In this document: in pieces, positions 1-64,000 of the stretch
How positions within the stretch are numbered: position 1 is the stretch's first letter
Layout: each line of letters starts with the position of its first letter
NCBI GenBank assembly: GCA_016869675.1
Contig: VGDP01000004.1
Coordinates: 1-64,000 of the forward strand
Length of the DNA: 64,000 nucleotides
Reading direction: 5' to 3'
Origin: Alphaproteobacteria bacterium
GTDB taxonomy: Bacteria; Pseudomonadota; Alphaproteobacteria; SP197
Made by a program: the position numbers and the translations under genes
Notes under the pieces: model-generated
What the model saw: only the letters and a program-made list of their open reading frames with translations
Databases searched by the model: none
What the model was told of the DNA's origin: nothing

Positions 1-310
1 CCAGCGGCGGAATGGCCGACCGAGCGACCGGCAACGAGTCAGGCGAGGTCGGCGAGGAGATGACCTTCAAGTCGAAGGCATCCAGCTGGCATTTCCCATT
101 GAGCGGGCTATTCTGCCGTCAATCGGGGGCGAATGGGCCGCCTATCTGGGAAATGTCGGGTAAAGAGACCGTCGCGCTATCGGCAGCCGCATCCTCCTGC
201 CCAGGCCGCGCTGGCTGTCCTGGCTGCCGTCGCCTGTGCCGTGGTCGGGCTGGCGCTCGCTCCCATCGGCCTCCTCCTCACACCCTGATCCTCAACCACC
301 GGAAGCAACC
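1..310. other. Left edge, no gene I can name
   Basis: No recognisable gene lies here. One plus-strand frame is open from the window edge to a TAA at 161-163, and its last part reads plausibly as protein (ending IGGEWAAYLGNVG), so it may be the 3' end of a gene cut by the window. A second frame, ending with TGA at 286-288, encodes one hydrophobic stretch of about 25 residues just before its stop (ALAVLAAVACAVVGLALAP), which resembles a membrane segment but has no convincing start. The longest ATG frame (12-314) runs into the amidase start and has unlikely composition. Confidence 0.4.
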
Positions 311-1732
311 ATGAGCGACCTCGACCTCTGCTATCTACCTGCCGCCCAGGCCCTTGCCGCCTTCCGCGCGCGCAGGCTTTCGCCGCTTGAGCTTCTCGAA
401 GCCCAGATTGCGCGTGCCGAGGCCGTGGAGCCCCGTATCAACGCCCTGGCGTATACCTTCTTCGACGAGGCCCGTGCCGCCGCGCGCAGGGCCGAGGCGC
501 GCTACATCAACACCGATGGCCGGCCCCGCCGGCTGGAGGGCCTGACCCTGGCAGTCAAGGAAGACACCGCCGTCAAGGGTAGGCCCCGCACCTTCGGCTC
601 GCTCGTCTTTGCCGCCAACATCGCCGACCATACCGACCCCTCGGTCGAGCGGCTGGTGCGCGCTGGCGCCTTCGTCCATGCCCTGACCACCTGTCCGGAG
701 TTCGCCTGGCCATGGACCTGCACCTCCCGCCTCCATGGTGTCACCCGCAACCCCTGGAACGCCGCCATCACCAGCGGCGCCTCCTCGGGCGGGGCGGCTG
801 CGGCGGTCGCCTCGGGCACCACGACGCTGGCGACCGGCACGGACAGCGCGGGATCAATCCGCATGCCGGCCGCGATGTGCGGCATCGCCGGCTACAAGCC
901 GCCCTACGGGCGCAACCCCACCAGCCCCGACTTCGCCATGGACATGTTCTGCCACATCGGCCCGATGACCCGCACGGCAGCCGACGCGGCGCTGATGCAG
1001 AACGTCATGTCAGGCCTCCATGCACGCGACCACGCGACCATGCCCCAGCACATGCGCATTCCCCCGACCCTGCCGGACGTGAAGGGCATGAAGATCGCCT
1101 GGTCGATGGACCTGGGCATCTATGCCATCTCGCAGGCGGTTCAGGCCAACACCCGCGCGGCCATCGCAAGGCTCCAGGGGGCCGGTGCCATTGTCAGCGA
1201 GATCGCCACGCCCTGGGCCGATGCGGTCTATCGCACGGCGGGCAGATGGGGCGACATGATCTACGCCGACGAATTCCGCGATGCGGCCGACAACCAACCC
1301 GATCTCGTCTGCGACTACACCCGGTTCTTTGCCGATCAGACCGCTGGCGTCACGCCGCGCATGTTCCACGAGGCGATGAAGGCTTACGGCGCGGCATGGG
1401 CTGAGTTCGGCCCGGAGCTCGCCCGCCACGACGCCTTCCTCTGCCCGACCGTGGGCACCACCACTATCGGCGCCGATTGCCGCGACTGGGAGTACCCGGT
1501 CGCGGTCGACGGCCGGCAGGTTTCAGTGCAGAAGGTCGTGTTGACCTTTCCATTCAACGTCTTCAGCCGTTGTCCGGCGCTGTCGGTGCCGTCCGGCATC
1601 GCCCCCGACGGCGTGCCGACCGGTCTGCAGATCGTCGGCAATCCCTTTGACGACAAGGCGGTCTTCCGGGTGGCAAAGGCGCTGGAGGACGGCATCTACA
1701 GCAAGGATGGCTTGCGCCCCCGCTGCCTCTAG
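311..1732 (+). CDS. Amidase-signature family hydrolase
   Basis: This 473-residue protein should hydrolyse an amide bond in the cytoplasm; the substrate cannot be told. The Ser-cisSer-Lys triad region of the amidase-signature family is visible: the lysine in AVKEDTAVKG (about residue 83), the Ser-rich loop SGASSGGAAAAVASG, and the nucleophile segment DSAGSIRMPAA, where the family usually has GGS rather than AGS. The C-terminal half has the family's PTG-like LQIVG segment. ATG 311 is preferred over a longer frame opening at 236, because homology begins at the SDLDLCYL segment. It stands alone: IS debris follows it and nothing recognisable precedes it. Confidence 0.9.
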   Translation: MSDLDLCYLPAAQALAAFRARRLSPLELLEAQIARAEAVEPRINALAYTFFDEARAAARRAEARYINTDGRPRRLEGLTLAVKEDTAVKGRPRTFGSLVFAANIADHTDPSVERLVRAGAFVHALTTCPEFAWPWTCTSRLHGVTRNPWNAAITSGASSGGAAAAVASGTTTLATGTDSAGSIRMPAAMCGIAGYKPPYGRNPTSPDFAMDMFCHIGPMTRTAADAALMQNVMSGLHARDHATMPQHMRIPPTLPDVKGMKIAWSMDLGIYAISQAVQANTRAAIARLQGAGAIVSEIATPWADAVYRTAGRWGDMIYADEFRDAADNQPDLVCDYTRFFADQTAGVTPRMFHEAMKAYGAAWAEFGPELARHDAFLCPTVGTTTIGADCRDWEYPVAVDGRQVSVQKVVLTFPFNVFSRCPALSVPSGIAPDGVPTGLQIVGNPFDDKAVFRVAKALEDGIYSKDGLRPRCL

Positions 1733-1806
1733 TCAGCCTCGATGCAGGCCGCCAACGTTTGGAGGATATCGCTATTCAGACGTTTGCAGACCCTTGGGGC
1801 AGCGCG

Positions 1807-1942
1807 ATGGACCACCCCTCGGGTGAATCGGATCGCGGCTCCCTGCGGCCCGGTTTCGACCGCCGCCTGAAGCTGGAGTCCCACGGATCTCGGGCCACCT
1901 CCGATGCTGGCCTGCTCGCTTATCGCGAACTTGATGACGGGA
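1807..1942 (+). pseudogene. N-terminal fragment of an IS1380-type transposase
   Basis: About 45 codons from ATG 1807 read GFDRRLKLESHGSRATSDAGLLAYRELDD in two adjoining pieces. This is the characteristic start of DDE transposases of the IS1380 group (FDxRLKLEFHGxxxTSDAGLLxYRELDD in the family). After the ELDD segment the similarity stops and none of the catalytic domain is present. The fragment is therefore dead. It is the first of several mobile-element pieces between the amidase and the cytochrome c gene. Confidence 0.7.
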
Positions 1943-2014
1943 AACGGACCAATCAGCAGCCCCAAACGGCCGCTGGCGATGCTCGCAGCGGCGAGCGGCG
2001 TTCATCACTGCTGC

Positions 2015-2165
2015 TCACCGACCGCGCAGCTCCGCCAGGCGCGCGCGCGTGATTTCAGCAACCAGGGCGTAGCCCTCTTCCGTGAAATGCCCGCGGTACA
2101 GGCGGCGCGGGTCGGCGCGGTCATCGACCTGCGCCGCGACGTCGATCAACGGGATGCCGCGCTCA
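2015..2165 (-). pseudogene. C-terminal tail of an SGNH/GDSL-like hydrolase
   Basis: The minus strand reads about 50 codons ending in TGA at 2015-2017. The segment GIPLIDVAAQVDD is followed by a YRGHFTEEGYALVAEI block. That matches the end of SGNH hydrolases, where a D-x-x-H pair near the C-terminus completes the catalytic site and is followed by G-Y-x-x-x-A; here the histidine is in GHFTEEG. There is no upstream part: the frame runs straight into an IS3 orfA fragment. I infer that an insertion and later deletion left only the tail. Confidence 0.5.
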
Positions 2166-2232
2166 CCCCACGTTCCCGCACCAACCTCACCGCCTCGAGC
2201 TTAAACTCACGGGTGAACTTCCTTCGCTGCAT
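2146..2232 (-). pseudogene. N-terminal fragment of IS3-family transposase OrfA
   Basis: The minus strand from ATG 2232 reads MQRRKFTREFKLEAVRLVRE and then RGVS. This is the standard start of IS3-family OrfA, an HTH protein. After 28 codons it meets a TGA at 2146-2148, where the sequence has passed into the SGNH-like hydrolase tail in another frame. No HTH core or leucine zipper remains. A GGGGGAG ribosome-binding site lies just upstream of the ATG, as in intact elements. Confidence 0.75.
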
Positions 2233-2264
2233 ACTCTCCCCCGGTTCCAATAAACACCCTAGCT

Positions 2265-2363
2265 CGGCGTCGACGGAACCGGCAGCAGCTCGGAAACATC
2301 CCGCCCGCCGAAGCCGAGGCGCGCTACTATGCCCAGGCCGAGGTCATGGCCAGGGCCGCCTGA
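2265..2363 (+). pseudogene. C-terminal fragment of IS3-family transposase OrfB
   Basis: On the plus strand a frame ending in TGA at 2361-2363 reads NRQQLGNIPPAEAEARYYAQ followed by seven residues. It closely resembles the end of IS3-family OrfB proteins (GNIPPAEAE-x-x-YY). The catalytic DDE core is missing. The orientation is opposite to the OrfA fragment at 2146-2232, so the two pieces are either from different copies or were inverted relative to each other. Confidence 0.7.
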
Positions 2364-2402
2364 CTCAAACCAAAACGCCTCCGGCAAACCCGGCGCGGTT
2401 CA
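2364..2402 (+). mobile_element. Probable IS3-family right terminal end
   Basis: Directly after the OrfB stop comes a GC-rich end whose reverse complement begins TGAACCGCGCCGGGTTTGCC, which is typical of IS3-family terminal inverted repeats as I recall them. The element boundary would be near 2402, only 7 bp before the cytochrome c stop codon. No matching left end or target duplication was found. Confidence 0.5.
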
Positions 2403-2409
2403 ACTGCCG

Positions 2410-2793
2410 CTACTGCGCCGCGGTCGCCTGCTTCAGGAACTCGATGACGTTGGCGATGTCCTCGGGCTTCTTCAGGCCGGGGAACGCCATCTTGTTGCCC
2501 GGCACGTAGGCCTTCGGGTCCGCCAGATAGGCGGCGATCGTCTCCTCGTCCCAGACGATGCCGGAGGCGACCATGGCCTCGGAGTACTTGAAGCCCTCCA
2601 CCGTGCCCGCCGTGCGGCCGAACAGGCCGTGCATGTTCGGGCCGACCTTGTTCTTACCGCCGGCCTCGGTGGTGTGGCAGGCCTTGCACTTGTTGAATAC
2701 CTTCTTGCCAGCCTCGGCGTCGCCTTGTGCGGCGGCCGCCGTGGCGAACCCGGCGACGGTGAGGGCGATGAGGCCGGCGATGAGACGCTTCAT
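2410..2793 (-). CDS. Periplasmic class I cytochrome c
   Basis: A 127-residue precursor with a signal peptide ([20 protein letters not shown], likely cleaved near residue 22) and one haem c site, CKACH at residues 36-40. Met102 in GNKMAFPG is the probable sixth haem ligand. Size and layout fit soluble c2/c550-type electron carriers between the bc1 complex and oxidases or periplasmic dehydrogenases. ATG 2793 is chosen because it gives a proper signal peptide and follows GGAG at good distance; the upstream extension to 2871 is arginine-rich. A promoter-like pair lies at 2828-2856. Its stop is 7 bp from an IS end. Confidence 0.93.
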
Positions 2794-2827
2794 GGAGGGC
2801 TCCCAGGACTCGGAATGGGTCGAGACG

Positions 2828-2856
2828 GATATAGGTCGACGGCGGCGCGCCGGCAA
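2828..2856 (-). promoter_or_regulatory. Candidate sigma-70 promoter of the cytochrome c gene
   Basis: On the minus strand TTGCCG (2851-2856) is followed after 17 bp by TATATC (2828-2833), ending 35 bp upstream of ATG 2793. Spacing is ideal and the -10 box is good. It was called by eye only. Confidence 0.45.
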
Positions 2857-2874
2857 CGGGGCCGAGGCCAAGAC

Positions 2875-3949
2875 TCAAGCCACCACGACCATGGGGGATT
2901 CGGCCTTGACGTCGGTCAAGGCCGCCACCCGGTTGCGGCCGGCGTACTTGGCCCGGTACATGGCTGCATCCGCGCGGTCAAGCAGCGACTCCAGCATCGA
3001 ATCGTCGTCACGCACCGCCAGACCGATGCTGACCGTGGCCGCGATGCGGTGGCCGGCGCAGATCAGGGGTCGTTCGGCGACCGCCCGGCGCAGCCGTTCG
3101 GCCACCTCGGGCGCCTCGCGCGCGTCGCACTCCACCAGGCCGACCACGAACTCCGCGCCGCCGAAGCGGCCGATCGGGTCCGCCGGGCGCAGCGACGTGG
3201 CCAGCGTGCCCGCCACGTGGCGCAGCACCGTGTCGCCGATGGCGTGGCCGTGCTGGTCGTTGATCGCCTTGAAGTGGTCGACGTCCACGAACAGGACCGC
3301 GAGCGGCCAGCCGAAGCGCCGGGCGCGCTCGAACTCCGCACCAAGCTCGTCACGCAGCGCCTGGCGCGAGCGCACGCCCGTGAGTGCGTCGATGCGCGGC
3401 TTCCTCGAGCCGGCGCCGCGCGTCTTCAAGCTCGCGCAGCAGCGCGTTCTGGTGCGCCAGGGCCGCGTGATGATACGCCTCGACCGCCAGCGCGCCATCG
3501 ACCTGCAGGATCTTGACCAGCGTCACGTTGATGCGGAGCGCGGCGTCGGGGCCGTGGACCTTCACGACCGCGTCGGCGATCAGCCCGGTCAGGGTGGTCA
3601 GGGCCCCCAGGAACCAGAAGGGCGCCACGTCGACGCGGGCGTGCGCCCCGCCGATGCGCAGGCGCGATTGCCGGTAGCCCGGTTCGTCCAGCCCGTTGCC
3701 CAGCGCCAGCAGATAGCTGCGCTGGGTGATCTCGAGCCGCTGGCGGGTGCCGGGCCCGGCCAGCAGTTCCACCAGATGGGGGAACTCCGCCAGGCGGTCG
3801 TAGAAGGCGTCGACGATAGCGTCGATATGCACGGCGATAGCGCGGCGCATGGCCGGCAGGTTCGTTTTGTCGGCCGCGGTCCAGCCAACCAGGCGCAAGA
3901 GCTTGGGCAGGTCGGCCTCGCCGTTGGAGGCGGTCAGGTGAGCGTTCAA
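2875..3949 (-). pseudogene. Globin-coupled GGDEF protein, frameshifted
   Basis: Two minus-strand frames make one protein. The N-terminal part (TTG start near 3949) is a protoglobin/globin-coupled-sensor domain of about 160 residues, with the probable proximal haem histidine at residue 103 (RIGGAHARVDVAPFW), then a short linker helix (LLRELEDARRRLEEA). The C-terminal part is a GGDEF domain (RIDALTGVRS to AMYRAKYAGRN). The frame changes near 3393-3402 in a CG repeat; restoring 2 bp (or removing 1) joins them. The active-site motif is GGAEF instead of GG(D/E)EF, so cyclase activity is doubtful. The inhibitory RxxD site (RPAD) is kept, so c-di-GMP binding is possible. It is divergent from dapF. 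Confidence 0.75.
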
Positions 3950-3993
3950 GGGTCGGGTCGCTGGTGGTTCTCGTTCACACTAGGCGGGGCGTC

Positions 3994-4022
3994 TTGACCA
4001 AACCTTGCTCGTGCCCTGGAAT
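3994..4022 (+). promoter_or_regulatory. Candidate promoter of dapF-mtaB-ftsY
   Basis: TTGACC at 3994-3999 and TGGAAT at 4017-4022 are separated by 17 bp, about 30 bp before the dapF ATG. A second -10-like TATAAC lies at 4040-4045 but has no good -35 partner. Called by eye. Confidence 0.4.
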
Positions 4023-4052
4023 CCCGGCGGTTCCGGGCCTATAACCCCGGCC

Positions 4053-4880
4053 ATGGGTGAACTGCCGTTCCTCAAGATGCACGGGTTGGGCAACGACGTG
4101 GTCATCGTCGATGCCCGCGTGCACGACGTGGCCATCGGGCATCGGCTCGCGCGCGCGCTGACCGACCGGCACCGGGGCATCGGCTGCGATCATCTGCTTC
4201 GGCTCGATCCGACCGAAGGGGCCGATGCCTTCATGCGCATCTGGAACAGCGACGGCAACGAGGTCGGCGCGTGCGGCAACGGCACGCGCTGCGCCGCGCG
4301 GTTCCTCATGGACCAGTCCGGCGCGAACGCCGTGGCCATCCGCACGAACGCCGGGGTGCTGGCGTGCACGGACGCCGGCGGCGGCCACGTCGCCGTCGAC
4401 ATGGGTTGGCCCCGGCTCGGCTGGCAGGACGTGCCCCTGGCGCGCGCCGTCGACACCCTGGCGCTCGACCTCGGGCGGCCCGATCTGGGGCCGGCCGTGG
4501 CGCACAGCATGGGCAACCCGCACGCCGTGTTCCTGGTGCCGGACGTGGACGCACTGGACGTCGCCACCATCGGGCCGGCGCTCGAGAACCATGCGATCTT
4601 CCCCGAGCGCGCAAACATCGGCTTCGCCACGGTGCGCGACCGCGCCCACATCCGGCTGCGCGTCTGGGAGCGCGGCGCCGGCCTGACCCAGGCGTGCGGC
4701 ACCGGCGCCTGCGCCGCGCTGGTCGCGGCGCACCGGCGCGGCCTGACCGGCCGCCACGCGCGCCTGACCCTTGATGGCGGCGAGCTGGACATCACGTGGC
4801 GCGACGACGACCACGTGATCATGGCGGGGCCGGCCGCCTACGTGTTCACGGGCACGATCGACCCCGACCCTCTGGCATGA
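4053..4880 (+). CDS. dapF: Diaminopimelate epimerase
   Basis: Converts LL- to meso-diaminopimelate for lysine and peptidoglycan synthesis, in the cytoplasm. At 275 residues it is of normal size. Both catalytic cysteines of this two-base racemase are visible: Cys74 in ACGNGTRCA and Cys215 in TQACGTGACA. ATG 4053 is preferred because the family begins with a few residues and then F-x-K-M-H-G-x-G-N-D, here FLKMHGLGND. The TGA overlaps the ATG of mtaB (ATGA), and dapF-mtaB-ftsY is a common alphaproteobacterial operon. Confidence 0.97.
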   Translation: MGELPFLKMHGLGNDVVIVDARVHDVAIGHRLARALTDRHRGIGCDHLLRLDPTEGADAFMRIWNSDGNEVGACGNGTRCAARFLMDQSGANAVAIRTNAGVLACTDAGGGHVAVDMGWPRLGWQDVPLARAVDTLALDLGRPDLGPAVAHSMGNPHAVFLVPDVDALDVATIGPALENHAIFPERANIGFATVRDRAHIRLRVWERGAGLTQACGTGACAALVAAHRRGLTGRHARLTLDGGELDITWRDDDHVIMAGPAAYVFTGTIDPDPLA

Positions 4881-6118
4881 CCGGCGTCGAGATCGTCTCG
4901 TTCGGCTGCCGGCTCAACGCGCTGGAAGCCGAGACCATGCGCGCGCTGGCGCGCGACGGCGCGCTCGACGGCACGGTCGTGGTCAACACCTGCGCCGTCA
5001 CCGCCGAGGCCGAGCGCCAGGGCCGCCAGACGATCCGCCGCCTGCGCCGCGAACGCGCGGACGCGCGCATCGTCGTGACCGGCTGCGCGGCGCAGATCGA
5101 CCCGGCACGCTACGCCGCCATGCCCGAGGTCGACCATGTGATCGGCAACGACCACAAGCTGAGCCTGGACGGCCTGGGCACGGCCGAGCGGGTGCGCGTC
5201 AACGACGCCATGACACTGACCGAGACGGGGTCGCACCTGACCGCCGGCTTCGCCGAACGGGCGCGCGCCTTCGTCCAGGTGCAGAACGGCTGCGACCATC
5301 GCTGCACGTTCTGCGTCATCCCGTTCGGCCGCGGGCCCAGCCGCAGCGTGCCCGTCGGGGCCGTGGTCGAGGCCATCAAGGGCCTGGTCGCCCGCGGCAT
5401 CCCCGAGATCGTGCTGACCGGCGTGGATATTACCGCCTACGGCCACGACCTGGCGGAGCGCCCGACACTGGGCGCCCTGGTTCGCGCGGTGCTCGACGGC
5501 GCGCCCGCGCTCGCGCGGCTGCGCCTGACCTCGCTCGACGGACCCGAGATCGGCGCGGACCTGATCGACCTGATCGCCAGCGAGCCGCGCCTGATGCCCC
5601 ACGTGCACCTGAGCCTGCAGGCCGGCAACGACCTGATCCTCAAGCGCATGAAGCGGCGGCACGCCCGCGCGGATGCCGTGCGCCTGGCCGAGCGCCTGCG
5701 CCGCGCGCGCGGCGACGTGGCGCTGGGCGCCGACCTGATCGCCGGGTTCCCGACCGAGACGGAAGCGCAGTTCGCCGACACGCTGGCGCTGGTCGCGGAT
5801 TGCGGCCTGGTCCACCTGCACGTGTTCCCCTATTCGGCCCGGCCCGGCACCGCCGCGGCGCGCATGCCGCAGGTCGACGTCGCCGTGCGGCGGGACCGCG
5901 CGGCACGCCTGCGCGCGGCCGGCGGGGCGGCGCTGGCGCGCTACGCCAAGGGCTTCGTCGGCGCGACCGTGCGCGCGCTGGTCGAGGACGGCGCGACCGC
6001 CCGCACCGATCACTACGTGAGCGCGACGCTGGAGCGGCTCGCGCCGCCGGGTACCGTCGTCACGCTTGCCGTGACCGGCGCGCACGACGGCCGGCTGATC
6101 GCCCGCGCCATCGGCTGA
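4877..6118 (+). CDS. mtaB: tRNA threonylcarbamoyladenosine methylthiotransferase
   Basis: A 413-residue MiaB-like radical-SAM enzyme, most likely the one adding a methylthio group to t6A37 of tRNA. The N-terminal cluster domain has Cys11, Cys39 and Cys70; the radical-SAM motif NGCDHRCTFC supplies Cys139, Cys143 and Cys146. The short C-terminus without a long TRAM extension, and the position between dapF and ftsY, favour MtaB over MiaB or RimO. The start overlaps the dapF stop, and the stop overlaps the ftsY ATG. Confidence 0.93.
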   Translation: MTGVEIVSFGCRLNALEAETMRALARDGALDGTVVVNTCAVTAEAERQGRQTIRRLRRERADARIVVTGCAAQIDPARYAAMPEVDHVIGNDHKLSLDGLGTAERVRVNDAMTLTETGSHLTAGFAERARAFVQVQNGCDHRCTFCVIPFGRGPSRSVPVGAVVEAIKGLVARGIPEIVLTGVDITAYGHDLAERPTLGALVRAVLDGAPALARLRLTSLDGPEIGADLIDLIASEPRLMPHVHLSLQAGNDLILKRMKRRHARADAVRLAERLRRARGDVALGADLIAGFPTETEAQFADTLALVADCGLVHLHVFPYSARPGTAAARMPQVDVAVRRDRAARLRAAGGAALARYAKGFVGATVRALVEDGATARTDHYVSATLERLAPPGTVVTLAVTGAHDGRLIARAIG

Positions 6119-7068
6119 TGACCGGCGTCGAGGGAACGGCCAAGCCGGGCCTGTTCGCGCGCCTGCGCCGTGGGCTCGCGCGCTCGTCCGAGCGGCTGGC
6201 CGGCGGGCTCGGCGCGCTGTTCACCGGGCGGCGGGTCGACGCGGCGACGCTGGCCGAGCTCGAGGAGCTGCTGATCGGCGCCGATCTGGGCGTCGGACCG
6301 GCGGCGCGGCTGACCGCGGCGCTGCGCGCCGAGACGTTGGACAAGGAAGCGACGGACGAGGACGCGCGGCGCCTCCTCGCCCGCCACGTGGCGGCGACGC
6401 TCGCGCCGGTCGCGCGGCCCTTCGCGGTCGACCGGACCAAGCGCCCGTTCGTCGTCCTGGTCATGGGCGTCAACGGCACGGGCAAGACCACGACCATCGG
6501 CAAGCTGGCCAAACGGCTGGCCGACGACGGGTTCAAGGTCATGCTGGCGGCCGGCGACACCTTCCGCGCCGCCGCCGTCGAGCAGCTCCAGGAATGGGGC
6601 CGGCGCACGGGCTGCGCGGTGGTCGCGCGCGCCCAGGGGACCGACCCGGCTGGGCTCGCCTTCGAGGCGATCGAGCGCGCCCACGCCGAGGGCGCCGACG
6701 TGCTGTTCATCGACACCGCCGGGCGCCTGCACAACCGCGCCGAGCTGATGGCCGAGCTGCAGAAGGTCGTTCGCGTCATCGGCAAGCACGACGCGACCGC
6801 GCCGCACGCCCGGCTGCTGGTGCTGGACGCCACCACCGGCCAGAACGCCCACCAGCAGGTCGAGACGTTCCGCGCCATGGTCGAGGTGACCGGGCTGGTG
6901 GTGACCAAGCTGGACGGCACCGCCAAAGGCGGCGTTCTGGTGGCGCTGGCCGACCGCTTCGGCCTGCCGGTGCACTTCATCGGCGTCGGCGAGGGCGTGG
7001 ATGACCTGCGGCCGTTCGAGGCCGAGGCCTTCGCCCAGGCCCTGGTCGGGCTGGACAACAGCCGCTAG
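6118..7068 (+). CDS. ftsY: Signal recognition particle receptor FtsY
   Basis: GTPase that docks SRP-bound ribosomes at the inner membrane. The 316-residue protein has a short basic N-terminus (LFARLRRGLARSSERL), a helical N domain, and a G domain with GVNGTGKTTTIGKL (about 117-130), DTFRAAAVEQL, DTAGR and TKLDGTAKGG. It lacks the long acidic A domain of E. coli FtsY, as is usual in alphaproteobacteria. ATG 6118 overlaps the mtaB TGA. Confidence 0.97.
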   Translation: MTGVEGTAKPGLFARLRRGLARSSERLAGGLGALFTGRRVDAATLAELEELLIGADLGVGPAARLTAALRAETLDKEATDEDARRLLARHVAATLAPVARPFAVDRTKRPFVVLVMGVNGTGKTTTIGKLAKRLADDGFKVMLAAGDTFRAAAVEQLQEWGRRTGCAVVARAQGTDPAGLAFEAIERAHAEGADVLFIDTAGRLHNRAELMAELQKVVRVIGKHDATAPHARLLVLDATTGQNAHQQVETFRAMVEVTGLVVTKLDGTAKGGVLVALADRFGLPVHFIGVGEGVDDLRPFEAEAFAQALVGLDNSR

Positions 7069-7119
7069 CCTTGAGCGCGTCACCGTCGCGGCACCCGCAC
7101 GGGCTGGAGCACGAGCGCC

Positions 7120-8262
7120 ATGCACGATCACCCGATCCTGACGTCCGCCGTCGTACGTGACGAGGGCGTTGCCTTGAGCTGGAGCGACGGGGCGAGCGCG
7201 CGCCGTCATGCCCTGTGGCTGCGCGACGTCTGTCCGTGCGCGGTGTGCGAGGATCCGCTCAGCAGCCAGCGCAACCACGATGCCGCCGACCTGCCGCCCG
7301 ACCTGGCGGTGCGCCACGTCGCGGTCGGGAACGATGGCGCCCTGACCGTGACGTGGGACCCCGACGGCCATGTCAGCCGCTACGACGCGGCCTGGCTCGG
7401 CACCCATCTGCGCGGGCCTGTCCGCGCCGCGCCCCGGCTGTGGGGCCGTGACCTGGAAGGGCGCGTGCCACGCGCGGTGTGGGGCGCCGTGTCGACCGAC
7501 AAGGCGGCGCTGCGCCGCTGGCTGGCCGACCTGCGCGACGTGGGCATCACCGTGCTGGAGGGAACACCCAGCGCCGACAGCCAAGTGGAGCGCGTCGCCG
7601 AGCTCTATGGCTACGTGCACGAAGGCAACGACGGCCGCCACTTCGAGGTACGCAGCCAGGCTCAGGCGATCAACTTCGCCTACACGCCCAAGACCCTGGC
7701 CGTGCACACCGACCGGCCCTTCGCCGATCCGGTGCCGGGCGTGCAGCTGCTGCACTGCCTGGTGCAGGGCGAGGACGGCGGCGAGAACATCCTGGTCGAC
7801 GGCTTCGCCGTGGCCGAGGGTTCGCGCCGCGCCGAGCCCGCGGCGTTCGCGGCGCTGGCCCGCATTCCCGCCGAGTTCCGAAACCGCCACGGGACGGTCG
7901 ATCTGCTGGCGCGGCGTCCGGTCATCCGCCTGGGTGCCGACGGCGGGATCGAGGCGATCCACGTCAATGACCGCTGCATGCGGCCGCCCGAGACCGACGA
8001 CGCCGACATCGCCGCCTTCTACGGCGCGTACCGCGCCTTCGTCGCGCGCCTGCGCGCGCCCGAAGCGTGTATCACGGTCAAGCTCCGGGCCGGCGATACG
8101 CCGGTGTTCGACAACTGCCGGGTGCTGCACGGACGCGCCGGCTACGACGCCACGCGCGCGCACCGGCACCTGCAAGGGACCTACACCGACTGGTGCTACG
8201 TCGAAAGCACGCTGCGCCGTATCGACGCCGAGCTCGGCCCGGAGCCGGTCGCGGTTCAGTAG
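7120..8262 (+). CDS. Gamma-butyrobetaine hydroxylase-like dioxygenase
   Basis: Fe(II)/2-oxoglutarate oxygenase of the BBOX/trimethyllysine-hydroxylase group, 380 residues. A small N-terminal DUF971-type domain carries Cys38, Cys40 and Cys43 (CPCAVC) and His84, the same arrangement as the structural zinc site of human BBOX1. The catalytic TauD-like domain shows the facial triad: His196 and Asp198 (AVHTDRP) and His337 (NCRVLHGRAGYD). The known reaction of close relatives is the last step of carnitine synthesis, but carnitine use or another betaine-like substrate is possible. Its end overlaps the convergent NUDIX gene by 7 bp. Confidence 0.85.
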   Translation: MHDHPILTSAVVRDEGVALSWSDGASARRHALWLRDVCPCAVCEDPLSSQRNHDAADLPPDLAVRHVAVGNDGALTVTWDPDGHVSRYDAAWLGTHLRGPVRAAPRLWGRDLEGRVPRAVWGAVSTDKAALRRWLADLRDVGITVLEGTPSADSQVERVAELYGYVHEGNDGRHFEVRSQAQAINFAYTPKTLAVHTDRPFADPVPGVQLLHCLVQGEDGGENILVDGFAVAEGSRRAEPAAFAALARIPAEFRNRHGTVDLLARRPVIRLGADGGIEAIHVNDRCMRPPETDDADIAAFYGAYRAFVARLRAPEACITVKLRAGDTPVFDNCRVLHGRAGYDATRAHRHLQGTYTDWCYVESTLRRIDAELGPEPVAVQ

Positions 8263-8792
8263 TCTCCGGTCTCGCCCGGCGGGTTGGTGCGCGTAGCACG
8301 TTCGCCGGCTTGGCGTTCGCGCCAGTGGTTGAGCGCCCAGCGCACCGACGGGAAGGCCAGATCGGGCCACGGGATCGTCTCCCACGCGGCGAAGCGCAAC
8401 TCCAGCGTCTCGACACCTGGCGCGACGTCGGGCCGGGCCAGACGCGCCGCGAAGATCACCTGCACCTGGCTGATGCGCGGGATCGAGTAGACCGCCAGCA
8501 TGCCGTCGAGCACGATCTCGGCGCCGGCCTCCTCGCGCGCCTCGCGCCGGGCTCCCTCGGCCGTCGACTCGCCGAGCTCCAGGTAGCCGGCCGGGATGGT
8601 CCAGAAGCCCTTGCGCGGGTCGATGGCGCGCCGGCACAGCAGCACGTTGCCCTCGTGCTCGACCACGGCGCCGACCACGACCTTGGGGTTGCTGTAGAGC
8701 ACGAAGCCGCAACTGTCGCACACCAGACGTTCGCGGTTGTCGCCGTCGGGCACCTTGAGCGTCGTGGGGCCGCGCAGCTCCGTCTCCGCCAT
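8256..8792 (-). CDS. NUDIX hydrolase with N-terminal zinc-ribbon remnant
   Basis: A 178-residue pyrophosphohydrolase. The NUDIX box is complete at about residues 69-93 (GYLELGESTAEGARREAREE then AG-x-E-I). An N-terminal CDSCG (25-29) plus YSNPKVVVGAVV recalls the half zinc-ribbon and NPK segment of NudC-like and related bacterial NUDIX proteins, but only one CxxC pair is present. The substrate (NADH, ADP-ribose or a nucleotide) cannot be decided. It begins 8 bp after the stop of the MFS gene, so the two are probably co-transcribed. Confidence 0.88.
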   Translation of the reverse strand: MAETELRGPTTLKVPDGDNRERLVCDSCGFVLYSNPKVVVGAVVEHEGNVLLCRRAIDPRKGFWTIPAGYLELGESTAEGARREAREEAGAEIVLDGMLAVYSIPRISQVQVIFAARLARPDVAPGVETLELRFAAWETIPWPDLAFPSVRWALNHWRERQAGERATRTNPPGETGDY

Positions 8793-8800
8793 GGCCGCGC

Positions 8801-10006
8801 CTACTCGGCCGGCACCGGCACGGGCGCCGAGCGCGGGGCCGTGGCGCGCGGCAAACCCGCCGCCGTGACCGCCGCGATCGAGGCGAGCAGCGCGAGCCCG
8901 CCCAGGAGAGGCGCGAACGATCCGGTCCAGCTGTGCACGGCCGCGACCAGCGCGGTCGAGGCGGCCGCGACGCCCAACGCCAGGACGAACTTCGCGCCGA
9001 ACGCGGTGGCGCGCCAGCGCGCCGGCGCGTAACGGGCGAGCAGCGCGTTCTCGCCCGGCGTGTTGCCGGTGTTGACGAACACCAGCGCCACCGCCACGGG
9101 CACGACGGCCGCGCCGCTGGCCAGGGCGAGACCCAGCAGCAGCGGCGCCTGGACCAGGAACGCCAGCAGGTAGACCTTGCGCAGGTCGAAGCGGTCGGCA
9201 AGCCAGCCGCCCAGGATCTGCGAGCCGATGGCGAACAGGAACACCAGTGACACGACGCCGCCGGTGACGCCGACACCGGTGCCGGCGCCGACCACGCGCT
9301 CCTCCACCAGCTTCGGCAGCGACCACTGCACCACCTGGTAGACGACGCCGGTGATGAGCATGGTGAGCGACAGCACCCAGAACGCGCGCACCATGTCGCT
9401 CCGGCTGGCCGGCGGCTCGGGTTTGCGATCGACGGCGGCGGCGGCGATGCGACCGCCGCGCACCAGGGCGAGGAACGCGACACCCGTGACGACGCACACC
9501 ACGCCCGGCACGATGAACGCCGCGCGCCAGTCCACCAGCTCGGTCAGCGCCCCGGCGACCAACGCGGCGCCGGCCGTGCCCAGGTTGCCGAAGATGCCGT
9601 TGATGCCGAGCGCGCGGCCACGGTTGACCGCGTTGCGCACCAGCCAGGCGATGCCCACGGGGTGGTAGATCGAGGCGAAGAAGCCGATCGAGGCGAGCCC
9701 GAGCCCGAGCCCGAGAGGCGAGCTGGCCAGGCCCGTGAGTATCGCGGCGGCGCCGGTGCCCAGGAAGAAGATCGCCATCATGCCCTCGGCGCTCCAGCGA
9801 TCGCCGAGCCAGCCGGCCGGCAGCGCCATGGCGCCGAACAAAACGTTGCCGGCCACCGCCAGCAGCAGCAGGTCGCCGTAGGCCATGGCGAAGACCGGCT
9901 CGAGCGCCAGCACCACCGTGGGGTAGAGCACCATGAAGAGGTGCGAATAGCTGTGCGCGACGCTCGAGAAACCGAGCGCGAGGCGGGGCGAGGCACGGGA
10001 CGACAT
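8801..10006 (-). CDS. MFS transporter
   Basis: A 401-residue inner-membrane carrier of the major facilitator superfamily with about twelve hydrophobic segments. The opening resembles fosmidomycin-resistance-like exporters (SVAHSYSHLFMVLYPTVVLAL). A loop with WLGDRW (between TM2 and TM3) and WLADRFDLRK (between TM8 and TM9) gives the usual MFS signature in each half. The substrate is unknown. ATG 10006 is chosen; upstream codons read through the divergent promoter of the toxin-antitoxin pair. The NUDIX gene follows directly. Confidence 0.88.
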   Translation of the reverse strand: MSSRASPRLALGFSSVAHSYSHLFMVLYPTVVLALEPVFAMAYGDLLLLAVAGNVLFGAMALPAGWLGDRWSAEGMMAIFFLGTGAAAILTGLASSPLGLGLGLASIGFFASIYHPVGIAWLVRNAVNRGRALGINGIFGNLGTAGAALVAGALTELVDWRAAFIVPGVVCVVTGVAFLALVRGGRIAAAAVDRKPEPPASRSDMVRAFWVLSLTMLITGVVYQVVQWSLPKLVEERVVGAGTGVGVTGGVVSLVFLFAIGSQILGGWLADRFDLRKVYLLAFLVQAPLLLGLALASGAAVVPVAVALVFVNTGNTPGENALLARYAPARWRATAFGAKFVLALGVAAASTALVAAVHSWTGSFAPLLGGLALLASIAAVTAAGLPRATAPRSAPVPVPAE

Positions 10007-10035
10007 GGCCGAAGCATAGCGCCCCGCGCCTCGCC

Positions 10036-10064
10036 TTGTCGCGTTCGCCGGCGGAGCGTACGAT
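10036..10064 (+). promoter_or_regulatory. Candidate promoter of the toxin-antitoxin pair
   Basis: TTGTCG (10036-10041), 17 bp, then TACGAT (10059-10064), 35 bp before the antitoxin ATG. It sits directly before an inverted repeat at 10065-10086, the usual geometry of an autoregulated toxin-antitoxin promoter. Confidence 0.5.
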
Positions 10065-10086
10065 ATGGTCAACACCGAATGACCAT
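10065..10086 (+). promoter_or_regulatory. Inverted repeat, probable antitoxin operator
   Basis: Perfect 7-bp arms ATGGTCA (10065-10071) and TGACCAT (10080-10086) are separated by 8 bp. The repeat starts immediately after the -10 box and ends 12 bp before the antitoxin ATG. Antitoxins of this family repress their own promoters by binding such palindromes. Confidence 0.55.
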
Positions 10087-10098
10087 GTGGAGGCAGCC

Positions 10099-10341
10099 AT
10101 GCCCGAGGAGGTCAAGGTCGGCATCGCCGAGTTCAAGGCCAAGTGCGCGCGCATCGTCGATGACGTGGAAAAGCGCCGCATCCGTGTGACCGTGACCCGC
10201 CGGGGCAAGCCGGTGGCGCGCCTCGTCGAGATCAAGCCGAGGAAGGCAACCAGTCTTTATGGAGCGATGGCGGGGACCGTGACGATCCATGGCGACATCG
10301 TTTCTCCGGCGGAGCCCGACTGGAACGTGCTCAAGGACTGA
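10099..10341 (+). CDS. Phd/YefM-type antitoxin
   Basis: An 80-residue antitoxin. The N-terminal part (VGIAEFKAKCARIVDDVEKR then RIRVTVTRRGKPVARLVEI) is the Phd/YefM DNA-binding and dimerisation fold. The C-terminal tail (YGAMAGTVTIHGDIVSPAEPDW) should wrap the toxin, and the xxPxEPDW-type ending is common in partners of PIN toxins. ATG 10099 follows GGAGG. The toxin begins 3 bp after its stop. Expected role: neutralising the toxin and repressing the shared promoter. Confidence 0.9.
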   Translation: MPEEVKVGIAEFKAKCARIVDDVEKRRIRVTVTRRGKPVARLVEIKPRKATSLYGAMAGTVTIHGDIVSPAEPDWNVLKD

Positions 10342-10344
10342 TCC

Positions 10345-10749
10345 TTGGTTGTCCTCGACACCTGCGCGTTCATCTGGCTTGTCAACCGGAACTCCATGAG
10401 CCCGCTCGCCATCCGTCGTATCGACGCGGCGAGCGCTTCGGGGAATGTGGTCATTCCCGCCGTCGCGCTGTTTGAAGTGGCCACGCTCTCGCACCGGGGG
10501 CGCATCGACCTGGAGGGTGGACTGGAGCGCTGGCTCGACCGGGCCACGGAACTCCATGGCGTGCGCGTCGAGCCCCTGTCGGGCGCTGTCGCCCTGGATG
10601 CGGCAGCGCTTCCCGGATTGACCCTCGGCGACCCGGCGGATCGATTTGTTATCGCGACCGCGCGGGTCCTGGACGCGCCAGTGGTGACGCGCGACAAGGC
10701 GATTCTCGCCTACGGCCGCACCGGCCACGTCGACGTTATCCGGTGCTGA
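10345..10749 (+). CDS. vapC: PIN-domain toxin, VapC family
   Basis: A 134-residue ribonuclease toxin. The four acidic PIN positions can be seen: Asp in VVLDTCAFIWLV near the start, Glu in the AVALFEVATL helix, and two Asp in LGDPADRFVIATA, followed by the family's VVTRDKAI. It uses a TTG start at 10345, 3 bp after the antitoxin stop, which may lower its translation relative to the antitoxin. It is paired with a Phd/YefM antitoxin, a frequent VapBC arrangement. The target RNA is unknown. Confidence 0.9.
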   Translation: MVVLDTCAFIWLVNRNSMSPLAIRRIDAASASGNVVIPAVALFEVATLSHRGRIDLEGGLERWLDRATELHGVRVEPLSGAVALDAAALPGLTLGDPADRFVIATARVLDAPVVTRDKAILAYGRTGHVDVIRC

Positions 10750-10778
10750 GGGGCGGTCGGAGCGGGGACCGCCGTCGG

Positions 10779-11998
10779 CTATGGCGCGCCGGTGTAGCTG
10801 ATGCGCCAGATGGTGCCGCCCTCGTCGTCGGCGACCAGCAGGCTGACGTCGCGCGCGATGGCCAAGCCGGCGGGCCGGCCCCAGACACGCGCCGTCGCCT
10901 CGCCCTCGTGCCAGAAGCCGACGGCGAAGTTCTCGTAGCTGCCGACCGGCCGGCCCGGAAGCGTACGCGCACGATCTTGTAGCCGGTGGGCTTGGCGCGG
11001 TTCCACGACCCGTGCAGGGCGACGAACGCATCGCCCCGGTAATCCGTCGGGAACTGAGCCGCGTCGTAGAACACGAGGCCCAGCGGCGCCGAATGGGATT
11101 CGAACAGCACGTCGGGCACCACCGTGGCGGCCACCAGGTCGGGGCTGCGGTCGCCGTAGTCCGGGTCCGGGTTCTCGCCGATGTAGGCGTAGGGCCAACC
11201 GAAGAACTCACCCTCGCGCACGCGCGTCAGGAAGTCGGGCACTAGGCCGTCGCCCAGCCCGTCGCGTTCGTTGACGACCACATAGAGCTCGGCGGTATCC
11301 GGGTGGAAGGCGATGCCCACGGGGTTGCGCAGGCCGGCGGCGAAGGTGCGCTGACTTGAACCATCGGCCTCGAACACCTGGACGGTGGCGCGCGGCGCGT
11401 CCTCCTCGGCCACGTTGGCGCGCGAGCCGATGGCGACATAGAAGCGCCGGCCGTCCGGCGCAAAGACCAAGTTGCGCGTCCAGTGGCCGCGCGGCTCGCC
11501 GAAGGCGCCGGGCGCAGTCACCGCCTTGCGCGGGCCGCTGGGCGTGGTGTCGCCCGCCCGGTAGGGGAAGCGCCAGACGCCCATGACGTCGGCGACGTAG
11601 AGGAAGCCGTCGCGGATGGCGAGCCCGTGCGGCCCGGCCAGGTCGCCGGCGAATATGCGGATCAGGTCGGCGGTCCCGTCGCCGTCCTCGTCGCGCAGGA
11701 CCGTGACGGTGCCGTCCTTGGCCTGGGCGAGCAGCACGTCTCCGTTGTCCGCCACGGTCATCCAGCGCGCGTGACCCAGGCCCTCGGCGAACAGGTTGGC
11801 GGCGAAGCCCGGCGGCAGGCGAAGGGCCGCGTCGGCGGGGCGCGCCATGGTCTGGGAGCCGTTGACGACGCTTTCGGTGGCGCCCGGCGGCGGCAGATCC
11901 GCCGGCGTCAGGTGAAAGACCTGGCCGACCTCCTGGTCCGTGCCCGGCGCGGCCGCCGCCGAGGCCGCGAGTACCAGGATGGCGGCCAGCCACCTCAC
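10779..11998 (-). pseudogene. PQQ-type sugar dehydrogenase, frameshifted
   Basis: A six-bladed beta-propeller of the sorbosone/glucose dehydrogenase (GdhB-like) group. GTG 11998 overlaps the stop of the amidotransferase (GTGA) and starts a signal peptide (LAAILVLAASAAAAPG), so the product is periplasmic and might feed electrons to a cytochrome c. Propeller segments run from LPPGFAANLFAEGLGHAR to ALHGSWNRAKPTGYKIVRV. The frame then shifts at about 10943-10957 inside a GGCC tandem repeat, and the last 60 residues (GSYENFAVGFWHEGEATARV to WRISYTGAP) continue in another frame. Adding one 4-bp unit restores the protein. It is either a recent pseudogene or a sequence error. Confidence 0.75.
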
Positions 11999-12855
11999 GA
12001 CCGCAGCCGGGGCATCACCTGGTGCGCGACCCAGTTGGCGACCTCGACCTCGCGCAACTTGGGGTTCATGACGTCCTCGTCGATGCCGAGCGACCAGGCC
12101 AGGTCGAACCGTGTGGGATCCTCGTGCAGAGCCTCGAGCCTGGCCACGTGCTCGCGCGCCTGCTCCTCGGTGCGGAAGAAGCCGAGCTGCATCAGTTTGG
12201 CGATGCGGCAATAGGTCAGCCGCGCCATCTCGTGCAGGTCGTACTCAGGGTGGTACTGCGGCGCCCAGAACGTGCCGTTGCCGTGGTTGACGCACACCGC
12301 CTGCACCGCCGAGAAGCCGTTGGAGGCCAGCGCCAGCGCGCCCGGCGGCAGGTGCGTGATCTCGTCGACGTGGCTGATGAAGGCGTCGAACACGCCGGGC
12401 TTGCCCACGTACATCGGGTGCGCGCGCCCTTCGGGCGTGAGCCGCACCTTGCGCGCGATGCCCATCTCGCGGCCCTTGGGGCTGGCGCGCACGATGCCAC
12501 CGGCGGCGACCACGGCGACCTGCGCCGCCCAGCAACTGCCGAAGCTGGGCGTGCCGACGTGGAAGATCTCGCGCGCCAGCTCGATCTGGCGGCGCACGCG
12601 CGCATCCTTGTCGTCGTAGGCGGTCAGGTTGCAGCCGGTCCAGCACGCGCCGTCGTACTCGTCGAGCCCCACACCCTTGGGCAGCGCGGCGCCCGGATCG
12701 GACGGGTAGAGGATGTCGACGGCAGCGTTGGGCGCGTGGCGCCGCACCATGCGGGCGTAGAGCTCGCCGGCGACCGAGCAGCCGCCGGCGGCCAGTTCGT
12801 CGCGGCTCTCCTTGCCGTAGCCGTCGATGACCAGGAAGCGGGGCGAGGTGGCCAT
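11995..12855 (-). CDS. Class I glutamine amidotransferase-like protein
   Basis: A 286-residue protein with the GATase fold. The nucleophile elbow is Cys108 in FGSCWAAQ and the partner pair is His202 and Glu204 in QYHPEYD, so the glutaminase triad is complete. There is no synthetase domain, so it resembles stand-alone GMP-synthase-like amidotransferases that act on small molecules or degrade gamma-glutamyl compounds. The substrate is not predictable. ATG 12855 follows a strong GGAGGG. It sits between a HAD phosphatase (upstream) and the sugar dehydrogenase, in one operon. Confidence 0.85.
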   Translation of the reverse strand: MATSPRFLVIDGYGKESRDELAAGGCSVAGELYARMVRRHAPNAAVDILYPSDPGAALPKGVGLDEYDGACWTGCNLTAYDDKDARVRRQIELAREIFHVGTPSFGSCWAAQVAVVAAGGIVRASPKGREMGIARKVRLTPEGRAHPMYVGKPGVFDAFISHVDEITHLPPGALALASNGFSAVQAVCVNHGNGTFWAPQYHPEYDLHEMARLTYCRIAKLMQLGFFRTEEQAREHVARLEALHEDPTRFDLAWSLGIDEDVMNPKLREVEVANWVAHQVMPRLRS

Positions 12856-12866
12856 GAACCCTCCGA

Positions 12867-13616
12867 TCAGGCGAGCCGGTCGATGATAGCGGGAAGATCG
12901 GCGTGACGCTCGCACACCGCGTCCGCCGTGGTGCCCTGGCGGTCGGCGGCGCGGGTCGCCACGAACAGCACCGCCTTCATGCCGAGCGCGTGCGGCCCCT
13001 TGATGTCGTTGTGCTCGCGGTCGCCGACATGGACCATCTCGTCGAGCCGCACGCCGAGCGCGCTGGCCACGTGGTTGAACATGTCCGGGTGCGGCTTGGA
13101 ATGGCCGACCTCGTCGGAGAAGGCGAACGCCTGGAAGTGGCGCAGCACGCCGTGCGCCTCGAGCAGCTGGCGCAGCGCCCAGCCGGGGCTGACGATGGCG
13201 TCCGAGACGATGCACAGCCTGTAGCGCGCGGCGAGCGCGGCGAGCGCGGCGTCGATCCCCTCGATCAGGTCGGGGCGGATCGTCACCTCCATGGTCTGGT
13301 GCGCCTTGACCACGCCGTCCCACGCCGACCCGGTCAGGGTGCGGCCGAGGCCCTTGAGTAGGACGCCGAGGCGCTCCTTGATGGTCCAGGTGATGGCGTG
13401 CTCGCGCCACACCTTGTTGAATGCCGCGTCGGCCACGTCGTAGGCCAGGCTGACGGTCTCGAACGGGATGGGGCCCTGGGCGGCCAGCGCGCCGTGCACC
13501 AAGTGGCGGCGCTCGTCGCGCTTGGAGCGCAGGCCCCGGGCCTTGCGCTTGGGTTCGTCCGAATCGTCGTGGACGATGGTGTCCCACAGATCGAAGCTGA
13601 TCGCCTTGATCGCCAT
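12867..13616 (-). CDS. HAD-superfamily hydrolase
   Basis: A 249-residue phosphatase-like protein. Motif I is ISFDLWDTIV (Asp9), motif II IVSDAI, motif III the lysine in FSDEVGHSKPHPDMF, and motif IV HVGDREHNDIKGP. Between motifs I and II lies a helical cap of about 100 residues (C1 type). The substrate is unknown. It is first in an operon with the amidotransferase, whose start is 11 bp downstream, and is divergent from the hisN-like gene. Confidence 0.88.
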   Translation of the reverse strand: MAIKAISFDLWDTIVHDDSDEPKRKARGLRSKRDERRHLVHGALAAQGPIPFETVSLAYDVADAAFNKVWREHAITWTIKERLGVLLKGLGRTLTGSAWDGVVKAHQTMEVTIRPDLIEGIDAALAALAARYRLCIVSDAIVSPGWALRQLLEAHGVLRHFQAFAFSDEVGHSKPHPDMFNHVASALGVRLDEMVHVGDREHNDIKGPHALGMKAVLFVATRAADRQGTTADAVCERHADLPAIIDRLA

Positions 13617-13745
13617 GACCGGTCCCTGGTTGCGCCGGGCCGGCAGTGTTGCCAAGGGCCTGCTGCCGCGCAACGGGAAAATCTGGGAGAAAATCCTCTG
13701 CGGGGTGCTTGATTCGGCGGGTGCGGCGGGCGCACAAACGCGGCC

Positions 13746-14531
13746 ATGGACCGCTGTCCCGACGACCTGGTCGCCTTCGCCCACCGCCTGGCCGACGCCG
13801 CCGCAGCCGTGCAACGCCGCTGGTACCGCCAGGACCCGCCGGTGACCATCAAACCGGACGGCAGCCCGGTGACCGTGGCCGACAAGGAGGCCGAACGGGC
13901 CTTGCGGGCGCTGCTGGCCGCGACCCACCCCGACCACGGCATCGTCGGCGAGGAGGAGCCACCCCATCGCGCCGACGCCGAATGGGTCTGGGTGTTCGAC
14001 CCGATCGACGGCACCAAGGATTTCGTCGCCGGCAAGCCGGTGTTCGGCACCCTGATCGCCCTGGCGCACAACGGCCGGCCGGTGCTGGGCGTCATCGACC
14101 AGGCGATCGTGGGCGACCGCTGGGTCGGCGCCGACGGCCACGGCACGCGGCTGAACGGCGCGCCCGTTCGCGTGCGCGCCTGCGCGACAATCGCCGAGGC
14201 GATCGTCTCGACCAGCGGCCCGGGCGACTACGCCAAGGCGGTCGACGCCGAGCTCGCGCGCGTGCGCCGGGGCGCCCGCTGGCTGCGCTTCGGCGCCGAT
14301 TGCGTCAACTACGGCCTGGTCGCCGCCGGCCTGATGGACGTGGTCGCCGACGCCGGGCTCGACGCCCACGATTTCGCGGCGCTGGACGCCGTGGTGCGCA
14401 ACGCTGGCGGCCGCTTCTCCGACTGGTCCGGCAGGGCGATCACGTTGAAATCCGACGGGCGCGTGCTGGCCACGGGCGACGGGCGCGTCCACGCCGAGGC
14501 GCTGGCACGAATCGCCGACCGCGCCGGTTGA
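13746..14531 (+). CDS. hisN: Inositol-monophosphatase family, histidinol-phosphatase-like
   Basis: A 261-residue Mg-dependent phosphatase. Metal-binding motifs are GEEEP (about 70), DPIDGTKDFVAGKPVFGTLI and, near the C-terminus, DAGLDAHDFAAL. The segment DGTKDFVAG is closer to the histidinol-phosphatase (HisN) branch, which typically has DGTK-x-F-x-x-G, than to SuhB or CysQ. The assignment rests on that and no other his gene is nearby, so inositol or nucleotide phosphatase activity remains possible. The yejABEF genes follow 58 bp downstream. Confidence 0.72.
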   Translation: MDRCPDDLVAFAHRLADAAAAVQRRWYRQDPPVTIKPDGSPVTVADKEAERALRALLAATHPDHGIVGEEEPPHRADAEWVWVFDPIDGTKDFVAGKPVFGTLIALAHNGRPVLGVIDQAIVGDRWVGADGHGTRLNGAPVRVRACATIAEAIVSTSGPGDYAKAVDAELARVRRGARWLRFGADCVNYGLVAAGLMDVVADAGLDAHDFAALDAVVRNAGGRFSDWSGRAITLKSDGRVLATGDGRVHAEALARIADRAG

Positions 14532-14589
14532 ACAGTCCGGCACCGACCTGGGATACTGACGGCCACGTCGGCCACGGCCCAGGAGTGCC

Positions 14590-16416
14590 ATGATCCGCCC
14601 GATCGCCGTCATCGTCGCCCTGGTCCTGGGCATGGACCACGCCCTGGCCGAGGACGCGGTGCCCGCCCACGGCTTCGCCATGCACGGCGACCTGAAGTAC
14701 GGCGCGGACTTCGCGCACTTCGACTATACCGATCCGGCGGCGCCCAAGGGCGGTACCGTGCGCTTCGAGGCGATCGGCAGCTTCGACAACCTCAACCCCT
14801 ACATCCTCAAGGGCGAGGCGGCGGCCGGCGTCGAGACCCTGTCCGAGACGCTGCTGGTTTCCTCGGCCGACGAGGCGTTCTCGGAGTACGGCCTGATCGC
14901 CGAAACCATCGAGGTGCCCGAGGATCGCTCGTGGGTCGCGTTCACCCTCAGGCCCGAGGCGCGCTGGCACGACGGCCAGCCGATCACCGTGGACGACGTG
15001 ATCTTTAGCCTGGAGACCCTGCGCACCCTGGGCCACCCGTTCTACCAGTTCTATTACCGGGACGTGGTGGGCGCCGAGGCGGCGGGCGAGCGACGCGTCA
15101 AGTTCACCTTCGCCGCGGGCACCAACCGGGAACTGCCGCTGATCGTCGGCCAGATGCCGATCCTGCCCAAGCATTACTGGGAGGGCCGGGCGTTCGACGC
15201 CACGACGCTGGATGCGCCGCTGGACAGCGGACCCTACCGGGTTGCCGCGATCGACCCCGGCCGGTCGATCACGTACGAGCGCGTGGCGGACTACTGGGGC
15301 GCGGCCCTGCCCGTGAACGTGGGGCGGCACAACTTCGACGTGATCCGCTACGACTACTACCGGGACCTCAACGTGGCGCGCCAGGCGTTCAAGGCGCACC
15401 AGACCGACCTGCGCGCCGAGAACACCGCCAAGGAATGGGCGACCGGCTACGAGGGCCCGGCGCTGGACGCCGGCCTGATCATCAAGAACCAGATCGAGAC
15501 CCTGGTGCCCCAGGGCATGCAGGGCTTCGTGTTCAACCTGCGCCGCCCCATGTTCCAGGACCGGCGGGTGCGCCAGGCCCTGATCCTGGCGTTCGACTTC
15601 GAATGGTCGAACAAGAACCTGTTCTTCGACGCCTACCAGCGCACCAGCAGCTATTTCGCCGGGTCGAACCTGGCGGCCGAGGGCGAGCCCGGCGCGGCCG
15701 AGCTCGCGCTGCTGGAGCCGTTCCGCGCCGAGCTGCCGCCCGAGGTGTTCGGCCCGGCGTACGTGGCACCCGCGAGCGATGGCTCGGGCAGCGATCGACG
15801 CGCCCTGCGCGAAGCGCTGCGCCTGCTGGAGGAAGCCGGCTGGACCACTCGCGACGGCCAGCTGGTCGGCCCCGACGGCGCGCCCATGACGATCGAGTTC
15901 CTGATCGACCAGCCGGCGTTCGAGCGGGTCGTCGCCGCCTACGTCAAGAACCTCGAGAAGCTGGGCATCGCCACGACCATCCGTCAGGTCGACCCGGCCC
16001 AGTACGAGGCGCGCACCGAGACCTTCGACTTCGACATGATCACCCACCGCTGGGGCCAATCGCCCTCGCCGGGCAACGAGCAGCGCAACATGTGGTCGAG
16101 CGCCGTGGCCGATACGCCGGGCAGCCAGAACTTCGCCGGCATCCGGAGTCCGGCCGTGGACGCCCTGGTCGAGGCGCTGATCGCGGCCCCGGACCGCGCG
16201 GCGCTGGAAACCGCGTGCCGCGCGCTCGACCGCGTGCTGACCTGGGGCTTCTACGTGGTGCCCCACTGGCACCTGGGCGCGACGCGGCTGGCTTACTGGG
16301 ACGTGTTCGGCCGGCCCGCGGTCGATCCGGCCTACGGCGTGGACTTGCAGGCGTGGTGGATCGACCCCGACAAGGCCGCGACCATCGACCAGCGCTCCAA
16401 GGGCGTGTTCGAATGA
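14590..16416 (+). CDS. yejA: Peptide ABC transporter substrate-binding protein, YejA type
   Basis: A 608-residue periplasmic binding protein (SBP family 5), with signal peptide IRPIAVIVALVLGMDHALA. The opening HGFAMHGDLKYGADFAHFDY followed by PAAPKGGT and the ILKGEAAAG segment are typical of YejA, which takes up short peptides and microcin-C-like compounds. The later VDPAQYEARTETFDFDM and FYVVPHWH segments also fit. It is the first gene of yejABEF, though a 169-bp gap holding a repeat separates it from yejB. Confidence 0.93.
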   Translation: MIRPIAVIVALVLGMDHALAEDAVPAHGFAMHGDLKYGADFAHFDYTDPAAPKGGTVRFEAIGSFDNLNPYILKGEAAAGVETLSETLLVSSADEAFSEYGLIAETIEVPEDRSWVAFTLRPEARWHDGQPITVDDVIFSLETLRTLGHPFYQFYYRDVVGAEAAGERRVKFTFAAGTNRELPLIVGQMPILPKHYWEGRAFDATTLDAPLDSGPYRVAAIDPGRSITYERVADYWGAALPVNVGRHNFDVIRYDYYRDLNVARQAFKAHQTDLRAENTAKEWATGYEGPALDAGLIIKNQIETLVPQGMQGFVFNLRRPMFQDRRVRQALILAFDFEWSNKNLFFDAYQRTSSYFAGSNLAAEGEPGAAELALLEPFRAELPPEVFGPAYVAPASDGSGSDRRALREALRLLEEAGWTTRDGQLVGPDGAPMTIEFLIDQPAFERVVAAYVKNLEKLGIATTIRQVDPAQYEARTETFDFDMITHRWGQSPSPGNEQRNMWSSAVADTPGSQNFAGIRSPAVDALVEALIAAPDRAALETACRALDRVLTWGFYVVPHWHLGATRLAYWDVFGRPAVDPAYGVDLQAWWIDPDKAATIDQRSKGVFE

Positions 16417-16440
16417 CGGCGCGCGGGATCGCGCCGATCG

Positions 16441-16546
16441 CCCTTCGTGGTCCGCTGCGCGGCCGCCTCAGGACAGGCGGTTTGTAGTGGGGGAGCTAAG
16501 AATCCCGTTCGTGGTGAGGAGCACACGCCCGGCGCGCGCCACGAAC
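16441..16546 (+). repeat. Dispersed intergenic repeat with hairpin, copy 1
   Basis: In the yejA-yejB gap, CCCTTCG (16441-16447), then exactly 19 bp, then CTCAGGAC (16467-16474). The same words at the same 19-bp distance occur at 41202-41235. Just downstream, GTTCGTGG (16507-16514) and CCACGAAC (16539-16546) form an 8-bp stem. I infer a short mobile or extragenic repeat element. Inside an operon such a hairpin could reduce expression of the downstream genes. Confidence 0.6.
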
Positions 16547-16585
16547 CACGACCCCAGCGTGCCCCCTTCGGCCGTCTGATCCGCC

Positions 16586-17674
16586 TTGCTCGCCTACATC
16601 GTCCGCCGCCTGCTGCTGATCGTGCCGACGCTGTTCGGCGTCATGATCATCAACTTCGCGGTGGTCCAGGTGGTGCCCGGCGGACCCGTCGAGCAGCTGA
16701 TCGCCGAGATCCAGGGAACGGCGGCGTCGGCCACGGCACGCGTCGCGGGTGGCGGCGGCGAGATCGCGGCCGGCGGCGGCGGCGGCGGCACCGGCTATCG
16801 CGGCGCCCAGGGCCTGGACCCGGCGTTCATCGCCCAACTCGAGCGCACCTTCGGCCTGGACAAGCCGGCGCACGAACGCTTTCTGCTGATGATGCGCCGC
16901 TACCTGACGTTCGACTTCGGCGAGAGCTATTTCCAGAACCGATCCGTGGTCGACATCGTGCTGTCGAAGATGCCGGTGTCGATCTCGCTGGGCCTGTGGA
17001 CCACGCTGCTGGTCTACCTGATCGCGATCCCGCTGGGTATCGGCAAGGCGGTACGCGACGGCTCGCCCTTCGACGTCTGGACCAGCGTGATCATCGTCGT
17101 CGGCCAGGCGATCCCGTCGTTCCTGTTCGCCATTCTGCTGGTGGTGCTGTTCGCCGGCGGCAGCTACGTGCAGTGGTTCCCGCTGCGCGGGCTCGCCTCG
17201 CCCGGCATCGAGGCGCTGCCCTGGTGGGATCAGGCGATTGATTACGTCTGGCACCTGGCGCTACCGCTGACCGCGCTGCTGGTGGGGAGCTTCGCCACCC
17301 TGACCATGCTGACCAAGAACTCGTTCCTCGAGGAGATCAACAAGCTTTACGTGACGACCGCGCGCGCCAAGGGCCTGGGCGAACGGCGCGTGCTGTACGG
17401 CCACGTGTTCCGCAACGCCATGCTGATCGTCATCGCCGGCTTCCCGAGCCTGATCGTCAGCGTGCTGTTCACCGGCGCGCTGACCATCGAGATCATCTTC
17501 TCGCTCGACGGACTGGGCCTGCTCGGCTTCGAGTCCGCGATCCGGCGCGACTATCCCATCATGTTCGCGACGCTCTACTTCTTCACGCTGCTCGGCCTGG
17601 TGCTGCGCCTAGTCGGCGACTTGGTCTACGTCGCCGTCGACCCGCGCATCGACTTCGAGCGGCGGGGCGGCTGA
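16586..17674 (+). CDS. yejB: Peptide ABC transporter permease, YejB type
   Basis: A 362-residue inner-membrane permease of the DppB/OppB family. TM1 is at the N-terminus (IVRRLLLIVPTLFGVMIINF). A periplasmic loop then holds a glycine-rich stretch (about residues 52-68), also seen in other YejB proteins. Five more membrane segments follow, and the coupling helix is around TTARAKGLGERRVLYGHVFRN. The start is TTG at 16586; no ATG or GTG gives the full first membrane helix. It is followed 3 bp later by yejE. Confidence 0.92.
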   Translation: MLAYIVRRLLLIVPTLFGVMIINFAVVQVVPGGPVEQLIAEIQGTAASATARVAGGGGEIAAGGGGGGTGYRGAQGLDPAFIAQLERTFGLDKPAHERFLLMMRRYLTFDFGESYFQNRSVVDIVLSKMPVSISLGLWTTLLVYLIAIPLGIGKAVRDGSPFDVWTSVIIVVGQAIPSFLFAILLVVLFAGGSYVQWFPLRGLASPGIEALPWWDQAIDYVWHLALPLTALLVGSFATLTMLTKNSFLEEINKLYVTTARAKGLGERRVLYGHVFRNAMLIVIAGFPSLIVSVLFTGALTIEIIFSLDGLGLLGFESAIRRDYPIMFATLYFFTLLGLVLRLVGDLVYVAVDPRIDFERRGG

Positions 17675-17677
17675 GGC

Positions 17678-18721
17678 ATGGCGCGCGTGCTCGGCCTCAG
17701 GGTGACGCCGCTGACGCGAAGGCGCTACGAGAACTTCCGCGCCAACCGGCGCGCGTCGGTCTCGCTCATCGTCTTCGCCGTGTTGTTCGGCGTGGCACTG
17801 CTAGCCGAGCTGGTGGCCAACGACCGGCCGCTACTGTTGGCCTTCGACGGCGGGCTCTACGTGCCGGTGCTGCGCGCCTACCCCGAGACCACGTTCGGCG
17901 GGGACTTTCCGACCGAGGCCGACTACCGCGACCCCTTCGTGATCGAGCTGATCGAGGCCAAGGGCTGGATGGTCTGGCCGCTGATTCCCTACAGCTACGA
18001 CACCATCAACTACGACCTACCGCAGCCTGCGCCCTCGCCGCCCAGCGCCGAGAACTGGCTGGGCACCGATGACCAGGGGCGCGACGTTCTGGCGCGCAGC
18101 ATCTACGGCTTCCGCATCTCGGTGGTGTTCGGCTTCGCGCTGACGCTGCTCTCCAGTGCCGTGGGCGTGGCCATCGGCGCGGTCCAGGGGTACTTCGGCG
18201 GCACGGTCGACCTGTTGACCCAGCGCTTCGTCGAGATCTGGAACAACTTGCCGTTCCTCTACCTGCTGATCATCCTGAACAGCGTGCTGGTGCCCAGCTT
18301 CTGGACGCTGCTGGCGCTGATGTTGCTGTTCAGCTGGACGGCACTGGAGAGCGTGGTGCGCGCCGAGTTCCTGCGCGGGCGGAACTTCGACTATGTGCGC
18401 GCGGCGCGCGCCATGGGTGTCGCGGACACCGCCATCATGGTGCGCCACGTGCTGCCCAACGCCATGGTCGCGACCCTGACCTTTCTGCCCTTCATCCTGG
18501 GCGGCGCGGTGACCGTGCTGACCTCGCTCGATTTCCTGGGCTTCGGCCTGCCGCCGGGGTCGCCGTCGCTGGGCGAACTCCTGAACCAGGGCAAGAACAA
18601 CCTGCAGGCGCCGTGGCTCGGCTTCACCGGGTTCACGGTGATCGCCCTGATGCTGAGCCTCTTGGTGTTCGTGGGCGAGGGCGTGCGCGACGCCTTCGAC
18701 CCGCGGAAATTGCCCAATTGA
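17678..18721 (+). CDS. yejE: Peptide ABC transporter permease, YejE type
   Basis: A 347-residue DppC/OppC-like permease. The N-terminus PLTRRRYENFRANRRASVSL precedes TM1. A long periplasmic loop with NWLGTDDQGRDVLARSIYGF comes before the core TM bundle. The EAA-type coupling motif is in YVRAARAMGVADTAIMVRHV. It forms the channel together with YejB. The yejF ATG lies 7 bp after its stop. Confidence 0.93.
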   Translation: MARVLGLRVTPLTRRRYENFRANRRASVSLIVFAVLFGVALLAELVANDRPLLLAFDGGLYVPVLRAYPETTFGGDFPTEADYRDPFVIELIEAKGWMVWPLIPYSYDTINYDLPQPAPSPPSAENWLGTDDQGRDVLARSIYGFRISVVFGFALTLLSSAVGVAIGAVQGYFGGTVDLLTQRFVEIWNNLPFLYLLIILNSVLVPSFWTLLALMLLFSWTALESVVRAEFLRGRNFDYVRAARAMGVADTAIMVRHVLPNAMVATLTFLPFILGGAVTVLTSLDFLGFGLPPGSPSLGELLNQGKNNLQAPWLGFTGFTVIALMLSLLVFVGEGVRDAFDPRKLPN

Positions 18722-18728
18722 GGCGACC

Positions 18729-20351
<1,623 letters not shown>

Positions 20352-20448
20352 GCGGCGCGCGCACGCCCGATCGCGGGGATCATGACACCATTCCACGCGA
20401 GCGGCCGCCGCTTTAGCCTAGCCGTGACGACACAAGGCTGACGCCGGG

Positions 20449-20571
20449 ATGAAGTCGAAGCCGATCCACGAACGCAGCAGCCATCACGGCGCGCCGGTGA
20501 CCGCGGCCGACATGTTCCGCACCGTCGCCGACTACACGTACGACTAGGAGTCGTGGATCGGGCCGGACGGT
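20449..20571 (+). pseudogene. N-terminal remnant of a PAS-domain sensor
   Basis: From ATG 20449 about 32 codons read up to FRTVADYTYD, then TAG (20545-20547), then ESWIGPDGR in the same frame. VADYTYDWExWIGPDGR is the typical start of a PAS domain in sensor kinases, so the TAG most likely replaced a TGG tryptophan. Eight codons later the similarity ends and another stop follows. The rest of the sensor is missing. It lies tail-to-tail against a broken response regulator, its likely former partner. Confidence 0.65.
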
Positions 20572-21188
20572 CGCCGAACGCCAAGCCGGCGGCCTTGAGC
20601 GACGCCTGGGGACGGTTGGACACGCCCATCTTGTCGAAAATCACTTTGATGTGCGCCTTGACCGTGCTTTCCAGCACGTCGAGCTGGCGCGCGATCTCCT
20701 TGTTGGGGTGGCCCTTGGTCATGAGCTCCAGCACTTGGCGCTGGCGCGGGCTGAGGCTGGCGACGGGGCCGTTCGCGGTCAGGCCCGCGCCGGTCCAGCG
20801 GTCGCGCAACACGCGGGCCGGAACGTAGGTCTCGCCCGCGAGCAAGAGGGAAATCGCGTGGCGCAGCGTCGCGTCGTTGCACGACTTGTGGATGTAGCCC
20901 GCCGCGCATTGGCGAAGCCTCGGCGACCACGTCGGCGTCGTCGGTCGCCGAGAGGATGGCGACGGGTACGCCTGGCGCCCGCGCCCTAATGCGTCCGAGG
21001 CCCGCCCAACCCTCCATGCCGGGCATGGCCAGATCGAGCAGGATCACGTCGAATCGTTCACCGAGGCTCGCCTCGGCCTCGGCGGCGTCGCGCGCCTCGA
21101 CCACCGCGACGCCGTCGAACAGGTTCGGGAGCACCAGCGCGATGCCCTGGCGGAACAGCGTGTGGCCGTCGGCCACGAGAATGCACAT
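20550..21188 (-). pseudogene. LuxR/NarL-type response regulator, frameshifted
   Basis: From ATG 21188 a receiver domain reads MCILVADGHTLFRQGIALVL, with phospho-acceptor Asp in VILLDLAMPGMEG. The frame is lost near 20897-20912; the end of the receiver (GYIHKSCNDATLRHAISLLL) and a full LuxR HTH (LSPRQRQVLELMTKGHPNKE to KMGVSNRPQASLKAAGLAFG) continue one frame away. The frame then lacks a stop and runs over the PAS remnant on the other strand, so the original 3' end is also gone. Dead or mis-sequenced. The target genes are unknown. Confidence 0.7.
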
Positions 21189-21346
21189 GGCTAACCCGTC
21201 AGTGTGATCGTGGCCCAAGTTTAGAACGCGGCGCGGCGAAGGGAAACAGAGGCGCTGGCCGCCGGCCCCGCCTTACATCGCCCGCTGCCACGGCCTATAA
21301 GGTGCGCCGCTGATGCGTGGTACCGTGGGCCGCGCCGGGGAGGTTC

Positions 21347-22279
21347 ATGGCACTCGTCTACATCAGCCCGTGGTCGGACGCGAACCTGTGGCGGCAGCAG
21401 GTGGCGCGGCACCTGCCGGGCGAGGAGCTGCGCGTGTGGCCCGACGTGGGCGATGCGCGCGCGATCGACGTCGCCCTGGTGTGGAAGCCGCCGCACGGCG
21501 CGCTGGCCACCCTGCCGAACCTGAAGCTGATCGCCAACCTGGGCGCCGGCGTCGAACACCTGATGGCCGACCCGGCGCTGCCCCGCCACGTACCCATGAC
21601 GCGGCTGGTGCACCCGCTGATGACCGAGCAGATGAGCGAGTACTGCGCGCTGGGCGTCATGATGGGCCTGCGCCGGGTGGCGGAGTACATGGCGTCCCAG
21701 CGTGCCGGCCAATGGGTCGCGCGCGAGGCGGACGTGGCGCCGCCATCGCAACGCGCGGTGGGCGTGCTCGGCCTGGGCGAGCTCGGCGGCGACACGGCGC
21801 GCAAGCTGGCGGCGCTGGGTTACCAAGTGCACGGCTGGAGCCGCAGCCCGCGCGACCTGCCCGGGATCGCCTGCCATCATGGTCGCGACGGGCTCGACGC
21901 GATGCTCGGCGCGTGCGACGCCGTGGTCTGCCTGCTGCCGCTGACAACCGCGACGCGCGGCATCATCGACCGCCGGTTCCTGGGTCGACTCAAGCCCGGC
22001 GCCATCCTGGTCAACGCCGCGCGCGGCGCCCACGTGGTGGATGACGACCTGCTGGCCGCGCTGGACGACGGGCGGGTCGGCTTCGCCCTGCTCGACGTGT
22101 TCTACGACGAGCCGCTGCCGGCCGGCCATCGCTACTGGAGCCACCCGCGCGTGATGATCACGCCGCACATCGCGGCGCTGACCCTGCCCGTCATGGCCGA
22201 CGTGATCCTGGCCAACGTCAAGCGGCTGCGCGCCGGCCAGCCGCTGGTCGACCAGGTCGATCCCACGCGCGGGTACTGA
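21347..22279 (+). CDS. D-2-hydroxyacid dehydrogenase, GhrA-like
   Basis: A 310-residue NAD(P)H-dependent oxidoreductase. The Rossmann motif is VGVLGLGELGGDTARKLAALGYQV in two pieces (about residues 138-161). The catalytic Arg lies in NAARGAHVVDDDL, the Glu in DVFYDEPLP, and the His in ITPHIAAL. The N-terminal half (ISPWSDANLWRQQV, LKLIANLGAGVEHL) matches the glyoxylate/hydroxypyruvate reductase A branch. The exact 2-oxoacid is uncertain. ATG 21347 follows GGGGAGG. Monocistronic. Confidence 0.87.
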   Translation: MALVYISPWSDANLWRQQVARHLPGEELRVWPDVGDARAIDVALVWKPPHGALATLPNLKLIANLGAGVEHLMADPALPRHVPMTRLVHPLMTEQMSEYCALGVMMGLRRVAEYMASQRAGQWVAREADVAPPSQRAVGVLGLGELGGDTARKLAALGYQVHGWSRSPRDLPGIACHHGRDGLDAMLGACDAVVCLLPLTTATRGIIDRRFLGRLKPGAILVNAARGAHVVDDDLLAALDDGRVGFALLDVFYDEPLPAGHRYWSHPRVMITPHIAALTLPVMADVILANVKRLRAGQPLVDQVDPTRGY

Positions 22280-22294
22280 CGAGCTTCGCCGCGA

Positions 22295-22645
22295 TCAGTA
22301 CAGCCGGCCGCCGTTGGGCACCGGGCGTTCCAGCGAGGCGAGCACCACTTCGCCCCGTTCGTCGGGCAGGCCGAGCACCAGGACCTCGGACAGGAACAGG
22401 CTGATCTGACGCGGCGGGAAGTTGACCACCGCCAGCACCTGGCGCCCGACCAGATCCTCGGCGCGGTAGTTGGTGGTCAACTGGGCCGAGGAGCGGCGGG
22501 TACCGATCGCCGGGCCGAAGTCGACGGTCAGCTTGTAGGCGGGCTTGCGCGCCTCGGGGAACGGTTCCACGGCGAGGACGGTGCCGACCCGGACGTCGAC
22601 CTTTTGGAAATCGCCGAGGCCGATGGTCGCCGCAGGAACCGTCAT
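22295..22645 (-). CDS. csaA: CsaA-like tRNA-binding protein
   Basis: A 116-residue stand-alone tRNA-binding (EMAP/Trbp111) OB-fold. Visible features are [20 protein letters not shown] at the start of the barrel, [10 protein letters not shown], and the C-terminal segment [20 protein letters not shown] with PNGGRLY, which matches CsaA closely. The protein is described as an export-linked chaperone or tRNA-binding protein and probably acts as a dimer. The TetR gene begins 3 bp upstream of its start, so the two are likely co-transcribed. Confidence 0.9.
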
Positions 22646-22648
22646 GGA

Positions 22649-23281
22649 TCAGGCCACGGCCGCGTCGCCGCGCGCCGCGCGTCGGCCGAACCCGGCGCAC
22701 CAGCCTTCGAGGGTCTCGCCCCGGCGCAGCAGCCGGTCGAGCGCCGCCATGGTCGGCGCATGGTCCTCGGTCTCGTCGCGCAGCCAGGTGCGCAGCACGG
22801 TCGCCCAGCCGAGCGTCAGCGCCTTGACGCGCAGCCGGCCCCGGCAGCCGGACGTGGCGATGCCGGCGGCCTCGAGCATCCAGCACATGGAGCGAGCGAG
22901 GCGGCAGGCGCCGCAGGCGAGCGCCAGCGGGTCGGCCGCGCCGGCGGCGGCGAGCGCGCGCACCGCGTCCTTGTGCGGCTTGAGTGCGTCGAAGCGGCGC
23001 ATGAGCACGTCGAACAGCCGGTCGCGCGCCGGCTCGGTGCCCAGGTCCGCGCCCGTGCCGCCGAGCACCGCGTCGTCGACGCGGTCGGCGAAGCCGCCGA
23101 GGATCGCCGCCTTGGAACCGAAATGGCGGTGCGCGTGGGCGAGCGTCACGCCCGCTTCGGCCGCGATGTCGGCGAGCGTCGTGTCGTTCCAGCCCTGGCG
23201 CGCGGCCAAAATCAGCGCCGCGTCGATGATCGCGTCGCGCGGGTCCCTGGGCGGTGCCTTGGTCTTCCGGGGGCGGGGCAT
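22649..23281 (-). CDS. TetR-family transcriptional regulator
   Basis: A 210-residue repressor-like protein. The N-terminal HTH reads AIIDAALILAARQGWNDTTL then ADIAAEAGVTLAHAHRHFGSKAAILGGF, the classic TetR pattern with an unusual HAHRHF in the recognition region. The C-terminal ligand domain (TMAALDRLLRRGETL) resembles COQ9-like regulators. A cysteine pair (ACGACRLARSMCW) lies mid-domain. Targets could include csaA, which follows in the same direction. I see no clear operator. Confidence 0.85.
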   Translation of the reverse strand: MPRPRKTKAPPRDPRDAIIDAALILAARQGWNDTTLADIAAEAGVTLAHAHRHFGSKAAILGGFADRVDDAVLGGTGADLGTEPARDRLFDVLMRRFDALKPHKDAVRALAAAGAADPLALACGACRLARSMCWMLEAAGIATSGCRGRLRVKALTLGWATVLRTWLRDETEDHAPTMAALDRLLRRGETLEGWCAGFGRRAARGDAAVA

Positions 23282-23333
23282 GGTGGGGTCCTCCCGCCGC
23301 CATGGTAGGTCAGGCCTTCGGCCTTGGGAACCC

Positions 23334-24155
23334 CTACTCGGCCAATTCGCGGCCGCGCCGCGTGGCGGCGGCGAGCGCGCGGTCGAACAGCGGCTGCAGG
23401 CCGTCCTCGGCCATCAAGATCTTGATCGCCTCGATCGTGGTACCGCCCGGGCTCGTGACGTTGCGCCGCAACTGCTCGGCTGGCTCCTCCGACCGGTAGG
23501 CGAGCTCGCCCGCGCCGGTGACCGTGACGCGCGCCAGCCGGCGCGCCATGTCGGGCGGCAGCCCGACCTTCTCGCCGGCGGCGGCCAGCGTGTCGATCAG
23601 CAGAAAGACGTACGCCGGCCCGCCGCCCGACAGCGCCGTGACCGGGTCGATCAGGGACTCGTCCTCGGTCCAGATCACCTCGCCCACGGCGCCCAGAAGC
23701 TCGGCCGCCAGCGCCCGCATGGCCGGCGTGACCGCGGCGTTGGCCACCGCGACCGTGATGCCGCGGCCGACCGCCGCCGGCGTGTTGGGCATGGCGCGCA
23801 CGATCGGCGCGCCCGCGCCCAGCAGTCGGCCGATGGCCGCGATGGTGCGCCCCGCCGCGATCGAGAGAACCAGCGTGCCGGGCCGCGCGAAGGCGCGGTA
23901 GGCCGGCACCGCATCGGCCATGCGCTGCGGCTTGACAGCGATCAGGACGACCGAGGGATCGAGCCCGGGCTCGAGCGCGTCGGGCGTCGCTACGATAGCG
24001 ACGCCGTGCCGGGCCGCGACCGCGCGCGCGAGATCCGCGTCGGGCTCGACCACGCGCACGTCGCCGGGCGCCAGCCCCCGCGCCAGCCAGCCGGCCAGCA
24101 GCGCCCCGCCCATCTTGCCGCAGCCGATCAGGACAATCGGCCGCTCGACCCGCAT
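23334..24155 (-). CDS. proC: Pyrroline-5-carboxylate reductase
   Basis: Last step of proline synthesis: NAD(P)H reduction of pyrroline-5-carboxylate. 273 residues. The dinucleotide motif VLIGCGKMGGALLAGWL is at the N-terminus, and the C-terminal helical signature runs TALSGGGPAYVFLLIDTLAA to LRRNVTSPGGTTIEAI. ATG 24155 overlaps the stop of the YbjN gene (ATGA), a pairing common in alphaproteobacteria. Confidence 0.96.
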   Translation of the reverse strand: MRVERPIVLIGCGKMGGALLAGWLARGLAPGDVRVVEPDADLARAVAARHGVAIVATPDALEPGLDPSVVLIAVKPQRMADAVPAYRAFARPGTLVLSIAAGRTIAAIGRLLGAGAPIVRAMPNTPAAVGRGITVAVANAAVTPAMRALAAELLGAVGEVIWTEDESLIDPVTALSGGGPAYVFLLIDTLAAAGEKVGLPPDMARRLARVTVTGAGELAYRSEEPAEQLRRNVTSPGGTTIEAIKILMAEDGLQPLFDRALAAATRRGRELAE

Positions 24156-24658
24156 CACGCTTCGCCCTGCGGATCGAGCAGCGCCATCTGCATGGCCTCG
24201 TCGGGGCGCTTGCCGCCCCAGATGACGTACTGGAACGCCGGGTAGTAGCGTTCGCATTCGCTGATCGCGATGTCGATCAGATCCTCGACCTGCTCGGGCA
24301 CCAGCGCCGCGCCGCCGGACAGCAGCATGCCGTGGCGGAACATGGGCGAGGAGTCCTCGGCCCACACGTCGAAGTGGCCGACCCACATGCGCTCGTTGAT
24401 CAGCGCCAGGAGGGCGCTGACCGGGGCGCGGCACGGCTTGGGCAGCTTCATGTCGAAGGCGCAGCTGAACAGCAGCGCGTCGATCTCGGGCTCCCAAGCG
24501 AACCACAGCCGGTAGACGCACCAGCGGCCGTCGACCGAGGCGACAATCTCGTCCTCGGCCGGGCGCTCGTAGGGATGGGAGCAAGCGGCGACGTACTGTT
24601 CGACCGTATCCAGGGGATGGGATCGGTCGAGCCGGTGTTCCTGGTCGACGAAAGCCAT
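24155..24658 (-). CDS. YbjN-domain protein
   Basis: A 167-residue protein of the YbjN family (type III secretion chaperone-like fold, biochemical role unsettled). Supporting segments are DTVEQYVAACSHPYERPAED, WFAWEPEIDALLFSCAFDMK and VWAEDSSPMFRHGMLLSGGA. It is translationally coupled to proC, the arrangement seen in many alphaproteobacteria. No signal peptide, so cytoplasmic. Confidence 0.85.
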   Translation of the reverse strand: MAFVDQEHRLDRSHPLDTVEQYVAACSHPYERPAEDEIVASVDGRWCVYRLWFAWEPEIDALLFSCAFDMKLPKPCRAPVSALLALINERMWVGHFDVWAEDSSPMFRHGMLLSGGAALVPEQVEDLIDIAISECERYYPAFQYVIWGGKRPDEAMQMALLDPQGEA

Positions 24659-24760
24659 CGTACCTCCGCCATGAACGCGGTCGGCGGACCTACATCTTGT
24701 GGTCCGTGTCAGAAACTAACGCAACAGATCGGGAAGTGCCAGAGCCGGACGAGATGTCTG

Positions 24761-25081
24761 TCAACGGTCGCGCAAGGGTCGGCGGGTTGAGGAACCCGGC
24801 GCGCGCTTGGGCTGCGCCGTGCCCTGCTCGCGCAGGTGCGCGATCTCGGCTTCGAGCGCCGCGATGCGCGCGGCCTGGGCCTCGCCGTCGGCGCGCGCCG
24901 CGGCGGCCATGGCCTTGACCGCGTCGAACTCGTCGCGCCGAACCAGGTTCATGCCCGCCAGCACGGATTCGAAGCGCTGGCGGAACCGGGCCTCGATCTC
25001 CTCGCGCACGGCGCCGGCCGAGCTGAACGCGCCGCTCGCCAGCTTGGCGAGATCGTCGAGGAACCGGTTGTCGGTCTGCAT
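24761..25081 (-). CDS. ubiK: UbiK-type accessory factor (BMFP/YqiC family)
   Basis: A 106-residue coiled-coil protein. The N-terminus MQTDNRFLDDLAKLASGAF and then AVREEIEARFRQRFESVLAG and MNLVRRDEFDAVKAMA match the BMFP family. The C-terminal coiled coil ARIAALEAEIAHL ends in a basic tail. Family members trimerise, associate with membranes and help ubiquinone synthesis (UbiK). ATG 25081 is chosen because homology starts exactly there. The ybjN gene is 102 bp further downstream. Confidence 0.88.
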   Translation of the reverse strand: MQTDNRFLDDLAKLASGAFSSAGAVREEIEARFRQRFESVLAGMNLVRRDEFDAVKAMAAAARADGEAQAARIAALEAEIAHLREQGTAQPKRAPGSSTRRPLRDR

Positions 25082-25151
25082 GGCGTGGCCCTTCGCGGCG
25101 GAAGCCGACGCTCTATATGGCGAGCGGGGCGCCACCCTACAACCCCGCCGC

Positions 25152-25787
25152 CTAGGTCCTGCCGTAGGTCGCCTTGACGGTCCCGGCGCGGCCGTGGGTC
25201 GCCGTGACGCAGGCGAGCGAGCCATTCGCGTCCAGGTGCGCCACCAGCACCTCGTGATCGAAGCCGGGTAGACCCCAGGCGGCGCCGAAGCGCGGGCCCT
25301 GCGCGAGCCCGACGCCCTGGTAGAGCACCTCGCCGGCCTTAGCCCAGGAGAACAGGTAGCGCTGGTCGTGGCGCGCGATGGTGGCCGTGATGGCGTCGTG
25401 GCGTTCGCCGCTCTTGGACTCGTAGCCGACCTGGAAGCTGCCTTCGAGACCCTGGCGCGGCGCGCCGGCCGACATGGCGGCGGTCGGGCTGCCGGCGTCG
25501 CGCGGGTGGTAGAACCGGGTCGGCCATTCGCCGGTCGGCGTCGGCTGGTAGACAATCACGCCACTGCGCGAATCGAACTCGGCCGCCGTGCCGCTGGCAC
25601 GGCCGCCTTCGGCGTCCGCCGGCGTGCGGCAGCCGTAAATCCAAGATTCCTCGGCCAAGCCGCAGCCGGAGCGCGCCGCGCCCGCGCGATCGTGCCAGGT
25701 CAGGTGCCAGGCGTCGCCGACCCGCGCGATGTCCAGCGTCGGGAACGGCGCGGCCGGGTTCGCGTCACGCCAGCTACCTTCAAACAT
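25152..25787 (-). CDS. Hypothetical protein with an internal duplication
   Basis: I do not recognise this 211-residue protein. No signal peptide and no long hydrophobic stretch. Its two halves look alike: residues from FEGSW (2-6) through ARVGDAWHLTW to GCGLAEESWIYG parallel residues from LEGSF through ARHDQRYLFSW to GVGLAQGPRFGAAWG, and each half then has a short strand pair (SGVIVYQPTPTGEW, HEVLVAHLDANGSL). The pattern suggests two copies of one beta-rich domain. ATG 25787 follows GGGAGAG. It lies just after a broken FAD oxidoreductase in the same direction, with the ubiK-like gene downstream. Function unknown. Confidence 0.7.
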   Translation of the reverse strand: MFEGSWRDANPAAPFPTLDIARVGDAWHLTWHDRAGAARSGCGLAEESWIYGCRTPADAEGGRASGTAAEFDSRSGVIVYQPTPTGEWPTRFYHPRDAGSPTAAMSAGAPRQGLEGSFQVGYESKSGERHDAITATIARHDQRYLFSWAKAGEVLYQGVGLAQGPRFGAAWGLPGFDHEVLVAHLDANGSLACVTATHGRAGTVKATYGRT

Positions 25788-25803
25788 GGCTCTCTCCCTT
25801 GCC

Positions 25804-26281
25804 CTACCCGCGGCCGAGGTCGGCCAACACCCGGTGGGCGGCATTGTGCCCGGCGCGCCGCTGACGCCACCGCCCGGGTGTGCGCCCGTGCCACACAGGT
25901 AGAGGCCGGGCACGGGCGTAACGTAGCGCGCGGCGCGCGGGTGCGGCCGGAGCGAAAACACTTGATCGGGATCGAGGCGGCCGTGGTAGACGTCGCCGCC
26001 GGTCAGGCCGTAGGTGCGTTCCAAATCCATCGGCGACAGCGCCAGGCGCCCGACGATCAGGGATTTCAGGTTCGGGATAAAGCGGGTCATGCGCTCGACC
26101 AGCAGGTCGGCGACGGAACCACGCATATCGTCCCACGACCGGCCGCGCGACAGCCGATAGGGAAAGTGTTGGGCCAGGATGCTCAGGATGTGGCAGCCGG
26201 GCGGCGCCAGGCTGTCGTCCGAGGCGGTCGGGATCTGCGCGTCGATGATCGGTTCGTCGGGGATCTCGCCGGCGGCGCCCG
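25804..26281 (-). pseudogene. C-terminal half of a CrtI-like FAD oxidoreductase, truncated and frameshifted
   Basis: On the minus strand IPDEPIIDAQIPTASDDSLA then PPGCHILSILAQHFPYR, ERMTRFIPNLKSLIV, GLTGGDVYHGRLDPDQ and GLYLCGTGAHPGGGVSGAPG reproduce the C-terminal half of phytoene-desaturase-like amine oxidoreductases. The last block normally contacts FAD. One G appears to be missing near 25848-25853; correcting it gives GHNAAHRVLADLGRG and a TAG at 25804-25806. The N-terminal half, including the dinucleotide-binding motif, is absent: at about 26281 the sequence switches to an ABC ATPase fragment on the other strand. Confidence 0.75.
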
Positions 26282-26732
26282 CGCGGTCGAGATGTTCGTG
26301 CGCCTGCAACTCCCCGAATCCGAACGGTTCGGCGAGCGCTACCCGCATCAGGTCTCGGGCGGCCAGCTGCAGCGTGCCATGGCGGCCATGGTGATGTCGT
26401 GCCGGCCGAAGCTGATCGTGTTCGACGAACCGACCACAGCGCTGGACGTGACGACCCAGATCGAGGTGCTGGGTGCGATCAAGGAGCTGATCCGCGATTT
26501 CGGCACCGCCGCCGTCTACATCTCCCACGACCTAGCCATCGTGTGGAACATCGCCGACGACGTGATCGTCATGCGCCACGGCAAGGTGGTCGATAGCGGC
26601 CCAAAGCGGCGCATCTTCGCGCCGCCGCACGATCCCTACACCGAGCTGCTGCTGACCTCGGCGCCCGAGATGCGCATGACCTGGCTCAACGAACTCCTCG
26701 AGACGCGGCGCGCCCGCGCCCGTGTGGCCTGA
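26282..26732 (+). pseudogene. C-terminal fragment of a peptide-type ABC ATPase
   Basis: An open frame of 150 codons begins abruptly with EMFVRLQLPESERFGERYPH and contains the signature VSGGQLQRAMAAMVM, Walker [13 protein letters not shown], the switch VYISHDLAIVWNIADDVIVM and the oligopeptide-transporter tail HDPYTELLLTSAPEM. The Walker A half is missing. The best match is one half of a dipeptide/oligopeptide ATPase, different from yejF. It is joined head-to-head to the FAD oxidoreductase fragment, so both genes lost their 5' parts at the same breakpoint. Confidence 0.8.
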
Positions 26733-26783
26733 CCGGCGCGGCCGCTTGTCGGCGCCCCTTCAGCGCCGGTAGGGTATAGCGCC

Positions 26784-27779
26784 GTGCGCAGGATCGTGGT
26801 CGTCACCGGCGGGGCCGGGTTCATCGGATCGAACGTGGTGGGCGCGCTGGCTGCGGCGGGCGGGCGCGACGTGGTCGTGTGCGACCGCTGGGGCCGCGAC
26901 GAGCGCTGGCGCAACCTGGTGCGCCACGAGATCGCCGGCGTTGTCGCGCCCGAACGGCTGCTCGACATGCTCGAGGCCGAACGCGAGGCAATCGACGCGG
27001 TCGTGCACATGGGCGCGCTGTCGTCGACCACCGAGACCGACGTGGATCGCTTCGTGCGCGACAACATCCAGCCCACGTTCGCCCTGCTGGACTGGTGCAC
27101 GCGCGCGCGCCGCCGCTTGATCTATGCCTCGTCCGCCGCGGTCTACGGCGACGGTTCGGCCGGCTTCGACGACGATCCGACGCCAGCGTTCCTGGCGCGG
27201 CTCGCGCCGCTGAACGCCTACGCCTGGAGCAAGCTGGTGGTCGACCGCCGCGTCGCGCGGCTGGCCGCCGAGGGCGCGGCCCTGCCGCCACAGTGGGCGG
27301 GTCTGCGCTTCTTCAACGTCTACGGCCCGGGCGAGGCGCACAAGGGCGATATGATGAGCGTTGTGACGCGCAACGCGCCCCTGGCCGCGCGCGGCGCGAC
27401 GGTGACGCTGTTCGCCTCGGACCGGCCCGGCATCGCCGACGGCGGGCAAAGCCGCGACTTCGTCTATGTCGAGGACTGCGCGCGCGTCGTCGCCTGGCTG
27501 GTGGACAACCCGTCGGTCAGCGGCCTGTTCAACGTCGGCACCGGGCGCGCGCAGAGCTTCGCCGAGCTGACCGCGGCCCTGTTCAAGGCCTACGGCCGGC
27601 CGGCCGCCATCGCCTACCGCCCCATGCCCGAGGCGCTGAAGGGTCGCTACCAGTACCGCACCGAGGCACGGATCGACCGGCTGCGCGCGGCCGGCTACGG
27701 CGCGCCGTTCCGCGCTGTCGAGGCGGGCGTCGCCGACTACGTGGCGCGGTTCCTCGACGCCGACGGGCGACCGCTGTGA
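26784..27779 (+). CDS. hldD: ADP-L-glycero-D-manno-heptose 6-epimerase
   Basis: Last enzyme of ADP-heptose synthesis for the lipopolysaccharide core. 331-residue SDR protein with the nucleotide motif VTGGAGFIGSNVV, the family's VVHMGALSSTTETDVD, the catalytic Ser region ASSAAVYGDG, and YAWSK as the YxxxK pair. The LRFFNVYGPGEAHKGDMMSV segment is specific for this family. The start is GTG 26784. Its stop overlaps the GTG of lgt. Confidence 0.93.
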   Translation: MRRIVVVTGGAGFIGSNVVGALAAAGGRDVVVCDRWGRDERWRNLVRHEIAGVVAPERLLDMLEAEREAIDAVVHMGALSSTTETDVDRFVRDNIQPTFALLDWCTRARRRLIYASSAAVYGDGSAGFDDDPTPAFLARLAPLNAYAWSKLVVDRRVARLAAEGAALPPQWAGLRFFNVYGPGEAHKGDMMSVVTRNAPLAARGATVTLFASDRPGIADGGQSRDFVYVEDCARVVAWLVDNPSVSGLFNVGTGRAQSFAELTAALFKAYGRPAAIAYRPMPEALKGRYQYRTEARIDRLRAAGYGAPFRAVEAGVADYVARFLDADGRPL

Positions 27780-28570
27780 CCGGCATTCCGTTCCCCTCGA
27801 TCGACCCAGTCATCGTCGAGATCGGGCCGTTCGCGTTGCGCTGGTACGCCATGGCGTATGTCGTCGGCCTGCTGCTCGGCTGGTCGATGGTGCGCGCGCT
27901 GGTGCGCCGCGCGCCCGCCGGTATCACGATGAAGGACGTGGACGACTTCCTGACCTGGGCGACTATCGGCGTCATCGTCGGCGGCCGGGTCGGCTACGTC
28001 CTGGTCTACAACCTGCCCCACTTCCTGGCCGACCCGCTGGAATTACTGGCGGTGTGGCGCGGCGGCATGTCGTTCCACGGCGGGCTCGCGGGCGTCCTGG
28101 TCGCCCTGGTGGTCTTCGCGCAGGCGCGCCGGCTGAACCTTCTGGCGCTGGCCGACCGCGTCGCCGTGGTCACGCCGGTCGGCCTGCTGCTGGGCCGGCT
28201 CGCCAACTTTGTCAACGGCGAGCTCTACGGCCGCGTCACCGACGTGCCCTGGGGCATGGTGTTCCCGATCGGCGGTCCCCTGCCGCGCCACCCGAGCCAG
28301 CTTTACGAGGCGGCGCTCGAAGGCGTCGTGCTGCTGGCCGTCATGCTCGCGCTTTGGCACGCCACGCGCCTGCGCGACCAACCGGGACGGCTGACCGGCG
28401 TGTTCCTGATCGGCTACGCGCTGGCGCGCGCCCTAGTCGAGACGGTGCGCGAGCCGGACGCCCAGCTCGGCGCGATCCTGGGGCCGCTGACCATGGGCCA
28501 ACTGCTGTCCCTGCCGCTCGCGCTGGGCGGGCTCTACCTGCTCACACGGCGCGCCGCGCCCAGGACGTGA
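27776..28570 (+). CDS. lgt: Prolipoprotein diacylglyceryl transferase
   Basis: Transfers diacylglycerol to the cysteine of lipoprotein precursors; a 264-residue inner-membrane protein with about seven membrane segments. The Lgt signature GRLANFVNGELYG is present, along with the catalytic-region GMSFHGGLAG and RHPSQLYEAALEG. The start is GTG 27776 within the hldD stop (GTGA), and its own TGA overlaps the GTG of the next gene. Confidence 0.96.
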   Translation: MTGIPFPSIDPVIVEIGPFALRWYAMAYVVGLLLGWSMVRALVRRAPAGITMKDVDDFLTWATIGVIVGGRVGYVLVYNLPHFLADPLELLAVWRGGMSFHGGLAGVLVALVVFAQARRLNLLALADRVAVVTPVGLLLGRLANFVNGELYGRVTDVPWGMVFPIGGPLPRHPSQLYEAALEGVVLLAVMLALWHATRLRDQPGRLTGVFLIGYALARALVETVREPDAQLGAILGPLTMGQLLSLPLALGGLYLLTRRAAPRT

Positions 28571-29637
28571 CGCCGCTCGAGGCCCTGCTCGTGCAGCGCA
28601 TCGCGCTGACCGGGCCGCTGACCTTGGCGGCTTACATGGCCGAATGCCTGGGCCACCCACGCCATGGCTACTACATGCGCCGCGATCCGTTCGGCGTCGC
28701 GGGCGACTTCGTCACGGCGCCCGAGATCAGCCAGATGTTCGGCGAGCTGATCGGTCTGTGGACGGTTGGGGTGTGGCGCCAGATGGCGTGCCCCGATCCA
28801 CTGCGCCTGGTCGAGCTAGGACCGGGGCGCGGTACCCTGATGGCGGATGCCCTGCGAGCGATCGCGGTAAACCCGACGGCGCGCGCCGCCATGCGCGTGC
28901 ATCTGGTCGAGACCAGCCCAGTGTTGGCGGCGCTGCAACGCGCGCGGCTGGGCGAGACGGTCACCCATTACGCGACATTCGACGAGATGGCCGAGGGGCC
29001 CGCCATCGTCATCGCCAACGAGCTGTTCGACGCCCTGCCCGTGCATCAGTTCGAGCGCGCGGCTGTGGGTTGGCGTGAACGCATGGTTGGCCTCGATGAC
29101 AGCGGCTGCCTGGTGCGCGCGCTGACGCCGGGCCCGACGCCCGCCGTGGCGCTGGTGCCACGCGACGTGCCGGGCGACGTCGCCGAGGTCAGCCCCGCCG
29201 CCATCGCCCTGATGGACCGCATCGCGAGGCGCCTGGCGACTCAGGGCGGTGCCGCCCTGGTGATCGACTTCGCAGCCCGGCCCGGCGCGGCGACCTTGCA
29301 GGCGGTGCGCGGCCATGCCCGTGCGGACGTGCTGGAGGCACCCGGCGAGGTCGACCTGGCGGCCGGCGTCGATTTTGCGGCGCTGGCGCGCGTGGCCGCC
29401 GAGGCCGGCGCGCGCGCCCACGGGCCCGTGCTCCAGGCCGCGTTCCTGGAGGCGCTGGGCATCCGGGCGCGCGCCGCGGCGTTGCGGCGGCGGGCGAACC
29501 CCGAGCAGGCCGTGGCGATCGACGCCGCGCTCGAACGGTTGACCGGGGCCGACGCCATGGGGCACCTGTTCCAGGTGCTGGCGGTGACCGCGCGGGCGGC
29601 GCCGGCGCCGCCCGGGTTCGAGGGAGACGCTCCATGA
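28567..29637 (+). CDS. SAM-dependent methyltransferase, NDUFAF7/MidA family
   Basis: A 356-residue methyltransferase of the DUF185 family. The SAM motif is VELGPGRGTLMADALRA, and IANELFDALPVHQFER is the family hallmark. The N-terminus GPLTLAAYMAECLGHPRHGY, YYMRRDPFGVAGDFVTAPEI and SQMFGELIGLW are typical. The eukaryotic homologue methylates an arginine of a complex I subunit, so a role in NADH dehydrogenase assembly is a reasonable inference. GTG 28567 overlaps the lgt stop. Confidence 0.92.
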   Translation: MTPLEALLVQRIALTGPLTLAAYMAECLGHPRHGYYMRRDPFGVAGDFVTAPEISQMFGELIGLWTVGVWRQMACPDPLRLVELGPGRGTLMADALRAIAVNPTARAAMRVHLVETSPVLAALQRARLGETVTHYATFDEMAEGPAIVIANELFDALPVHQFERAAVGWRERMVGLDDSGCLVRALTPGPTPAVALVPRDVPGDVAEVSPAAIALMDRIARRLATQGGAALVIDFAARPGAATLQAVRGHARADVLEAPGEVDLAAGVDFAALARVAAEAGARAHGPVLQAAFLEALGIRARAAALRRRANPEQAVAIDAALERLTGADAMGHLFQVLAVTARAAPAPPGFEGDAP

Positions 29638-30401
29638 TCGAAGCCGCCGAGCTGGCCAGATTGTCCGGTGTCCGGCACGGCTTCTTCACGCGCGACGGCG
29701 GCGTCAGCCAGGGGCTCTACGCCTCGCTCAACTGCGGGCTGGGCTCGGGCGACGATGCCGAGGCGGTGCGCGAGAACCGCGCGCGCGCCATGGGCCGGCT
29801 GGGGCTCGGCGGCGATCGCCTGGTGACCCTGCACCAGGTGCACAGCGCTGACACCCTGGTGGTCGAGCGGCCCTTCGCGCCCGACGCGCGGCCAAAGGCG
29901 GACGGCATGGCGACGCGCGTGAACGGCATCGCGCTGGGCGCGCTGGCGGCGGACTGCGCGCCGATCCTGTTCGCCGACGCGGGCGCGCGCGTCGTCGGCG
30001 CCGCCCACGCGGGCTGGCGCGGCGCGTTAAGCGGCATCGCCGAGGCGACGGTCGCCACTATGGTGAGCCTGGGCGCGCGCATGGACACCATCGTCGCCGT
30101 GGTCGGCCCGTGCATCCGCCAGCGCAGCTACCAGGTCGGGCCCGAGTTCCGCGCAGTGTTCGTCGCGGCCGCGACCGACAACGACCACTGGTTCGCACCG
30201 TCGCGCCAGTTGGGCTTCTGGCAGTTCGACCTGGCGGGCTATGTGGTGGACCGGCTGGGGCGGCTGGGGCTCGCGCGCGTCGGAGTGCTGGACCATGACA
30301 CCTGCGCGGACGAGGCGCGCTTCTTCAGCTATCGTCGCGCCTGCCTGAAGGGCGAAAAGGACTACGGCCGGCTGGTGTCGGCTATCGCGTTGGAACCGTG
30401 A
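29634..30401 (+). CDS. pgeF: Multi-copper polyphenol oxidase / purine nucleoside phosphorylase, YfiH family
   Basis: A 255-residue laccase-domain protein. Motifs are HGFFTRDGGVSQGLYASLN, TLHQVHSADTLVVERP, ADGMATR, ADCAPILFAD and GAAHAGWRGAL, whose Cys and His residues form the metal site, and VVGPCIRQRSYQVG. Family members phosphorolyse purine nucleosides (FLACC1-like) or edit peptidoglycan precursors (PgeF). ATG 29634 overlaps the previous stop (ATGA), and its TGA is close to the next start. Confidence 0.93.
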   Translation: MIEAAELARLSGVRHGFFTRDGGVSQGLYASLNCGLGSGDDAEAVRENRARAMGRLGLGGDRLVTLHQVHSADTLVVERPFAPDARPKADGMATRVNGIALGALAADCAPILFADAGARVVGAAHAGWRGALSGIAEATVATMVSLGARMDTIVAVVGPCIRQRSYQVGPEFRAVFVAAATDNDHWFAPSRQLGFWQFDLAGYVVDRLGRLGLARVGVLDHDTCADEARFFSYRRACLKGEKDYGRLVSAIALEP

Positions 30402-30412
30402 GGGAGGGGTCG

Positions 30413-31015
30413 TTGACCAGCATCGTCGTGCCGGCATGCGAGGGCCGCGCCGTCCATGTTCCGAGAGGCAAGCGCATCCGCGTCACCACGCCTAAGGGCG
30501 CCCAGGCGGCGGATTTCTTCGCCTACAACGCGGCTAGCATCGCCGAGTGGCTGTCGCCGCCGCACACCTGGGTGACCACGTTCAACGTCCGGCCGCGCCA
30601 GGGCGACACCCTGCTGTCGCGCTTCCGCCGGCCGATCGCGCGCTTCGCCGAGGACGGCGCTGGCGGCGTGCACGACTTCCTGATCACCGCATGCGACCAG
30701 TTCCGCTACGAGTTCTTCGGCCACAAGGGCCATCACTCGAGCTGCTCCGAGAACCTGATCCTGGCCATGCGCCGGCTGGGTCACGAGATCACCGTGGTGC
30801 CCCAGCCGATCAACTTCTTCACCAACTCGGCGGTGGGTCCCGACGGCCGGCTGACCTCGCCGCCCAACACGGTGCCGCCCGGCGGCTACGTCGAGGTCGA
30901 GGCGCTGATCGACCTGATCTGCGTCGTCTCGTCGTGTCCGTTCGATCTGCCGCGCGAAGGCTGGGCGGTCAACGCTCCCGGCGGCCCGACCGAGCTGACC
31001 GTCGAGGTCCGGTAG
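30413..31015 (+). CDS. DUF1989 (urea carboxylase-associated) family protein
   Basis: A roughly 200-residue protein of the DUF1989 family, often found beside urea-carboxylase or aminomethyltransferase-like genes; the molecular role is not established. Segments such as KGAQAADFFAYNAASIAEWL, RPRQGDTLLSRFRRPI, ACDQFRYEFFGHKGHHSSCS with ENL, and PINFFTNSAVGPDG carry the conserved Cys, His and Asn residues of the family. TTG 30413 is preferred because GGGAGG lies 5-7 bp upstream; GTG 30398, which overlaps the pgeF stop, is the alternative. It is the last gene of the hldD operon. Confidence 0.8.
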   Translation: MTSIVVPACEGRAVHVPRGKRIRVTTPKGAQAADFFAYNAASIAEWLSPPHTWVTTFNVRPRQGDTLLSRFRRPIARFAEDGAGGVHDFLITACDQFRYEFFGHKGHHSSCSENLILAMRRLGHEITVVPQPINFFTNSAVGPDGRLTSPPNTVPPGGYVEVEALIDLICVVSSCPFDLPREGWAVNAPGGPTELTVEVR

Positions 31016-31021
31016 CGCGAA

Positions 31022-31539
31022 CTACGGCTTGATCGGGGTGCCCGGCGTCCAGTCGCGCGCGATGCGCTGGGCGTCGGCCAGGTCCATGGGCGTGAGGAAC
31101 GCCGCCTCGGCATCGCGATAGGACACGGTCGAGTCGCGCCGTTCGCCCTCCAGGGACGACGCGGCGATGTTGAGGCAGACATAGGCGCGCTTGTAGTCCT
31201 GATCGACGCCCTCGCCGTTGGCGTACATCAGGCCCAGGTTTTTCTGGTCGATGGGCACGCCCTGGGTCGCGGCGAGCGTGTACCAGCCGACGGCGACCTT
31301 CGTAGATCGGCACGCCGAGCCCTTCGTCGTACATCAGGCCCAGATTGTTCTGAGCCAGGCCATGGCCCTGCTCGGCGGCCTGGGGTGTACCAGCGCATCG
31401 CCTCGGCGAAGTCCCGGGTCACGCCGTTGCCGTCACGGTAAATCTTGCCCAGGTTGAACTGCGACCCGGCGTGACCCTGCACCGCCGCGTCGCGCGCCAG
31501 CAGCGCGACGGCAAGGATCAGCACCCAAATGTGGCCCAT
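31022..31539 (-). pseudogene. Sel1-repeat protein with two frameshifts
   Basis: From ATG 31539 the protein has a signal peptide (MGHIWVLILAVALLARDAAV) and Sel1 repeats (FNLGKIYRDGNGVTRDFAEA then MRWYT). The frame shifts near 31383-31392 in a C run (NLGLMYDEGLGVPIYE is the next repeat) and again near 31294-31303 (VGWYTLAATQGVPIDQKNLG). The final frame ends with ALVCLN-like YVCLNIAASS and DWTPGTPIKP. Both indels would need correction to give one exported Sel1 protein of about 170 residues. Sel1 proteins mediate protein interactions; the partner is unknown. Confidence 0.65.
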
Positions 31540-31575
31540 GGCCAGGCTCCGTTCACACCGACGGGCGCAACACTG

Positions 31576-31893
31576 TCACAGGGCCAGGCACGCGGCAAAC
31601 CACGCGGTGACCGCAACACGCGCGGCGTCCGGCCATGGCGGTGGCCCCGGCCAGCGCGCGGCGCTGCGCCAGACCCCGACCACGAACAGCACGTTGTAGG
31701 GCAGCGGCGCGAGGTGGACGGCAAGCGCCAGCCAGCCCGGCGCGTTCATGGCGATCAGCACCAGCATGGCCAGGGTCGCCATCAGATTGACGATGAAGCC
31801 GTAGACAACGGCGTGGCGCCAGAAGGCCACGGGCAGCGGCATCGCGCCACCCCACAGCGCGCCGATCCAGGCCCTGGCCCCGGCACCACCCAT
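31576..31893 (-). CDS. Small membrane protein, unknown
   Basis: A 105-residue protein with about three hydrophobic stretches: AVVYGFIVNLMATLAMLVLI, the segment around WLALAVHLAPLPYNVLFVVG, and VAVTAWFAACLAL at the end. No family recognised. ATG 31893 is chosen; the frame extends far upstream only as antisense of the transporter. It is divergent from the DMT transporter (51 bp between starts). Confidence 0.55.
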   Translation of the reverse strand: MGGAGARAWIGALWGGAMPLPVAFWRHAVVYGFIVNLMATLAMLVLIAMNAPGWLALAVHLAPLPYNVLFVVGVWRSAARWPGPPPWPDAARVAVTAWFAACLAL

Positions 31894-31944
31894 GGGTGCA
31901 TTCTCCGCCGTCCTCGTGCCCGATGAAAGGGACCGCTCGCGCCC

Positions 31945-32853
31945 ATGGCCACCTTCGCCGCGACGCCATCCGACAGCCGCCATGGCTTCGGCATCGCCAT
32001 GGTGCTGGGCGCCGGCATGATCTGGAGCGTGGCCGGACCCCTGGTGCGCGCCGTCGATACGGCCAGCGTGTGGCCGATCCTGTTCTACAAGTCGCTGTGG
32101 ATGGTCGTGACGCTGGGCCTGGCCATGGCCGTGCGTCACCGCCGGCGCCTGTGGGCCGAGCTGATCGGCGGCTGGCGGTGGACCTTGGCCGGCGGCGTCT
32201 GCCTGGCCGGATCCAGCACGTTCTGGATCCTGTCGATCACCAACACCACGGTGGCGAACACGCTTCTGGTCCAGGCAGCGACGCCGCTGGTCGCCGCGCT
32301 CATGGCCTGGGTGCTTCTGGGCGAGTGGGTAGCGCGTTCGACGCGCCTGGCCATGGGCGTGGCCCTGGCCGGCGTCGTCATCATGGTGGGCGACGGCGCG
32401 CTGGACCACCGCCTGTTCGGCAACGTCGCCGCGATCCTGGCCGTCATCTGCTTCGCCGCGTTCAGCGTGAGCCTGCGCGCCGGGCGCGCCGGCGACATGA
32501 CCGCCTCGCTCTGCCTGGGCGGACTGATCGCCATGACAATCTCGGCGACCTGCGCCACTGACGGCCTGGCCATCAGCCTGCACGACCATGTGGTGTGCTT
32601 CATCATGGGCAGCGTCGAGACCGGGCTGGGCCTGCTGATGTACACCATCGGCGCGCGCCACGTGCCAGCCGCCGAGTTGGCGCTGCTGGTCATGGCCGAA
32701 GTGTTCTTCGGGCCGTTGCTGACCTGGCTGTTGTTTGGCGAGACGCCGTCGGCCGGCACGTTGCTCGGTGGCGTCCTGGTCATCACGGCCATCGCCGCCG
32801 AGGCGGTCCAGGCGCTGCGTCGCGCCCCCAGAGTGCCATCCTACCGAGCGTGA
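31945..32853 (+). CDS. DMT-superfamily transporter (EamA domains)
   Basis: A 302-residue inner-membrane protein with ten hydrophobic segments in two EamA halves. Supporting segments are GAGMIWSVAGPLVRAVDTAS, ANTLLVQAATPLVAALMAWV with LLGEW in the first half, and LALLVMAEVFFGPLLTWLLF with GE in the second. Probably exports a small metabolite. The stop overlaps an in-frame GTG of the next gene, so co-expression with the M24 enzyme is likely and its substrate may be related. Confidence 0.88.
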   Translation: MATFAATPSDSRHGFGIAMVLGAGMIWSVAGPLVRAVDTASVWPILFYKSLWMVVTLGLAMAVRHRRRLWAELIGGWRWTLAGGVCLAGSSTFWILSITNTTVANTLLVQAATPLVAALMAWVLLGEWVARSTRLAMGVALAGVVIMVGDGALDHRLFGNVAAILAVICFAAFSVSLRAGRAGDMTASLCLGGLIAMTISATCATDGLAISLHDHVVCFIMGSVETGLGLLMYTIGARHVPAAELALLVMAEVFFGPLLTWLLFGETPSAGTLLGGVLVITAIAAEAVQALRRAPRVPSYRA

Positions 32854-32864
32854 AGGAGACGGTC

Positions 32865-34016
32865 GTGCCGCTGCATTTCACCCGCGAGGAGTTCGACGCC
32901 CGCAAGGCCCGCGCGCTGGCCGCCATGGAGCGCGCGGGCCTCGATGCCCTGCTGATGTTCAAGCAGGAGAGCATGTTCTACCTGACGGGCTATGACAGCT
33001 TCGGCTTCGTCTACTTCCAGTGCCTGGTGCTGGATCGCGACGGGCGCTTCACCCTGCTGACGCGCGCGCCCGACCTGCGTCAGGCGCGCCACACTTCCTT
33101 GGTCGAGGACATCCGCATCTGGGCGGACCGCGCCGGGGCGACACCGGTCGACGACCTGAAGGCGATCCTGGCCGAGCGGCGCCTGGCCGGGAAACGTGTC
33201 GGCATCGAGCTCGAGGCGTACGGCCTGACCGGGCGCAGCCTGCGCATGGTCGAGGCGTCCCTCGACGGCTTCTGCACTCTGGCCGAGGCCTCAGACCTGA
33301 TGGACCGCCTGCGCGTGGTCAAGAGCCCGGCGGAGTTGGACTTTGTGCGCTCGGCGGCGGCGCTGGCCGACGATTCGTGGGACGCCGCCCTCGCCGCCAC
33401 GCGGCCCGGCGCCTTCGAGGGCGACATCCTGGCCGCCATGCAGGCGGCCGTGCTGCGGGGCGACGGCGACCTGCCGGCCAACGACCCGATCATCGGATCG
33501 GGGGCCGGCGCGCTGCTTTGCCGCTACTTCACGGGCCGGCGTCACCTGGACGCCGAGGACCAGTTGATGCTCGAATTCGCCGGCAGCTACCGCCACTACC
33601 ACGCGGCGATGATGCGCACGATCTGCGTCGGCCGCGCGACGCCCCGGCACAAGGCCCTGCACGCCGCGGCGGTCGAGGCGCTTGAGGTGTGCGAGGCCGC
33701 GATCCGCCCCGGCCAGCCCATGGGCGTGGTGTTCGACGCGCATGCGCGCGTCATGGACGTGCACGGCCTGAAGGCGCACCGGCTAAACGCGTGCGGCTAC
33801 AGCCTGGGCGCGACCTTCGCGCCCAACTGGATGGACTGGCCCATGTTCTTCCACGGCAACCCCGTGGAAGTGGCCCCGGACATGGTGTTCTTCCTGCACA
33901 TGATCGTGATGGACAGCGACAGCGGGACCGCCATGGCGCCGGGCCACACGGTGCGCGTCACGGCGAACGGCTGCGAACGCCTGTCGCGTTCCTCCCTCGA
34001 CCTCGCGGTACGCTGA
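32865..34016 (+). CDS. M24-family hydrolase without the canonical metal ligands
   Basis: A 383-residue pita-bread-fold protein. The N-terminal creatinase-like domain begins LHFTREEFDARKARALAAME and holds QESMFYLTGYDSFGFVYFQC. In the C-terminal domain the metal-binding Asp positions are replaced (LEFAGSYRHYHAAMMRTICV). This recalls creatinase and ectoine hydrolase (DoeA), which work without a dinuclear metal centre, rather than Xaa-Pro peptidase. HRLNACGYSLGATFAP supplies the usual His region. GTG 32865 is preferred because AAGGAG sits 6 bp upstream; GTG 32850 is possible. It follows a DMT transporter. Confidence 0.82.
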   Translation: MPLHFTREEFDARKARALAAMERAGLDALLMFKQESMFYLTGYDSFGFVYFQCLVLDRDGRFTLLTRAPDLRQARHTSLVEDIRIWADRAGATPVDDLKAILAERRLAGKRVGIELEAYGLTGRSLRMVEASLDGFCTLAEASDLMDRLRVVKSPAELDFVRSAAALADDSWDAALAATRPGAFEGDILAAMQAAVLRGDGDLPANDPIIGSGAGALLCRYFTGRRHLDAEDQLMLEFAGSYRHYHAAMMRTICVGRATPRHKALHAAAVEALEVCEAAIRPGQPMGVVFDAHARVMDVHGLKAHRLNACGYSLGATFAPNWMDWPMFFHGNPVEVAPDMVFFLHMIVMDSDSGTAMAPGHTVRVTANGCERLSRSSLDLAVR

Positions 34017-34084
34017 AGCGCCTCGCCCGGCAACACCCTCGGACGTTGCCGCCGCCTCTTCCGGAGGAGAGGCGTCACCACCCC

Positions 34085-34813
34085 TTTGACGACGGCGATG
34101 CCAACGATGCGGGCGGATCGACTGTGTGGCTGGATCTGACGGCGGTCAGCACCGTGTCGTCCGCCTTCGAGATCGAGTTCGTCGACGATGTCGCCTTCAT
34201 CGTCGACCAGAACGGCGGCGCCGCCGACACCATCTGGAGCGCCGAGGATCTGAACGACGATGGCAACGCCAACGACCCGGGCGAGGTGACGACGTTCATC
34301 GACGACACCAACGCCTTCGGCGTGCCGGTCGGCCTGACCATCGCGGCCGGCGCGTTGGGGCTTTACGTCACCGACTGGTTCGATTTCACCGCCGGCCACG
34401 TGGATTCGATCTTCTGCCTGGTCGATTTGAACGGCAGCGGCGTGATCGACGACGCCCTGGAGGCCATCCAGGTCTGGAACGAGGCATTCCTGCCGGCCGG
34501 CTTCCTGTTCGATGTCGGATTCGGCCTCGCGGTCGGCCCGAACGACGATCTGATGCTGGCGCTGAACGCCGGCGCCGACGGCGGCTGCTGGATGGTGCGC
34601 CTAAACGATCTCAACAGCGATGGGGACTATTTCGACGACGGCGAAACCTTCATCTGGGGCACGGCCGAGGGGCTCGGCGGCTTCGTCGACCGGGCCCGCG
34701 CCGTGGCCTTCATCGCCCAAGCACCCGAACCCGCCACGCTGACCCCGGCCGCCATGGGGATGGGCTTGCTGGCCATGGTTGGTTCCGCCCGCCGCGTCCT
34801 CCCGTCGCGGTAG
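34085..34813 (+). pseudogene. Truncated PEP-CTERM-like protein with EF-hand-like repeats
   Basis: The frame opens inside a repeat (DDGDANDAGG) and has no start or signal peptide. It carries at least three further motifs of the D-x-N-x-D-G type: DLNDDGNANDPGE, DLNGSGVIDDALE and DLNSDGDYFDDGE, resembling dockerin or EF-hand calcium loops. It ends APEPATLTPAAMGMGLLAMV followed by GSARRVLPSR: a PEP motif, one hydrophobic helix and a basic tail, the layout of exosortase-sorted proteins. The 5' part is absent. The M24 gene ends 68 bp upstream. No exosortase is in the window. Confidence 0.65.
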
Positions 34814-34824
34814 GCGGTGGCCCC

Positions 34825-34856
34825 CCGGCCGGGGTGCCCTCGAACACCCCGGCCGG
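34825..34856 (+). terminator. GC-rich hairpin after the PEP-CTERM remnant
   Basis: CCGGCCGGGGTG (34825-34836), 8-nt loop, CACCCCGGCCGG (34845-34856): a perfect 12-bp stem, 9 bp after the stop. No T run follows, so it may be a Rho-assisted or bidirectional terminator. Confidence 0.55.
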
Positions 34857-34918
34857 ACGGTCGAACGGCGCGCCCGGAACCCCACCGGCGCGACACCAGC
34901 GCCCTGGTCCCAACCCAG

Positions 34919-34947
34919 TTGAAAGTCGGCGGGCAGCTTTGTACAGT
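34919..34947 (+). promoter_or_regulatory. Candidate promoter of prs-rplY-pth-ychF
   Basis: TTGAAA (34919-34924), 17 bp, TACAGT (34942-34947), 66 bp before the prs ATG. This is the best sigma-70 match by eye in the window, at the expected position for the operon. Confidence 0.55.
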
Positions 34948-35013
34948 CCGCCGCGCCGTGCGGGGTGAACCCTAGACACCACACCGCGCCGGCCGCGGCG
35001 GGACTAGCCAGCG

Positions 35014-35946
35014 ATGATCGTTCTGTCGGGCAACAGCAACCGGCCGCTCGCCGAGGCCATCGCGGCGTTCCTCAAGGTTTCGCTCGCGAATGCCCAGATC
35101 CGCCGCTTTTCCGACCTCGAGGTGTTCGTCGAGATCGAGGAGAACGTGCGCGGCCAGGACGTCTTCGTCATCCAATCGACGTCGTACCCGGCCAACGACA
35201 ACCTCATGGAGCTGCTGATCACCATCGACGCCCTGCGCCGGTCCTCGGCGCGGCGGATCACGGCAGTAATGCCCTACTTCGGCTACGCCCGGCAGGACCG
35301 CAAGGCCGGCCCGCGCACGCCGATCTCGGCCAAGCTGGTGGCCAACCTGCTGACCACGGCGGGCGCCGGGCGGGTCCTGACGTTCGACCTTCACGCCGGC
35401 CAGATTCAAGGCTTTTTCGACATCCCGGTGGACAACCTGTTCGCCGCGCCGGTGTTCAGCCGCGATCTGAAGGCGCGCCACGGCAACGACAACGTCATGA
35501 TCGTGTCGCCCGACGTGGGCGGCGTGGTGCGCGCCCGCGGCCTCGCCAAGCGACTTGACGCCGATCTCGCGATCGTCGATAAGCGCCGCGAGCGCGCCGG
35601 GGTCTCCGAGGTGATGAACATCATCGGGGACGTCGACGGACGTCGTTGCGTGATCGTCGACGACATCGTCGATTCCGCGGGCACGCTGTGCAACGCCGCC
35701 GCCGCCCTGACCAAGGCGGGGGCGCGCGCGGTCAGCGCGTACATCATTCACGGCGTGCTTTCGGGCGGCGCCGTCGGGCGGGTCGAGGCCTCAGTGCTCG
35801 ACGAGTTGGTCATCACCGACAGCATCCGCCCGACGGAAGCCGTCCGAGTCGCCGACAAGGTGCGGGTGATCAGCATCGCGCCCCTGATGGGCGAGGCGAT
35901 CCGCCGCATCAGCGAGGAGACCTCGGTCTCCAGCCTGTTCGATTAG
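35014..35946 (+). CDS. prs: Ribose-phosphate pyrophosphokinase
   Basis: Makes PRPP from ribose-5-phosphate and ATP for purine, pyrimidine, His and Trp synthesis. 310 residues, normal length. The N-terminus [18 protein letters not shown], the ATP loop [19 protein letters not shown], the catalytic flexible-loop region with DKRRERAG, and the PRPP motif [18 protein letters not shown] are all present. Start ATG 35014. It heads a four-gene run. Confidence 0.98.
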
Positions 35947-35976
35947 GGGCCCGGGCCCCGGAAGGAAGGACGAGCC

Positions 35977-36690
35977 ATGGCCGACGTGACCACCATCGCC
36001 GCCGAGGCGCGAGAGGGAACCGGGACCGGAGCCGCGCGCGCCGCTCGCCGCGCCGGCAAGGTGCCGGGCGTGCTCTATGGCGGCAAGGACGGCGCGACCC
36101 ACGTCTCCTTCGCGGCCGAGGACATCCAGCGCGAGGTCAAGCGGCGCGGCTTCCTGCAGCATCTCTACGACGTCAAGGTCGACGGCAAGACCGTGCGCGC
36201 GCTGCCGCGCGACGTGCAGTTCCACCCGGTGACCGATCAGCCGATCCACGTGGACTTCCAGCGCATCACGGGGCACTCGCGCATCCGCGTGCTGGTTGGC
36301 GTGCAGTTCATCAACGAAGGCGCGTCGCCCGGCATCAAGCGCGGCGGCGTGCTGAACGCCGTGCGCCGCGAGATCGAGGTGACCTGCCCGGCCGACGCCA
36401 TCCCCGAGTCGATCGTCGTCGATCTGACCGGGCTGGACATCGGCGCCAGCGTGCACATCAGCCACATAAGCCTGCCCGAGGGCGTGCGCCCGACGATCCT
36501 CGACCGCGACTTCACGGTGGCGACCGTCGCGCCGCCGACCGTCCAGGCGGTCGAGCCGACGCCAGGCGCGGCGGCCGCTGCCGAGGGCGAGGGCGAGGGC
36601 GAGGGCGCCGAGGCGAAGCCCGCCGCCGAGGCTGGCGACGCGAAGAAGCCCGCCGCCGAGGCCAAGAAGCCGGCCGACTCCAAGAAGTAA
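35977..36690 (+). CDS. rplY: 50S ribosomal protein L25/CTC
   Basis: 5S-rRNA-binding ribosomal protein, long CTC form, 237 residues. The N-terminal L25 domain holds REGTGTGAARAARRAGKVPG and VLYGGKDG; the C-terminal beta domain holds NAVRREIEVTCPADAIPESI and DIGASVHISHISLPEGV. A low-complexity Ala/Glu/Lys tail of about 45 residues follows, common in alphaproteobacterial L25. It has a GGAAGGAAGG leader before ATG 35977. Confidence 0.96.
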   Translation: MADVTTIAAEAREGTGTGAARAARRAGKVPGVLYGGKDGATHVSFAAEDIQREVKRRGFLQHLYDVKVDGKTVRALPRDVQFHPVTDQPIHVDFQRITGHSRIRVLVGVQFINEGASPGIKRGGVLNAVRREIEVTCPADAIPESIVVDLTGLDIGASVHISHISLPEGVRPTILDRDFTVATVAPPTVQAVEPTPGAAAAAEGEGEGEGAEAKPAAEAGDAKKPAAEAKKPADSKK

Positions 36691-36699
36691 CCCGGCGCC

Positions 36700-37305
36700 A
36701 TGCAGCTTTGGATCGGCCTAGGCAACCCGGGGCCGAGTCACGAGGGCCAGCGCCACAATGTAGGCTTCATGGCGGTCAAGGCCATCGCCGCCGGCCACGG
36801 CTTCGCGCCCTGGCGACGAAACCGCGACTTCCACGGCCAGATCAGCGAAGGCGCGCTCGACGGCAACCGGATCATGCTGCTGAAGCCCGAGACCTACATG
36901 AACGAATCGGGCCGCGCCGCCGCGGCCGCCGCGCGGTTCTACAAGCTCGCGATCGACGACGTGACCGCATTTCACGACGAACTTGACCTGGTGCCGGGCA
37001 AGGTACGGGTCAAGCGCGGCGGCGGCGCGGCAGGGCACAACGGTATCCGCAGCCTGGATGCCCATATCGGCAACGATTTCTGGCGCGTGCGCATCGGCAT
37101 CGGCCACCCGGGTCACAAGGATATGGTGCTGCGCCACGCGCTGGGCGACTTCGCCAAGGACGAGCGCGCCTGGCTCGCCCCATTGCTCGACGCCGTCGCG
37201 GCCGCCGCACCGCTGCTGGCCAGCCGCGATGCCCGGGGCTTCATGACCAAGGTGGCGCGCCTCGCCCCGCCGCCCGCGCCCGAGGAGGCGGCCGATGGGC
37301 TTTAG
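36700..37305 (+). CDS. pth: Peptidyl-tRNA hydrolase
   Basis: Releases tRNA from prematurely dissociated peptidyl-tRNA. 201 residues. IGLGNPGPSHEGQRHNVGFM includes the catalytic His19; KPETYMNESGRA, HDELDLVPGKVRVKRGGGAA and GHNGIRSLDAHIGNDFWRVR are the other family blocks. The start is 9 bp after the rplY stop, and its end overlaps ychF by 11 bp. Confidence 0.97.
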   Translation: MQLWIGLGNPGPSHEGQRHNVGFMAVKAIAAGHGFAPWRRNRDFHGQISEGALDGNRIMLLKPETYMNESGRAAAAAARFYKLAIDDVTAFHDELDLVPGKVRVKRGGGAAGHNGIRSLDAHIGNDFWRVRIGIGHPGHKDMVLRHALGDFAKDERAWLAPLLDAVAAAAPLLASRDARGFMTKVARLAPPPAPEEAADGL

Positions 37306-38392
37306 GTGCGGCATCGTCGGCCTGCCCAACGTCGGCAAGTCGACCCTGTTCAACGCGCTGACCGCCTCGGCCGCCGCGGCCACGGCCAACTATCCGTTCT
37401 GCACCATCGAGCCCAACGTCGGCCGGGTGCCGGTGCCCGACGCGCGGCTCGACCTCATCGCGGCGCTGGCCAAGTCCGCCCGGATCATCCCGACCCAGAC
37501 CGAGTTCGTCGACATCGCCGGCCTAGTGCGCGGCGCCAGCAAGGGCGAAGGGCTCGGCAACCAGTTCCTGGCGCACATCCGTGAGGTCGACGCGGTGCTG
37601 CACCTGCTGCGCTGCTTCGACGGCAGCGACGTGAGGCATGTCGAGGGCTCGGTCGATCCGGTGCGCGACGCCGAGACCATCGAGACCGAGCTGATGCTGG
37701 CCGACCTGCACAGCCTGGAACGTCGGCGCGACGGCCTGATCAAGCGGGTGCGCGGCAACGACGCCGAGGCCAAGGCCGAGCTCAAGCTCGCCGACCGGGC
37801 GCTCGACCACCTGCGCGCGGGCCGCCCGGCGCGCCGGCTGCTCGCCGAAGGCGTCGATGCCGAGGCCCTGCGCCGGCTCGCGCTGCTGACCGCCAAGCCG
37901 CAGCTCTACGTGTGCAACGTGGACGAAGGCTCCGCCGCCACGGGCAACGCGTTCTCGGAGGCCGTCGCGGCCTTGGCCGCGCGCGAAGGGGCCAGCGCGG
38001 TCGTCATCTCGGCCGCCATCGAGGCCGAACTTGCCCAGCTCGGCCCGGCCGACCGCGCCGCGTTCCTGGCCGACCTGGGGCTCGAGGAGCCCGGGCTCGA
38101 CCGGGTCATCCGTGCCGGCTACGGCCTGCTCGGCCTGATCACGTTCTTCACCGCCGGACCGAAGGAGGCGCGCGCCTGGACCATCGCGCTCGGCTCGACC
38201 GCGCCCCAGGCCGGCGGCGCCATCCACACCGACTTCGAGCGCGGCTTCATCGCCGCCGAGGTCATCGCCTACGACGACTACATCGCCTGCGGTGGTGAAA
38301 CCGGCGCCAAGGCCGCCGGCAAGATGCGCCAGGAAGGCCGCGCCTACGTGGTGCAGGACGGCGACGTCATCCTGTTCCGCTTCAACGTGTAG
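37295..38392 (+). CDS. ychF: Redox-regulated ATPase YchF
   Basis: Obg-like P-loop protein that prefers ATP and binds ribosomes. 365 residues. The P-loop is GLPNVGKSTLFNAL; the specificity motif is NVDE (YVCNVDEG) in place of NKxD, the reason these bind ATP. A coiled-coil insertion follows the G3 region, and a C-terminal TGS domain has TFFTAGPKEARAWTI and DTYDDYIACGG-like YDDYIACGGETGAKAAGK. It overlaps pth in a different frame. Confidence 0.97.
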   Translation: MGFRCGIVGLPNVGKSTLFNALTASAAAATANYPFCTIEPNVGRVPVPDARLDLIAALAKSARIIPTQTEFVDIAGLVRGASKGEGLGNQFLAHIREVDAVLHLLRCFDGSDVRHVEGSVDPVRDAETIETELMLADLHSLERRRDGLIKRVRGNDAEAKAELKLADRALDHLRAGRPARRLLAEGVDAEALRRLALLTAKPQLYVCNVDEGSAATGNAFSEAVAALAAREGASAVVISAAIEAELAQLGPADRAAFLADLGLEEPGLDRVIRAGYGLLGLITFFTAGPKEARAWTIALGSTAPQAGGAIHTDFERGFIAAEVIAYDDYIACGGETGAKAAGKMRQEGRAYVVQDGDVILFRFNV

Positions 38393-38416
38393 GGCGCCGA
38401 TTCCCCGACCCCGGCG

Positions 38417-38525
38417 TGTCATGCCCGGACCGCGCGATGCGCGGGACCGGGCATTCAGGGCCACCTTCGGCGCACGCGGTGCTGGACCCCCGGTTCGCCG
38501 CTGCGCGCCGCCCGGGGGGTGACAG
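38417..38525. repeat. Double-hairpin intergenic repeat
   Basis: ATGCCCGG-A-CCGCGC-GAT-GCGCGG-GA-CCGGGCAT (38421-38454) forms a near-perfect 14-bp stem. ACCCCCGG (38486-38493) pairs with CCGGGGGGT (38512-38520) in a second stem. The arrangement (TCATGCCCGG ... CCGGGCAT ... TGGACCCCCGG ... CCCGGGGGGTGACA) resembles palindromic extragenic repeats seen between genes of Rhizobiales and Rhodospirillales. It lies between ychF and rimB and could act as a terminator or RNA-stability element. Confidence 0.6.
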
Positions 38526-38582
38526 ATGTGGAGCGCCCGAGCGCGTTTCCAGCCAACAGTGATTCGCCCTAAGGTGGGCGCC

Positions 38583-39119
38583 ATGGCGAAGCCGCGCGCG
38601 CGGCCGGGCGCGGAGCCCCGGGTGACCATCGGCTGGCGCGAATGGGTCGCGCTGGACACCCTGCGCCTGCCGGCGATCAAGGCCAAGATCGACACCGGCG
38701 CGCGCACCTCGGCGCTGCACGCGTTCTACGTCGAACCGATCGATGTGGGCGGCCGGCAGCGCGTGCGCTTCGGCATCCACCCGTTGCAGGGCCGCAAGGA
38801 CATCGAGGTGCATTGCGTGGCGGACGCCGTGGACTACCGCCAGGTCACCGATTCGGGCGGCCATCGCGAACTGCGCTGGGTCATCGCCGCACCGATCCGC
38901 CTGGGCGATCGCATCTGGCCGATCGAGATCACCTTGACCAACCGCGACGATATGATGTTCCGCATGCTGGTCGGGCGCACCGCCATGGGCCGCCGGCTGG
39001 TGGTCGATCCTGGCCGGTCCTACGTCCTGGGGCAGGCGGACGCCGGGGTCTACCCGCCGCCGCCGCGCTGCCGCCGCACGGAGAAGAAACGGAAAGCGCC
39101 GACAGGGAGCCGACGATGA
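38583..39119 (+). CDS. rimB: RimB-like retropepsin-fold protease (RimK-associated)
   Basis: A 178-residue protein of the family long annotated as ATP-dependent zinc protease and shown in pseudomonads to be a retropepsin-like protease linked to RimK. The aspartic site is [13 protein letters not shown] (about residues 35-47). [20 protein letters not shown] and [16 protein letters not shown] are further family blocks. The C-terminal tail is basic. Expected role: processing the glutamate tails added by RimK. ATG 38583 follows AAGGTGGG. Its TGA overlaps the rimK ATG. Confidence 0.85.
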
Positions 39120-40021
39120 GAATCGCCATTCTGGCCCGCAGGGCCAACCTCTACTCCCACCGCCGCCTGGTCGAGGCGGGCGAGGCGCGCGGCCACGAGA
39201 TGCGCGTCATCAACACGCTGCGCTGCTACATGAACATCACCTCGCTCCGGCCCGAGGTGCGCTACCGCGGCGAGAAGCTGGAAGGCTTCGACGCGGTGAT
39301 CCCGCGCATCGGCGCCTCGGTGACGTTCTACGGCCTGGCGGTGCTGCGCCAGTTCGAGATGATGGGCGTCTACCCGCTCAACGAATCGGTCGGCGTCGGG
39401 CGGTCGCGCGACAAGCTGCGCGCGCTGCAGCTGCTGGCCCGCGCCGGCGTCGGCCTGCCGGTGACCGGCTTCGCCCATTCGCCCGACGACACGCTCGACC
39501 TGGTGCGCATCGCCGGCGGCGCGCCGCTGGTCATCAAGCTGCTGGAGGGCACCCACGGTCGCGGCGTGGTGCTGGCCGAGACCGACGCCGCGGCGACCAG
39601 CGTGATCGACGCCTTCCGCGGGCTCGACGCCCACTTCCTGTGCCAGGAGTTCATAAAGGAGTCCGGCGGGTCTGACATCCGCGCCTTCGTGGTCGGCTCC
39701 AGGGTGGTCGCCGCCATGCGCCGCCAGGGCAAGGAGGGCGAGTTCCGCTCGAACCTGCACCGGGGCGGCAGCGCCAGCGTGGTCAAGATCACGCCCGAGG
39801 AACGCTCGACCGCCGTGCGCGCGGCCAAGACGCTCGGGCTCAACGTGGCGGGCGTGGACATGCTGCGCTCCAACCACGGGCCGGTAGTGATGGAGGTCAA
39901 CTCCTCGCCCGGCCTGGAGGGCATCGAGCGCGCCACGGGCAAGGACATCGCCGGCACCATCATCGAGTTCATCGAGCGCAACGCCGAGCCCAACAAGACC
40001 CGCACGCGGGGACGTGGATGA
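39116..40021 (+). CDS. rimK: RimK-type ATP-grasp ligase
   Basis: Adds glutamate residues to the C-terminus of ribosomal protein S6 in known members. 301 residues. The N-terminus [20 protein letters not shown] and then the ATP-grasp blocks [52 protein letters not shown] and [16 protein letters not shown] (Mg ligands Glu and Asn) are all present. Overlaps of 4 bp on both sides bind it to rimB and the deacylase gene. Confidence 0.95.
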
Positions 40022-41100
40022 TCGAGCGCGCGGGCGGCGAAGGCATGTTCGCGATTGGCGGCACCCTGGTGCCGCCGGGCCGGCGCGCCACCGTCGACCT
40101 GCCGATCAGCAACCTCTACGACCACACACCCGTGACCATGACCGTGCAGGTGGTCAACGGCGTGCGGCCGGGGCCGCGTCTGTTCGTGTGCGCTGCCCTG
40201 CACGGCGACGAGATCAACGGCGTCGAGGTGATCCGCCGGCTCTTACGCGATCCGGCGCTGGACCGGATCGCCGGCACCCTGATCGCCATCCCGATCGTCA
40301 ATATCTTCGGCTTCCTGGCCGGGTCGCGCTACCTGCCCGACCGCCGCGACCTGAACCGCTCGTTCCCCGGCTCGCCCAAGGGCAGCCTGGCCGGGCGCCT
40401 GGCCAACGTCTTCGTGCGCGAGATCCTGGAGCGCGCGACCCACGGCATCGACCTGCACACGGCCGCCGTGCACCGCGACAACTTCCCGCAGATCCGCGCC
40501 AACCTGGACGACGAGGAGACGCTGCGCCTGGCGCGCGCCTTCGGCGTCGACGTGGTGATCAACGCGGGCGAGCGCGACGGGTCGCTGCGCCAGCAGGCGG
40601 CGGCGCGCAAGGTGCCGGTGCTGGTCTACGAGGCGGGCGAGGCCCTGCGCTTCGACGAGCCCTCGATCGGCGCGGGCGTCGCGGGCGTGCTGGGCGTCAT
40701 GGCGTCGCTCGGCATGATCGGGCACACCCCAGCCCCGGCCCGACGCGAGCCGATCATCGCGCGTTCCAGCACGTGGCTGCGCGCGCCGACCGGCGGCATG
40801 CTGCGCACCGAGATCCCGCTGGGCACTCACGTGGACACCGGCCAGCGGCTGGGCATCGTCGGCGATCCCTACGGCACGAAGGAGCATCCGGTGGTGGCGC
40901 GCGGCCCAGGCCTGGTGATCGGGCGCACGCGGCTGCCCGTGGTCAACGCGGGGGATGCGCTGTTCCACCTAGTCGACACCCACGGCACCAAGGCCTCGGC
41001 GGTGGCGCTCGATCTCGGCGACGTGGTCGCGCCTGATTCGCCCGATTCCCAGGACATCGAGGCGTTCGAGGCGGCCGAGCAGAGCGCCATGTACGATTGA
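40018..41100 (+). CDS. Succinylglutamate desuccinylase/aspartoacylase-type zinc enzyme
   Basis: A 360-residue M14-like zinc hydrolase. The first two ligands are in [15 protein letters not shown] (His, Glu), and the third His is in [40 protein letters not shown] includes the substrate arginine region. A C-terminal barrel-like domain ([20 protein letters not shown]) resembles lipoyl-like folds of the family. It overlaps rimK by 4 bp, so it is likely part of the same pathway, perhaps trimming an acyl or glutamyl product. The exact substrate is unknown. Confidence 0.85.
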
Positions 41101-41129
41101 GAGGACCCCACGCGCCTCTCAACCGTGGT

Positions 41130-41260
41130 CATCGACCGAAAATAGCCCGTTCGTGCCGGGCAGGACCGCAGGCCCGCGTCGAAGCGCGAACAGGCCGCTC
41201 GCCCTTCGATACGACGCTTCGCGTCTACTCAGGACGAACGGCCTTGGGTCAAAATCGATG
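41130..41260. repeat. Dispersed intergenic repeat with inverted arms, copy 2
   Basis: Between convergent genes. CCCTTCG (41202-41208), 19 bp, CTCAGGAC (41228-41235) match copy 1 at 16441. Nested inverted arms are CATCGA (41130-41135) with TCGATG (41255-41260), and CGTTCGT (41148-41154) with ACGAACG (41234-41240). The fold could serve as a bidirectional terminator for the deacylase and accA. Confidence 0.6.
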
Positions 41261-41270
41261 CCCCTTGGTA

Positions 41271-42227
41271 TCAGCCCAGGCCCGTGCGCCCCATGGCGAG
41301 GAACTTCTCGCCACGTCGGGCGACCAGGTCGTCGGGCGCGAGGCCGTCGAGCTCGGCCAGCGCGGCGCCGATCGCCTGGGCGAGCGACTTCGCCGCCGCG
41401 GCCGGATCGCGCTGGGCGCCGCCCAGCGGCTCGGGCACGATGCGGTCGATCAGGCCGAGCCGTTGGAGGTCCTGGGCCGTGAGCTTGAGCGCCTCGGCCG
41501 CCTCGGCCGCGTGCGCGCCGTCGCGCCACAGGATCGAGGCGCAGCCTTCGGGCGAGATCACCGAATAGATCGCGTGCTCGAACATGATGACGCGGTCGGC
41601 GGTGGCGAGCGCAATGGCGCCGCCCGAGCCGCCCTCGCCCACGATCGCGGCGACGAACGGCACGCGCAAGGAAAGCCCGGTCTGAATACAACGGGCGATG
41701 GCCTCGGCTTGGCCGCGCTCCTCGGCGTCGATGCCCGGGAAGGCGCCCGGCGTATCGACCAGGCTGACCACCGGCAGGCCGAAGCGTTCGGCTAGGCGCA
41801 TCAGGCGCATGGCCTTGCGGTAGCCTTCGGGGCGCGCCATGCCGAAGTTGTGCCGCACGCGTCCCTCGGTGTCCGAGCCCTTCTCGTGGCCGATCAGCAT
41901 CACCGCGCGACCGCCGACGCGCCCGAGCCCGCCGGCCAGCGCCACGTCCTCGGCGAAGCGCCGGTCGCCGGCCAGCGGCGTGAAGTCCTCGACCACCGCC
42001 TTGACCACATCGGAGAAGTGCGGCCGTTCCGGGTGGCGCGCGACCTGCGCCTTCTGCCACGGCGTCAGCTTGGCGTAGGTCGAGCGCAGCAGGCGGTCGG
42101 CCTTGGCCTTGAGGCGGTCGACCTCCTCGACGATGTTGACGCCCGAGCCGTCGGAGACGTGGCGCAGCTCCTCGATCTTGCCTTCGAGCTCGGCGACCGG
42201 CTTCTCGAAGTCGAGATAGGTCTGCAT
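41271..42227 (-). CDS. accA: Acetyl-CoA carboxylase carboxyltransferase subunit alpha
   Basis: Half of the carboxyltransferase that makes malonyl-CoA. 318 residues. The N-terminus MQTYLDFEKPVAELEGKIEE, GHEKGSDTEGRVRHNFGMAR with PEGYRKA, VDTPGAFPGIDAEERGQAEA and VGEGGSGGAIALATADRV are diagnostic. accD is not in the window. The malyl-CoA lyase gene lies 28 bp upstream in the same direction. Confidence 0.97.
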   Translation of the reverse strand: MQTYLDFEKPVAELEGKIEELRHVSDGSGVNIVEEVDRLKAKADRLLRSTYAKLTPWQKAQVARHPERPHFSDVVKAVVEDFTPLAGDRRFAEDVALAGGLGRVGGRAVMLIGHEKGSDTEGRVRHNFGMARPEGYRKAMRLMRLAERFGLPVVSLVDTPGAFPGIDAEERGQAEAIARCIQTGLSLRVPFVAAIVGEGGSGGAIALATADRVIMFEHAIYSVISPEGCASILWRDGAHAAEAAEALKLTAQDLQRLGLIDRIVPEPLGGAQRDPAAAAKSLAQAIGAALAELDGLAPDDLVARRGEKFLAMGRTGLG

Positions 42228-42255
42228 CGGCCTAGCGTCGCCCGCGCGCGCCGGC

Positions 42256-43236
42256 TCAGCCGGCGGCGGCGATCTGGTCCGCCCTGCGCACCAGGCCCTC
42301 GGCCTGGCGGATCGAGGCGATGTCGATCAGCCGGCCGTCGAGCGCCACGGCGCCCTTGCCTTCGGCCTGGGCCTGCTTCATGGCGGCCAGGATGCGACGC
42401 GCCTTGTCGACCTCCTTGGCCGAGGGGCTGTAGACCTCGTTGGCCAGGGCCACCTGGGACGGGTGGATCGCCCACTTGCCCTCGCAGCCGATGGCGCCGC
42501 CGCGCCGCCCCGCCGCGCGGTAGCCGTCGGCGTCGCTGAAATCGCCGAACGGGCCGTCGATGGGGCGCAAACCGTTGGCGCGCGCCACCACCACCATGCG
42601 CGCGATGGCGTAGTGCCACTGATCGCCCCAGTGCACCTGGCGCGCGCCGTCCTCGCCCTTGTCGGTCAGCAGGGCGTAATCCGGGTTGGCGCCGCCGATG
42701 TTCGTGGTGCGCGCGCGCGTCGAGGCGGCGAAGTCGGCGACGCCGAAGTGCAGCGATTCGATGCGCCGGCTGGCGGCGGCGATGGTCTCGACGTTGTTCA
42801 GGCCGAGCGCCGTCTCGATGATCAACTCGAAGCCGATGCGCTTCGTGTGGCCCATGACCGCCTCGATCTGGGTCACCAGCATGTCGACGGCGTAGACGTC
42901 GGCGGCGGTGCCAACCTTGGGGATCATGATCAGGTCGAGCCGGCCCTTGGTCTGCTCCAGAACGTCGACCACGTCGCGGTACATGAAGTGGGTGTCGAGC
43001 CCGTTGATGCGCACCGACAGGGCCTTGCGCCGCCAGTCGATATCGTTGATCGCCTGGATCACGTTCTTGCGCGCCTGGGGCTTGTCGTCCGGCGCGACCG
43101 AATCCTCAAGATCGAGGAAGACCACGTCGGCATCGCCGGCGGCCGCCTTCTCGAACAGCTTGGGGTTGCTTCCGGGAACCGCCAGCTCGCTGCGGTTGAC
43201 GCGCGGCGTGGCCTCCTCGACGACCTTGAAGCTCAT
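42256..43236 (-). CDS. mcl1: L-malyl-CoA/beta-methylmalyl-CoA lyase
   Basis: A 326-residue HpcH/CitE-type lyase. It is very similar, as recalled, to Rhodobacter Mcl1: NRSELAVPGSNPKLFEKAAA, DVVFLDLEDSVAPDDKPQAR, LSVRINGLDTHFMYRDVVDV, FELIIETALGLNNVE, DGPFGDFSDADGYRAAGRR and GCEGKWAIHPSQVALANEV. The acid residues of ETA and the DGPFGDFSD loop form the Mg/acyl-CoA site. It splits malyl-CoA or methylmalyl-CoA into glyoxylate and acetyl- or propionyl-CoA, a late step of the ethylmalonyl-CoA pathway. It is placed before accA. Confidence 0.9.
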   Translation of the reverse strand: MSFKVVEEATPRVNRSELAVPGSNPKLFEKAAAGDADVVFLDLEDSVAPDDKPQARKNVIQAINDIDWRRKALSVRINGLDTHFMYRDVVDVLEQTKGRLDLIMIPKVGTAADVYAVDMLVTQIEAVMGHTKRIGFELIIETALGLNNVETIAAASRRIESLHFGVADFAASTRARTTNIGGANPDYALLTDKGEDGARQVHWGDQWHYAIARMVVVARANGLRPIDGPFGDFSDADGYRAAGRRGGAIGCEGKWAIHPSQVALANEVYSPSAKEVDKARRILAAMKQAQAEGKGAVALDGRLIDIASIRQAEGLVRRADQIAAAG

Positions 43237-43299
43237 GGTGCACTCCCTGCGGTTCGGCCGCTCATGCCTTGGCGGCCGTGACCTGTCAATGGCGAACGA

Positions 43300-44229
43300 T
43301 CAGCCGGCCAGCGGATGGTGGCGCGCCAGCGTGGCGCTCAGCCGGTCGGACTGCACGTGGGTGTAGATCTGCGTCGTGGCGATGTCGGCGTGGCCCAGCA
43401 TCTGCTGGACGCTGCGCAGGTCCGCGCCATGGGCCAGCAGGTGGCTGGCGAAGGCGTGGCGCAGCACGTGCGGCGAGACCAGGCGCGGCGCAACACCGGC
43501 GTCGCGCGCCAAGTCCTTGAGCAGCACGGCGACGTTCTGACGCGTAAGATGCCCGGCGCGCGCGCGCGAGGGAAACAGCCACGGGCTGGGCCGGCCGCCG
43601 GCCAGGAACCGCTCGCGCAGCGGCAGGTACGCGTCCAGCGCCGCCGCCGCCGCGCCGCCATAGGGCACCAGCCGTTCCTTGCCGCGCTTGCCGTGCACGA
43701 TCACGGCGGGGATATCGGGCCGCAGCCCGGACAGCGGCAGGCCGACCAGTTCAGAGATGCGCAGGCCCGTGGCATAGAGCAGTTCGACGAGCGCCCGCGC
43801 CCGGGTGCCCTTGGCGTCGGTGCGCGCGCGCGCGGCCGCCAGCAGCCCATCGATGCTCGCCTCGTCCAGAACCTTGGGCAGGGCGCGCCCGCGACGCGGA
43901 CCCTGGGCGCCCGCCGTGGGGTCGTCCGCGCGCAGGCGTTCGGCGCACAGGAACCGGTAGAACTGGCGCAGGCACGACAGCCGGCGCGCGCTGGTGCGCG
44001 GCGAGACGCCCGCCGCCGCCAGGGCTCCAAGCCAGGCGCCCACTGCCGTCGCGCTCGCGCGGCCGAGCGTCAGGTCCAGATCGGCCAGGAAAGCGCGGAA
44101 TCGCGCTAGATCCGTGCCATAGGCCGCCAGCGTGTGGCGGCCGGCGCCGCGTTCGGCCGCCATCATCTCGAGGAACCGTTCGACGAGCCGGTCGTCGTCG
44201 GGCGTCGCCGGCGGGCGCCTAGAGCCCAT
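43300..44229 (-). CDS. xerD: Tyrosine recombinase XerD
   Basis: Resolves chromosome dimers at dif with XerC and FtsK. 309 residues. The SAM-like N domain contains TLAAYGTDLARFRAFL. Catalytic residues are Arg in YATGLRISELVGL, the Lys region HGKRGKERLVPYG, HVLRHAFASHLL (His and Arg), and LGHADIATTQIYTH (His and Tyr). ATG 44229 overlaps the preceding hypothetical gene by 11 bp. The order xerD - hypothetical - aroK is common in alphaproteobacteria. Confidence 0.92.
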   Translation of the reverse strand: MGSRRPPATPDDDRLVERFLEMMAAERGAGRHTLAAYGTDLARFRAFLADLDLTLGRASATAVGAWLGALAAAGVSPRTSARRLSCLRQFYRFLCAERLRADDPTAGAQGPRRGRALPKVLDEASIDGLLAAARARTDAKGTRARALVELLYATGLRISELVGLPLSGLRPDIPAVIVHGKRGKERLVPYGGAAAAALDAYLPLRERFLAGGRPSPWLFPSRARAGHLTRQNVAVLLKDLARDAGVAPRLVSPHVLRHAFASHLLAHGADLRSVQQMLGHADIATTQIYTHVQSDRLSATLARHHPLAG

Positions 44230-45961
44230 GGGCGATCGCCGTCTCGATGGCCAGCCGGCGTGCCACGTCGTCCAACCCGACCAGAGCGAGACCGCGCACG
44301 GCGCCGACGATGGCGTCCGCCGGCGCGCCCTCGGGCCCGCCATCCGCCGCCAGCACCAGGGCCAGCACCGCGGCTTCGCCGACGCGGCCGTCCAGCGCCG
44401 CCGCCTCCACCCCGGCCAGCAGGGCGGGCGACGCGCCGCTCGAGGGCCGCGCCTCGGCCGTCTCGGCCAGGATGCCGGCGCCCGCCCCATCGCCCAGCGC
44501 CAGCAGCAGCGCGGCGGCCAGGGCGGCGCGCGCCGCGGCGTCAGCCTCGGTCGGCACGACGGTGCGCTGCCACCACAGGTTCATGCGCTCGGCCCCGCCT
44601 TCGCCGGCGTCCAGTTCGGCCAGGCGGGCCAAGGGCCACAGCGGCTCCATGGCGGCGGCGACCACGGCGTCGCGGTCCTCGGCCAGGCGCCACCACACCA
44701 GCGCGGCGGCGGCCCGGTCGTCGGCGATCAGGGCGCGCACCGCCACCGGCGCGAACCACACCAGCGCGTCCGACGGCGCCAGCTCGGCCACCAGACCGGC
44801 GAAGGCCCGCGCCGTGACCACGGCCGCCGGCCCGAAGCGCGCGGTGTCGAGCGCGGCGGTGATCGCCTCGGCGCGCGACTCGGGCGTTCGCGCCCCGCGC
44901 GCCGCTTGGTGCAGCAGGGCGCGGGCCATGGGACCGTCGAGCGCCGCCACTTGGTCGAGCGGCGCCCCGAGCATGGCCGTGTCGAACGTCACCGCGTCGT
45001 AGTAGTCGGTGAGCGAGCCCACCGAAAGGGCACCCAGGCCGGCCGCCTGCTCGGCCAGCGTCAGGCGTTCCGCGTCGGCGATCTCCGTGCTGCGCGCCAG
45101 CACCGCGATGGCCCAGGGGTCCTGCACGCCAGGACGCGCGAGGCCGAGCGCGCCGGCCATGGCCGCCTCGATCACCGAGGCGCCGGCCAGATCGGCGAGT
45201 TCGGGCACGCTTCCGGCCGCGGAGCCGCGTGCCAGCGGCACGAACGAGGGCGGCAGCGGCACGCCTGAGGCTTCCAGCACATCGAGGCCCAGGAGCGCCG
45301 CGACGGTGTGGCCGTCGCGCAACTGGCAGTAGATCGCGGCGCGCGCCCACAGCGGGTCCTCGTCGTCCTTGATCGCCACGTCGGCCTCGGCGCACGCGCT
45401 CTGCTCGTCGCCGCGCGCCATCAGGGCCTGGAACCGGTTGCGACGCGCGGCCAAGGCGACCGCCGGCTCGCCGAACGCGCCCGGCACGTCGCCGACCGCA
45501 TGGCCCATGACTGCCAGCTGATCGATCCGCAGTCCCAGCCAATGGACGCCCGCCGGGCCATCGGGGGGCGGGGCTGCCGTCAGCAGCAGGCGCCGGCCCA
45601 GATCGGCCAGCGCCGGCGAACCCGCGACCGGGCGCAGCCGCCCGACCATGGCTTCGAGCAGGGCGCGCCGGCTGCCGGACCACAGGCTGGTGCCGAGCCC
45701 GCCATCCTCGTCGCCGAGCGTGCCGAAAGATTCCGAGCCTATCGTCGCCGCGGTAACGATCTCGACGTCCTCGCCCGTCGTCGTGCCGGTGCCTGTTGCC
45801 GTCCCCTGCGTTTGGCTCGGCAGGATGTTGAGCGGAGGTTCCAGCTCCTCCTGGGTGATCGTGTCGTCCTGGGCCAAGGCCGGGCTCGGCGCCAAGGCGG
45901 GCACGGCCGCCAGCACGGCCGCCAGCAGGGCGCCGGCCGCGCTATTTCGGGAAGTGGTCAT
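44219..45961 (-). CDS. Exported hypothetical protein
   Basis: A 580-residue protein of unknown function. It starts with a clear signal peptide (SAAGALLAAVLAAVPALAPS then PALAQ) and a Thr/Gly-rich linker (TQGTATGTGTTTGEDVEI), so it is periplasmic or surface-exposed. The rest is Ala-rich and mostly helical, without motifs I know; it suggests an alpha-solenoid. WARAAIYCQLRDGHTVAALL and ACAEADVAI are the most family-like segments. It overlaps the small membrane gene upstream by 20 bp and xerD downstream by 11 bp, a tight trio divergent from aroK. Long proteins at this locus are conserved in related genomes, as I recall. Confidence 0.75.
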   Translation of the reverse strand: MTTSRNSAAGALLAAVLAAVPALAPSPALAQDDTITQEELEPPLNILPSQTQGTATGTGTTTGEDVEIVTAATIGSESFGTLGDEDGGLGTSLWSGSRRALLEAMVGRLRPVAGSPALADLGRRLLLTAAPPPDGPAGVHWLGLRIDQLAVMGHAVGDVPGAFGEPAVALAARRNRFQALMARGDEQSACAEADVAIKDDEDPLWARAAIYCQLRDGHTVAALLGLDVLEASGVPLPPSFVPLARGSAAGSVPELADLAGASVIEAAMAGALGLARPGVQDPWAIAVLARSTEIADAERLTLAEQAAGLGALSVGSLTDYYDAVTFDTAMLGAPLDQVAALDGPMARALLHQAARGARTPESRAEAITAALDTARFGPAAVVTARAFAGLVAELAPSDALVWFAPVAVRALIADDRAAAALVWWRLAEDRDAVVAAAMEPLWPLARLAELDAGEGGAERMNLWWQRTVVPTEADAAARAALAAALLLALGDGAGAGILAETAEARPSSGASPALLAGVEAAALDGRVGEAAVLALVLAADGGPEGAPADAIVGAVRGLALVGLDDVARRLAIETAIAHGL

Positions 45962-46109
45962 CGGGCAGCACGATCTCGACGGTCGCGGTTGGCGGCGGAA
46001 TGTCCCATGTCACGAGAAACGCCGCGCCGCCCACGATGGCGACGAGGACGACCAGGAGGACGATGCGGGACAACACCCGCGAGAACGGTTCGGAACGGCT
46101 GCGTGCCAC
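45942..46109 (-). CDS. Small single-pass membrane protein
   Basis: A 55-residue protein from GTG 46109. A basic, Ser/Arg-rich N-terminus (RSRSEPFSRVLSR) precedes one membrane helix (IVLLVVLVAIVGGAAFLV) and a short periplasmic tail, WDIPPPTATVEIVLPDDHFP. The P-P-P-T-A-T-V-E tail is distinctive. GTG 46109 is preferred: the longer frame to 46232 overlaps the likely aroK promoter and reads as arginine-rich filler. It overlaps the exported hypothetical by 20 bp, so the two products may act together at the inner membrane. Confidence 0.65.
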   Translation of the reverse strand: MARSRSEPFSRVLSRIVLLVVLVAIVGGAAFLVTWDIPPPTATVEIVLPDDHFPK

Positions 46110-46165
46110 GACGATTCCTGCGGTTCGCTGGGCCTGACGCCAGGGTGCCTGGCGTGGAAGGCCTC

Positions 46166-46195
46166 TTGCGGCCCTGCCGGGCGCGAGTCTATTAG
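46166..46195 (+). promoter_or_regulatory. Candidate promoter of aroK-aroB
   Basis: TTGCGG (46166-46171), 18 bp, TATTAG (46190-46195), 45 bp before the aroK ATG. Called by eye. Confidence 0.45.
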
Positions 46196-46240
46196 CTTGG
46201 CGGAACGCTTTCAACGCGAGCAGCGGGTGCACGACGCTTC

Positions 46241-46794
46241 ATGGGCGAATCAGTGGCCGCCCCGATCGACCGGATCATCGTCCTGGTCGGCCTCATGGGG
46301 GCCGGCAAGACGTCGGTGGGGCGGTGGCTGGCCGCGCGGCTCGACGTGCCCTTCATCGACACCGACGCCGAGATCGAGCGTGCCGCGGGCTGCACCATCG
46401 CGGAGTTCTTCGCCCGCCACGGCGAGGAGGCGTTTCGCGACGGCGAGCGCAAGGTGATCGCCCGCCTGCTCGAAGGGCCGCCCTGCGTGCTGGCCACGGG
46501 TGGCGGTGCGTTTATGGCACCCGAGACGCGCGAGGCCGTACGGGCCCACGGCACCTCAGTGTGGCTGCGCGCCGAGCTCGACGTGCTGGCCGCCCGGCTG
46601 GGCCGCAGCCGGCGCAAGACCCGGCCCCTGCTGGCGAACGGCGATCTGCGCGGCACGCTGCAGCGACTGATCGACCAGCGCTACCCCGTCTACGCCGAGG
46701 CCGACATCGTGGTCGATTCGGTCGATGGGCCGCACGAGGCGGTCGTCGTCGCCGTGCTGGAGGCACTCGCGCGCCGGCGCCACGAGGCATCGGC

Positions 46795-46798
<4 letters not shown>
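46241..46798 (+). CDS. aroK: Shikimate kinase
   Basis: Phosphorylates shikimate in aromatic amino-acid synthesis. 185 residues. Walker [19 protein letters not shown], the shikimate site [13 protein letters not shown] with F-x-R-x-G-E-E-x-FR ([14 protein letters not shown]), [10 protein letters not shown], and the lid [10 protein letters not shown] are present. ATG 46241 follows a poor ribosome-binding site. Its TGA overlaps the aroB ATG. Confidence 0.97.
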
Positions 46799-47943
<1,145 letters not shown>

Positions 47944-47958
47944 GGAGACGACGCCGTC

Positions 47959-49242
47959 ATGGACCTGGTGGTCTGGCTGACGATCGCGGTGATCCTGCTG
48001 CTGCTCGTGTGCTCAGCGTACTTCTCGGGCTCCGAGACGGCGCTGACGGCGACGTCGCGCGCCCGCCTACACCACCTGGAGACCGAGGGCAACCGGCGCG
48101 CCAGGCTGGCGCATCGGCTGATGAACGAGCGTGAAAGGCTGATCGGCACGATCCTGGTCGGCAACAACCTGGTCAACATCCTGGCGTCGTCCCTGGCAAC
48201 CAGCGTGCTGATCCGCCTGTTCGGCGACGCGGGCGTGGCGTACGCCACGGTGATCATGACCCTGATAATCGTGATCTACTGCGAGGTGCTGCCCAAGAGC
48301 TACGCCATCCGCAACGCCGACCGCGTGGCGATGCGCGTGGCGCCGTCGATGCGCCTGTTGATGATGGTGCTGCGGCCGGTGACCGCGACGCTGATGGTCG
48401 TGGTGCACACCACCCAGCGGCTGCTGGGCCTGGACAGGCACGCGATCAGCGGCACGATCGCGCGCGAGGAACTGAAGGGCGCCTTCGCGCTGCACGCGCG
48501 CCACGGCGGCATCGTCAAGGACGAACGCGCCATGCTCAACAGCGTGCTCGACCTAGCCGAGGTCGAGGTCGGCCAGGTCATGACCCACCGGCGCTCGATC
48601 CGCATGATCGACGCGGCGACGCCGCCGGCCGAGCTGATCGACGCGGTGCTGCGCAGCGGCCACATGCGTATGCCGCTGTGGGAGGACGAGCCCGACAACA
48701 TCGTCGGCATCATCCACGCGAAGGACGTGCTGCGCGCTGCGCGCGAGCAGGGCGGCCGGCTGGACGCCATCGACGTGCGCACCGTCGCCAAGGACCCGTG
48801 GTTTGTGCCCGACACGACCACCCTGACCGAGCAGCTCGAGGCGTTCCGCCGGCGCAAGGAGCACTTCGCCCTGGTGGTCGACGAGTATGGCAGCCTGATG
48901 GGGCTGATCACGCTCGAGGACATCCTCGAGGAGATCGTCGGCGAATTCGAGGACGAGTACGACCTGCCGGTACTCGGCGTGACGCCGCACCCGGACGGTT
49001 CGTTCACCATGGACGGCACCGTGCCGATCCGCAATCTCAACCGGGAATTCGGCTGGCGCCTGCCCGAGGACGAGGCCGCCACCATCGCCGGGCTGGTGAT
49101 CCACGAGGCACGCGAGATTCCGACCGTCGGCCAGACCTTCGCGTTCCACGGCCTGCGCTTCGTCGTGCTGGCCCGCCAGCGCAACCACGTCTCCTCGTTG
49201 AAGGTCACGCCCATCGCGCCGCCGCCCGAAGCCGAAGCCTGA
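47959..49242 (+). CDS. HlyC/CorC-family transporter (CNNM-CBS-CorC)
   Basis: A 427-residue inner-membrane protein. The N-terminal CNNM domain has about four membrane helices (LTIAVILLLLVCSAYFSGSE with TALTA is the hallmark). A CBS pair follows (VMTHRRSIRMIDA; HFALVVDEYGSLMGLITLED with ILEEIVGE), then a C-terminal CorC_HlyC domain (NLNREFGWRLPEDEAATIAG). Proteins of this type act in Mg or Co efflux. It is downstream of aroKB in many alphaproteobacteria; here it starts 15 bp after aroB. Confidence 0.93.
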   Translation: MDLVVWLTIAVILLLLVCSAYFSGSETALTATSRARLHHLETEGNRRARLAHRLMNERERLIGTILVGNNLVNILASSLATSVLIRLFGDAGVAYATVIMTLIIVIYCEVLPKSYAIRNADRVAMRVAPSMRLLMMVLRPVTATLMVVVHTTQRLLGLDRHAISGTIAREELKGAFALHARHGGIVKDERAMLNSVLDLAEVEVGQVMTHRRSIRMIDAATPPAELIDAVLRSGHMRMPLWEDEPDNIVGIIHAKDVLRAAREQGGRLDAIDVRTVAKDPWFVPDTTTLTEQLEAFRRRKEHFALVVDEYGSLMGLITLEDILEEIVGEFEDEYDLPVLGVTPHPDGSFTMDGTVPIRNLNREFGWRLPEDEAATIAGLVIHEAREIPTVGQTFAFHGLRFVVLARQRNHVSSLKVTPIAPPPEAEA

Positions 49243-49252
49243 CGGCACGGGC

Positions 49253-50167
49253 ATGGGCATCCTGAACATGCTGCTTCCCGTGCTGGCACCCGTGCTGGCG
49301 TGCGTCGGCGTCGGCTACGGCTGGGCGCGCGTGGGCGCGCCGGTCGATCCGCGCCAAGTGCGCGCGATCATCACCAACGTCGGCACGCCGTGCCTGGTGT
49401 TCGGCACCCTGGTGCGCCTCGAGGTTCCGATCGTGGCCCTGCTGTTGGTGTGCCTCGTGGTCGTGCTGGCGCTGGTGTGCTTCACCGCGATCGCGCTGCC
49501 GGCGCTGCGGCTGGCCGGCCTGCCGGCGTCGCCCTACCTGACGCCCCTGGTGTTCGGCAATCTGGGCAACATGGGCTTGCCGCTGTGCTTCTACGCCTTC
49601 GGCGAGGTCGGGCTGGAGCTGGCGATCGCGGCGTTCGCGATCCAATCGACCCTGTTCTTCACGCTGGGGGTCTGGTTCTTGTCGGGCCGCACCTCGCCCC
49701 GCGCGGCGCTGACCACGCCGGCGCCGTGGGCCATCGGCGCGGCGGTACTGTTCCTGGCCACGGGCGCGGCTCCTCCGCAGTGGCTGACCAACACGGTCGA
49801 GCTGATCGGCGGCCTGACCATACCGCTCATGCTCATCACGCTGGGCATCACGCTGGCGCGGCTGGCGATCGTGTCGGTGCGCCGTACGCTGGCGCTGTCG
49901 TTCCTGCGCCTGGCCATGGGCGTGGCGGTCGGCCTGTTCCTGGTCACCGTGCTGGCCATCGAAGGCGAGGCGCGCGGCGTGGTGATCATCCTGTGCGCCA
50001 TGCCCAGCGCGGTGTTCAACTATCTCATGGCGCTTTACTACGACCGCAAGCCCGAGGAGGTGGCGAGCCTGGTGGTCGCCGCCACGTTCCTGGCGCTGGT
50101 GACCTTGCCTTTCGTCGTCGGGTTCGCCATGTCCGAGGCCGGCCTGACCCACGTGGACATCCCCTGA
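49253..50167 (+). CDS. AEC-family transporter
   Basis: A 304-residue inner-membrane carrier of the auxin-efflux-carrier family, about ten hydrophobic segments. The first half carries TPCLVFGTLVRLEVPIVALL; TPLVFGNLGNMGLPLCFYAF has the helix-breaking N-x-G-N-x-G-L-P motif; the second half carries GGLTIPLMLITLGITLARLA and CAMPSAVFNYLMALYYDRKP. Substrates of bacterial members are dicarboxylates or similar acids. It follows the CorC gene by 10 bp. Confidence 0.9.
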   Translation: MGILNMLLPVLAPVLACVGVGYGWARVGAPVDPRQVRAIITNVGTPCLVFGTLVRLEVPIVALLLVCLVVVLALVCFTAIALPALRLAGLPASPYLTPLVFGNLGNMGLPLCFYAFGEVGLELAIAAFAIQSTLFFTLGVWFLSGRTSPRAALTTPAPWAIGAAVLFLATGAAPPQWLTNTVELIGGLTIPLMLITLGITLARLAIVSVRRTLALSFLRLAMGVAVGLFLVTVLAIEGEARGVVIILCAMPSAVFNYLMALYYDRKPEEVASLVVAATFLALVTLPFVVGFAMSEAGLTHVDIP

Positions 50168-50190
50168 CGTCCGCCGACACGAGGTAATCC

Positions 50191-50823
50191 ATGCCCCTGA
50201 GCCCGCCCGCGCCCCGCGAGCACTTGCACACTCGCCGCATCGTCTGCGAAGGCTTCCTGCGCGCCGATGGCCTGTGGGACATCGAGGCGTACCTGCTCGA
50301 CACCAAGACCTACGCCTTCACCAACCACGACCGCGGCACCATCGCGCCGGGCGGCCCGCTGCACGAGATGCGCCTGCGCCTGACGCTCGACGATGCGATG
50401 ACGGTGCGCGCGGTCGATGCGGTGACCGAGAGCGGACCCTACACGATGTGCGGCGCGATCACGCCGGCGTTCAAGGCGCTGGAGGGTCTGACCGTCGGCC
50501 CCGGCTGGCGGCGCCGGGTGCACGAGCTGCTGGGCGGCGTGAAGGGCTGCACCCACTTGGTCGAACTGCTGGGTCCCATGGCGACGGTCGCCTTCCAGAC
50601 GATCTGGTCGGCGAAGGGCCGCGAGAAGCGGGCGCGGTCAGACGGAGCGAAGCCGCCGGCGGCCGGCCGGCCGGCGCGCAAGCCCGGCTTCATCGACGGC
50701 TGCCATGCGCTGGCCAGCGACGGGCCGATCGTGCGCGACCATCACGCCCGCTGGTACAGCGGCCCGACGGCGACCTCGTCCTCGACACCCAGCAGCCCGG
50801 CCGACGCGACCAAGTCGCGGTAG
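50191..50823 (+). CDS. DUF2889-family protein
   Basis: A 210-residue member of DUF2889; function unknown. Recognisable blocks are LHTRRIVCEGFLRADGLWDI with EAYLLDTKTYAF, PLHEMRLRLTLDDAMTVRAV, ITPAFKALEGLTVGPGWRR, VKGCTHLVELLGPMATVAFQ, and IDGCHALASDGPIVRDHHAR ending WYSGP. After WYSGP the family normally ends, but here about 18 Ser/Thr-rich codons run on, antisense to the RHH gene. The natural stop may have been lost or the genes truly overlap by 82 bp. Confidence 0.82.
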   Translation: MPLSPPAPREHLHTRRIVCEGFLRADGLWDIEAYLLDTKTYAFTNHDRGTIAPGGPLHEMRLRLTLDDAMTVRAVDAVTESGPYTMCGAITPAFKALEGLTVGPGWRRRVHELLGGVKGCTHLVELLGPMATVAFQTIWSAKGREKRARSDGAKPPAAGRPARKPGFIDGCHALASDGPIVRDHHARWYSGPTATSSSTPSSPADATKSR

Positions 50824-51068
50824 TATTCCAGGATGTGGACGCGCAGCCCGGCCGTCAGGCTGCAGGCGTCGTTGTGCTGCGCCACCTCGGTGCAGACGTC
50901 GTGGATCGAACAGCGTTCGCGAGGGGCGATCTCGAACAGCGCACGTAACTTGGCCGGCTCCAACCGAACACTCGTGCGACGACCGGCCACTATGATGTTG
51001 CGAGTCTTGGGGGTGGTTTCCAGGGGTTGTATCTCAACCTCATTTTTTAACCATGGTTGATTCTGCAT
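50742..51068 (-). CDS. Ribbon-helix-helix domain protein
   Basis: A 108-residue protein. The core NIIVAGRRTSVRLEPAKLRA, LFEIAPRERCSIHDVCTEVA and SLTAGLRVHILEYYRDL matches the RHH_4 family (beta strand, two helices), often mislabelled as arylsulfotransferase-like. It is likely a dimeric DNA-binding regulator with unknown targets. ATG 51068 is preferred over upstream codons; the region before it is unusually AT-rich and holds a palindrome. Its last 82 bp overlap the convergent DUF2889 gene. Confidence 0.8.
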   Translation of the reverse strand: MQNQPWLKNEVEIQPLETTPKTRNIIVAGRRTSVRLEPAKLRALFEIAPRERCSIHDVCTEVAQHNDACSLTAGLRVHILEYYRDLVASAGLLGVEDEVAVGPLYQRA

Positions 51069-51089
51069 CGTTGCGATTCGATGTTCAAC

Positions 51090-51100
51090 CACAAATTGTG
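51090..51100. promoter_or_regulatory. AT-rich palindrome upstream of the RHH gene
   Basis: CACAAATTGTG, a perfect 11-bp palindrome with a central A/T, 22 bp upstream of the RHH ATG in a locally AT-rich stretch. It could be an operator for the RHH protein itself; inference only. Confidence 0.35.
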
Positions 51101-51171
51101 TAGAGACGTTGATGTTTTCCCGTGATTGTAAAGGTACTTGGATGTGGCCTGACGCACCGAGGCGACGTGAC

Positions 51172-51189
51172 CCCCTCACGATAGAGGGG
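51172..51189. terminator. Small hairpin between RHH and bolA
   Basis: CCCCTC (51172-51177), loop ACGATA, GAGGGG (51184-51189). A 6-bp stem without a T run. It lies upstream of the RHH start and downstream of the bolA stop; both genes are on the minus strand, so it could end the bolA transcript. Confidence 0.35.
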
Positions 51190-51220
51190 ACTCGCTAACA
51201 AATCCCTGGCGTCCCGCGGG

Positions 51221-51496
51221 TTAGTAAGCTTCCTCGGGCGCGCGCGTCTCCATCGACAGGGCGTGGACGGGACCGGCCAGATCCTCGGCCAGGCAGGTGT
51301 GCACGAGCCGCTGGCGCGCCACCCGGCCGAGCCCGCGAAACGCTTCGGCAACGATGATCAGGTGGAAATGGCTCTCGCCGTCGGGCCGCGCACCCGCATG
51401 TCCGGCGTGGCGCGCGGATTCGTCGATCAACTCCAGGCGGCTCGGCTGGAACCGAGCCCGCAGCTTCGCCATCATGCCATCCGCCACGCGTCCCAT
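51221..51496 (-). CDS. bolA: BolA-family protein
   Basis: A 91-residue partner of monothiol glutaredoxins in Fe-S handling and stress response. LELIDESARHAGHAGARPDG, ESHFHLIIVAEAFRGL with the conserved S-H-F and F-x-G, and VARQRLVHTCLAEDL then HALSMETRAP fit the family well; the HTCL-type helix segment holds the conserved His. The monothiol glutaredoxin is not adjacent. It is divergent from the J-domain gene, the usual alphaproteobacterial order bolA - dnaJ-like - cobS - cobT. Confidence 0.93.
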   Translation of the reverse strand: MGRVADGMMAKLRARFQPSRLELIDESARHAGHAGARPDGESHFHLIIVAEAFRGLGRVARQRLVHTCLAEDLAGPVHALSMETRAPEEAY

Positions 51497-51588
51497 GGTT
51501 CCATCCCCGTCACGATCCGCCGGTCGTATGTGCGCCCAGGGTGACCCGAGGTCAACTTGCGGCGGGTCCTCCCCGTGGCCATAGTTTC

Positions 51589-52155
51589 ATGGTGAAGGAA
51601 CCGTCCGCCTACAACCCGCGCTACGTCGGCTCCGCGCGCCACGCGCCGCCGATCGCGTGCGCCTGGCCCGAGTGCGACAAGGCCGGGGCCTACCGCGCGC
51701 CGCGCACGCGCGACGACCTGCGCGACTACGTCCATTTCTGCCTGGAGCACGTGCGCGCCTACAACGCCCAGTGGAACTACTTCCAGGGCATGTCGCCCCA
51801 GGAGATCGAGGCATTCCGCTCGTCGGACATCACCGGCCATCGCCCGACCTGGCGCCTGGGCCATCGTCACGCGCTGTTGCATGTGCGCCTGCGCCACGCC
51901 GACGTCTTCGGCCTGTTCGGGGCAGGCGCGCACCGTGCGCCGCGGGCGCCCGAGGAACCGGACCCCGAGCGGCACCGGGCGTTGGAAACCCTGGGCCTGT
52001 CCGAGCCCTTGACCATCGAGGTGCTGAAGGCGCGCTTCAAGGCCCTGGTCAAGCGCCTGCACCCGGACGTCAACGCCGGGGACCGACGCACCGAGGACCG
52101 CCTACGCGCGGTGATCAACGCCTACCGGACCATGTTGCGCCGGCGCCGCGACTAG
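51589..52155 (+). CDS. J-domain protein
   Basis: A 188-residue co-chaperone-like protein. The N-terminal half is specific to this alphaproteobacterial family (CAWPECDKAGAYRAPRTRDD, YVHFCLEHVRAYNAQWNYFQ with GMS). The J domain is at the C-terminal end (ALETLGLSEPLTIEVLKARF, LVKRLHPDVNAGD with the HPD motif, VINAYRTML). It probably stimulates a DnaK-type ATPase for a specific client; cobaltochelatase subunits encoded next to it are an obvious but unproven candidate. ATG 51589. Confidence 0.88.
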   Translation: MVKEPSAYNPRYVGSARHAPPIACAWPECDKAGAYRAPRTRDDLRDYVHFCLEHVRAYNAQWNYFQGMSPQEIEAFRSSDITGHRPTWRLGHRHALLHVRLRHADVFGLFGAGAHRAPRAPEEPDPERHRALETLGLSEPLTIEVLKARFKALVKRLHPDVNAGDRRTEDRLRAVINAYRTMLRRRRD

Positions 52156-52268
52156 CTGCGGCGTACCTTGTCCCGCCGGGCGGGTTCGTGTTAGCTGGAG
52201 CCATTCCCCGAGGAGCCTTTCGAACCCCTGACCTGGGCCGACCTCCGCGCCCCTAGCGATGGACTGCC

Positions 52269-53285
52269 ATGACGACACCTGCGCCCTCCGACCTGCCCCT
52301 GATGCCCGCCGGCGGCCCTGACATCCGCCTGTCGGTCCGCCAGGTCTTCGGTTTCGACACGGACATGGAAGTGCCGGCGTTCTCGACGCCGACCGAGCAC
52401 GTGCCGACGCTCGACGAGGCCTACCATTTCGACCGCGAGACCACGGTCGCGATCCTGGCCGGCTTCGCTCACAACCGCCGCGTGTTGATCCAGGGCTATC
52501 ACGGCACCGGGAAGTCGACCCACATCGAGCAGGTCGCGGCGCGGCTGAACTGGCCGTGCATCCGCATCAATCTGGACAGCCACATCAGCCGAATTGATCT
52601 GGTCGGCAAAGACGCGATTGTGCTGCGCGACGGCAAGCAGGTCACCGAGTTCCGCGAGGGCATCCTGCCGTGGGCGCTGCAGAACCCGACGGCGCTGGTG
52701 TTCGACGAGTATGACGCCGGCCGGCCCGACGTGATGTTCGTGATCCAGCGCATCTTGGAGGTCCAGGGCAAGCTGACGCTGCTGGACCAGAACCGTATCA
52801 TCCGGCCGCACAAGGCGTTCCGCCTGTTCGCCACCGCCAACACGGTCGGCCTGGGCGATACCACCGGCCTCTACCACGGCACCCAGCAGATCAACCAGGG
52901 CCAGATGGACCGCTGGAACATCGTGGCAACCCTGAACTACCTGCCGCACGACGAGGAAGTGAAGATCGTGCTGGCCAAGTCGCCGCACTACAACACGCCC
53001 GAGGGGCGCAAGACCATCTCGGCCATGGTCGCGGTGGCCGATCTGACACGCGCCGGGTTCATGAGCGGCGACATCTCGACCGTCATGTCGCCACGCACGG
53101 TCATCACCTGGGCCGAGAACGCCGAGATCTTCGGCGATATCGGCTTCGCGTTCCGTGCCACGTTCGTCAACAAGTGCGACGAAGTGGAGCGCACGACGGT
53201 GGCCGAGTACTACCAGCGTTCGTTCGGCCGCGAGTTGCCTGAATCGGTCATGAGCGCCGGGTCGAAGGCGCGCCGCCTGTCCTAG
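52269..53285 (+). CDS. cobS: Aerobic cobaltochelatase subunit CobS
   Basis: AAA+ ATPase of the CobNST cobaltochelatase, which inserts cobalt into hydrogenobyrinic acid diamide in B12 synthesis. 338 residues. Walker A is [16 protein letters not shown] (around residue 80) and Walker B is [16 protein letters not shown]; the N-terminus [20 protein letters not shown] is family-specific. cobT follows 19 bp later. cobN is not in the window. Confidence 0.95.
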
Positions 53286-53304
53286 GACGCCCAGGGACGC
53301 CACG

Positions 53305-55173
53305 GTGACCGATTCGACTGTCGAGCGCGCCGAGACGTTCAAGCGCGTGCTGGCCGCCGCGACGCGCGCGGTGGCGGCCCACCCCGAGGCCGAGGTGGTG
53401 TTCGCCGGCGGCGAATCGACGGCGGTCGGCAACCAGGTGCGCCTGCGGCCGCCGCCGCTGCCGCTCGAGGACAACGAGATCGCGTGCCTGCGCGGCGAGG
53501 CCGACGCCGTCGCGCTCCGGCTGCGCTTTCATTCCGATTCCACCCACGCGCGCCGCCAGCCGCGCGGCAGCCACGCCCGGGCCATCTTCGACGCGGTCGA
53601 GCAGGCCCGCGTCGAGGCCCTGGGCGCCAACGCCATGGCCGGTGTCGCCGACAATCTGGCCGTGGCGCTGGACCAGGAATGCCGGGCGAAGGGGCTGGAG
53701 CGCGCGCAGAACGCCGACAACGCGAACCTGGCCGACGTGCTGCGCCTCCTGGTGCGCGAGCACCTGACCGGCGCGGCGCCGCCGGCGGCGGCGCGCCAAC
53801 TGGTCGATCAGTGCCGCCCGTGGATTGAGGGCAAGGCCTCGCGCCGGCTGGACGAGCTAGGCCATCGCATGGACGACCAGGACGCCTTCGCCAAGTGCCT
53901 GCGCGGGCTGATCGCCGATCTCGACCTGCTCGACGAGGACAGCGACGCCGACGACCAGGCCGACGCCGACAGCGAGGATCAGGAGGGCGAGGGCGGCGAG
54001 AGTCAGGGCGAGGGCGAATCCCAGGAATCCGACGCCGAGCAGAGCGAGAGCTCGACCGCCGAAGGCGAGAGCGGCGAGGACGGCGCGGAAGCCCAGGCCG
54101 CCGAGGCCGAGGACGACGAACTGGCACCCGGCGGCGCCGAGGAATCGGAGACGGCGGGGCGCGTGCGCCGCCCCGACCCGCGCGACAACCGTCCGCGCGA
54201 GCCGGCCTACCGCATCTACACTGGCCAGTTCGACGAGGTCGTCGAGGCCGACGAACTGTGCGACGCGATCGAGCTGACGCGGCTGCGCGCCCAACTCGAC
54301 CAGCAGCTCGCGCACCTCAAGGGCGTCACCTCGAAGCTTGCGAACCGGCTGCAGCGCCGCCTGATGGCGCGCCAGACGCGATCGTGGGAGTTCGACCTGG
54401 AGGAGGGCCTGCTGGATACCGCGCGCCTGTCGCGCGTGGTCATCAACCCCGAGCATCCGCTGTCCTTCAAGCGCGAGCGGCAGACCGATTTCCGCGACAC
54501 GGTGGTGACGCTGCTGCTGGACAACTCGGGTTCCATGCGCGGTCGGCCGATCACGGTCGCCGCCATGAGCGCCGACATCCTGGCGCGCACGCTGGAACGC
54601 TGCGGCGTCAAGGTCGAGATCCTGGGCTTCACGACGCGTACCTGGAAGGGCGGCCGGTCGCGCGAACACTGGCTGGCCCACGGCAAGCCGCAATCACCCG
54701 GCCGGCTCAACGATCTGCGCCACATCGTCTACAAGCCGGCGGACGCGCCGTGGCGGCGCGCCCGGCGCAGCCTCGGCCTGATGCTGCGCGAAGGCCTGCT
54801 GAAGGAGAACATCGACAGCGAGGCGCTGCTGTGGGCGCACAACCGCCTGATGGCGCGCACCGAGCAGCGGCGCATCCTGATGGTCATCTCGGACGGCGCG
54901 CCGGTCGATGATTCGACGCTGTCGGTCAACCCGGGCAACTACCTGGAGCGGCACCTGCGCGAGGTCATCACCTGGATCGAGGCGGTCTCGCCGGTCGAGC
55001 TGATCGCCATCGGCATCGGCCACGACGTGACGCGCTACTACAAGCGCGCAGTCACCATCGTCGACGCCGAACAGCTGGGTGGCGCCATGCTCGAGGAGCT
55101 GGCGGCGCTGTTCTCCGAGGACGGGCTGGCGCAGCCGCGCGGCGCGCGCCCGCACCGACGCCTGGCGTCCTGA
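53305..55173 (+). CDS. cobT: Aerobic cobaltochelatase subunit CobT
   Basis: Partner of CobS, 622 residues. The N-terminal part ([20 protein letters not shown]) leads to a long Asp/Glu/Ser-rich acidic linker around residues 210-290. The C-terminal VWA domain has a MIDAS motif, [15 protein letters not shown], and the end of the domain near [20 protein letters not shown]. The start is GTG 53305. The product drives metal insertion together with CobS and CobN. Confidence 0.95.
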
Positions 55174-55183
55174 CCTCCGACGT

Positions 55184-55780
55184 CTACGATCCGGCGCGCG
55201 CCTTGGCCACGAGCGCGCGCATCTGATCGAGCGAGATCGCGCCCGGCGCCACCGTGTTGCCGATGACGAAGACCGGCGTGCCCGAAAGGCCGAGCGCGCG
55301 CGCGAGTTCGTCGTTGGCGACGAGCGCCTCAGTCACGGCGTCCGCGGTCATGTCGGCGCGCAGGCGGTCGCCGTCGGCGCCGAGGGACTGCGCGAAGGCG
55401 ACGATGGCGTCCTCGTCGGCTTCGATCGCGCCGGTCATCAATGCCGTGTGCACGGTCTGGTAGTGGCCCTGCGCGTGCGCGGCCAGCGCGGCGCGCGCCG
55501 CGAGCACTGAGGCGCGTCCCAGGATCGGCCATTCCTTGAACACCACGCGCACGCCCGCATCGCCCGCGATCAGCGCCTCCAGGTCGGGGGAAACGCGTCG
55601 GCAGTACGGGCAGCGGTAGTCGAAGAACTCGACGACCGTGACGTCGCCCTCCGGATTGCCCATCACGGGCGATCGCGGATCGTCGAACAGGCTCTGCCGC
55701 AGCTCGGCATCGTCGGTGGCGCCCGCCGGCGCCGCCAACAGCGCCACGGCGAGGACTAGGCCAAACGCGAAACGCACCAT
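55184..55780 (-). CDS. DsbA-family thiol-disulfide protein
   Basis: A 198-residue exported thioredoxin-fold protein. The signal peptide is VRFAFGLVLAVALLAAPAGA. The redox site is CPYC in VVEFFDYRCPYCRRV, and the cis-Pro is in GLSGTPVFVIGN, both typical for the DsbA/Com1-like (DSBA oxidoreductase) group. It likely oxidises or isomerises periplasmic proteins. It ends 10 bp from the convergent cobT. Confidence 0.93.
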   Translation of the reverse strand: MVRFAFGLVLAVALLAAPAGATDDAELRQSLFDDPRSPVMGNPEGDVTVVEFFDYRCPYCRRVSPDLEALIAGDAGVRVVFKEWPILGRASVLAARAALAAHAQGHYQTVHTALMTGAIEADEDAIVAFAQSLGADGDRLRADMTADAVTEALVANDELARALGLSGTPVFVIGNTVAPGAISLDQMRALVAKARAGS

Positions 55781-55803
55781 GATGACCGGTTTCCTCTCCT
55801 GAC

Positions 55804-56565
55804 TTAGCCGAGATGCGCCGCCAGGAACGCGAGCGTGCGTTCTCAGGCGAGCATGGCGTCCGCTTCGTCGTAGCGGCCGCCGCTCGGGTTGGCGAAGGCG
55901 TGGTCGGCCTCGTACCAGTGGATCTCGGCCGCCTTGCCCGCCTCGGCCAAGGCCGCCTCGAAGCCGCCCACCATGTCCTTGTTGATCCACTGGTCCTGGC
56001 TCGCGAAATGGCTGAGCACGGGGCTGGCGAGCGGCGTCAACTCGGCCGCGGACCTAGCGACGTTGCCGTAGTAGACGACGGTCGCCTCGACGGGCCGCGC
56101 GAACGAGGCGTTCAGCGACCAGCCGCCACCGAAGCACCAGCCGAGCGTTGCCACCTTGCCGGTGCACTCGGCGCTGGCGCGCAACCAGTCGATCAAGGCG
56201 CCCAGCGTCTCGGTGGCCACGGCACCGTCCACTGCGCCCATCAGGGCCTTGGCCTCCTCGGGGGTCGTCGCCACGCCGCCCTGGTAGAGATCTACCGCTA
56301 GCGCCAGATAGCCCGCGTCGGCCAGCGCCTTGGCCATGGCCTTGCTCTGGTCGTTAAGGACCCACCATTCGTGGATCAGCACCACGGCGGCGGCCGGCAC
56401 GGTCGCCGGTCGGCCCAGTGCCGCGCTCACCGCCACGCCCGAGGGCGTGGTCAGACCGACCGTCTCCAGTTCGGCCGCCGCGGCGCGCGCCAGGCGCGGG
56501 TCGGCGAGGATGGTGGCCAGCGGCGCGCCGGTCAGGCCGGCGAGCAACGGTCGGCGGGACAACAT
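55804..56565 (-). pseudogene. Dienelactone-hydrolase family protein with an in-frame stop
   Basis: An alpha/beta hydrolase with a Tat-like leader (SRRPLLAGLTGAPLATILAD). Catalytic residues are Cys in LGWCFGGGWSLNA, Asp in HFASQDQWINKD and His in YEADHAFANPSGGRYDEADA. At codon 241 a TGA (55843-55845) interrupts the protein, after which ERTLAFLAAHLG continues in frame to TAA at 55804-55806. The family has Trp there (A-W-E-R-T-L-x-F-L), so TGG to TGA is the likely change. Only the last helix is lost, so some function may persist. Confidence 0.75.
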
Positions 56566-56621
56566 GGCGGCAACCTCCTGTCCGTGCGATGGTCCGAGCC
56601 GACCCGAGAATGGCTCGCGCG

Positions 56622-57605
56622 ATGCTTCCAGACCACCCCTTCCGCGCCGTCATCACGAGGCTGTTACCGCTGGCGCTGGCGTGCGCCCTTGCCGCGGGCG
56701 CGTCCGCCCACGCCAGCGAGCCGATCGCGGCGACCGCCATTCCGCTGGACGCGCGCGACCCCGAGCGCACGCGCTTCGGGTCGCTCGAGCTGCTGGCCGC
56801 GTACGTGTTGACCTCGGCCGACAAGCGGTTCGGTGGTCTCTCGGGTCTGACGGTCGGCGCCGACGGCGCGCGCATTACGCTGCTGTCCGACCGCGCCTGG
56901 TCGGTCGGCGTCGATCTGGTCCACAATGCGGACGGCCGCCTGACCGGCTTCGGCGCAACCGAGGCCGCGGTGCTGCGCGACAGCGCCGGCGCGCCGCTGG
57001 TCGGCTTCGGCAGCGACGCCGAAGCGCTGACCACCCTGCCCGATGGCCGCTTCGCCATCAGTTTCGAGGGCGTGCCGCGCATCGACGTCTACCCGGATGG
57101 CCTGGCGGGGCTCGCGCGGCCGCGCGTCGGCCGACGGGTCTTCGGCCCCCTGTCCAACAACGGCAGCTTGGAGGCCATGACCGCGTGGAACGGCGGGTTC
57201 CTGGCGCTGGTCGAGGACCCGGGACCGGACGGGATGCACGCCGGGTTCCTGATCGACGAAGACGGCGAGGCCGCCCGCTTGACCTACCAGGGCCCGGCGG
57301 CGTTCAAGCCGACCGACATCGCCGTGCTGCCCGACGGCAATCTGCTGGTCCTGGAGCGCAAGTTCAGCGTGCTTGAGGGCGCGCACGGTCGGCTTGCCTG
57401 CGTGGACGGGGCCGCGATCAAGGCCGGGGCGAACCTGGTGGGCGACGAGCTCGCGGTGCTGTCGCCGCCGCTCGCCACCGACAATTTCGAGGGCGTGGTC
57501 GCGCGCCCGGCGCCGGGCGGCGGCGTTCTGGTCTACATGGTCAGCGACGACAACTTCAACCCGCTGCAGCGCACGCTGCTGCTGCAGTTCCGGCTCAGCG
57601 ACTGA
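56622..57605 (+). CDS. Esterase-like activity of phytase family protein
   Basis: A 327-residue periplasmic beta-propeller-like protein (phytase-like domain, PF13449 type). Signal peptide: LLPLALACALAAGASAHA. FGGLSGLTVGADGARITLLS followed by DRA, DAEALTTLPDGRFAISFEG, and FKPTDIAVLPDGNLLVLERK are the family's propeller motifs. The substrate is unknown. ATG 56622. It is divergent from the dienelactone-hydrolase gene (56 bp), and its end overlaps the convergent queuosine transporter by 11 bp. Confidence 0.87.
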   Translation: MLPDHPFRAVITRLLPLALACALAAGASAHASEPIAATAIPLDARDPERTRFGSLELLAAYVLTSADKRFGGLSGLTVGADGARITLLSDRAWSVGVDLVHNADGRLTGFGATEAAVLRDSAGAPLVGFGSDAEALTTLPDGRFAISFEGVPRIDVYPDGLAGLARPRVGRRVFGPLSNNGSLEAMTAWNGGFLALVEDPGPDGMHAGFLIDEDGEAARLTYQGPAAFKPTDIAVLPDGNLLVLERKFSVLEGAHGRLACVDGAAIKAGANLVGDELAVLSPPLATDNFEGVVARPAPGGGVLVYMVSDDNFNPLQRTLLLQFRLSD

Positions 57606-58119
57606 CGCCGGCCAGCCGCGGCGCGAAGACGCTCATGAGCGCGCGGTAGGGAGCCAGGCAGACCAGCGCCATGGCGATCTTCACCGCCAGGTCGCCCAGG
57701 CCCCAGGTGACCCAGGGCAGTCCCGTTCCGGCGAAGGCGAGCAAGAAGAACACCGCCGTGTCGAGCGTCGAGGCCAGCAGGCTTGAGATCAGCGGCGCCC
57801 GCCACCACGCGGCGCGGCGCAGGCGGTCGAACACGCTGACATCCAGCATCTGAGCCGCCAGGAACGCGGTGCCCGAGGCCAGACCGATGCGCCAGTCCGC
57901 GGCCACGACCGAGAGCGCGACGCCCACCGCGAAGCCGACCAGCACCACCCGGCGCGCCTTGGCGGCGCCGAACGCCCGGTTGCTGAGGTCGGTGACCAGG
58001 AAGCTGAACGGGTAGGTGAACGCGCCCCAGGTCAGCCAATCATTGATCGGGAACTGCACCGCGACGTTCGAGCCCACGACCACGGCTACCATGGCCGCGA
58101 TCGGCAGCCCGAGCGTCAC
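57595..58119 (-). CDS. Queuosine precursor transporter (YhhQ/VUT family)
   Basis: A 174-residue inner-membrane protein with about five or six hydrophobic segments. WGAFTYPFSFLVTDLSNRAF is the family signature, with VALSVVAADWRIGLASGTAF and LISSLLASTLDTAVFF further on. It imports preQ0, preQ1 or queuine for tRNA modification. The start is GTG 58119. It lies downstream of rpmB in the same direction (20 bp). Confidence 0.92.
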   Translation of the reverse strand: MTLGLPIAAMVAVVVGSNVAVQFPINDWLTWGAFTYPFSFLVTDLSNRAFGAAKARRVVLVGFAVGVALSVVAADWRIGLASGTAFLAAQMLDVSVFDRLRRAAWWRAPLISSLLASTLDTAVFFLLAFAGTGLPWVTWGLGDLAVKIAMALVCLAPYRALMSVFAPRLAGVSR

Positions 58120-58139
58120 GGTCGGGCCCCGGGTCGGGA

Positions 58140-58430
58140 TCAGGACGAGGCGGCGCGCCTGCGCTCGATGCGCTTCTTGAGCTTGCGCGCCTCGGTCGTT
58201 AGCGTGGCGCCGCGCGCGCCCAGCAGGAAGGCGTCCAGGCCGCCGGCGCGATCGACGGTCGAGACCGCGCGCGGGGTCAGGCGCAGGCGCACCGACTGGC
58301 CGAGCGTGTCGGACAGCAGCGAGACGTTCTGCAGATTGGGCAGAAACCGCCGCCGGGTGCGGTTCTTGGCGTGGCTGACGTTGTTGCCACTCAGGACGCC
58401 CTTGCCGGTCAGCGCGCAGCGCCGTGACAT
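58140..58430 (-). CDS. rpmB: 50S ribosomal protein L28
   Basis: A 96-residue ribosomal protein. The N-terminus [20 protein letters not shown] with [18 protein letters not shown] is characteristic, and the C-terminal tail is basic ([16 protein letters not shown]). It lacks the zinc-binding cysteine set except Cys5. Single gene, probably with its own promoter in the 47 bp before the DMT transporter. Confidence 0.97.
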
Positions 58431-58477
58431 GATCGGTCTCCTCACCGAAGCCGGGATTTGCGAAGCAGGCGGGCTCT

Positions 58478-59413
58478 TTACGCCCTGCCGGGCCGCCCGG
58501 TCAAGCCCCTGAGGCGGGCCCAGGGGCGGCCGTCGATGGCGGCCAGGCCCAGCGCGATCAGACCCAGGCCGATGAACGTGGTGGCGCCCAGCGCCTCGCC
58601 GAGCACCACGGCGCCCAGGATCACGGCTCTGGCCGGGAACAGCAGGGTCACCAGCATAAGGTTGGTCGCCCCGGCCGAGGCCAGGGTACGGAAGAACAGG
58701 ATGTAGGCCAGCGCCGTGGAGGCGAGCGCCGGGGCAACCAGCGACGCGAGTGTCTCGAAACTGGGCATGGCCAAGGTCCACGGCCGGTCGAGGGCGAGCG
58801 CGTGCGGCAGCAGGATCGCGGTGGATGCCGTGACCTGGCCCGTCGCGGTCTGCAGAGGTGTCACGCTGAGGGCACGGAAGCGCCGGCCGAACAGGCTGGC
58901 CACGGCGTACGAGAGCGCGGCACCCAGGCACGCGAGCTCGGCCAGCAGATCCGCCCCGGCGGCACCGGCGAGCGAAGGTCCCACCAGGATCGCGACCCCG
59001 GCCACGCCCAGCAGAACCCCGGCCAGGCGCGCGGGCGTCAACCGTTCGTCGACCGTGACCCAGTGGGCGATCAGCACCGTGAACAGGGGCGTCGTGGCGT
59101 TCAGGATCGCGGCCAGGCCACTGGCGATGCGGGTCTGGCCCCACACCAGCAGGCAGAACGGGATCACGTTGTTAAGCACCGCCATGACCGCGAGCGCGCC
59201 CAGCACGGACCACTGGCCGGGCAGCCGTTGGCCCATGGCGACCAGCACTAGGTTCAGCGCCATGGCGGCTAGCCCGACGCGCGCCAGCACGATGGTCAGG
59301 GGCGGTACCTCAGCCACCGCGACGCCGACGAACAGGAATGTGCCGCCCCACAGGAGGGAGAGCACGATCAGCCGCGCCCAATCGCGCGGACCCATGGCGG
59401 GAACACCGGTCAT
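58478..59413 (-). CDS. DMT-superfamily transporter (EamA domains)
   Basis: A 311-residue inner-membrane protein with ten hydrophobic segments. The first half has [20 protein letters not shown] and [20 protein letters not shown]; the second half has [20 protein letters not shown] and [19 protein letters not shown]. It resembles RhaT/EamA permeases for drugs or metabolites. Substrate unknown. A GC hairpin lies before its start. Confidence 0.9.
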
Positions 59414-59427
59414 GGCGCGAGCCTAAC

Positions 59428-59470
59428 GACCGCGCGGCGCCGGTCAGCCCGGTTCTTGCGGCGCGCGGTC
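59428..59470 (-). terminator. GC hairpin between the SET and transporter genes
   Basis: GACCGCGC (59428-59435) pairs with GCGCGGTC (59463-59470), a long loop between. On the minus strand it follows the SET-gene stop by 13 bp. There is no T run after it, so termination is only possible. Confidence 0.35.
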
Positions 59471-59482
59471 GAAAATCCCGAC

Positions 59483-59857
59483 CTACGGCGTCAGGTGGAA
59501 CGTGCCTTCGTAGAACTCGCCATAGTCGCAGGTGATCTCCTCGTCGGCGGCGATGTCGCGCTCGGCGTAGGAGACCCAGCCGGTGTTGACCGTGTTCGGC
59601 TCGGGGCTGTGGTTCATGAACCGGCCGTTGTCGGCGTCCAGCAGCAGGTTGCCGCCCACCAGCTCGGACGGGTAGGCGTACATGGCCAGGAACTCCTGGG
59701 TCGCCGCCGGCAGCATCGCGGCGTAGTGCTTGGGCACCACGATGTCGAACTGCGGGTGGTAGCGCCAGACTTCGGTGCCCTTGGCGATCGCCTCGGCGGC
59801 GAACAGGCCGACGCCGTGGATCGTCGAGCGGAAAACGTAGGTGCGCACGAGCATCAT
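59483..59857 (-). CDS. SET-domain protein
   Basis: A 124-residue bare SET domain, of the sort that methylates protein lysines in eukaryotes and some bacteria. VFRSTIHGVGLFAAEAIAKG is the SET start, GRFMNHSPEPNT the pseudoknot N-H-S motif, and ITCDYGEFYEG the catalytic tyrosine segment. There are no pre- or post-SET cysteines. A substrate is unknown; ribosomal proteins or histone-like proteins are possible. Single gene. Confidence 0.88.
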   Translation of the reverse strand: MMLVRTYVFRSTIHGVGLFAAEAIAKGTEVWRYHPQFDIVVPKHYAAMLPAATQEFLAMYAYPSELVGGNLLLDADNGRFMNHSPEPNTVNTGWVSYAERDIAADEEITCDYGEFYEGTFHLTP

Positions 59858-59969
59858 AGGAGATCACCCGGTCAAGCGCGGTGGTCGGCCGCAAGGACGC
59901 GTTGGGACGACAAGCGCGCGCCGGGGTGAGCCGGCGGCGGCCGTGTTTGTAAGTCAACGCGCGGCCACG

Positions 59970-60992
59970 TCAAGCGGAACCTGAGGCATCCCTGTCCAGC
60001 AGCCCCGCGACGAGCGCGCGCGCCGCCGCGCGCGGCCCCCGCCGGCCCGAGGCGACCTCGGCTTCGAGCGCCGCGCGCAGGCCCGCGAGCCGCGCATCGG
60101 CGCCGAGCGCGCGGTCGATCGCATCGGCCAGCGCGCGGTCGAGCCCGCGCCGCGCCTGCTCCGCCCGGAGACGGTCGCGCCAGCCGGCGGTCGCGGCGCG
60201 GAACGCCTCGATTGCGTCGGCAATGCGCGGGATGCCCTCGCCGGTGAACGCCGAGCAGCGCTCGACCCGGGGCGTCCAGCCGGGCACGGCGCCGCGCATC
60301 AGGCCGAGCGCCGCGTGGTAATCGGCGGCAACGCGCCCCGCCGCCGGTTTCAGGTCGCCATCGCCCTTGGTCACCACGATCAGGTCGGCGAGTTCGACGA
60401 TGCCGCGCTTGACGCCCTGCAACTCGTCGCCCGAGCCCGGCGCGACCAGCAGGAGGAACATGTCGGTCAGGTCGGCGGCGGCGGTCTCGGACTGGCCGAC
60501 CCCGACGGTCTCGACCAACACACGGTCGAACCCGGCGGCCTCGACCAGCGTGATGGCCTCGCCGGTCGCCAGCGCGACGCCGCCCAGCGTGCCCGCGGAG
60601 GGGGTCGGGCGGATGAACGCGCGTTCGTCGCGGGCCAGACGGTCCATGCGCGTCTTGTCGCCCAGGATCGCGCCGCCCGAGCGCGGGCTGGAGGGATCGA
60701 TCGCCAGCACGGCGACCCGGTGGCCCTGCTGGACCAGATGCAGCCCGAACGCCTCGATGAAGATGGACTTGCCAGCTCCCGGCGCGCCCGACACGGCGAT
60801 CCGCAGACCGTTGCCCGCGTACGGCAGCAGGGCCTCGACCACCGCCTCGGCGACGGCCGCGTCCTCGGGTCGGGTCGATTCCACCAGCGTGATGGCGCGC
60901 GCGAGCGCCCGGCGGTCGCCCGCGCACACACCCGCGACCAGGGCGCGGGCCGCCGCGTTCCCATCCCGTTGGTCGTCCTGTCGGTCGTTCAT
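59970..60992 (-). CDS. meaB: Methylmalonyl-CoA mutase-associated GTPase MeaB
   Basis: P-loop GTPase that loads and protects the adenosylcobalamin cofactor of methylmalonyl-CoA mutase. 340 residues. ALARAITLVEST is the conserved N-terminal segment; P-loop GAPGAGKSIFIEAFG; switch region VLAIDPSSPRSGGAILGDKT; LVETVGVGQSETAAADLTDM and DELQGVKRGIVELADLIVVT with KGDGD give the G motifs. The mutase gene is 1.8 kb upstream on the same strand, with other genes between. ATG 60992. Confidence 0.95.
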   Translation of the reverse strand: MNDRQDDQRDGNAAARALVAGVCAGDRRALARAITLVESTRPEDAAVAEAVVEALLPYAGNGLRIAVSGAPGAGKSIFIEAFGLHLVQQGHRVAVLAIDPSSPRSGGAILGDKTRMDRLARDERAFIRPTPSAGTLGGVALATGEAITLVEAAGFDRVLVETVGVGQSETAAADLTDMFLLLVAPGSGDELQGVKRGIVELADLIVVTKGDGDLKPAAGRVAADYHAALGLMRGAVPGWTPRVERCSAFTGEGIPRIADAIEAFRAATAGWRDRLRAEQARRGLDRALADAIDRALGADARLAGLRAALEAEVASGRRGPRAAARALVAGLLDRDASGSA

Positions 60993-61041
60993 CGCTCCAT
61001 GATAGCGTTCGAGCCTCGACAACGCCCGGACTGTCGCGACC

Positions 61042-61596
61042 ATGATCCCCGCGCACCCCTTCGTGTTCCTGCGCCACGGCGAGAACGTCTACAACCGCAT
61101 CGGGCGCATCCAGGGCAACCGCGACGTGGCGCTGAGTGACACCGGCCGCGCCCAGGCCGAGGCCGCCCGCCAAGCGCTGGCCGGCGCCGAGGTCGGCACG
61201 GTGTGCGCGAGCCCGCTGCTGCGCGCGCGCGAGACGGCCGACATCGTCAACCAGACGCTCAAGCGGCCGCTGGTCGTCATCGACGAGCTGGCCGAATGCG
61301 GGCTCGGCGAGCTGGAGGGCCAGCATGTGCCCTACCGCGAGTGGTTTCCGCGCTGGCGCGCCGGCACCGGCTGGCCCGAGGGCGCCGAGGCGTACGAGAA
61401 CTTCGTGGCGCGTGCCTTGCGCGGCGTCATGACCGCGCTTGGCCACCCCGGGCCGGTGCTGATCGGCGCCCACGGCGGCATCTACTGGTCGGTGCAGCGC
61501 GCGCTGAGCCTCGAGGAGGGCGCTGTGATCGGCAACGCGGTGCCGCTGCACCACGAGCCGGACGCGGACGGCTGGCGCGTCGTCCAGGGCACCTGA
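61042..61596 (+). CDS. Histidine phosphatase family protein
   Basis: A 184-residue phosphoglycerate-mutase-like protein. The catalytic RHG motif is in FVFLRHGENVYNRIGRIQGN, the acid residue in LAECGLGELEGQ, and the second His in VLIGAHGGIYWSVQ. The substrate is unknown (GpmB- or CobC-like enzymes share this layout). It is divergent from meaB; a link to B12 (CobC-type alpha-ribazole phosphatase) is tempting but not supported by specific motifs. Confidence 0.87.
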   Translation: MIPAHPFVFLRHGENVYNRIGRIQGNRDVALSDTGRAQAEAARQALAGAEVGTVCASPLLRARETADIVNQTLKRPLVVIDELAECGLGELEGQHVPYREWFPRWRAGTGWPEGAEAYENFVARALRGVMTALGHPGPVLIGAHGGIYWSVQRALSLEEGAVIGNAVPLHHEPDADGWRVVQGT

Positions 61597-61598
61597 GC

Positions 61599-62015
61599 AT
61601 GACCAGGATCATCCACGTCAACATCAACGTCGCCGATCTGGATCGCTCGGTCGCGTTCTACGGCGATGCGTTCAGTTTCAAGGTGTTCGAGCGGCAGGCA
61701 TCGACCGGCTATGCCGACGGCGACCTGCGCGTCGCCTACCTGCGCGCCGACGACAGCCCGGTCGAGATCGAAGTGTAGGAATACGCGGGGCTCAAGAGCT
61801 TCGACTATGGCGATGGACCGTTCGGCAACGACCACTTCGCCGTGGTCGTCGACGACGTGGACGCCGAGCACCGGCGTCTGGCCGCGCTCAGCCGCACGAT
61901 CACGGCGATCGAGAGCTATGTCGTTGGCGGCAAGGCGCTGAACCGCTACTTCTTCGTGCGCGACCCCGACGGCTTCCCCATCGAGGTCATCGAGCGCAAC
62001 GAGCGGTACCGCTGA
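61599..62015 (+). pseudogene. VOC/glyoxalase-like protein with an in-frame stop
   Basis: From ATG 61599 the first beta-alpha-beta unit reads HVNINVADLDRSVAFYGDAF. At 61776-61778 a TAG follows SPVEIEV, and the same frame then continues EYAGLKSFDYGDGPFGNDHF, VVVDDVDAEHRRL and NRYFFVRDPDGFPIEVIE to TGA at 62013-62015. The second half is a complete C-terminal VOC unit, including the metal-ligand Glu in PIEVIE and His in NDHF. Full length would be 138 residues. A point nonsense change or base-call error is most likely. It follows the phosphatase gene by 2 bp. Confidence 0.75.
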
Positions 62016-62016
62016 A

Positions 62017-62787
62017 TCAGACGTCGCGGCCGGTGTACTGGCGGCGGATGGCGGCCGAGAACTGCTTGCCGGGTTCTGGGTGGAAGCTGAGCGTCAGCAT
62101 GGCGCGCCGGCCGCGCACCACCGGCGAGACCCGGTACATCGCGTTCATGCCCTTGAACAGGGCGAGCGTGCCGGGGCGCAGGTCGGGCGCCACGACGCCG
62201 TCGTACCCACCCGCCATGACGGCCTCGATCGCCGCGCCGCCGTCGCGCCCGACGCGCGGCGCCACCTCGAAGTCGCCGTCCTCCGCCGCGTGCTCGACCA
62301 GCAGCGTGACGATGCCGTCGTTGGGGTCGAAGTGCCAGCCGAGCTCGTCGCCCGGCCGGTAAACCAAGAGCAGGAACGAGATGTAGGGGTCGGCGCAGCG
62401 GTGCAGCCGGTCGGTGCCGAGCAGCGCGCGGAACAGCGCCACTAGTCCGTCCCATTCGTAGAGCCGGCGCATGGGCGAGGCAGGCGCCAGCCGGTCGTAG
62501 CTGACCGCGCAGCCAGCGATGCGGCTGGGGTGCGGCAGCGGCACCGGGTTCAGGCCGTCGCCACCGCTGGCGGTCATCATGGTTTCCTTGAAGTACGCGG
62601 TCGGCCACAGCGCGTCCGATTCGGCGCGCATGGCAGCCAGCGCCTGGGCGCGCAGGAAGCCCGGCATCAGGGCCAGCCCGTCGCGCGCGAGCGCCGCGCG
62701 CCTCGCCGCGACCACCGCGCGCCCCGCCGGCGAACCGAGGCCGGCAATGGGGTAGCGGTCGAGGTCGACGATGTCGGTGACGTTCAC
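62017..62787 (-). CDS. 2-oxoglutarate/Fe(II) oxygenase-like protein, distal His replaced
   Basis: A 256-residue double-stranded beta-helix protein of the HalD/ArpA-like oxygenase type. His152 and Asp154 (GWHFDPNDG) are the first two iron ligands. The position of the distal His in this group (x-H-R-V-x-P-V) is Tyr218 here (AMYRVSPV); TAC could come from CAC by one change. The co-substrate Arg region is [13 protein letters not shown]. Activity is therefore uncertain. GTG 62787 overlaps the mutase stop (GTGA), so it is made together with the mutase. Confidence 0.75.
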
Positions 62788-64000
62788 GCCGCTTTCCTCC
62801 GCGCCGCGAGCGCCAGAACCTCGCGGGCGGCGGCCAGGATGTTGGAGCCGGGGCCGAAGATCGCGCCGGCGCCGGCGGCCTTGAGAAACGCGTGGTCGGC
62901 CGGCGGCACGATGCCGCCCACGACCACGGCGATGTCCTCGGCGCCGGCGTCGCGCAGCGCCGCGACCAGCGCCGGCACCAGCGTCTTGTGCCCGGCCGCC
63001 TGGGTCGAGACGCCAACCACGTGCACGTCGTTCTCGACCGCCTGGCGCGCCACCTCGGCCGGCGTCGCGAACAGCGGCCCGATGTCCACGTCGAAGCCGA
63101 GGTCGGCGAACGCCGAGGCGATCACCTTGGCGCCCCGGTCGTGGCCGTCCTGGCCGAGCTTGGCCACCAGGATGCGCGGCCGGCGGCCTTCGGCCTGGGC
63201 GAAGTGGGCGACCTCGGCGCGCACGCGCTCGAAGCCCTCGTCCTCGCCGTAGGCGCCGCCGTAGATGCCGGTGACCGCGCGGGTTTCGGGGCGGTGGCGG
63301 CCAAACACACGCGCCAGCGTCTCGCTGATCTCGCCCACGGTCGCGCGTGCGCGCGCCGCGTCGATGGCCAGCGCCAAGAGGTTAGCATCGCCGCGCGCGC
63401 CAGCTTCGAGCGCGGCGAGCGCGCGTTCGACCGCGCCTGGATCACGCGCGGCCTTGACCGCCGCGAGCCGCGCCACCTGGGCGTCGCGCACCCGCGTGTT
63501 GTCGACCTCGCGCAGCTCGATCGGCGTCGGCACCGGCGGCGGGTACTTGTTGACGCCGACCACCACCTCCTCGCCGCGGTCGACCCGCGCCTGACGCCGC
63601 GCCGCCGATTCCTCGATGCGCAGCTTCGGCAGGCCGGCCTCGACCGCGCGGGTCATGCCGCCCTGGGCCTCGATCGCCTTGATCTCGGCCCACGCCGCCT
63701 CGGCCAGGCTGGCGGTCAGCGCCTCGACGTAATAGCTGCCGCCCAGCGGATCGACCACGCGGGTGATCCCGGTCTCCTCGGCCAGGATGAGCTGAATGTT
63801 GCGCGCGACGCGCGACGCCGTGTCCGAGGGCAGCGCCAGCGCCTCGTCGTAGGCGTTGGTGTGCAGGCTCTGGGTGCCGCCCAGCACGGCGGCCAGCGCC
63901 TCGACGGTGGTGCGCACCGCGTTGTTGAGCGGGTCCTGCTCGGTCAGCGACACGCCCGAGGTCTGGCAGTGGGTGCGCAGCATGAGCGAGCGTTCGTCCT
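62784..64000 (-). CDS. scpA: Methylmalonyl-CoA mutase, C-terminal part (runs off the window)
   Basis: Adenosylcobalamin-dependent isomerase interconverting methylmalonyl- and succinyl-CoA. About 405 codons are present, in frame to the right edge (reading [15 protein letters not shown] inward). The substrate barrel end includes [20 protein letters not shown] and the [14 protein letters not shown] segment. The B12 domain has the base-off motif [20 protein letters not shown], with [17 protein letters not shown] and [13 protein letters not shown]. It resembles the large alpha subunit or homodimeric form. The closely related ethylmalonyl-CoA mutase cannot be fully excluded. Its stop overlaps the oxygenase-like gene. 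Confidence 0.93.

Follow-up and report, generated by a model that had tools for sequence, protein, structure and literature searches.

A protein made of two LIC10280-like domains in an alphaproteobacterium, and its circularly permuted short relatives

The 64,000 nucleotides of contig VGDP01000004.1 analyzed here, referred to as the window, encode a 211-residue protein, P0001, in which a sequence-only reading had noticed two similar halves and proposed a small beta-domain duplication of no known family. The locus thus raises the question whether the two halves are copies of one domain, and where such a domain belongs. The explanation that we consider probable as a whole is that P0001 is a twin barrel, produced by tandem duplication of a domain of about 95 residues related to LIC10280 and to quinohemoprotein amine dehydrogenase (QHNDH) alpha domain II; the middle unit of the twin stands alone in circularly permuted relatives. 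The features of the locus are collected in Table 1.

Table 1. Features of the twin gene and of its immediate surroundings in the window
Feature	Position	Strand	Remarks
Twin-barrel protein P0001 (predicted)	25152..25787	-	211 aa; ATG at 25787, stop 25154-25152; based on ORF and translation, homologues and GC3
Half 1 of P0001, residues 1-109	25461..25787	-	Degenerate LIC10280-like barrel copy
Half 2 of P0001, residues 110-211	25155..25460	-	Complete LIC10280-like barrel copy
Central unit of P0001, about residues 75-175	25263..25565	-	End of copy 1 and start of copy 2; corresponds to the stretch standing alone in circularly permuted short relatives
Ribosome-binding-like stretch AAGGGAGAGAG (GGGAGAG site)	25790..25800	-	5' of the P0001 ATG; read directly from the sequence
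Decayed FAD-dependent oxidoreductase, last ~140 residues	25804..26285	-	Frame-shifted near the end; 5' limit approximate; tblastn, 48-49% to plasmid-borne FAD oxidoreductases
Decayed oligopeptide-type ABC ATPase, C-terminal part	26274..26732	+	ABC_tran positions 82-137 of 137 only, plus oligo_HPY; tblastn

A tandem duplication of one domain

The two-copy pattern is real, and lies in an open reading frame of the minus strand. The first copy carries the motifs FEGSW (residues 2-6), IAR (20-22), LTW (29-31) and GCGLA (41-45), the second LEGSF (114-118), IAR (137-139), FSW (146-148) and GVGLA (158-162), with the same spacing in both: 9 residues from IAR to W, 10 from W to G. Full-length homologues, a GC content at third codon positions of 0.90, similar to that of neighbouring genes, and the ribosome-binding-like site mark P0001 as a real gene. 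Its product, judged by eye, has no N-terminal signal peptide.

Direct local alignment of the two halves of P0001 gave a score of 34; shuffled sequences averaged 28.5 (sd 5.1), and 321 of 2000 shuffles scored as well. Since the two copies, taken alone, are no better than shuffles, duplication was tested with the help of homologues. The half-against-half comparison proposed by the earlier reading, carried out with family profiles built from 5 proteins for half 1 and 4 for half 2, resulted in E 3.2e-6 (score 37.7), and the halves are homologous; 100 column shuffles of the same pair reached at best E 0.028 and a score of 17.1. Against a profile of ten single-domain relatives, the half-1 and half-2 family profiles scored E 2.8e-10 and E 1.8e-13, respectively. 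In column-shuffled controls, 100 per profile pair, no value fell below E 0.003.

A hidden Markov model of single-domain relatives led to the same result. It was built from 20 domains of 19 loci, leaving out L053 (a near copy of L049), L035 and L042 (the same place as L022) and the permutants; it is partly dependent on the twins, many of the loci having been found with twin-containing profiles, while the NCBIfam matches described below are independent. On half 2 of P0001 this model scores 34.5 bits over profile positions 2-88, a value reached by none of 1000 shuffles. Half 1 is matched as two pieces in the correct order, of 5.2 and 3.5 bits, the former reached by 1 of 1000 shuffles. Both halves of the Rhizobium homologue are instead clearly recognized, with 33.2 and 27.0 bits. 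By sequence, the second copy of P0001 is therefore intact, and the first one worn. The family comparisons show the P0001 family to be a tandem duplication of one domain, and the earlier suggestion of a small beta-domain duplication is borne out by the half-against-half profiles, by the single-domain model and by the strand pattern of the structure models. A chance likeness of two beta stretches, which the shuffles of the direct alignment would allow, is contradicted by the family profiles, is refuted at the family level, and can be set aside with near certainty.

Relation to the LIC10280 family and predicted fold

The further statement that the protein belongs to no known family stands only in part. 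All curated cut-offs were indeed missed: a Pfam scan of P0001 found no family at E <= 10, while PHROGs and a single-sequence search of the PDB gave nothing usable. More sensitive searches, in contrast, tie the repeat unit to the LIC10280 domain and, by profile, to domain II of the QHNDH alpha subunit.

The NCBIfam model of the LIC10280 family, NF050085, aligns with half 2 of P0001 over positions 2-73 of 85 (E 0.014, 15.7 bits), and scores 28, 24.6 and 21 bits on the twins P0002, P0003 and P0004. It picks half 2 in P0001, P0002 (E 2e-6) and P0004, and half 1 in P0003 (E 2e-5), so that both halves must carry the domain. The homology covers most of the length of the model; all scores (15.7 to 28 bits) are, however, far under the curated cut-off of 100, and thus denote homology, not membership. 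On these matches, each half of P0001 is a diverged copy of the LIC10280-family domain, far below the cut-off. The repeat unit of the twin aligns over most of the family model, yet LIC10280 proteins have one copy of the domain where the twin has two; the single-domain relatives that were read mostly start, by eye, with a signal-peptide-like stretch, which the twin lacks. Two other sets of annotations were discarded. The label "Fibronectin binding protein" for LIC10280 was met in a single table row of PMC5348505, and is not counted as evidence. Nine Pfam families, each matching one of ten single domains (E 0.002-0.27), were judged to be chance hits, as no two members agree.

A search of 177,635 PDB sequences with the single-domain profile led to residues 174-264 of 1jju_A, a QHNDH alpha subunit (E 0.0013). 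In profile-profile comparison, the single-domain alignment (A7) matches five PF14930 domains (L056-L060, from 5 of the 308 genomes searched) with E 3e-7, the best of 100 shuffled controls being 0.0061. Neither P0001 nor any of the ten single domains scanned directly matches PF14930 in Pfam, and the gathering score was not reached.

The model of half 2 (pLDDT 61) features eight strands in meander order. At this pLDDT, it superimposes on 1jmx_A 176-281 with Z 10.2 (rmsd 2.6, 95 aligned residues), and on 1jju_A 169-272 with Z 9.2 (rmsd 3.5, 98 aligned): a model of pLDDT only 61 thus shares the fold of QHNDH alpha domain II, on residues also picked by the sequence profile. Foldseek alone found no match at E <= 0.001, and the Spindlin1 structures at the top of its list were rejected, their rmsd being 12-14. 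In the full-length model, the first six strands of the pattern recur in half 1; at pLDDT 43, this model is too weak for domain pairing and for the pseudo-twofold interface at which the earlier reading placed a hypothetical ligand. We predict an eight-stranded up-and-down beta barrel; for copy 2, the pattern of eight strands comes from a model of moderate confidence.

The LIC10280-like domain looks homologous to QHNDH alpha domain II (PF14930; 1jju, 1jmx), the fold being the same and the single domain matching by profile over its full length. The QHNDH domain is part of an enzyme subunit, whereas the twin has neither a heme domain nor any other QHNDH domain; a literature search on Qn_am_d_aII found no paper. 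The half 2 model also resembles designed mini barrels, Cap15 and avidins (Z 8-11). Avidin/streptavidin and the designed mini barrels (4jnj and 6czj, Z 9.1 and 11.0) are likewise eight-stranded up-and-down barrels, but with 9-13% identity and no sequence match, and the likeness is one of fold alone. The barrel domain of Cap15 (7n34) has a Z of 10.4. The Cap15 effector of CBASS combines transmembrane helices with the barrel and is encoded beside a CD-NTase; no PADLOC family matched any of the eight twin or permuted proteins scanned, the scan being of proteins alone.

Short relatives and the arrangement of the twin

Five short proteins of 106-133 residues, from five bacterial families, contain only the middle of the twin, in which the end of copy 1 runs into the start of copy 2. 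In all five, the N-terminal part corresponds to profile positions 61-88 and the C-terminal part to positions 2-58, and the rotated sequence outscores the natural order; the rotated score was reached by 3, 7, 0, 2 and 0 of 500 shuffles of the N-terminal part, respectively. Four of the proteins are 28-32% identical to the remaining one, P0006, the genes are complete and lie among ordinary neighbours, and no N-terminal signal is seen by eye. From the order of their parts, these five relatives are circularly permuted LIC10280-like barrels.

Permutation by duplication, with predicted tandem intermediates, is described for swaposin and for circularly permuted DNA methyltransferases in PMC3320104, where the weight of this route against fission and fusion is presented as still debated. 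The present case resembles these systems in the mode of permutation; it differs in fold, and in that tandem and single permuted forms coexist here around one barrel family. A literature search on natural circular permutation with avidin found no paper. A tandem form like the twin is what permutation by duplication would lead one to expect as an intermediate, and the permutants may descend from twins. Their preference for the inner segments of the twin (C-terminal part closer to A2 than to A1, N-terminal part closer to B1 than to B2, in five of five each) was rejected as proof of such descent, because 18 of the 20 single domains also prefer A2, and because the profiles used to find the permutants contained the middle of the twin.

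In the proposed architecture, each copy of the twin would be an eight-stranded up-and-down barrel with its first and last strands side by side, as the fold suggests. A barrel of this kind is a closed ring, so that one could also form from the final part of copy 1 joined to the initial part of copy 2, and it is this unit that would survive alone in the five permuted relatives. The same property leaves room for a nested topology, with a permuted barrel made by the middle of the twin and a second, surrounding one closed by the pieces at either end. We regard this arrangement as possible, if somewhat less likely than its alternative. It is favoured by the occurrence of the middle unit as complete genes in five families, starting and stopping at two corresponding places, and by mean BLOSUM62 conservation, which is higher for both middle segments than for both outer ones in all six pairs of full-length twins. 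Protein ends are, however, often less conserved for other reasons, and by percent identity only four of the six pairs follow: between P0001 and P0003 the outer segment B2 is 32% identical, against 31% for the middle segments, and between P0002 and P0004 the outer A1 is 23% identical, against 20% for A2. The conservation of the middle segments hence fits a nested fold, without proving it, and the full-length model, at pLDDT 43, is too weak to choose.

The short proteins could also be truncated twins, i.e. decaying genes, as they match the middle of the twin without its ends. This is improbable: five diverged families keep the same start and end points, and one permutant lies tightly between valS-like and tdk-like genes (named from sequence), at 82 and 26 bases, with no room for lost ends. 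Circular permutation of the barrel is the reading retained for them.

Spread, genomic setting and possible role

Homologues of P0001 of similar length (206-221 aa) were found in three plasmid records: full-length ones in Roseibium aggregatum (E 3e-9) and Rhizobium lusitanum (E 1e-6), and a weak one in Cytobacillus spongiae (E 0.03), supported by a pairwise BLASTP E of 1e-9 for the single pair. A frame-shifted twin gene (L041) was recognized in a Kiloniellales MAG by an alignment search of species contigs. Twin proteins known here are thus five, P0001 and the frame-shifted one included. With P0001 as single query, the gene was found in 1 of 96 relatives, the window's own genome; the 16 genomes of the order searched again yielded only its own, the gene being absent from the 15 others. 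No homologue was found by single-sequence search in species contigs and viral contigs, nor by a phage search; viral contigs searched with P0002 and two single domains gave no credible homologue, two loci being dropped since the match spans only 12-16 residues. In the class, 35 of 385 genomes, the window's own included, were hit by P0001 at E <= 0.1, of which G313 alone was followed and the rest taken as chance; a search of the phylum added nothing new, its 2 hits in 398 genomes being the window's own and a single-domain place already found.

By profile search, matches occur in 11 of the 385 genomes of the class (one being the window's own) and in 9 of 317 genomes from another order. Five of the 19 other matching genomes, three in the class and two in the other order, hold a short permuted protein, and the rest single-domain forms. 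Some of these single-domain forms stand at the end of caspase-like proteins (L034, L036 and L047, named from sequence), which finish in one or two LIC10280-like barrels, two in tandem in L047; a literature search on metacaspase fusions found no paper.

In the window, the twin gene has a UbiK-like (BMFP) gene on one side and two truncated ones, for the FAD oxidoreductase and the ABC ATPase, on the other. The stop of the oxidoreductase remnant is 16 bases upstream of the P0001 ATG; the plasmid-borne genes used for comparison measure 1611-1617 bases as listed, and two intact relatives on Sphingobium plasmids have, by annotation, no twin directly beside them. The tails of the oxidoreductase (minus strand) and of the ATPase (plus strand) meet near 26280, both without their front ends, at what is either a deletion scar or an assembly join. 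Elsewhere in the window (20282-21218), two overlapping frames of the minus strand seemingly share the parts of one response regulator, named from sequence and with an output domain of the LuxR type, much as a frameshift would leave it.

P0001 might itself be decaying, an orphan acquired gene left in a scar between truncated genes, with a half-dead first barrel. The truncation of both adjoining genes, the absence of the gene from the other genomes searched in the order and among the relatives, and the weak first half (5.2 bits) point in this direction; the open frame, the third-position GC of 0.90, the ribosome-binding-like site and a second barrel intact over the whole profile point against it, and we consider decay unlikely. 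The preferred reading remains that of a twin with one worn copy in a real gene.

The neighbours of related genes offer a hint to function. Four of ten twin or permuted genes adjoin a DMT/SMR-type exporter gene. An EamA gene adjoins the twin in Roseibium, Rhizobium and the Kiloniellales MAG: in the first and the last of these, the twin belongs to one cassette with the exporter and a divergent LysR gene, the exporters being 63% and the regulators 49% identical; in Rhizobium the LysR is related, but the EamA gene next to the twin is a different one. The permutant gene at L067:6108-6803 is followed 27 bases on by an SMR gene (PF00893, E 6e-30). No exporter gene is adjacent to the Cytobacillus twin, and none was seen alongside four of the five permutants, for which a chosen few neighbours were Pfam-scanned. 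The window's own twin also has no adjacent exporter, the nearest EamA-like ORFs found by hydropathy scan starting about 6 and 33 kb away. These ORFs, named from sequence, lie at 31945-32853 and 58478-59413, and the second is 26-28% identical to the twin-adjacent exporters. The association is weaker than it looks, because EamA genes are common and because a single inherited cassette accounts for both Roseibium and the MAG.

Lipocalin- and avidin-like barrels bind small molecules. By analogy, the twin could be a putative cytosolic ligand-binding accessory, in several cases serving the DMT- or SMR-type exporter next door, an assignment that we propose as speculative. Equally tentative is the broader picture in which the single barrel, the tandem twin (perhaps with a permuted barrel nested inside an outer one) and the free-standing permutants all survive, the cytosolic forms having been taken up as putative ligand-binding partners of DMT-superfamily exporters.

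An unexplained protein is now linked with a domain family that has been named, though not studied, and with a fold of known structure. If the exporter link were true, it would provide a first role for such barrels. The greater interest of the finding lies in the permuted relatives: with one family occurring as single, doubled and permuted barrels, each of them short enough to be expressed and solved, it offers a small testable system for the origin of circular permutants.
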